A DNA stretch of 32,330 nt. It comes from Actinomycetota bacterium. Lineage in GTDB: Bacteria > Actinomycetota > Thermoleophilia > Solirubrobacterales > 70-9. This document shows, one piece after another, positions 1 to 32,330 of the stretch. A program made the position numbers and the translations under genes. Numbering within the stretch: position 1 is the stretch's first letter; each line of letters starts with the position of its first letter. The notes beneath the pieces were generated by a model that worked only from the letters and a program-made list of their open reading frames with translations, made no database searches and had not been told where the DNA came from. The DNA lies in NCBI GenBank assembly GCA_016870325.1, contig VGBV01000013.1, positions 1-32,330 on the forward strand, in the 5' to 3' direction.

Positions 1-568
1 CTCGGCGGGCGCCGTCAGGGTCGCCACCGTCGCCTCCCCCCCGATCTCCGACCTGGCGCGCCTGACGAACACCCAGTCGGACAACTTCCTGGCCGAGATG
101 CTGCTCAAGGACGTCGCCGGCGCCTTCGGCGACCGCGGCAGCACCGCGGTCGGCGTCAAGCTCGTGCGCCGCTTCGCCTCCGAGCGCGGTGCCTCGTTCC
201 GCGGCGAGAACGGCTCCGGCCTCAGCCGCGTCGACCGCGCCTCGCCCGCCTCGGTCGGCTCGCTGCTGCGCTCGATGCTCGAAGACGACACCGACGCCGA
301 GAAGGAGCTCCGCGAAGCCTTCATACAGTCGCTCGCCGTCGCCGCCCGCAGCGGCACCCTCGCCGACCGCATGCGCGGTTCGGCCGCCGCCGGCCGCTGC
401 GCGGCGAAGACGGGGACGCTGACCGGCGTCAGCGCCCTTTCCGGCTACTGCTTCCGCCCCGGCGGCGGCGCCACCGTCTTCTCGATCCTCAACAACCGCG
501 TCGACACCGACCGTGCCCGCCGCGCCCAGGACCGCATGGCCGCCCTGATCGCCCGCTACCGCCCGTAG
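1..568 (+). CDS. dacB: D-alanyl-D-alanine carboxypeptidase/endopeptidase, PBP4 type (C-terminal part)
   Basis: The 5' part lies outside the window; the reading frame is open from base 2. The visible 188 residues carry two of the three penicillin-binding motifs of peptidase family S13: an SxN motif in SDNFLAEMLLK and a KTG motif in AAKTGTLTGVSALSG. Between them is the GSGLSR stretch typical of PBP4/DacB proteins. The Ser-x-x-Lys nucleophile motif must lie upstream of the window. Family members act outside the membrane on peptidoglycan, removing terminal D-Ala or cutting cross-links. The gene ends 30 bp before a 38-bp palindrome and is convergent with the next gene. Family assignment is firm; carboxypeptidase versus endopeptidase activity cannot be told from the sequence. 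Confidence 0.9.
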   Translation, partial: SAGAVRVATVASPPISDLARLTNTQSDNFLAEMLLKDVAGAFGDRGSTAVGVKLVRRFASERGASFRGENGSGLSRVDRASPASVGSLLRSMLEDDTDAEKELREAFIQSLAVAARSGTLADRMRGSAAAGRCAAKTGTLTGVSALSGYCFRPGGGATVFSILNNRVDTDRARRAQDRMAALIARYRP

Positions 569-598
569 GCGCCGCGGGTGCAGCTCCCGCACGCCCGC

Positions 599-636
599 TG
601 AACGTCTGACCACACCGGGGTGTGGTCAACCGTTCA
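599..636. repeat. 38-bp palindrome, copy 1
   Basis: Outer arms TGAACG/CGTTCA and inner arms TGACCACACC/GGTGTGGTCA (607-616 and 619-628) surround a 2-nt centre. It matches a second copy at 1538-1575 in direct orientation at 32 of 38 positions. It covers the stop codon of the DUF559 gene (634-636) and lies between two convergent genes. No T-run follows, so it is not a typical intrinsic terminator, although it could still fold in RNA. Confidence 0.9.
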
Positions 637-1557
637 ATCGCCTCTTTCGGCCAGTCGCCTCGCCACCGCCGTCAGCGTTTGCACGACCCGGCGGGGCTCG
701 CGCACGACCTGCGAGTGCGTGAAGCGAAGCGTCGTCAGGCCCGTCGCGGCGTGCGTCTGGTCGCGGACGCGGTCCCGGGCCTGCTGTGAGGCGGTGCGGT
801 GATAACGGAGGCCGTCGGTCTCGACGACCAAGCCGAGCGCGCGCCAGAAGAAGTCCACCCTGAACCCGTCCAGCACGACCTGCGTCTCCGGCCGCGGCAG
901 ACCCGCCCGCCGCGCGAGCGGCAGGAAGCGACGCTCCAGCTCGGAGTCCGTGAGCGCGAACGTCTGGCGGTCGAGGACCGACCGCAGGGCTGCCGTCCCA
1001 CGCCTGCCCCGATGGGCATGGAGCCCGTCCCGGATCGCATCGGGGTCGAGCAGGTCGACCCGGTCCGCTGCGTTGACGGCCGCCTCGAGCCACCTCCGCT
1101 CCAGCACCGAGGCCAGGTCGATCAAGGTCATCAGCGGCCCAGTGACCGGGATCCCATCGTGAAGGGCGAAGCCCCCCGGGTCCAACAAGCGGCGGTGCAC
1201 GGCGACCCCCGCCGGGCGCGGGTTGCGCGAGGCCGCCACGGTCACCTCGAGCGGCGCCGGGGCGGCGGTCAGTCCCCAGAGCTCGCCGGCGCTTCGGTGG
1301 CTGAGGACCGCGTCCTCCCCGCAGGCGAGCACCGCCGCCATCAGCTCACCCCTGCGTGTGACCCCAGGTCGACCCACGGCGTAGACCCCGATCCGCAGCG
1401 GATGCAGGCGCCGCAGGCGGATTCGGTGCTCGATCGCGCGCCGCGAGAGCCCGCGGTCCAGCAGCTGGCGCCGGGAGACGACCCCATGCTGCCTCGCCGC
1501 CAGGGTCCAGATCCCGCGCCCGGGCAAGTCCGGCGATTGAACGTCCGGCCACACCAT
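634..1557 (-). CDS. AbiEi-like winged-helix plus DUF559 (Vsr-like nuclease fold) protein
   Basis: A 307-residue protein. Residues about 15-65 look like the N-terminal domain of AbiEi-type antitoxin proteins (AARQHGVVSRRQLLDRG, then a GVYAVG turn). Residues about 200-305 match the DUF559 pattern: SELERRF, then VDFFW with Asp235, then VVETDG with Glu246/Asp248, then a basic RDRVRDQ helix, which resembles a PD-(D/E)xK/Vsr-like core. Function is unknown; DNA binding by the N-terminal domain and a nuclease fold at the C-terminus are inferred from family. No toxin partner lies beside it. The ATG sits in the centre of one 38-bp palindrome and the stop codon lies in another, with no Shine-Dalgarno sequence visible. 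The gene starts 44 bp after ligA ends. Confidence 0.8.
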   Translation of the reverse strand: MVWPDVQSPDLPGRGIWTLAARQHGVVSRRQLLDRGLSRRAIEHRIRLRRLHPLRIGVYAVGRPGVTRRGELMAAVLACGEDAVLSHRSAGELWGLTAAPAPLEVTVAASRNPRPAGVAVHRRLLDPGGFALHDGIPVTGPLMTLIDLASVLERRWLEAAVNAADRVDLLDPDAIRDGLHAHRGRRGTAALRSVLDRQTFALTDSELERRFLPLARRAGLPRPETQVVLDGFRVDFFWRALGLVVETDGLRYHRTASQQARDRVRDQTHAATGLTTLRFTHSQVVREPRRVVQTLTAVARRLAERGD

Positions 1558-1575
1558 CGTGTGGTCAAGCGTTCA
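1538..1575. repeat. 38-bp palindrome, copy 2 (over the start codon)
   Basis: Same architecture as the copy at 599-636: TGAACG/CGTTCA outer arms and CCACAC/GTGTGG inner arms. It lies between the ligA stop and the DUF559 gene, whose ATG (1555-1557, minus strand) falls in the central loop. AbiEi antitoxins are known to bind inverted repeats and repress their own promoters, so an operator role is a reasonable inference. A shared end of a mobile unit is the alternative. Confidence 0.9.
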
Positions 1576-1601
1576 GGGGGCGGGGTTCTCCCCCCGGTCG
1601 G

Positions 1602-4467
<2,866 letters not shown>

Positions 4468-4524
4468 CCCTCGATTCTAGGAACGCGGCCCGAGGACCCT
4501 GATCACCGACCGAACTAGGTGGAA

Positions 4525-4538
4525 TTAGGCTACCCTAA
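4525..4538. promoter_or_regulatory. candidate DtxR/IdeR-type iron box
   Basis: TTAGGCTACCCTAA, an inverted repeat TTAGG/CCTAA with a 4-nt centre, lies 53 bp before the iron-binding lipoprotein start. It matches 13 of 14 positions of the right part of the 19-bp actinobacterial IdeR/DtxR consensus; the left 5 bases do not match. An iron-dependent repressor site fits the gene it precedes, but binding is inferred. Confidence 0.6.
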
Positions 4539-4591
4539 CGCCGCTTTTTCCGAATCGACGACCGGGGCCGTGGGAGCCCGAAGGGAGACGA

Positions 4592-5617
4592 ATGCGCATC
4601 ACCCGAGGCGGGACGAAGCTTCTGGCAACGGCGTTCGCGGCCACCGCCGCGGCGGCGGCGCTCGCGGCATGCGGCGGTGACGATGCGGACGACGGCTCGC
4701 TGACCGTGTACTCGGGCCGGGAGGAGGAATACGTCGGCCCCCTGTTCGATCGCTTCCAGGAGGAGACCGGGATCGAACTCGACGTGCGGTACGGAGACAC
4801 GGCCGAGCTTGCCGCGACTCTGATCGAGGAGGGCGGCAACTCGCCCGCCGACCTCTTCTTCGCCCAGGATGCCGGGGCGCTCGGGGCGCTCCAGCGCGAG
4901 GCGCTCTTCGCCGGGCTGCCGGCGCAGACGCTCGAGCGCGTGCCGGCTCGCTACCGCTCGCTCGAGGGGGCGTGGGTCGGCACCTCCGGGCGCGCCCGGG
5001 TGATCGGCTACAACACCGAATCGCTCAGCGAGGCTGAGCTGCCGGCTTCGATCCTCGGCTTCACCGACCCGAAGTGGAAGGGCAGGATCGGCTGGGCGCC
5101 CACCAACGGCTCCTTTCAGGCGTTCGTGACGGCGATGAGGATCACGCTCGGCGAGCAGGCGACCGAGGACTGGCTGCGCGGGATCGTCGCCAACGACCCC
5201 GTCGTCTTCTCCGACAACGAGCAGATACGCGACGCGATCGCCTCGGGCGAGATCGACGCCGGCTTCCTCAACCACTACTACATCGCCGAGGCGATCGCCG
5301 AGGAGGGGCCCGGCTACCCGGTGCGGGCCTACAGCCCGCCGGGCGACGTCGGCTCGCTGATCAACGTCGCCGGGATCGGGGTGCTCGAGTCCTCGGATGG
5401 CAAGGATGAGGCCGAGCGGTTCACGGACTTCGTCCTCTCCGACCCGGAGCAGGAGTACTTCGCCGAGGTGGTCAAGGAGTACCCGCTCGTGCCCGGCATT
5501 CCCGCCGATCCGCAGGTGACCCCGCTCGCCGAGATCGAGCAGCCCGACGTCGCGCTCGGCGAGCTCGGTGACCTGGAGGCGACGCTCGAGCTGCTGCAGC
5601 GATCGGGGGCGCTGTAG
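4592..5617 (+). CDS. fbpA: ferric iron ABC transporter, substrate-binding lipoprotein
   Basis: A 341-residue protein with a lipoprotein signal peptide: basic start, alanine-rich core and lipobox LAAC with Cys27. The mature part opens with LTVYSGR and has the paired tyrosines of FbpA-type ferric-binding proteins (NHYY, Tyr229/Tyr230). It should bind Fe(III) outside the membrane and deliver it to the permease encoded next. A purine-rich GAAGGGAG precedes the ATG. The upstream palindrome suggests iron repression. Substrate is inferred from family and residues; a related metal ion cannot be excluded. Confidence 0.9.
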   Translation: MRITRGGTKLLATAFAATAAAAALAACGGDDADDGSLTVYSGREEEYVGPLFDRFQEETGIELDVRYGDTAELAATLIEEGGNSPADLFFAQDAGALGALQREALFAGLPAQTLERVPARYRSLEGAWVGTSGRARVIGYNTESLSEAELPASILGFTDPKWKGRIGWAPTNGSFQAFVTAMRITLGEQATEDWLRGIVANDPVVFSDNEQIRDAIASGEIDAGFLNHYYIAEAIAEEGPGYPVRAYSPPGDVGSLINVAGIGVLESSDGKDEAERFTDFVLSDPEQEYFAEVVKEYPLVPGIPADPQVTPLAEIEQPDVALGELGDLEATLELLQRSGAL

Positions 5618-5730
5618 AGACGACCGCCTCACAAGCGGCGCTCGAGCGGGGCGCGGGCTCGGGCTCCAAGCAACGCGCGCGGCGGCCGTCGGCCCCCCTG
5701 GCGCTGGCAGGCGCCGTCCTGGCTGCGGCG

Positions 5731-7230
5731 ATGGCGCTGCCGCTCGCCTACCTGCTGATCACCGTCGGCTCCGAGGCGGGCGAGGCGCTTGACGTGGTCT
5801 GGGATCCCCGTACCGCGGCGCTGGTGGCGCGCAGCGCCGGCCTGGCGCTGGCCGTGACCGCGGCCTCGGTCGCGATCGCGCTGCCGCTGGCCTGGCTCAC
5901 GGCCCGCACGGACCTGCCGGCGCGGCGGGCCTGGACGGTGCTCGCGACGCTGCCGCTGGTGATCCCGAGCTACATCGGCGCCTACGCCTACGTATCCGCC
6001 CTGGGCCCGACCGGACTGCTTCGCGATTCTTTGGCGGGACCGCTCGGGATCGAGCGCCTGCCCGACATCACCGGTTTCGCGGGCGCCTGTTTGGTGCTCA
6101 CCCTGTTCACCTACCCGCTCGTGCTGCTTCCGGTCCGGGCGGTGCTGCGCGGGCTCGATCCCCAGCTCGAGGAGGCGGCGCTGGGGATGGGCCGCTCGCA
6201 GTGGCAGGCCTTCCGCTCGGTCGTGCTGCCGCAGCTGCTGCCCGCGATCGGGGCCGGCGCGATCCTGGTCGCGCTCTATGTGCTGCACGACTTCGGCGCG
6301 GTCTCGATCATGCGGTTCGACTCCTTCACGGTCGACATCTACACGCTCTACCGGGCCAGCTTCGACCGCACCGGCGCCGCCGCGCTCGCCCTCGTGCTGG
6401 TGGCCCTGATGCTCGTGCTGCTCTGGCTCGAGTCCCGTGCCCGCGGCGGCCCGCTCCACCGCAGCGCCACCGGCGCGGCGCGCCCGGCGCGCCTGATCCC
6501 CCTCGGGCGCTGGCGGCTGCCGTCCCTGGCCTTCTGCGCACTGGTCTGCGCGCTCGCTGTCGGGCTCCCAGCCGGCGTGCTCGTCTACTGGTCGCTGCAG
6601 AGCTTCGCCGGCTCCCCGGATTGGGCGGGGACCGTGTCCGCCGCGGGGAGTTCGCTGCTGGTCTCGGGCCTCGCGGCTGCGGTCGCGGCCGCCTGCGCGA
6701 TCCCGATCGCGATCCTCGCCGTGCGCTATCCCGGCCGAGGGTCGAGCCTGGTCGAGCGGCTCAGCTACACCGGCTACGCGCTGCCCGGGATCGTCGTGGC
6801 GCTGGCGCTCGTCTTCTTCGCGACGCGGGCGCTGCCCGCCGTCTACCAGACCCTGGGACTGCTGGTGTTCGCGTTCCTCGTGCTCTTCCTGCCGCTCGCG
6901 ATCGGCTCGGCCCAGGCCAGCCTCCGGCAGGTGCCCCCGAGCATCGAGGAGGCGGCGCGGAGCCTCGGCCGCTCGCCGCTCGAGGTGACGCGCACCGTGA
7001 CCGCGCCGCTGATGGCGAGCGGGGTCCTCGCGGGCGCGGCGCTGGTCTTCCTGACCGCGGTCAAGGAGCTGCCCGCCACCCTGATCCTGGCGCCGACCGG
7101 GTTCCAGACCCTCGCGACGGAGATCTGGAATGCGACCAGCGTGGGCTTCTTCGAGCGGGGAGCGATTCCGTCGCTGGTGCTGCTCGCGGTGGCCGCGCCG
7201 GCCCTCTACCTGCTGATGGACCGCGAGTGA
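5731..7230 (+). CDS. fbpB: ferric iron ABC transporter, permease (start uncertain)
   Basis: A two-domain permease of the FbpB type with about 12 membrane helices and two EAA loops (EEAALGMGRSQWQAF near residue 147, EEAARSLGRSPLEVT near residue 406) that contact the ATPase. The listed ATG is the first standard start codon in this frame, but it cuts the first helix in half. The frame is open from 5572 and upstream codons spell a basic stretch (KQRARRP) followed by a hydrophobic run, as expected for the true N-terminus. No ATG, GTG or TTG exists there, so the real start is non-standard or the sequence carries an error. The gene lies between the binding protein and the ATPase. Confidence 0.9.
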   Translation: MALPLAYLLITVGSEAGEALDVVWDPRTAALVARSAGLALAVTAASVAIALPLAWLTARTDLPARRAWTVLATLPLVIPSYIGAYAYVSALGPTGLLRDSLAGPLGIERLPDITGFAGACLVLTLFTYPLVLLPVRAVLRGLDPQLEEAALGMGRSQWQAFRSVVLPQLLPAIGAGAILVALYVLHDFGAVSIMRFDSFTVDIYTLYRASFDRTGAAALALVLVALMLVLLWLESRARGGPLHRSATGAARPARLIPLGRWRLPSLAFCALVCALAVGLPAGVLVYWSLQSFAGSPDWAGTVSAAGSSLLVSGLAAAVAAACAIPIAILAVRYPGRGSSLVERLSYTGYALPGIVVALALVFFATRALPAVYQTLGLLVFAFLVLFLPLAIGSAQASLRQVPPSIEEAARSLGRSPLEVTRTVTAPLMASGVLAGAALVFLTAVKELPATLILAPTGFQTLATEIWNATSVGFFERGAIPSLVLLAVAAPALYLLMDRE

Positions 7231-7307
7231 GCGGCACTCCGGTTCGGGTCCGCCGGGGGCCGGGGAGCGCCTCCCGCGTCCTGGGACCCGCCATCATTCG
7301 AGGACGA

Positions 7308-8399
7308 ATGAGTTCTCCGGCGACCGACAACGGGCAGCCGCGCACTGCGATCTCCTGCCGCGGGCTGGGCAAGCGCTTCGGCGACGTCGCCGCGGTCGCC
7401 GGCCTGGACCTCGAGGCCGAGGCCGGGGCGATCACAGCGCTGCTGGGCCCGAGTGGCTGCGGCAAGACCACCACCCTGCGCCTGATCGCCGGGTTCGAGC
7501 GTCCCGACGCGGGCTCGATCGAGCTCGGCGGGCGAACGATCAGCGACGCCGGCGGCGCATTCGTGCCGCCCGAGCGCCGCCGCATCGGACTCGTCTTCCA
7601 GGACTACGCGCTCTTCCCCCATCTCGACGTCGCCGCCAACGTCGCCTACGCCCTGCCGCGCGGCGAGGCCGAGTCCCGCGTCGGGGGGCTGCTAGACCTG
7701 GTCGGACTCGGAGACCTGGGAACGCGGCGTGTGAACGAGCTCTCCGGAGGCCAGCAGCAGCGCGTGGCCCTGGCCAGGGCGCTTGCGGCCGATCCCGAAG
7801 CGATCCTGCTCGACGAGCCGTTCTCCAACCTGGACGCCTCCCTGCGGGACCGCATGCGCCGCGAGCTGCGCGCGATCCTTGTCGAGGCGGGCGCCACGGC
7901 GATCTTCGTCACGCACGACCAGGAGGAGGCGCTGAGCCTCGCCGACCGCGTGGCGGTGATGCGGGGAGGCGGGCTGGAGCAGGTCGGCACGCCCGAGGAG
8001 GTCTACGAGCGCCCCGTCTCGCGCTGGGTGGCCGAGTTCCTCGGCGAAGCCGAGGTGCTGCCCGCGCGGGCGCACCGCGGCTCTGTCGAGTGCGCCCTGG
8101 GGAGCCTCTCGGCCGACCCCGGCCTGGAGGGCCAGGTCGAGGTGATCGTGCGCCCCGAGTCGCTCGGGCTCGGCTCGGGCCCGGCCCCCGGGAACGCCTC
8201 GTCGAGCCGGGCCGTCGTCGTCGAGCGCGACTTCTACGGCCACGACCAGCTGCTGCACCTGGAGCTGGACTCCGGCCTTCGCCTCAGGTGCCGCAGGCCC
8301 GGGTTCCCGGCCTGGCACCCCGGCGACCACGTCCGCGTCTGGCTCGAGGGACCGGTGACGGTGCTTCCCGCCGTTCGGCCCTCCGCGGTCCCTCAGTAG
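7308..8399 (+). CDS. fbpC: ferric iron ABC transporter, ATP-binding protein
   Basis: A 363-residue ATPase with Walker A GPSGCGKT (47-54), Q-loop Gln98, signature LSGGQ (145-149), Walker B AILLDE (165-170) and H-loop His203. About 120 residues follow the ATPase domain and resemble the TOBE-type regulatory domain of iron and polyamine importers. It drives import through the preceding permease. I chose the ATG preceded by GAGGACGA, 77 bp after the permease stop; the frame is open much further upstream only as an overlap with the permease. The end overlaps the convergent truA end by 7 bp. Confidence 0.92.
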   Translation: MSSPATDNGQPRTAISCRGLGKRFGDVAAVAGLDLEAEAGAITALLGPSGCGKTTTLRLIAGFERPDAGSIELGGRTISDAGGAFVPPERRRIGLVFQDYALFPHLDVAANVAYALPRGEAESRVGGLLDLVGLGDLGTRRVNELSGGQQQRVALARALAADPEAILLDEPFSNLDASLRDRMRRELRAILVEAGATAIFVTHDQEEALSLADRVAVMRGGGLEQVGTPEEVYERPVSRWVAEFLGEAEVLPARAHRGSVECALGSLSADPGLEGQVEVIVRPESLGLGSGPAPGNASSSRAVVVERDFYGHDQLLHLELDSGLRLRCRRPGFPAWHPGDHVRVWLEGPVTVLPAVRPSAVPQ

Positions 8400-9166
8400 C
8401 TGACCGAGGCCAGGTAGAGCCCGTGCGGATGGGCGGTGTCGCCGGCCCGCTCGCGCGGGGCGCCCGAGAGCAGGGCCAAGAAGTCGTCGAGCTCGCGGCG
8501 CCCGGTCCCGACCTCGAGCATCGTGCCGACCAGGGCGCGAACCATGTTGCGCATGAAGGCATCGGCCTCGATCCAGAACTCGAGCAGCTCGCCCGCGGCG
8601 CCCGCTGTGGGGGTCCCGCCCGCCCCCAGCAGGCGCCCGCGGCGCCACTCCGCGCTCAGGACGTCGCGCTCGAAGCGCACGTGCTCGGTCTGCGTCGGGG
8701 TGAAGGCGGTGAAGTCGTGCCTGCCGACCAGGGCCTCGGCGCAGCGCTCGAGCAGGCCCGGGTAGATGCGGTGGGGCCAGAGCAACGACAGCCCGCGCTC
8801 GAACGGGCTCTGGATGGGCGCGGCCAGCAACCGGTAGCAGTAGGTGCGCGATCGAGCGTCACGCCGCGCGTCGAATCCGCCCGCTACGGGGACCGCGCTC
8901 CAGACGGCGACGTCGTCTCCCGTGATCGCGTTCAGCGCCCGGCCCAGGGTCTCGGGGGGGTCGCCGGCGATCTCGGAGCTCGCCACCTGCCCCCAGGCAT
9001 GCACACCCGCGTCGGTACGTCCCGCCACCGTCAGCCTCGCCGGGGTCCCCAGCACCTGCCCGAGCGCCCGCTCGAGCTCCTCCTGCACCGTGCGCTCGCC
9101 CGGCTGGGTCGCCCAGCCCGCGAAGCGGGCGCCGTTGTAGGCCAGATCGAGACGGATCGTCGCCAT
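8393..9166 (-). CDS. truA: tRNA pseudouridine(38-40) synthase TruA
   Basis: A 257-residue protein with the catalytic-Asp motif GRTDAGVHAWGQV (Asp52) and the conserved MATIRLDLAYNG start. It isomerises uridines 38-40 in the anticodon arm of tRNAs. Position after rpoA and rplQ is the common actinobacterial order, although here about 0.7 kb with a divergent small gene separates it from rplQ. An upstream ATG at 9199 would add 11 residues unlike the family and would overlap the divergent gene, so the inner ATG is preferred. Confidence 0.93.
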   Translation of the reverse strand: MATIRLDLAYNGARFAGWATQPGERTVQEELERALGQVLGTPARLTVAGRTDAGVHAWGQVASSEIAGDPPETLGRALNAITGDDVAVWSAVPVAGGFDARRDARSRTYCYRLLAAPIQSPFERGLSLLWPHRIYPGLLERCAEALVGRHDFTAFTPTQTEHVRFERDVLSAEWRRGRLLGAGGTPTAGAAGELLEFWIEADAFMRNMVRALVGTMLEVGTGRRELDDFLALLSGAPRERAGDTAHPHGLYLASVSY

Positions 9167-9197
9167 CGTCCCGCGACAGTAATAGGCTGCAGCACGC

Positions 9198-9452
9198 ATG
9201 GGCTACGACGATCCCGTCGAGATCCAGCAGGAGGAGGCGCGCCAGGAGTTCCGCTGCCGCAGCGGCGAGGGGCGCACGGGCTACGCGATCTACGACTTCA
9301 TCGCGCTCGCGATCGCGATCGTCGGCGGCGCGATCGCCTTCGAGACGATCGACAACTGGTCGCAGTGGGTCGTGCTCGCCGCGATCATCTTCACGCTGAT
9401 CGGGTTCATGATCGCGCTCAGCCCCTCACGCAGGGGCTCGGAGCAGCACTAG
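9198..9452 (+). CDS. small two-helix membrane protein, unknown function
   Basis: An 84-residue protein with an acidic N-terminus and two hydrophobic segments (about 31-50 and 56-73), ending in a short basic tail. I do not recognise a family. Strong third-position GC and a helix-turn-helix membrane pattern make it likely to be real. It is divergent from truA by 31 bp. No clear Shine-Dalgarno sequence precedes the ATG. Confidence 0.6.
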   Translation: MGYDDPVEIQQEEARQEFRCRSGEGRTGYAIYDFIALAIAIVGGAIAFETIDNWSQWVVLAAIIFTLIGFMIALSPSRRGSEQH

Positions 9453-9470
9453 CTTCTGCGCGGGGGCCCG

Positions 9471-9851
9471 TCAGATCGGGCACTCGTCCTTGCCGGTCGC
9501 GCCCTTGTAGACCTCGCAGTCGACCGTCGCGGCGATCTGCGCGACCGCTCCTGTGGGGCCATGGCCGACCCCGAATGCGATCGTCCAGCCCTCGAGCCCG
9601 TCATCGAACTTGCTTCTGTCCCCCGGCACGGGGATGTCGCAGCCGAGAGCTCTTGCCCTGGATGCGAGGTCACCTGCTCCGGCAGGGAGGCGATTGCCGG
9701 CCTAGCCTCGAGCGACCGGGCCAGCGACGAACTCGTACTCGAAGGGGAGCGATTCGAGCGTCTCCCGCATCTCCGCCTCGCCGTAGGCGCCGCATCCGGT
9801 GGTGAGAAGAGCCGATGCAGCCAAGGCCGCCGCAGCCGTGCGGCGGATCAG
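9471..9851 (-). pseudogene. remnant of a small lipoprotein gene
   Basis: Directly after rplQ, a minus-strand frame begins with a lipoprotein-like signal (IRRTAAAALAAS, then LLTTGCGAYGE with a lipobox Cys). It runs about 49 codons to an in-frame TAG (9685-9687). The same frame then continues with a good coding pattern (DGLEGWTIAFGVGHGP, ending KGATGKDECPI) to TGA at 9471-9473. Between them, about 9640-9690, codon use fits another frame better, suggesting two compensating indels. The only start is CTG overlapping the rplQ stop. This explains most of the otherwise empty 9453-9847 gap. A sequencing error is the alternative to a broken gene. Confidence 0.5.
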
Positions 9852-10201
9852 ACCAGCTCGAGGTAGACCATCTCGGCCGAGTCGCTGCGGCGCGGGCCGA
9901 GCTTGATGATGCGCGTGTAGCCGCCGTTGCGGTCCGAGTAGCGGGGGGCGATCTCCTCGAACAGCTTGTGGACGGCGAACTTGTCCTGGTTCAGCTGCGA
10001 GAGGGCCTGGCGGCGCGCGTGCAGGTCGCCGCGCTTGGCCAGCGTGATCAGCTTCTCGAACTCCGGCTTCAGCGCCTTGGCCTTGGGCTGGGTGGTCTGA
10101 ATGCGCTCGTGCTCGACCAGCTGCTTCGACATCGTTCGCATCATCGACTTGCGATGAGCCGCGTCCCGGCTCAGCTTGCCCTTCTTCTTGGCGTGGCGCA
10201 T
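9848..10201 (-). CDS. rplQ: 50S ribosomal protein L17
   Basis: A 117-residue protein starting MRHAKKKGKLSRDAAHRKSM, the hallmark L17 N-terminus, and containing NGGYTRIIKLGPRR near the end. L17 sits near the exit tunnel of the 50S subunit. It lies 38 bp after rpoA, the usual order in the alpha operon, and is the last intact ribosomal gene of the run. Length is normal and there is no long C-terminal extension of the kind many actinobacterial L17 proteins have. Confidence 0.97.
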   Translation of the reverse strand: MRHAKKKGKLSRDAAHRKSMMRTMSKQLVEHERIQTTQPKAKALKPEFEKLITLAKRGDLHARRQALSQLNQDKFAVHKLFEEIAPRYSDRNGGYTRIIKLGPRRSDSAEMVYLELV

Positions 10202-10239
10202 CCGTCCGCTCCCTCGTGGCTCCGCGTCCGGGAGGCTAG

Positions 10240-11238
10240 CTACTCGGCCCGCAGCCCGAGGCCGCGGGCGCGCAGCGTCTCCTGGACCTCCTCGATCGAC
10301 TTGCGACCGAAGTTGGGGATCGCGTTCAGATCGGACTCCGACTTTCGCACCAGCTCGCCGACGGTCTGGATGCCGGCGCGCTTGAGGCAGTTGTAGGAGC
10401 GGACGCCGAGCTCGAGCTCCTCGATCAGGATCTCGTCGAGCCCGTCCGCGACGGGGACCTGAGCGGCGGCGGGATCACCGCCGGCCGCCGCGCCGCCGTT
10501 GCCGGCGGCGGCGAACGCGGCGCCTTCGCCGCGCAGCTCGTCGACCCTGTCGGCGGTCGTGAAGATCGCCAGGCTCTTGATCAGGATCTCGGCCGCGTCG
10601 CGAAGCGCGGCGCCGGGCTCGATCGAGCCGTCCGTCTCGACCTCGAGCTGCAGCTTGTCGAAGTCGGTCCGCTGGCCCACGCGCGCCGTGTCGACGTTGT
10701 AGGCCGCGCGCCGGATCGGCGAGAAGATCGAGTCGATCGGGATCACCCCGATCGGCTTGTCCTCGGACTTGTTCTCGTCGGCCGGCGAGTAGCCGCGGCC
10801 GCGGCCGATCGTCAGGTACATCTCGAGCTTGGTCTTCTTCTCGAGCGTGGCGATCGGCACCTCGGGGTTGAGGATCTCGACGCCCGCGGGCAGGTCGATG
10901 TCCTTGGCCTTGACCTCGCCGGGGCCGGTCGCGACCAGCGGCGTCTCGACCTCGTCGGCGTCGGTGTGCATGCGCACGACGACGTCCTTGAGGTTGAGCA
11001 CGAGGTCGGTGACGTCCTCCTTCAGCCCGGGGATCGTCGAGAACTCGTGGGCGACGCCCTCGATGCGGACGCTGGTGATGGCAGCGCCCCCGAGGGAGGA
11101 GAGCAGGACGCGGCGGAGGCTGTTCCCGAACGTGTAGCCGAAGCCCTTGTCGAGCGGCTCGATCGTGAAGTTGCCCTTGTTGTCCTCGACCCCCTCGGCG
11201 GAGATCTTTGGGATCTGGAACTCTGGCAGCGTGGTCAT
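10240..11238 (-). CDS. rpoA: DNA-directed RNA polymerase subunit alpha
   Basis: A 332-residue protein. The N-terminal domain (assembly of the enzyme) includes GFGYTFGNSLRRVLLSSL. The C-terminal domain, which contacts UP elements and activators, includes NCLKRAGIQTVGELV and NAIPNFGRKSIEEV. Between them is an unusually Ala/Gly-rich linker (about 240-265). It follows rpsD by 31 bp, as is standard for the alpha operon. Confidence 0.98.
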   Translation of the reverse strand: MTTLPEFQIPKISAEGVEDNKGNFTIEPLDKGFGYTFGNSLRRVLLSSLGGAAITSVRIEGVAHEFSTIPGLKEDVTDLVLNLKDVVVRMHTDADEVETPLVATGPGEVKAKDIDLPAGVEILNPEVPIATLEKKTKLEMYLTIGRGRGYSPADENKSEDKPIGVIPIDSIFSPIRRAAYNVDTARVGQRTDFDKLQLEVETDGSIEPGAALRDAAEILIKSLAIFTTADRVDELRGEGAAFAAAGNGGAAAGGDPAAAQVPVADGLDEILIEELELGVRSYNCLKRAGIQTVGELVRKSESDLNAIPNFGRKSIEEVQETLRARGLGLRAE

Positions 11239-11269
11239 CGAATCCTCGTCTATCTCTGGGGTGTGGTGA

Positions 11270-11890
11270 CTACTTGGAGTACAGCTCGACGATGAGCTGC
11301 TCCTCGACCGGCGCCGAGATCTCGCTGCGCTCAGGCAGCCTCAGCACCTTGGCGGTGAGCGCGTCGTGATCGGCCTGCAGCCAGGCGGGCACGCCGGCGG
11401 TCAGCTCCGTCGCGTTGCGGACGGTGTCCGCGGCCGCGCTGCCGCTCTTGATGGCGATCACGTCGTCGGGCTTGACCTGGTAAGAGGGGATGTCCACCCG
11501 GCGGCCGTTGACGGTCCAATGGCCGTGGCGGACGAGCTGGCGCGACTGGCGGCGTGAGGCCGCGAAGCCCAGCCGGACCACCACGTTGTCGAGCCGGCAC
11601 TCCAGCAGCCGCAGCAGGTTCTCTCCCGTGACGCCCTCCATCGCGGTGGCGCGGTCGTAGTAGCTGCGGAACTGCTTCTCCAGCACCTGGTAGTAGCGGC
11701 GAGCCTTCTGCTTCTCGCGCAGCTGGGTGCGGTACTCGGACTGGCGCATGCGGCCGCGGCCGTGCTCGCCGGGCGGATAGGAGCGGCGCTCGACGCCGCA
11801 CTTGTCGGTGAAGCAGCGCGAGCCCTTCAGGAACAGCTTCTGGCCCTCGCGGCGGCACTGCTTGCACTGGGGGGAGGTGTCCCTCGCCAC
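11270..11890 (-). CDS. rpsD: 30S ribosomal protein S4
   Basis: A 206-residue protein with a four-Cys zinc site (Cys9, Cys12, Cys26, Cys31) and the S4 domain (ECRLDNVVVRLGFA, RQLVRHGHWTVNGRRV). S4 is a primary 16S rRNA binder and an autoregulator of the alpha operon in E. coli. I chose the GTG at 11888-11890 because GGAAGG lies 8 nt upstream and the resulting MARDTSPQ start and length fit the family. A GTG at 11965 would add 25 residues and overlap rpsK by 8 nt. Confidence 0.95.
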   Translation of the reverse strand: MARDTSPQCKQCRREGQKLFLKGSRCFTDKCGVERRSYPPGEHGRGRMRQSEYRTQLREKQKARRYYQVLEKQFRSYYDRATAMEGVTGENLLRLLECRLDNVVVRLGFAASRRQSRQLVRHGHWTVNGRRVDIPSYQVKPDDVIAIKSGSAAADTVRNATELTAGVPAWLQADHDALTAKVLRLPERSEISAPVEEQLIVELYSK

Positions 11891-11957
11891 TATCCGTGCC
11901 TTCCGCATGCGCTTCGCTCGCGCAGGATGAGTTGAGAGACGCTCGCTGTGCGCATGC

Positions 11958-12344
11958 TCAGACACGCCTCCGCTTGCGGGGCCGGCAGCCGTTGTGGGCC
12001 TGCGGGGTCACGTCCTTGACCGTGGTCACGTCGAGGCCGGCCGCCTGCAGCGAGCGGATCGCGGTCTCGCGGCCCGAGCCCGCGCCCTTTGCGAACACCT
12101 CGACCTTCTCGAGGCCGTGCTCCATGCCCTTCTTGGCGGCCGCGTCGGCGGTCACCTGGGCGGCGAACGGGGTCGACTTGCGGGAGCCCTTGAAGCCGGC
12201 GCTCCCGGCCGACTCCCAGGCGATCACGTTGCCCTCGGGGTCGGTCAGGGTCACGATCGTGTTGTTGAAGGAAGTCTTGATGTGGGCCTGCCCGTAGCTG
12301 ACGTTCTTCTTGGCCTTGCGGCGGCCCTTCTTCGGCGCCGGCAT
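11958..12344 (-). CDS. rpsK: 30S ribosomal protein S11
   Basis: A 128-residue protein with the S11 core [20 protein letters not shown] and the C-terminal tail [14 protein letters not shown]11 forms part of the 30S platform near the mRNA exit. Its ATG shares one base with the rpsM stop (TAATG), so translation is probably coupled. Confidence 0.98.
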
Positions 12345-12721
12345 TACTTGGTCACCTTCTTGCGGCCGGCGATGCTCATCCGGCGCGGGCCCTTGCGGCC
12401 GCGGGCGTTGGTCTTGGTGCGCTGGCCGCGGACAGGCAGGCCGCGGCGGTGGCGCAGCCCTCGGTAGGAGCCGATCTCCTGCAGGCGCTTGATGTTCTGC
12501 GAGCGCTCGCGGCGCAGATCGCCCTCGACCTCGCGGTCCTCGACCGCGTCGCGCAGCTTCACGATCTCGTCCTCGGTCAGGTCCTTGACCTGGGTGTTCG
12601 GGTCCACCCCGACCTTCTCGACGATCTCCCTGGCCGTCGAGCGGCCGATGCCGAAGACGTAGGTCAGGCCCACCTCGACCCGCTTGTTGAGCGGGATGTT
12701 CACCCCTGCGATGCGAGCCAC
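12344..12721 (-). CDS. rpsM: 30S ribosomal protein S13
   Basis: A 125-residue protein that begins with GTG and [10 protein letters not shown], contains the helix-hairpin-helix [10 protein letters not shown], and ends with the [15 protein letters not shown] tail that reaches the tRNA sites. Only one base separates it from the rpmJ stop. Confidence 0.98.
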
Positions 12722-12722
12722 G

Positions 12723-12836
12723 TCAGCCCTGCCTCTGCTTGTGGCGCGGGTTCGGGCAGATCACGAGCACGGCGCCGCCTCGGCGGATCACCTTGCACTT
12801 CTCGCAGATCGGCTTTACCGAAGCTCGGACCTTCAT
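12723..12836 (-). CDS. rpmJ: 50S ribosomal protein L36 (zinc-binding form)
   Basis: A 37-residue protein, [16 protein letters not shown] at the start and NPRHKQRQG at the end. Zinc ligands Cys11, Cys14, Cys27 and His32 are all present, so this is the C+ form. It is the first gene of the rpmJ-rpsM-rpsK-rpsD-rpoA-rplQ block. In most actinobacteria infA lies just upstream; here no infA is found and an unrelated opposite-strand gene remnant is there instead. Confidence 0.97.
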
Positions 12837-12945
12837 CGTCCCTCGCTGCTCGTATCGGACACGGAGTCAGCCCGGCGACCCCAGGAGTTGGATCGCGGGC
12901 ATGTGGAATCGGCCGGGTGGCCGACCCGGCAATGCTAGCAGGGGA
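12837..12945 (-). promoter_or_regulatory. leader and candidate promoter of the rpmJ-rplQ block
   Basis: On the minus strand an extended -10-like TGCTAGCAT occupies 12940-12932, about 100 bp before rpmJ. It closely resembles TGCTATCAT upstream of fusA. No good -35 hexamer is visible. Just downstream is a hairpin with 7-bp arms GCCGGGT/ACCCGGC (12912-12918 and 12924-12930). The block needs its own promoter if the upstream insertion blocks readthrough from map. Confidence 0.4.
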
Positions 12946-13027
12946 GCCGAAATCCGCCGCGCGCCCGATCGCCTCGCGAGAGCGGCGGCGCGGCGCCCAA
13001 CGCCGGGGCCTGTGCCGGAATCCTCGT

Positions 13028-13920
13028 GTGGCCGCCGCCGACAGCGCGCCGGAGTCGCCCGCAACCGCCGAGGGCGAGCAGCGCGTGTCCCCCGCTGGAG
13101 CTGTTCTTCGACCTCGTCTTCGTGCTCTCGTTCACCCAGGTGACGGCCAAGATCGCAGACGATCCGAGCTGGACGGGTCTCGGAGAGGGGCTGCTGATCC
13201 TGGCCGCAGTCTGGTGGGCGTGGGCGGGCTACAGCTGGCTCACCAACGCGATCGACCCCGACGAGAGCCTGAACCGGATCGCCATCTTCGTCGCGATGGC
13301 GGCGATGCTGGTGGTGGCCCTGGCGATCCCGGAGGCGTTCGGCGACCTCGGGCTGCTGTTCGGGGGCGCCTACTTCGTCGTCCGCGTGATCCAGCTGCAC
13401 CTGTACATCAGCAACACCCGGCGCGCGGGGGACGACAGCAACCTCGCCGGGATCCTGCGGCTGGCGCCCGGCTTCCTGCTCGGCGCGCTGCTGCTGGTGA
13501 TCGCCGGCGCGCTCGACGGCGGTGCTCGCACCTCGCTCTGGATCATCGCGATCCTGATCGACTGGTCGACGCCGCTGCTGTTCGGAAGCGAGGATTTCCA
13601 CCTGCACCCCGGCCACTTCGCCGAGCGACACGGGCTGATCGTGATCATCGCGCTCGGCGAGTCGATCGTCGCGATCGGGGCCGGCGCCGGCTTCGAGCTC
13701 GAGACCGCGGAGGTGATAGCCGCTGTGTTGGCGATCGCCGCCGTCGCCGCGCTCTGGTGGGCCTACTTCGACATCGTCGCGATCGTCGCCGAGCGCCGGC
13801 TGACCGAGGCCCCACCGGCAGAGCAGGCCCCCCTCGCCCGCGACTCCTACAGCTACATCCACTTCCCGATGATCGCCGGCATCGTCTTGCTCGCGGTCGG
13901 CTTGAAGAAGACTGAGCTCG
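13028..13920 (+). pseudogene. low-temperature requirement protein A (LtrA)-like, frameshifted and truncated
   Basis: The main frame has LtrA-family features: PPLELFFDLVFVLSFTQVT, many membrane helices and an LGESIVAIGAGAGF region. The N-terminus is split: the other frame, from GTG at 13028, reads MAAADSAPESPATAEG then EQRVSP, and would join ELFFDLVF if one C were removed from the CCCCC run at 13089-13093. The 3' end is also lost: after AGIVLLAVGLKKTE the homology stops at a piece of antisense map. About 300 codons remain, against roughly 370-400 in full-length relatives as I recall them. LtrA function is poorly defined. The gene points against the ribosomal operon. Confidence 0.75.
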
Positions 13921-13927
13921 CCGTCGG

Positions 13928-14012
13928 GAACTCGAAGTGGGCGGCCATCGAGTCGTCCTCGGAGTGGACGGCCCAGCCGTCGTTGCCCACGCGGATCTCG
14001 GGGCCGCCGGCG
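13928..14012 (-). repeat. 85-bp copy of the 3' part of map
   Basis: Identical at 81 of 85 positions to 14776-14860 inside map (codons about 209-237), same orientation. Three of the four differences change amino acids (Met to Val, Tyr to His, Ser to Gly). It sits exactly where the LtrA-like homology ends and 9 bp beyond the methyltransferase stop, so it looks like a recombination scar. Confidence 0.9.
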
Positions 14013-14021
14013 TGCCCCAGG

Positions 14022-14702
14022 TCAGCCGGCCTCAGAGGCCCCGCGGCGAGCCTCGTACACGAACAGGTAGGGCGGCCGGTCCAGCCGCGCCCCCCGCGAC
14101 GCCTTGACCAGGCGGAACCTGTTCGTCGCGTTGATGCCGGCGCGAGCCTGGGGGTCGAGCGCAGCGCAGATCAACCGCAGGGGGCGCGGTCGCCGGTCCA
14201 GCGAGGCGACGATGTTCTCCACCACCGCATCGAACATGGACCCCGTCACCGGGTTGTACATGTAGATGTGCGAGATGTCGTCTGGGATCTCGTAGGCGGT
14301 CATGTCCGCCCGCACGACTTCGACGGCGCCCGCACGATATCGGCGTCGCCCCCGCTCGATGTTGCGCTCGGCGATCTCGCATAACCGCTTGGATATCTCG
14401 ACTCCGATGACCCTGCCGAACGGATAGCGCGCCGCCTGGTCGAGCACTCTGCCCTTACCGGAGCCGAGGTCCAGAAACACGTGCTCGCCGGTGACCTCGG
14501 CCGGGCGGATGGCCCGACGCAGATAGAACCGCCCCGACGCCTTGTAGAACACCATCTCGTCGCGGTCGTGCCCCAGTTCCTCGGACGAGACCGGCTCGAT
14601 CGTGTCTCTGCCGCCGCGGTCGAAGATCGCCCGGGCGGCGAGCGCCTGCAACCGGCGCAACCGGGGACTCATGCGCTCCTTCGCCGCGCCCAGGAGACCC
14701 AT
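14022..14702 (-). CDS. class I SAM-dependent methyltransferase, substrate unknown
   Basis: A 226-residue protein with motif I VFLDLGSGKGRVL (75-87), an acidic ribose-binding position in VIGVEISKRLCEIAERN (98-114), a VEVVRADMTAY motif and YMYNPVTGSMFDAVVENI. The fold assignment is good; the substrate cannot be told. It starts 13 bp after the map stop and is probably read with it, yet it is not a usual member of this operon. It uses several AT-rich codons (ATA, GAT, CGA) that are rarer in the surrounding ribosomal genes. Together with the adjacent map fragment and LtrA remnant, this suggests acquisition by transfer. Confidence 0.8.
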   Translation of the reverse strand: MGLLGAAKERMSPRLRRLQALAARAIFDRGGRDTIEPVSSEELGHDRDEMVFYKASGRFYLRRAIRPAEVTGEHVFLDLGSGKGRVLDQAARYPFGRVIGVEISKRLCEIAERNIERGRRRYRAGAVEVVRADMTAYEIPDDISHIYMYNPVTGSMFDAVVENIVASLDRRPRPLRLICAALDPQARAGINATNRFRLVKASRGARLDRPPYLFVYEARRGASEAG

Positions 14703-14715
14703 GGGATCAGCCGCC

Positions 14716-15486
14716 CTACGGCTCCTCGTGCCAGGGGGTGAGGATGCGGGGGCCGTCGGCGGTGACCGCGACCGTGAACTCGAAGTGGGCCGCCATCGAG
14801 TCGTCCTCGGAGTAGACGGCCCAGCCGTCGTTGCCCATGCGGATCTCGGGGCCGCTGGCGTTGACCATCGGCTCGATCGCCAGCACCATCCCCTCCTCGA
14901 GCTCGGGACCCTCGCCGGGGTCGCCGAAGTTCGGGATCTGGGGGTCCTCGTGCATCTCGCGCCCGACGCCGTGGCCGACCAGGGAGCGGATCACCGAGAG
15001 CCCGTCGAGCTCGACGCGTGCCTGAACGGCGTGGGATATGTCGCTGAGTCGGTTGCCGGTCCGGGCCATCGCGATCCCGTCGAACAGCGACGCCCTCGTC
15101 GTCTTGATCAGCTGCGCGGTCTCGGCGCTGACCTCGCCGACCGGGACGGTGATCGCCGCGTCGGCGACCCAGCCCTCGTAGGTGACGCCGATGTCGATCG
15201 AGATGATGTCGCCCTTCTGCAGCTCGTAGGGGCCCGGGATGCCGTGCACGACCATGTTGTTGGGCGAGGCGCAGATCGAGCCCGGGAAGCCGCGGTAGCC
15301 CTTGAACGAGGGCACGGCGCCCTGCGAGCGGATGAACCTCTCGGCGGTCTCGTCGAGCTGCTTGGTGGTGACGCCGGGCCTGACCTTGCTCTGCAGCATC
15401 TGCAGGCAGCGCGCCTGGATGCGGCCGGCCGCCGCCATCTGATCGAGCTGCTCGGGGGTCTTGGTGATGATTCCGCCGCGGTACAT
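14716..15486 (-). CDS. map: type I methionine aminopeptidase
   Basis: A 256-residue protein of normal length. Metal ligands Asp98, Asp109, His172, Glu205 and Glu236 and the substrate histidine His81 are in place, in contexts SIDIGV, ADAAI, GHGVGREMHEDPQIPNF, AIEPM and HFEFT. It removes the initiator Met from new proteins. It lies 15 bp after adk, the standard secY-adk-map order. Part of its 3' end is copied about 850 bp downstream. Confidence 0.97.
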   Translation of the reverse strand: MYRGGIITKTPEQLDQMAAAGRIQARCLQMLQSKVRPGVTTKQLDETAERFIRSQGAVPSFKGYRGFPGSICASPNNMVVHGIPGPYELQKGDIISIDIGVTYEGWVADAAITVPVGEVSAETAQLIKTTRASLFDGIAMARTGNRLSDISHAVQARVELDGLSVIRSLVGHGVGREMHEDPQIPNFGDPGEGPELEEGMVLAIEPMVNASGPEIRMGNDGWAVYSEDDSMAAHFEFTVAVTADGPRILTPWHEEP

Positions 15487-15501
15487 GGACCCAGGGTCTC
15501 C

Positions 15502-16182
15502 CTACATCTCCATCTCTTCTTCGCGCTTGAGCGTAGCCAGCAGCCCCCTGATGTGCTCGGCCACGTCGTCGGGGCCCCCGGTGCCGTCGACCTTCTGCAG
15601 GATGTTCTGCTGCTCGTAGTAGCCGACCAGGGGCTCGGTCTTCTCGCGGTACTGCACGAGCCGCTTCTGCACGACGTCGGGCTTGTCGTCGTCACGCACG
15701 ATCAGCGCCGAGCCGTCGACGTCGCAGATCCCCTCCCGTTTCGGCGGGTCGAAATCGACGTGGAAGACGTGCCCTCCCTGCTCGCAGGTGCGCCGCCCGC
15801 TCAGGCGCTTCACGATCTCGTCGGTGGGAACCTCGATCAGGATCGCCGCTGTCATCCTGCGCCCGAGCTTCTCGATCGCGGCGTCCAACGCCTCGGCCTG
15901 CGGAACGGTGCGAGGGAAGCCGTCGAGGATGAAGCCGTCCTCGGCCTCCTCGGCCTGTATCCGCTCGGAGATGATCCCGATGATCACCTCATCCGGGACG
16001 AGGTCGCCGCGGTCCATGTACTCCTTCGCCTGCCTGCCGACCTCAGTTCCCTCCTGGACGGCGGCGCGAAGGATGTCGCCGGTGGCGTAGTAGGGGAGCC
16101 GCAGGTCCTCCTGCAGGCTCTCGCCCTGGGTCCCCTTGCCACTGCCGGGCGAGCCGATCAGGATCAGGTTCAACTCTGACAT
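15502..16182 (-). CDS. adk: adenylate kinase
   Basis: A 226-residue long-form adenylate kinase with P-loop GSPGSGKGTQ (10-19), DGFPRT (87-92) and a LID domain (about 126-165). It interconverts ATP, ADP and AMP. The LID zinc knuckle looks incomplete: Cys133 and Cys153 remain, Asp156 can serve as the fourth ligand, but the usual second Cys is Gly136. It lies 52 bp after secY. Confidence 0.97.
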   Translation of the reverse strand: MSELNLILIGSPGSGKGTQGESLQEDLRLPYYATGDILRAAVQEGTEVGRQAKEYMDRGDLVPDEVIIGIISERIQAEEAEDGFILDGFPRTVPQAEALDAAIEKLGRRMTAAILIEVPTDEIVKRLSGRRTCEQGGHVFHVDFDPPKREGICDVDGSALIVRDDDKPDVVQKRLVQYREKTEPLVGYYEQQNILQKVDGTGGPDDVAEHIRGLLATLKREEEMEM

Positions 16183-16234
16183 TCGCAGGCGGCTCCTCCG
16201 CCTGGCGACCGGGCCTGGAGCCCGGCGCGCCTCT

Positions 16235-17506
16235 CTACTTCAGGAAACCCTCATAGTTGCGCATCATCAACTGCGCTTCCAGCTGCTTCACGGTGTCCAG
16301 CGCGACGCCGACGACGATCAGGATCGAGGTGCCGCCGAAGAAGAAGTTGGCCGACGTCTGGCTGATCAGGATCGTCGGCAGAGCCGCCACGGCGCCCAGG
16401 TAGAGGGCGCCGGGGAAGGTGAGGCGGCTGAGGATGCGGTCCAGGTACTCGGCGGTCGGCCGGCCCGGTCTCACCCCCGGGATGAAGCCGCCGTACTTCT
16501 TCAGGTTGTCGGCCTGGTCCACCGGGTTGAAGGTGACCGCGGTGTAGAAGTAGGTGAAGATGATGATGAAGAAGACCTCGCCGACCACGTAGGCCCAGCT
16601 GTTGGGGCTGAAGAAGGCTGCGAAGTCGAGCGCTGCCGGGGTGTTCAGCAGCTGCCCGATCGTCGGCGGAAAGGCCATGATCGAGGCGGCGAAGATGACG
16701 GGGATGACGCCGGCCATGTTCACGCGCAGCGGCAGGTAGGTCGAGCCGCCCGAGGTCATGCGCCGGCCGACGACGCGCTTCGCGTATTGGACGGGGATTC
16801 GCCGCTGGCCCTCCTGGACGTAGACGATCGCGACGATCACGCCCAGCGCGACGAACGGCATCATCACCACGAAGACCGGGTCGGGGTTGGTCCACCACGC
16901 CTGGATTCCGCCCGGCAGCCCGGCCACGATCGAGGCGAAGATCATGAGCGAGATGCCGTTGCCGATGCCGCGCTGGGTGATCAGCTCCCCCATCCACATC
17001 AGCAGCGTGCAGCCCGCGGTCAGCGTGATCACGATCAGGAAGACCTTGTTGAAGGTGAGCGTGCCGACGACGCTCGTGCCGGCGTCGTCCTGGAAGCTCT
17101 GGAACAGGAACACGTAGCCGATCGACTGGGCGAAGGCCAGGCCCACGGTCAGGTAGCGCGTGTACTGGGTGATCTTCTGCTGGCCGACCTCGCCCTCCTT
17201 CTGCAGGCGCTCGAGCGAGGGCACCACCACCGTAAGCAGCTGCAGGATGATCGAGGCGGTGATGTAGGGCATGATGCCCAGCGCGAACAGGCTCAGCCGC
17301 GACAGGCTGCCGCCGGAGAACAGGTTGAGGAAGCCGAGCACGTTGGACCCGGTGAAGTTCTCCTCGATGTCCTTGATCGTGCCCGCGTCGACGCCCGGGG
17401 AGGGGATGTAGGCGCCGAGGCGGTAGAGCGCCAGGATCGCCGCCGTGAACAGCAGCTTCTTGCGGATGTCCTGGACCGAGAAGGCGTTGAGGATCGTCTG
17501 CAGCAT
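16235..17506 (-). CDS. secY: preprotein translocase subunit SecY
   Basis: A 423-residue protein with about ten membrane helices, forming the SecYEG channel for protein export and membrane insertion. Diagnostic stretches include GIMPYITASIILQLL, GELITQRGIGNGISLMIFA, PLRVNMAGVIPVIFAAS and FNPVDQADNLKKYGGFIPG. Its ATG overlaps the rplO stop (TGATG), so it is translationally coupled to the ribosomal proteins upstream. Confidence 0.98.
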   Translation of the reverse strand: MLQTILNAFSVQDIRKKLLFTAAILALYRLGAYIPSPGVDAGTIKDIEENFTGSNVLGFLNLFSGGSLSRLSLFALGIMPYITASIILQLLTVVVPSLERLQKEGEVGQQKITQYTRYLTVGLAFAQSIGYVFLFQSFQDDAGTSVVGTLTFNKVFLIVITLTAGCTLLMWMGELITQRGIGNGISLMIFASIVAGLPGGIQAWWTNPDPVFVVMMPFVALGVIVAIVYVQEGQRRIPVQYAKRVVGRRMTSGGSTYLPLRVNMAGVIPVIFAASIMAFPPTIGQLLNTPAALDFAAFFSPNSWAYVVGEVFFIIIFTYFYTAVTFNPVDQADNLKKYGGFIPGVRPGRPTAEYLDRILSRLTFPGALYLGAVAALPTILISQTSANFFFGGTSILIVVGVALDTVKQLEAQLMMRNYEGFLK

Positions 17507-17994
17507 CAGAGCGTCTCGCAGGAGCCGCCCGCGGCCTCGATCTTCTCCCTGGCGGTGGCGCTGAAGGCGTGCGCCCGGACCGTGAGCTTGGTCGAGATCT
17601 CGCCGTTGCCGAGCACCTTGACGGGGTGGCGGCGCTTGGCGAGGCCCTTCTCGCGCAGCGAGTCGGGGGTGACCTCGTCGCCGGCCGAGAAGCGCTCCTC
17701 GAGCTCGGCGACGTTGACCGGCTGTGTCCGGGTGCGGAACTTCTCGAAGGGCATCGACATCTTCTTGTTCGGGCCGCGCAGCTTGCCCATCCGCATGTGG
17801 ATCGGGTTCTGTCCGCCCTCGTAGGCGAGCTTGCGCTTGCTGCCCGCGCGTGCGCCGGCGCCCTTGTGGCCGCGGCCGGCGGTCTTGCCGTGCCCGGTGC
17901 CCTTGCCTCGGCCCAGGCGCTTGCGCCGGCTGCGCGAGCCCGGCGCCGGCGCCAGGTTGTGCAGGCCGATCCGCTCGGAGCGCTCCTCGCTCAT
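17506..17994 (-). CDS. rplO: 50S ribosomal protein L15
   Basis: A 162-residue protein with L15 features LHNLAPAPGSRSRRKRLGRG, GKTAGRGHKGAGARAG and YEGGQNPIHMRMGKL. L15 acts late in 50S assembly. Start overlaps the rpmD stop (ATGA) and stop overlaps the secY start. Confidence 0.97.
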   Translation of the reverse strand: MSEERSERIGLHNLAPAPGSRSRRKRLGRGKGTGHGKTAGRGHKGAGARAGSKRKLAYEGGQNPIHMRMGKLRGPNKKMSMPFEKFRTRTQPVNVAELEERFSAGDEVTPDSLREKGLAKRRHPVKVLGNGEISTKLTVRAHAFSATAREKIEAAGGSCETL

Positions 17995-18188
17995 TCCGCC
18001 TTCACCCTCTCGGCGCCATCGACCTCGACCATGTGACCGACGACGCGCAGCATGCCCTGGAGCTGCGGCGAGTCCTCCTGGCTCGCGGTCGAGCCGATGC
18101 GCCCGAGCTTCAGCGACCGCAGCGTCTCGCGCTGCGAGGGCGAGACCCCGTTCGCGGAGCGCACCTGCTTGATCTCGACCTCAGCCAT
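17991..18188 (-). CDS. rpmD: 50S ribosomal protein L30
   Basis: A 65-residue protein: [14 protein letters not shown] at the start, then [15 protein letters not shown] and [13 protein letters not shown], the L30 pattern. The ATG overlaps the rpsE stop by 8 nt (ATGGCTGA) and its TGA overlaps the rplO start. Confidence 0.95.
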
Positions 18189-18954
18189 CCGACTTCTCCT
18201 CGGCGCCCGCTCCCTCGGGGTCGGCCTCTGGCTCGATCTTCGCGGCCTCAGGCTCGGCAACGTCCTGCTCCGCCGCGGAAGCGGATGTCGTGTCCGCCTC
18301 CCCGGCAAGTCCCGAAGTCGGTTCCGCAGCCGGGGAGGCGGGCGCGGCAGCCGCTTCCGAGCCGTCAGCGGTCGCGGGCGTCGCCTCGGGGACGACCGCC
18401 GGGCCCGCGGGAGCCTCGACGGTCTCGGCCGGCGCCTCCCCGTTGCTGACGCCCAGCACCTCTCGAATCGAGATCCCCCGCAGCTTTGCGACGTCCTCGG
18501 GCTTGCGCAGGCTCTCCAGCCCCTCCATCGTCGCCTTGACGAGGTTGATCGGGTTCTGGGTGCCGATGCTCTTGGTGAGCACGTCGCGGACGCCGCCCAG
18601 CTCGAGCACGGCGCGGACGCCGCCGCCGGCGATGACGCCGGTACCGGGGCTGGCCGGGCGCAGGACGACATGGCCGGCGCCGAAGCGGCCGATCACCCGG
18701 TGGGTGATCGTCTGGCCGTACTTGGGCACGCGGATCAGGTTCTTGCGGGCGTCCTCGACGGCCTTCTGGATGGCGAGCGGGACCTCGCGCGCCTTGCCGT
18801 ATCCGATCCCGACCACGGAGTCCTCATCGCCGACGGCGACGAGCGCGGTGAACGAGAAGCGGCGGCCGCCCTTGACCACCTTGGCGACGCGGTTGATCTC
18901 GATCACGCGCTCCTGCAGATCGAGTCCCTTGGGGCTGACGGTTTCGACGCTCAT
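18181..18954 (-). CDS. rpsE: 30S ribosomal protein S5 with long C-terminal extension
   Basis: A 257-residue protein. Residues 1-170 are ordinary S5 ([53 protein letters not shown]), which functions in decoding accuracy and mRNA helicase activity of the 30S. About 85 further residues are rich in Ala, Glu, Pro and Ser and net acidic; they have no domain I recognise. Family length is usually 160-200. The gene ends with the ATGGCTGA overlap to rpmD. Confidence 0.97.
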
Positions 18955-18980
18955 GAGCCGATTGAAGGTAGCGGAGGCCG

Positions 18981-19334
18981 CTAGAACTTCATCCCCCCTT
19001 CGCGCGCGCCCTCGGCCAGCGCCTTGACGCGGCCGTGGTAGCGGTAGCCGCCCCGGTCGAAGACGCAGGTCTCGACGCCGGCGCCGGAGGCCCGCTCGGC
19101 GAGCAGCTCGCCCGCCTTCTTGGCCTGCTCCATCGGCTTCATCGGGCGCAGATCGCCTTCTGTCCAGTTGACCGCGGCCAGGGTGCGGCCCGCGTCGTCG
19201 TCGATCAGCTGCGCGGAGATGCCGCGATTGGAGCGGAACACCGACAGGCGCGGCCGCTCCGCGCTGCCGCGGATCTTGGCGCGCACACGGCGGCGGCGGC
19301 GCAGGCGCTGCTGGGGCTTGGTCGCGACGGCCAT
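18981..19334 (-). CDS. rplR: 50S ribosomal protein L18
   Basis: A 117-residue protein with an arginine-rich N-terminus ([20 protein letters not shown]) and the L18 core [17 protein letters not shown] ending [19 protein letters not shown]. It binds 5S rRNA with L5. Lies between rplF and rpsE. Confidence 0.97.
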
Positions 19335-19344
19335 CGGAGAGCCC

Positions 19345-19878
19345 CTAAGCCCTCTTCCCGACCTTGCGGGTGACGTGCTCGTCCTGGTAGCGGATGCCCT
19401 TGCCCTTGTAGGGCTCGGGCGGGCGCGACTTGCGAATCCGGGCAGCGGTCTCGCCCACGAGCTGCTTGTCGATACCCCGAACGATCACCTGCGTGGGCTC
19501 GGGCACCTCGAACTCGATGCCCTCGGGCGCCTGCACCGTGACCGGGTGCGAGTAGCCGAGCGCCAGCTCCAGGGACTTGCCCTTGAGCTGGGCGCGATAT
19601 CCGACACCCTGTATCTCCAGGCGCCGCTCGAAGCCGTCGGTGACGCCCTCGACCATGTTCGCGATCAGGCTGCGCGTGAGCCCGTGCAGGGCACGGTGCT
19701 CGCCACGGTCGGTGGGCCGCTCGACCGTGACGACGCCGTCGTCCAGCGACACCTTCATGTCGCGCACGATCACCTGGTCCAGCTCGCCCTTGGGGCCCTT
19801 GACGTTGACCGTTCCCGGCTTCACGTCCACGCTGACTCCGTCGGGGATCTCGATCGGCTTCTTTCCGATACGGCTCAT
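19345..19878 (-). CDS. rplF: 50S ribosomal protein L6
   Basis: A 177-residue protein with [15 protein letters not shown] at the start and the conserved [16 protein letters not shown] near the end. L6 lies by the GTPase centre of the 50S subunit. It is 7 bp after rpsH. Confidence 0.98.
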
Positions 19879-19885
19879 CTCAAGA

Positions 19886-20281
19886 TCACCAGACGTAGGC
19901 GACCACTTCGCCGCCGACGCCCTTCTTGGTCGCCTCGTGGCCGGTCATGACGCCGGTCGAGGTGGACATGATCGTAGTCCCCATCCCGCCCTGGACGCGC
20001 GGTACGTCGTCGCTGGTGACGTAGCGCCTGCGGCCCGGGCGCGAGACGCGCTCCATGCCGCTGATCACTGGATCGCGGTCCTCGGTGTAGCGCAGCGTGA
20101 TCCGCAGCACCTCGCCCTTCTCGCCCGCCTCGGCGCTGAAGTCCGTGATGTAGCCCTGCTCCTTGAGGATGCGCGACATCTCCCGCTTCAGGCGGGAGGC
20201 CGGGATCACGACGTCCTCGTGCTCGGCCTGGAGGCCGTTGCGTATCCGCGTCAGGTAGTCGCCAATCGGGTCGGTCAGCAT
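19886..20281 (-). CDS. rpsH: 30S ribosomal protein S8
   Basis: A 131-residue protein beginning [16 protein letters not shown] and ending with the S8 signature [20 protein letters not shown]. It binds 16S rRNA centrally and represses the spc operon in E. coli. The ATG at 20279-20281 gives the family N-terminus, 20 bp after rpsZ. Confidence 0.98.
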
Positions 20282-20301
20282 GATCTGGTTCCTTTGTGCC
20301 C

Positions 20302-20487
20302 TTACCAGCTCGACTTGGTCATGCCCGGCACGTAGCCCTGATGCGCCTGCTCGCGCAGGCAGATCCGGCAGAGGCCGAACTTGCGGTAGTAGGCGCGGGA
20401 GCGGCCGCAGCGGCGGCAGCGGTGATACCCGCGCGTCTTGTACTTGGGCGGGCTGCTCTGCTTGACCCGCTGGGAGGTCTTGGCCAT
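20302..20487 (-). CDS. rpsZ: 30S ribosomal protein S14, zinc-binding type Z
   Basis: A 61-residue protein starting [10 protein letters not shown], with zinc ligands Cys24, Cys27, Cys40 and Cys43 (CRRC...CRIC) and the ending [12 protein letters not shown]. This is the short zinc form usual in Gram-positive spc operons. It lies 5 bp after rplE. Confidence 0.97.
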
Positions 20488-20492
20488 CGGTT

Positions 20493-21365
20493 CTACTCGC
20501 CTTCCTTCTCGTCGCCGCCATCGGCGGTGTCCTCGCTCTTGCCCTCGGGCGCGTCGCCCTCGGCCTTCTCGCCGCCGCCTTCGCCCTCCTCGCCCTCCTC
20601 GCCCTCCTCGGGCTTCTCGGGCTTGGCGTAGGCCTCGGGGTTCTCCTCCTTGAGCTGCTCCAACGCGGCCTCCTCGGCCTCCTGGCGCAGGCGCGCCTCC
20701 TGCTTGCGCCGCTCCTCTTCCTCCTCGGCGGCCCTGTCCACCTCGCCCGGGCGCCCGTCGGCCGCGAACGGCATCCCGAGCCCGTCGAGCAGCGCGAAGG
20801 CCTCGACGTCGGTGGCCGCCGTGGTCGTGATAGTGATGTCGAGTCCGCGGACCTCGTCGATCGAGTCGTAGTCGATCTCGGGGAAGATGATCTGCTCGCG
20901 CACGCCCATCGAGTAGTTGCCGCGGCCGTCGAACGAGCGCGGGTTGAGCCCGCGGAAGTCGCGGATGCGCGGGATCGCGATCGCGATCAGCCGGTCCAGG
21001 AACTCCCACATGCGGGCGCGGCGCAGGGTCACCGCGACGCCCACGGGCATCCCCTCGCGGACCTTGAAGTTCGCGATCGACTTCTTGGCGCGGCGCATGC
21101 TCGGCGCCTGGCCGGCGATCGTGGCCAGCTGCTCGGTCGCGGCCTCGAGCATCGCCGTGTTCTGCTTGGCCTCGCCGAGGCCCATGTTGAGGCTGATCTT
21201 CCGCAGGGTCGGCACGGCCATCGGGCTCGAGTAGCCGAAGCGCTCGGCGAGCGCCGCCTTCAGCTCGTTCTCGTAGGCCTCGCGCAGGCGCGGCGGAGGA
21301 GCCGCCTGCTTCTGCTGGTCGGTCGCCGCGGCGTCGTTGGTCTGCTTTTCGGCGGTGGCTTCCAT
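20493..21365 (-). CDS. rplE: 50S ribosomal protein L5 with long charged C-terminal tail
   Basis: A 290-residue protein. Residues about 25-203 are L5 ([55 protein letters not shown]), which binds 5S rRNA and contacts S13. From about 205 a Glu-rich predicted helix ([20 protein letters not shown]) is followed by a Glu/Gly/Lys-rich disordered tail. Family length is about 180. A short Ala/Gln-rich N-terminal lead is also present. The 163-nt gap before its start holds a repeated structured element. Confidence 0.97.
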
Positions 21366-21528
21366 CAGCGATGCCTCCTTCCGCGGCGGTCCCGGTCAGC
21401 CGGCGAAAACCGGGTCGGAAAAGGACACAGCGAGAGTGGCGTGCTCGAAGAGCACGCGAGCGAGCGAGGACGCCGCACGGCGACGGTTTGCAGGCGGCTG
21501 AGCGGGGCTGTCGTGGGAGGAGTCATCG
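21366..21528 (-). repeat. 163-nt intergenic element, copy A (rplX-rplE)
   Basis: The whole gap between the rplX stop and rplE start. It holds a hairpin with 8-bp arms GCGTGCTC/GAGCACGC (21439-21446 and 21450-21457) and a block 21452-21528 clearly similar to the gap at 25189-25351, including a 21-nt exact match (21452-21472). Near the rplE start it carries the ribosome-binding site GGAAGGAGG. Confidence 0.85.
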
Positions 21529-21873
21529 CTAGTCGATCTCGGTTCCCTTGCGCGCGCCGATGCGGCGCCGCTTGCCGTCCCCGCCGCGCTCGACGCGCAC
21601 GCGGGTCGGCTTGTTGTCGGAGGGGTCCAGCAGCATCACGTTGGAGATGTGGATCGGGCCCTCCTTCTCGATGATGCCGCCGACCTGCCCGGCCTTGGTG
21701 CTGTCCTTGACCGACGTCGGCCGCTGGTGGCGCTTGACGATGTTGAGGCCCTCCACGTAGACCCGGCCCTTCTTGGGCTCGGTGCGCACGACGCGACCGG
21801 TCTTGCCCCGGTCCTTGCCGCCGATCACGACCACGTTGTCGTCCTTGCGGATCCGCATCCCACTCATCGTCAT
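21529..21873 (-). CDS. rplX: 50S ribosomal protein L24
   Basis: A 114-residue protein with the KOW motif [20 protein letters not shown] and [13 protein letters not shown]24 starts 50S assembly. I chose the ATG overlapping the rplN stop (ATGA); an ATG two codons further down has a longer spacing to GGAGG and would also be possible. Confidence 0.96.
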
Positions 21874-22238
21874 AGGACCTCCGGTGCCAGCGAGACGATC
21901 CGCATGAAGTTCTTGTCGCGCAGCTCGCGCGCCACGGGGCCGAAGATGCGTGTCCCGCGCGGGGCGCCCTGCGGGTCGATCAGGACGGCGGCGTTCTCGT
22001 CGAAGGAGATGTAGGTGCCGTCCTTGCGGCCGAGCTGCTTGCGGGTGCGCACGACCACCGCTTCGACGACCTCGCCCTTGCGTACGCCGCCGTGCGGCGT
22101 CGCCTGCTTCACCGTCGCGGTGATGACGTCCCCGATGCGGGCGTAGCGGCGCTGCGAGCCGCCCTTGACGCGGATGCAGAGGATCTCGCGCGCTCCCGAG
22201 TTGTCGGCGACCCTGAGCCTGGACTCCTGCTGGATCAC
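21870..22238 (-). CDS. rplN: 50S ribosomal protein L14
   Basis: A 122-residue protein of exact family length: [16 protein letters not shown] at the start, [18 protein letters not shown], and [23 protein letters not shown] as the tail split by standard L14 features. It lies at the subunit interface. Its ATG overlaps the rpsQ stop. Confidence 0.98.
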
Positions 22239-22960
22239 TTCGCCTTCTCCAGGACCTCGACCAGGCGCCAGCGCTTGGTCTTGGACACCGGGCGAGTCTC
22301 GACCACGCGGACGCGGTCGCCCTCGCCGGCCTCGTTCGACTCGTCGTGGGCGTGCAGGGTGTTCGAGGTGCGCACGATCTTCTCGTAGACGGGGTGGCGG
22401 CGCGCGACGTCGATGCGCACGGTGATCGTCTTGTCGGCCTTGCTGGAGACGACCGTGCCCTGGCGCTCCTTGCGGCCGGCCGAGCGTCGCTCCGCGGGGG
22501 CCGATCCCTCGCCGGCCTGGTGCGCGTCGCGGCGCTTGCGCCGGTAGGCGGCGCGGGCCTTGGAGGCCGCGGTGCGGCGCGCGGCGCGCTCGGCCGCGAG
22601 CTCCTCGGGGCTGCGCTGGGGTCCGGCCTCGCCGGACTCGCGGGAACGCTCGAGACGCTTGCGCGCCTTCCAGTCGAGGCCCTCCATGGAGTCGTCGGCC
22701 TGCGCCGAAGCGCTCGCATCCCCGGCTTCGCGATCAGAGGAAGCGTCCTCGGAGCCGGCGTCGTCCTCTTCGGAAGCCTCCTCACCTGAAGATGAGTCCT
22801 CGGCTTCGCCTGCGGGCGCATCCTCGCCGGCTCCTGCGAGCGCTTCAACCTCCTTGGGCGCCTCCTCGCCGCCAGCGGTCTCGGCCTCGGCGTTCGCCTC
22901 CGGGGCCTGCTCCTCGGCGGGCGTCCCTTCGGTCGTCTCGTTCTTCTCTTCGTCAGCCAT
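22235..22960 (-). CDS. rpsQ: 30S ribosomal protein S17 with about 160-residue N-terminal extension
   Basis: A 241-residue protein where the family norm is 80-110. The S17 core is residues about 161-241 ([59 protein letters not shown]). Ahead of it are an acidic Glu/Ala/Ser segment (1-93) and a basic, helix-prone Arg/Ala segment (94-160). No ATG in the basic part gives a family-like start, and the ATG used overlaps rpmC by 8 nt (ATGGCTGA), so the long form is likely translated. Function of the extension is unknown. Confidence 0.93.
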
Positions 22961-23180
22961 CTGAGGCCTTCAGCTCCTTCTCGACGTCGATGCCCCGCTC
23001 CTTGGCGACCGTCAGCAGGCGCGCGATGTCCCGCTTGGCCGCGCCGAGGCCGGAGGTGTTCTCCAGCTCGCCGGTCGCGTGCTGGAAGCGCAGGCCGAAG
23101 TGCTCCTCCTTCGCCTGGCGCAGGCGCTCGAGCAGCTCGTCGTCCTTGAGGTTGTGCGCCTCGGAGGCCTTTATCGTCAC
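22953..23180 (-). CDS. rpmC: 50S ribosomal protein L29
   Basis: A 75-residue protein with GTG start overlapping the rplP stop (GTGA). It has the L29 pattern [26 protein letters not shown] and [15 protein letters not shown]29 sits by the exit tunnel and helps dock SRP and trigger factor. Confidence 0.95.
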
Positions 23181-23596
23181 GACTCCGCGCCCTCGCGCCG
23201 CACGAACTTGGTCTTGATCGGAAGCTTGTGCCCGGCCAGCCGCATCGCGTCCTTGGCCAGGTCCTCGTCGACGCCCGCGAGCTCGAACATCACGCGCCCG
23301 GGCTTGACCACGGCCACCCAGCCCTCGGGGTTGCCCTTGCCGGAGCCCATCCGCGTCTCGGCCGGCTTCGCGGTCACCGGCTTGTCGGGGAAGACGTTGA
23401 TCCAGACCTTGCCGCCGCGCTTGATCTTGCGCGTCATGGCGACTCGGGCGGCCTCGATCTGGCGGTTGGTGATCCAGCCGCGCTCCACCGCCTTCAGCCC
23501 GTACTCGCCGAAGGCGACGTTGCTGCCGCCCTTGGTGTAGCCGCGCATGCGGCCGCGCATCTGCTTGCGGTACTTGACCCGCTTCGGCATCAGCAT
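23177..23596 (-). CDS. rplP: 50S ribosomal protein L16
   Basis: A 139-residue protein starting [19 protein letters not shown], with [20 protein letters not shown] and [19 protein letters not shown]16 helps position tRNA in the 50S A site. The ATG overlaps the rpsC stop (TGATG). Confidence 0.97.
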
Positions 23597-24294
23597 CAGC
23601 GGCCACCGCCGCGGCCGCCGCCGCTGGGACCGCTGTCCTCGTCCTCGGCGCCCTCGTGCCGGAAGCCCTCGGGCATGACCTCGCCCTTGTTGATCCAGCA
23701 CTTGACGCCGATGCGGCCGGTCGTCGTGCGGGCCTCGATGAAGCCGTAGTCGATGTCGGCGCGGAGCGTGTGCAGCGGCACGCGGCCCTCGCTGTAGCCC
23801 TCGGTGCGCGCCATCTCGGCGCCGCCGAGGCGGCCGGAGACCTGCACCTTGACCCCCTTGGCGCCGGAGCGCATGGCCGAGGTCAGCGCGCGCTTCATCG
23901 CGCGGCGGAAGGCGACGCGGTTCTGCAGCTGCTCGGCGATCGACTGGGCGACGAGCTTCGCGTCCAGCTCGGGCCGCTTGATCTCCTTGATGTTGACCTT
24001 GACCGGGCGGCCGGTGATCTTGTGCAGCTCCTTGCGCAGGGCGTCGACCTCGCTCCCGGACTTGCCGATGACGATGCCCGGGCGCGCCGTCGAGATGTTG
24101 ACCTCGATCTCGCCGGAGCCCTTGACGATGGTGATGTCGGAGAGGCCCGCGTGGGAGAGCTTGTTCTCGATGTGCTCGCGGATGCGGATGTCCTCCATCA
24201 GATAGTCCGCGAACTCGCGCTCGTTGAACCAGTTGCTCTTCCAGTCGTGGATGTAGCCGACGCGGAAGCCCTCGGGGTGGATCTTCTGTCCCAT
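23596..24294 (-). CDS. rpsC: 30S ribosomal protein S3
   Basis: A 232-residue protein starting [18 protein letters not shown], with the KH motif [15 protein letters not shown] and the C-terminal [17 protein letters not shown]3 forms the mRNA entry site. The last 20 residues are an acidic then Gly/Arg-rich tail. It is 7 bp after rplV. Confidence 0.98.
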
Positions 24295-24301
24295 CTGCGG
24301 T

Positions 24302-24910
24302 CTAGTCCTCCTCGGGGGTGAGAGCGACCTGAATGTGGCTGGTTCGCTTGTTGATCCGGGTCGCGCGTCCGAGCGCCCGCGGGCGGTAGCGGCGCAGCGT
24401 CGGGCCCTCGTCCACGCGGATGTCCGAGACCCGGAGGTCGTCGGCGACGAGGTCGTGGTTGTTCTCTGCGTTGGCGGCCGCCGAGCCGATCAGCTTGGCG
24501 ATGTCCTGAGCGGCCCCGCGGGGCGAGAAGCGCAGCAGCGTCAGCGCGTCCTCGAGCGGGAGCCCGCGGACCTGGTCGGCGACGAGGCGCACCTTGCGCG
24601 GGGCCACGCGCACGTAGCCGGCGCGGGCGCGGACGACGGGCCGCTCGACGTCCGCGGCGGCCCTGGCCTTCGCCTTCGCCTTGCCCTTGGGCTCGGCCTT
24701 CGCCTTGCCCTTGGGCTCGGCCTTCGCCTTGCCCTTGGGCTCGGCCTTCGCCTTGCCCTTGGGCTCGGCCTTCGCCTTCGCCTTGGCGGCCGGCTTCTTG
24801 GCGGCGGGCTTCTTCGCCGCCGGCTTCTTCGCGGCGGGCTTCTTCGCCGCCGGCTTCTTGGCGGCGTCCTTGGCCTCGCCCTTCGGAGTGTCCTTCTTGG
24901 GGTCGGCCAT
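24302..24910 (-). CDS. rplV: 50S ribosomal protein L22 with repetitive Lys/Ala N-terminal extension
   Basis: A 202-residue protein. The L22 core runs from about 91 ([49 protein letters not shown]) and lines the exit tunnel. The first 90 residues are five AAKKP units followed by four AEPKGKAK units, resembling histone H1-like tails. The ATG overlaps the rpsS stop (TGATG), which supports translation of the extension. Family length is about 110-150. Confidence 0.96.
24675..24770 (-). repeat. four perfect 24-bp tandem repeats inside rplV
   Basis: Unit TTCGCCTTGCCC then TTGGGCTCGGCC on the plus strand, repeated exactly at 24675, 24699, 24723 and 24747. Each unit encodes eight residues (AEPKGKAK). 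Perfect identity at the DNA level indicates recent expansion or ongoing homogenisation. Confidence 0.97.
24792..24866 (-). repeat. five 15-bp tandem repeats inside rplV
   Basis: Units of GGCTTCTTSGCSGCS on the plus strand starting at 24792, 24807, 24822, 24837 and 24852, each encoding AAKKP. Units differ only at synonymous positions, so they are older or more constrained than the 24-bp array. Confidence 0.95.
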
Positions 24911-25188
24911 CAATCTTCCTTGGCGCTGCCGGCGCCGGAGTGGGCGCGGAAGGTGCGCGTCGGCGCGAACTCGCCGAGCTTGTGGCCGACCATCGACTCG
25001 GAGATGTAGATCGGCACGTGCTTGCGGCCGTCGTGGACCGCGATCGTGTGCCCGACCATCTCGGGGAAGACGGTCGACTTGCGCGACCAGGTCTTGACCA
25101 TCTGCTTCTGGCCCGACTCGTTCATGGCGGTGATCCGCTTCAACAGCCGCTCCTCCGCCCACGGGCCCTTCTTGGTCGAGCGTCCCAT
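24910..25188 (-). CDS. rpsS: 30S ribosomal protein S19
   Basis: A 92-residue protein: [19 protein letters not shown] at the start, [20 protein letters not shown] and [17 protein letters not shown]. It lies in the 30S head with S13. Its start follows a 163-nt gap with the repeated element and a GGGAAGGAG ribosome-binding site. Confidence 0.98.
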
Positions 25189-25351
25189 CAGTGACCACTC
25201 CTTCCCGCAGGTCGCGAATCAGCCGAGCAAGTACCGAGCTGGCCGGGGACGCAGGGAGCGACGCGTGCCGAACGGCACGCGAGCGAGCGAGGACGAGGGC
25301 CGGCGAAGGTCTGCAGCCGGCTGAGGCGCGGACTGTCGGGAGGAGGGGTCA
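25189..25351 (-). repeat. 163-nt intergenic element, copy B (rplB-rpsS)
   Basis: Same length as the rplX-rplE gap and similar to it over most of its length. The hairpin here has 9-bp arms CGCGTGCCG/CGGCACGCG (25262-25270 and 25273-25281). Against copy A, two stem pairs change on both sides (T-A to C-G, C-G to G-C), which keeps pairing. It shares with copy A the 21-nt match (25275-25295) and GGTYTGCAG-GGCTGAG blocks. Confidence 0.85.
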
Positions 25352-26188
25352 CTACCGCTTCTTCCTCCTGCGGCCGCGAACGATCAGCTCGTCGGACTTC
25401 TTGCCCTTCTTGCGGGTGCGGTAGCCGAGCGTCGGCTTGCCCCAGGGTGTGACGGGATGCCCGCCGGGCGTGTGGTGGGCCTCGCCGCCGCCATGCGGAT
25501 GGTCGACTGGGTTCATCGCGACGCCGCGGGTCTGGGGGCGCTTGTTGCGGTGGCGGCTGCGGCCGGCCTTGCCCCACTTCACGTTCTGGTGGTCGGCGTT
25601 GGTGAGCGAGCCGACCGTGGCGCGGCACTCGCCGCGGACCATCCGCACCTCACTCGAGGGCAGGCGCAGGCTGACCATCGCGCCCTCCTTGGCCACGACC
25701 TGGATCGCGGTGCCCGCGGCACGGCCCAGGCGGCCGCCCTGGCCGGGCGTCATCTCCACGTTGTGGACGACGGTTCCGGTCGGGATCTTGGAGAGGGGCA
25801 GCGCGTTGCCGGGGGTGATGTCGGCATCGGCGCCCGAGACGACCTCGTCTCCGACGCTCAAACCCTGCGGGGCGAGGATGTAGCTCTTGTGCCCGTCGGC
25901 GTAGTTGAGCAGCGCGATGTAGGCGCTGCGGTTGGGGTCGTACTCGATCGTCGCGACCCTGGCGGGGACGCCGTCCTTGATCCGCTTGAAGTCGATCTCG
26001 CGGTAACGACGCTTGGCCCCGCCGCCGCGGTGGCGCGAGGTGACGCGCCCGTTGGCGTTGCGGCCGCTGGACCGCTTCTTGCCCGCGGTCAGGCTCTTGG
26101 TCGGGGCGTCGCCGCTGAGCTCCTCGCGCAGCTGGTAGGTCCCGAACCGGCGCCCGGGGCTGGTCGGCTTCGTCTTGCGGTTGGCCAT
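25352..26188 (-). CDS. rplB: 50S ribosomal protein L2
   Basis: A 278-residue protein of standard length with [20 protein letters not shown] and the peptidyl-transferase-centre region [15 protein letters not shown] including the conserved His, ending in a basic tail. It lies 13 bp after rplW. Confidence 0.98.
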
Positions 26189-26201
26189 CAGCTCAAATTC
26201 C

Positions 26202-26495
26202 TCACTCGACCGCCGCGCCCTCGAACAGCTCGATGCGCTCGCCGGGGGCGAGCTGCACGATCGCCTTCTTCCAGGAGCGGCTGGTGCCGGTGCTGAGCCC
26301 GCGCCGCTTGGGCTTCGCCCGCACCTTGGATGTCCTCACCGCCCGCACGTGGACGCCGAAGATCTCCTCGACCGCGTGCGCGATCTGGGTCTTGTGTGCC
26401 CGGTCGTGGACCCGGAACGTGTATTTGCCGTCCGACATCAGGGCGTAGCTCTTCTCGGAGACGACGGGGCGGATGATCACCTGGCGCGGGTCCAT
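26202..26495 (-). CDS. rplW: 50S ribosomal protein L23
   Basis: A 97-residue protein with [20 protein letters not shown] and the [20 protein letters not shown] end typical of L23, a docking site for trigger factor and SRP at the tunnel exit. Its ATG directly abuts the rplD stop. Confidence 0.97.
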
Positions 26496-27173
26496 CTACT
26501 TCGCCTCCCCTTCGGCCGCGGCGGCGGGCTCCGCCTTGGGGACGGGGCCACCGCCCTCGCCGAGCCGGCTCGCGAGCTCCTCGAGGGCCTGCTCGGAGAC
26601 GACCAGCGAGGCGGCGCCGATCACGTCGGCGACGCCGGCGGCGGCTGCCTGGGCGACCTGGACGCGGGGAATGTTGCGGAAGCTCTTGGCCGCCGCGTCC
26701 TCCTCGGCGCCGACCACGACCAGGGTGGGGGCGCCGGCGCCCCACTTGGCCAGCGCATCGGCGGCCTGCTGGGTCGAGGGCTCCTTGAAGGCGCCTGAGG
26801 CCAGCACCGCGACGCTGCCGCGCTCGGCGTGGACGCTGAGCGAGGCCCGCAGGGCACGCTGGCGGGCCTTGCGGTTGATCTTGAAGGTGTAGTGGCGGGG
26901 CTTGGGGCCGAAGGCGGCGCCGCCTCCGTAGCGGTGGGGCACGCCGAGCGCCCCGACGCGGGCGCGGCCGGTGCCCTTCTGGCGCCAGGCCTTGGCGCCG
27001 GTCATCGAGACCTCGCCTCGCGTCAGCGAGGAGTGGGTCCCGCGGCGCCGCGAGTTCAGGTCCGCGCGAGCCGCCTCGTGAACGAGGGACTCGTGGAACG
27101 GCTCGCTGAAGAGCGCCTTGGGCAGGTCGGCCTTGCCCTGCTTGCCCAGCACGGGTGCCTTCGCCTCAGCCAT
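26496..27173 (-). CDS. rplD: 50S ribosomal protein L4
   Basis: A 225-residue protein with the L4 loop RRGTHSSLTRGEVSMTGAK and RQKGTGRARVGALGVPHRYGGG that reaches into the tunnel. L4 represses the S10 operon in E. coli; whether it does so here is unknown. The C-terminus adds a short Ala/Glu-rich tail. Its start overlaps rplC by ATGGCTGA. Confidence 0.97.
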   Translation of the reverse strand: MAEAKAPVLGKQGKADLPKALFSEPFHESLVHEAARADLNSRRRGTHSSLTRGEVSMTGAKAWRQKGTGRARVGALGVPHRYGGGAAFGPKPRHYTFKINRKARQRALRASLSVHAERGSVAVLASGAFKEPSTQQAADALAKWGAGAPTLVVVGAEEDAAAKSFRNIPRVQVAQAAAAGVADVIGAASLVVSEQALEELASRLGEGGGPVPKAEPAAAAEGEAK

Positions 27174-27837
27174 CGCTGCGCACCTCGACGGTCGCGTTGC
27201 GGTGGCCGGGCACCGAGCCCTTGATCAGCAGAAGGTTGCGCTCGGCATCTACGCGGTGCACGGTCGCGCCCTCCTGGGTGACGCGCTTGGCGCCCATCTG
27301 GCCCGGCATCTTCTGGCCCGGGAAGATCCGCGCGGGGTCAGCGCTGGCGCCGGCCGAGCCGGGGGCCCTGACGTTGTGGGAGCCGTGGGTGACGGGGCCG
27401 CGTCCGAAGTTGTGGCGCTTGATCGTGCCCTGGAAGCCCTTGCCGATGGATACGGCCGAGACCTTGACCTTGTCGCCGGGCTCGAAGGAGGTGACCGTGA
27501 CCTCGTCCCCGACCTTCGGCTCGGCCGAGCCATCGCCGCCCTCATCGCCCTCACCCTCGCCGCCGCCGCCCGCGGGCAGCTCGGCGTCGCGGAACTCGAC
27601 CACGGTCCGCATCGGGCCGGCGCCGGCCCTCTTGAGGTGACCGAGCTCGGCCTTGGTCAGCTTGCGCTCCTCGGTCGGGATCGCGGCGAGCTGCAGGGCG
27701 TCGTAGCCGTCGCGGTCGGCGCGGCGGATGGCGGTGACCTTGTTCGGGGCGGCCTCGATCACCGTCACCGGGGTCGCGGTGCCGTCCTCGTCGAAGACGC
27801 GGGTCATGCCCAGCTTGATGCCGACGATCGCGCTCAC
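27166..27837 (-). CDS. rplC: 50S ribosomal protein L3 with acidic Gly/Glu insert
   Basis: A 223-residue protein. GTG start giving MSAIVGIKLGMTRVFDEDG, with the conserved GKGFQGTIKRHNFGRGPVTHGS and PGQKMPGQMG. Residues about 89-107 are an acidic Gly/Glu insert not seen in typical L3. The start lies just after the rpsJ stop, with GGTGGTGAG as a possible ribosome-binding site. The end overlaps rplD. Confidence 0.96.
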   Translation of the reverse strand: MSAIVGIKLGMTRVFDEDGTATPVTVIEAAPNKVTAIRRADRDGYDALQLAAIPTEERKLTKAELGHLKRAGAGPMRTVVEFRDAELPAGGGGEGEGDEGGDGSAEPKVGDEVTVTSFEPGDKVKVSAVSIGKGFQGTIKRHNFGRGPVTHGSHNVRAPGSAGASADPARIFPGQKMPGQMGAKRVTQEGATVHRVDAERNLLLIKGSVPGHRNATVEVRSDG

Positions 27838-27845
27838 CTCACCAC

Positions 27846-28166
27846 CTAGAGCCTGATCTCCACGTCGACGCCGGCCGGCAGCGTCTCCATCCGCTGCAGC
27901 TCGTCGACGGTCTTCGGGGTCGGCTGATGGATGTCGATCAGCCGCTTGTGGGTGCGGATCTCGAAGTGCTCGCGCGAGTCCTTGTCCTTGAAGGGGGAGC
28001 GGATGACGCAGTAGACGTTCTTCTCGGTCGGCAGGGGAACGGGACCGGACACGGTCGCGCCGGTCCGCTCGGCGGTCCCGACGATCTCCTGGGCAGCCCG
28101 GTCTATGGCGTCGTGGTCGTACGCCTTGAGCCGGATCCTGATCTTTCCCGATGTGAGTGAGGCCAT
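27846..28166 (-). CDS. rpsJ: 30S ribosomal protein S10
   Basis: A 106-residue protein with [40 protein letters not shown] and [15 protein letters not shown]. It is the first gene of the S10 operon and part of the 30S head; the same protein is NusE in transcription antitermination. A 231-nt structured leader separates it from tuf. Confidence 0.98.
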
Positions 28167-28243
28167 TGCCCCGAGTTACCTCTTGGTTCCTTTTCTCTGC
28201 TCTTTGGGTTCTTCTGTCTTTGCTCGCGCTGCTGACGCGACTA

Positions 28244-28308
28244 GGGGCGCCACCACCGGAAAAACGATTCCAGCGCCACCGCTTCGCGGTGGCTTGAGGC
28301 GACGCCCC
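28244..28308 (-). promoter_or_regulatory. structured leader upstream of rpsJ
   Basis: An outer stem GGGGCG/CGCCCC (28244-28249 with 28303-28308) encloses a perfect 8-bp hairpin GCCACCGC-TTC-GCGGTGGC (28275-28293). The CCACC arm can alternatively pair with the GGTGGTGG stretch that on the minus strand follows it, giving two exclusive folds. A short T5 run follows on the minus strand. A regulatory leader of the S10 operon is inferred; no promoter is clear. Confidence 0.5.
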
Positions 28309-28329
28309 GGTCTTATGTCTTGCGGTTTC

Positions 28330-28361
28330 GCGGCCCTTGCCGAACACAACCCGAGGGCCGC
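28330..28361 (-). other. hairpin in the tuf-rpsJ gap
   Basis: Arms GCGGCCCT (28330-28337) and AGGGCCGC (28354-28361) with a 16-nt loop, lying between the tuf 3' hairpin and the rpsJ leader stem. Possible processing site or part of the leader; no further evidence. Confidence 0.45.
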
Positions 28362-28368
28362 TCGTGAA

Positions 28369-28390
28369 GCGAGCCCCGGAGGGGGCTCGC
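28369..28390 (-). terminator. hairpin after tuf
   Basis: A 9-bp stem GCGAGCCCC/GGGGCTCGC with a 4-nt loop, starting 8 nt after the tuf stop on the minus strand. No U-run follows, so it could be a weak or U-less terminator, or a 3'-end stabiliser between tuf and the S10 operon. Confidence 0.5.
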
Positions 28391-28397
28391 CTTGCTG

Positions 28398-29582
<1,185 letters not shown>

Positions 29583-29679
29583 CTCGCTCCTTTGGCTTTC
29601 TTGGTTGCTCTAAGTCTTGGTCTTCGTGCTTGCGGTGAGTGTGAAGTCTTTTTCGTTCGGATGCGGACGAACCTGGGGA

Positions 29680-29685
29680 ATATAG
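29680..29685 (-). promoter_or_regulatory. possible -10 element of tuf
   Basis: On the minus strand TATATT lies about 95 bp before tuf in the fusA-tuf gap, in an otherwise GC-rich context. No matching -35 hexamer is seen at the right distance. A separate tuf promoter is common in bacteria, but the support here is weak. Confidence 0.3.
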
Positions 29686-29707
29686 CCAGACACCGAGGGG
29701 TTCGTGC

Positions 29708-31822
<2,115 letters not shown>

Positions 31823-31874
31823 TCTCGGGTCTCTGATTCGTTCTTCTCTGTGTCGGTCTCGGTCGGGCTTGACT

Positions 31875-32018
31875 GGAGCGGGTCGTGGGGCCGGGCGGTT
31901 TCAGCGCACAAAAAAAGGGCCCCGCCGGGCCCGTGCGCTGCCGCATCGACTGCCCGACCCTGCTCCTATGTAGTCTCGCCGTTCTCCATACAAACTCGTA
32001 CGGCCCCCGACCCGCTCC
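31875..32018 (-). promoter_or_regulatory. long-range inverted repeat in the fusA leader
   Basis: GGAGCGGGTCG at 31875-31885 is fully complementary to CGACCCGCTCC at 32008-32018, and after a one-base bulge GGGGCC (31887-31892) pairs with GGCCCC (32002-32007). The 17 pairs enclose the terminator hairpin. A competing 7-bp hairpin AAACTCG/CGAGTTT (31992-31998 and 32018-32024) holds one arm in its loop. Such mutually exclusive pairing is what attenuators and riboswitches use. Confidence 0.6.
31902..31940 (-). terminator. intrinsic terminator in the fusA leader
   Basis: Read on the minus strand: GGGCCC-GGCG-GGGCCC followed by seven T (31932 down to 31910). An outer pair CAGCGCAC/GTGCGCTG (31933-31940 and 31902-31909) flanks hairpin and U-run. 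It lies about 85 nt before the fusA ATG, pointing toward fusA, so transcripts must read through it to express fusA, unless another promoter lies downstream. Confidence 0.8.
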
Positions 32019-32049
32019 GAGTTTCAGGGCGGCCCGTGGGCGACGCGAG

Positions 32050-32058
32050 ATGATAGCA
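32050..32058 (-). promoter_or_regulatory. extended -10 candidate of fusA leader
   Basis: TGCTATCAT on the minus strand, with the TGn extension before TATCAT. Transcription would start near 32042, giving a leader of about 220 nt. No strong -35 is seen. The similar TGCTAGCAT upstream of rpmJ supports a shared promoter type. Confidence 0.45.
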
Positions 32059-32063
32059 AGGGC

Positions 32064-32330
32064 ATGATGGGCTCCAGACGGGGATTTCGCGAGCGCCGCA
32101 GGCGCAAGAAGGCCTCTCGCGCGAAGCTCGCCACGAAGACCGAGGCGGTCCGAGCCGAGGCCCACAGGGCGGCGGCCGGGCGCAGCACCGAGAGGCGGAA
32201 GGCGCGGCTCGCGCGCCATCGCGCCCAGCTGGGCGAGCTCTGGACCTGGACCAAGGGCGTCGGACTGGAGCTGCGGAGCCGCGCGCGCCTCGGGGCTCGC
32301 TCGCTGAGGAACCGGGCGGCGCCGGTCGCC
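32064..32330 (+). CDS. hypothetical basic protein (partial)
   Basis: An open frame from ATG 32064 (or 32067) running off the window. The visible part is Arg/Ala/Lys-rich (GFRERRRRKKASRAKLATK) and predicted helical, with Trp residues around LWTWTKGVGLEL. I do not recognise a family. It is divergent from fusA, and its start region overlaps the candidate fusA promoter. GC-rich DNA gives long open frames by chance, so the call is tentative. Confidence 0.4.
   Translation, partial: MMGSRRGFRERRRRKKASRAKLATKTEAVRAEAHRAAAGRSTERRKARLARHRAQLGELWTWTKGVGLELRSRARLGARSLRNRAAPVA

Follow-up and report, generated by a model that had tools for sequence, protein, structure and literature searches.

The window analysed here, a stretch of 32,330 nucleotides, belongs to a source genome (G000) of 2.5 Mb in 247 contigs. 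It contains a gene with a palindrome at either end, lying between two host genes. The features of this locus are as follows:

634–1557, minus strand: AbiEi/DUF559 fusion gene, 307 aa (from the ORF, Pfam, alignment and a structure model)
1538–1575, minus strand: start palindrome with the ATG (1557–1555) central; operator-like, covering a −10-like CTT and the start codon
599–636, minus strand: second palindrome copy, including the stop codon (636–634)
1586–1595, minus strand: promoter-like GGGGGGAGAA element, with GGGGG at −38 to −34 from the ATG; conserved in 45 relatives
1567–1569, minus strand: −10-like CTT, −12 to −10 from the ATG; TT 93% conserved
1360–1512, minus strand: AbiEi-like winged-helix DNA-binding part, residues 16–66
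658–966, minus strand: nuclease domain, residues 198–300
1–568, plus strand: 3' part of dacB, flanking host gene, convergent
1602–3629, minus strand: ligA, flanking host gene

The initial annotation described a DUF559/AbiEi-like gene bounded by two 38-bp palindromes, and we confirmed the coordinates, the identity between the copies and the placement of the start and stop codons. The palindromes (599–636 and 1538–1575) are direct copies of one another, identical at 32 of 38 positions (84%), and an independent detection of direct repeats groups them as a family of two copies. The copy at 599–636 was also recovered as a near-perfect inverted repeat and was the only sequence in the 32-kb window to pass a strict palindrome score threshold; the one at 1538–1575 is less perfect. 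The 307-aa ORF on the minus strand has its stop codon in the former and its ATG at the centre of the latter. Its neighbours are the end of dacB and ligA. No AbiEii/DUF1814 toxin gene was present among the adjacent genes, in agreement with the earlier observation that the gene has no toxin partner.

In Pfam searches the protein matched DUF559 above the cut-off and AbiEi_4 and MTES_1575 slightly below theirs; NCBIfam and PHROGs profiles gave nothing informative. An AlphaFold2 model was confident (pLDDT 91.6). Its N-terminal half matches AbiEi (6y8q) and Rv2827c (1zel), and PADLOC AbiEi models match the same half. The C-terminal half matches the homing endonuclease I-Bth0305I (3r3p, TM 0.8 by target length) and NGO0050 (3hrl), and Vsr (1cw0) weakly. 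Residues E208, D235, E246 and H253 are invariant, and D248 is present in 64 of 65 sequences. The protein couples a DNA-binding half of the AbiEi kind with a nuclease of homing-endonuclease/Vsr-like fold, whose conserved acidic and histidine residues correspond to the EDxHD motif, though perhaps not at every residue.

Matches to this gene family occur in 45 of 50 genomes of the bacterial family, with up to 17 per genome; the hosts are uncultured soil and sediment actinobacteria. The source genome has 10 paralogs, compared to one in the sole congener examined, and plasmid records contained just two distant relatives. Each of the 10 paralogs begins in the loop or centre of its own palindrome, and these palindromes differ in sequence from paralog to paralog. 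Among 100 relatives, 49 had a start palindrome with a score of at least 11 and 21 had a stop palindrome, compared to 5 of 400 control windows; start palindromes this strong occur far above chance in the gene family. None of ten Gemmatimonadota relatives had one, so the start palindrome is not forced by the gene itself and is no trivial gene property. Palindrome similarity from gene to gene tracks protein similarity. Similarity of the inner arms tracks the winged helix (partial correlation 0.12) and that of the outer arms mainly the nuclease domain (0.24); these correlations are weak (0.1–0.24) and come from one test with a rough correction for relatedness.

We aligned 45 genes at their starts, chosen because their start codon is central in a palindrome. 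They share GGGGG at −38 to −34, then GA-rich bases, TT at −11/−10, the ATG at 0 and AAA at +10 to +12, and this layout is constant although the palindrome sequences differ. Judging from these letters, the layout looks like that of a promoter whose transcripts begin at the ATG or close to it, with an operator-like palindrome on top. One of the two roles first suggested for the palindromes was autoregulation by an operator. The overlap of the start palindrome with the promoter-like element and the start codon in the 45 relatives, together with the precedent of AbiEi relatives (PMC7319586), argues for it, and this support is positional. The other role was that of the ends of a cassette recognised by its own product. 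Some genes are indeed double-ended, but a stop-side copy matching the start palindrome is found at only about 11 of 66 genes (about one in six; 4 of 10 in G000), and a palindrome at both ends is not the general design.

Several further features of the family are recorded here. At three loci (L022, L027 and L058) the stop-codon palindromes are unlike the start palindrome yet similar to one another (CCTGCACCCTCAC...), and L083 and L106 form a further such pair. The DUF559 genes at L017, L019, L020 and L023 (three genera, four genomes) all end immediately before one common gene, apparently HMG-CoA-lyase-like, which makes this a shared insertion site. Apparently split or frame-shifted DUF559 genes are present in G033 (contig C206), G036 (C182), G038 (C31), G042 (C91 and C27) and G045 (C122), suggesting frequent decay.

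The new finding is that gene-less copies of the gene's private palindrome are scattered through the same genome. The core CCACAC-N4-GTGTGG occurs at four sites in the whole 2.5-Mb genome, and the reversed-core control pattern at none. Two of the four are the window copies; the other two are solo sites without a DUF559-type gene. One lies between a dtd-like and a rimP-like gene, the other between convergent fmdB-like and LytR/CpsA/Psr genes (neighbours named by eye). We then searched whole genomes with palindrome patterns. When the ten start palindromes were joined and used as one query of a BLAST-type search, it had returned mainly start copies; such a search evaluates few candidates and is too strict for diverged 40-bp palindromes. 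The pattern TGACCACAC-N4-GTGTGGTCA was found in 9 of 50 genomes, with 32 copies in G033, 9 in G042 and 4 in G000, and its reversed control in none of the 50. One copy each in G000, G033, G039 and G042 sits at a DUF559 start, and the solo copies of G042 have the same asymmetric arm, GCGGGGTCA, as the copy at the G042 gene. The GCCTTTGTCACG family is the palindrome of the paralog on contig C56; G000 has five copies (start, stop and three solo) and the 49 other genomes none. The GCGTTCGCA family has 56 copies in G033, one of them at a DUF559 gene start, 15 in G038, 7 in G044 and 1 in G039, with none in the remaining 46 genomes. Solo copies thus number 2 and 3 for two families in G000, and about 30 and 55 for two families in G033. 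In a survey of the paralogs using 400-kb genome samples, solo copies were found for 6 of the 10 G000 start palindromes in the G000 sample (16% of the genome), while the best matches to these palindromes in samples of two other genomes stayed at noise level.

Where a cognate gene can be traced, the solo copies share the palindrome family of that gene, which lies in their own genome. The abundance of the dispersed extragenic palindromes is tied to the cognate gene, with two exceptions: in G038 no cognate gene for the solo copies was found (14 of 15 matches inspected), nor in G045 among the genes inspected. Inspection for cognate genes was partial in G036, G040 and G044. The initial annotation had counted palindromes scattered without relation to DUF559 genes against its readings; solo copies do lie dispersed, away from such genes, but the traceable ones belong to the family of a same-genome gene. 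We found no report of DUF559/AbiEi genes with dispersed palindromes in the open-access literature, which misses most subscription papers.

We also considered that solo copies are mere gene remnants. This is disfavoured because most have a different loop, CAGG instead of CATGG. A comparison based on GGGGG was not clean, as neighbouring G-rich modules made up 11 of its 38 matches. In G033 (L141–L172) many solo palindromes lie within composite repeats of at least 400 bp, with several different palindromes in mid-repeat; outer hairpins (loop CACAGCCTGCCCGG) stand in inverted orientation about 170 bp to each side. Many of the G033 copies may have been copied along with these larger repeats. Some DUF559 genes also have, at their 3' ends, hairpins with a CACAGCCTGCCCGG-type loop. 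L127 and L129 (G040 and G044) carry mosaic palindromes with unequal outer arms, as if recombined within the inner core.

Solo copies occupied 24 convergent, 16 tandem and 2 divergent gaps, against a background of 19, 61 and 20%, with genes called roughly and the background taken from G000 only. At three G000 solo sites, the orthologous positions of the congener lack the palindrome, and two clean alignments show a gap of roughly 55–65 bases; with one genome per species in the comparison set, insertion junctions lie beyond its resolution. The convergent ligA–dacB pair is kept in many relatives. Read by eye, most show a short gap free of both gene and palindrome; in G042, G040 and G023 the gap holds palindromes from other families or variant ones. 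The single-palindrome empty site that had been predicted for the dacB–ligA junction was not found in these relatives, all of other species. The fmdB-like/LytR-CpsA-Psr site has a TGACCACAC palindrome both in G000 (L004:1486–1530) and in G045 (L131:1488–1535), a different genus, with differing outer arms; recurrent insertion and concerted evolution would each account for this.

How did these palindromes come to be where they are? The reading that we favour, and to which we give an even chance, is a selfish (or once selfish) partnership, in which an autorepressed nuclease recognises a private palindrome and helps its copies to spread. It builds on what is observed: the architecture, the privacy of the palindromes, their genome-specific dispersal, their absence at orthologous sites and the conserved acidic and histidine residues. 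Recognition of the palindrome by the protein is likely; binding, autorepression and cleavage we infer. The gene product would bind its own palindrome, probably with the winged helix on its inner arms and the nuclease domain on its outer arms. Where a copy overlies the promoter and start codon, it would act as an operator that holds expression low. Other copies would be non-autonomous repeats, spread to gene ends of the same genome with the help of the cognate nuclease, whose cut or nick would lead to repair or copying. A second copy behind the gene would make the gene and its palindromes one unit. A difficulty for this reading is that a nuclease active on its own palindrome would break the host DNA wherever a solo copy lies; its activity must then be blocked or limited to special DNA forms. 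That the nuclease itself causes the dispersal is our leading inference, one that could fall either way with about equal probability.

By analogy with AbiEi, the start palindrome is most simply taken as an operator of that type, and the gene could be an autoregulator and nothing else. Solo copies would then have arisen through an unknown transposase or recombination, or form a regulon, and the nuclease would have another job, such as defence. The position of the start palindrome resembles the operator layout with which AbiEi represses itself (PMC7319586), and the PADLOC matches fit as well. Yet the operator reading alone leaves the genome-specific solo copies at gene ends unexplained. These copies shun the divergent gaps where promoters lie and favour convergent gene ends, where operators do not belong. 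Entire palindrome families come and go between related genomes, the nuclease residues are invariant, and a search confined to transposases of the Y1 type found no such genes in G000, G033 or G042. We consider this explanation unlikely, though it is the strongest of the rivals.

A homing element proper seems more doubtful still. Here the nuclease would cut empty alleles that bear the palindrome, and repair would copy the gene in so that it ends up between two palindromes; solo copies would be the natural targets. The window gene and about 10 others do have copies at both ends, the fold is that of an EDxHD homing endonuclease, and broken gene copies are common among relatives, as in the life cycles of homing genes. 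However, most genes lack a matching stop copy, the dacB–ligA sites of relatives mostly lack any palindrome, solo copies mostly differ in the loop, and the target remains intact next to the gene, which would expose the host itself to cleavage there. A role of the palindromes as hairpins that terminate transcription or stabilise RNA, with a secondary link to DUF559 genes, is very improbable. Solo copies do lie at gene ends, mainly convergent ones, but they have no consistent T-run (TTTT lies within 12 nt in 10 G033/G042 copies, where it is part of neighbouring modules), and the start-codon position, the private sequence of each gene and the genome-specific families are left unexplained.

If the nuclease–palindrome partnership is real, these Thermoleophilia would harbour a new class of mobile DNA: private REP-like palindromes spread without a transposase by an AbiEi–EDxHD nuclease, whose gene is repressed via, and able to travel with, the same palindrome. 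We hold this fuller statement tentatively, at a little under an even chance. REP-type repeats have one known kind of dedicated enzyme, RAYT, and some REP classes have no assigned enzyme (PMC3733652). A second, unrelated enzyme with its own palindromes would mean that such partnerships arose more than once, and would give a role to the DUF559/AbiEi fusions, numerous in these bacteria and so far without explanation. The many naturally varied protein–palindrome pairs also lend themselves to the study of how DNA recognition evolves.

Among known systems, DUF559/Vsr-like nucleases such as NGO0050 (3hrl) and Vsr (1cw0) share the nuclease fold, but the solved ones stand alone, without the AbiEi half of the fusion described here, and we know of no palindromes associated with NGO0050 or Vsr. 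The EDxHD homing endonuclease I-Bth0305I (3r3p) has the same catalytic-domain fold and binds, as a dimer, a target of nearly 60 bp (PMC3943268). Unlike in that system, there is no intron here, insertion leaves the target undisrupted and homing is putative. AbiEi and Rv2827c, which the N-terminal half resembles in sequence and structure (6y8q, 1zel), are autorepressors that bind a pair of 23-bp inverted repeats, spaced 3 bp apart, in their promoters (PMC7319586). Paired inverted repeats also lie at the promoter here, where binding is predicted. In contrast to AbiE type IV toxin–antitoxin systems, there is no toxin partner beside the gene, a nuclease is fused to it and the palindrome is dispersed in the genome.

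REP–RAYT systems consist of private palindrome families between genes, tied to an enzyme gene that is edged by the same palindrome, and their abundance follows the gene (PMC2817692). Our system likewise has private dispersed palindromes and the gene of a DNA-acting enzyme with the same palindrome at its edge. The enzyme, however, is an AbiEi plus EDxHD/Vsr-like nuclease and not an HUH Y1 transposase, the start codon lies inside the palindrome, the arms are about 15–25 bp and copy number is usually low. Nor does it share the REP–RAYT trait of a repeat on both sides of the gene, since the start palindrome is common and a matching stop copy occurs in about one sixth of genes. Because a search for the transposase that defines REP–RAYT (Y1_Tnp, PF01797, the HUH Y1 tyrosine transposase) gave no match in the key genomes G000, G033 and G042, we do not regard the system as a member, but by analogy it may work like one.
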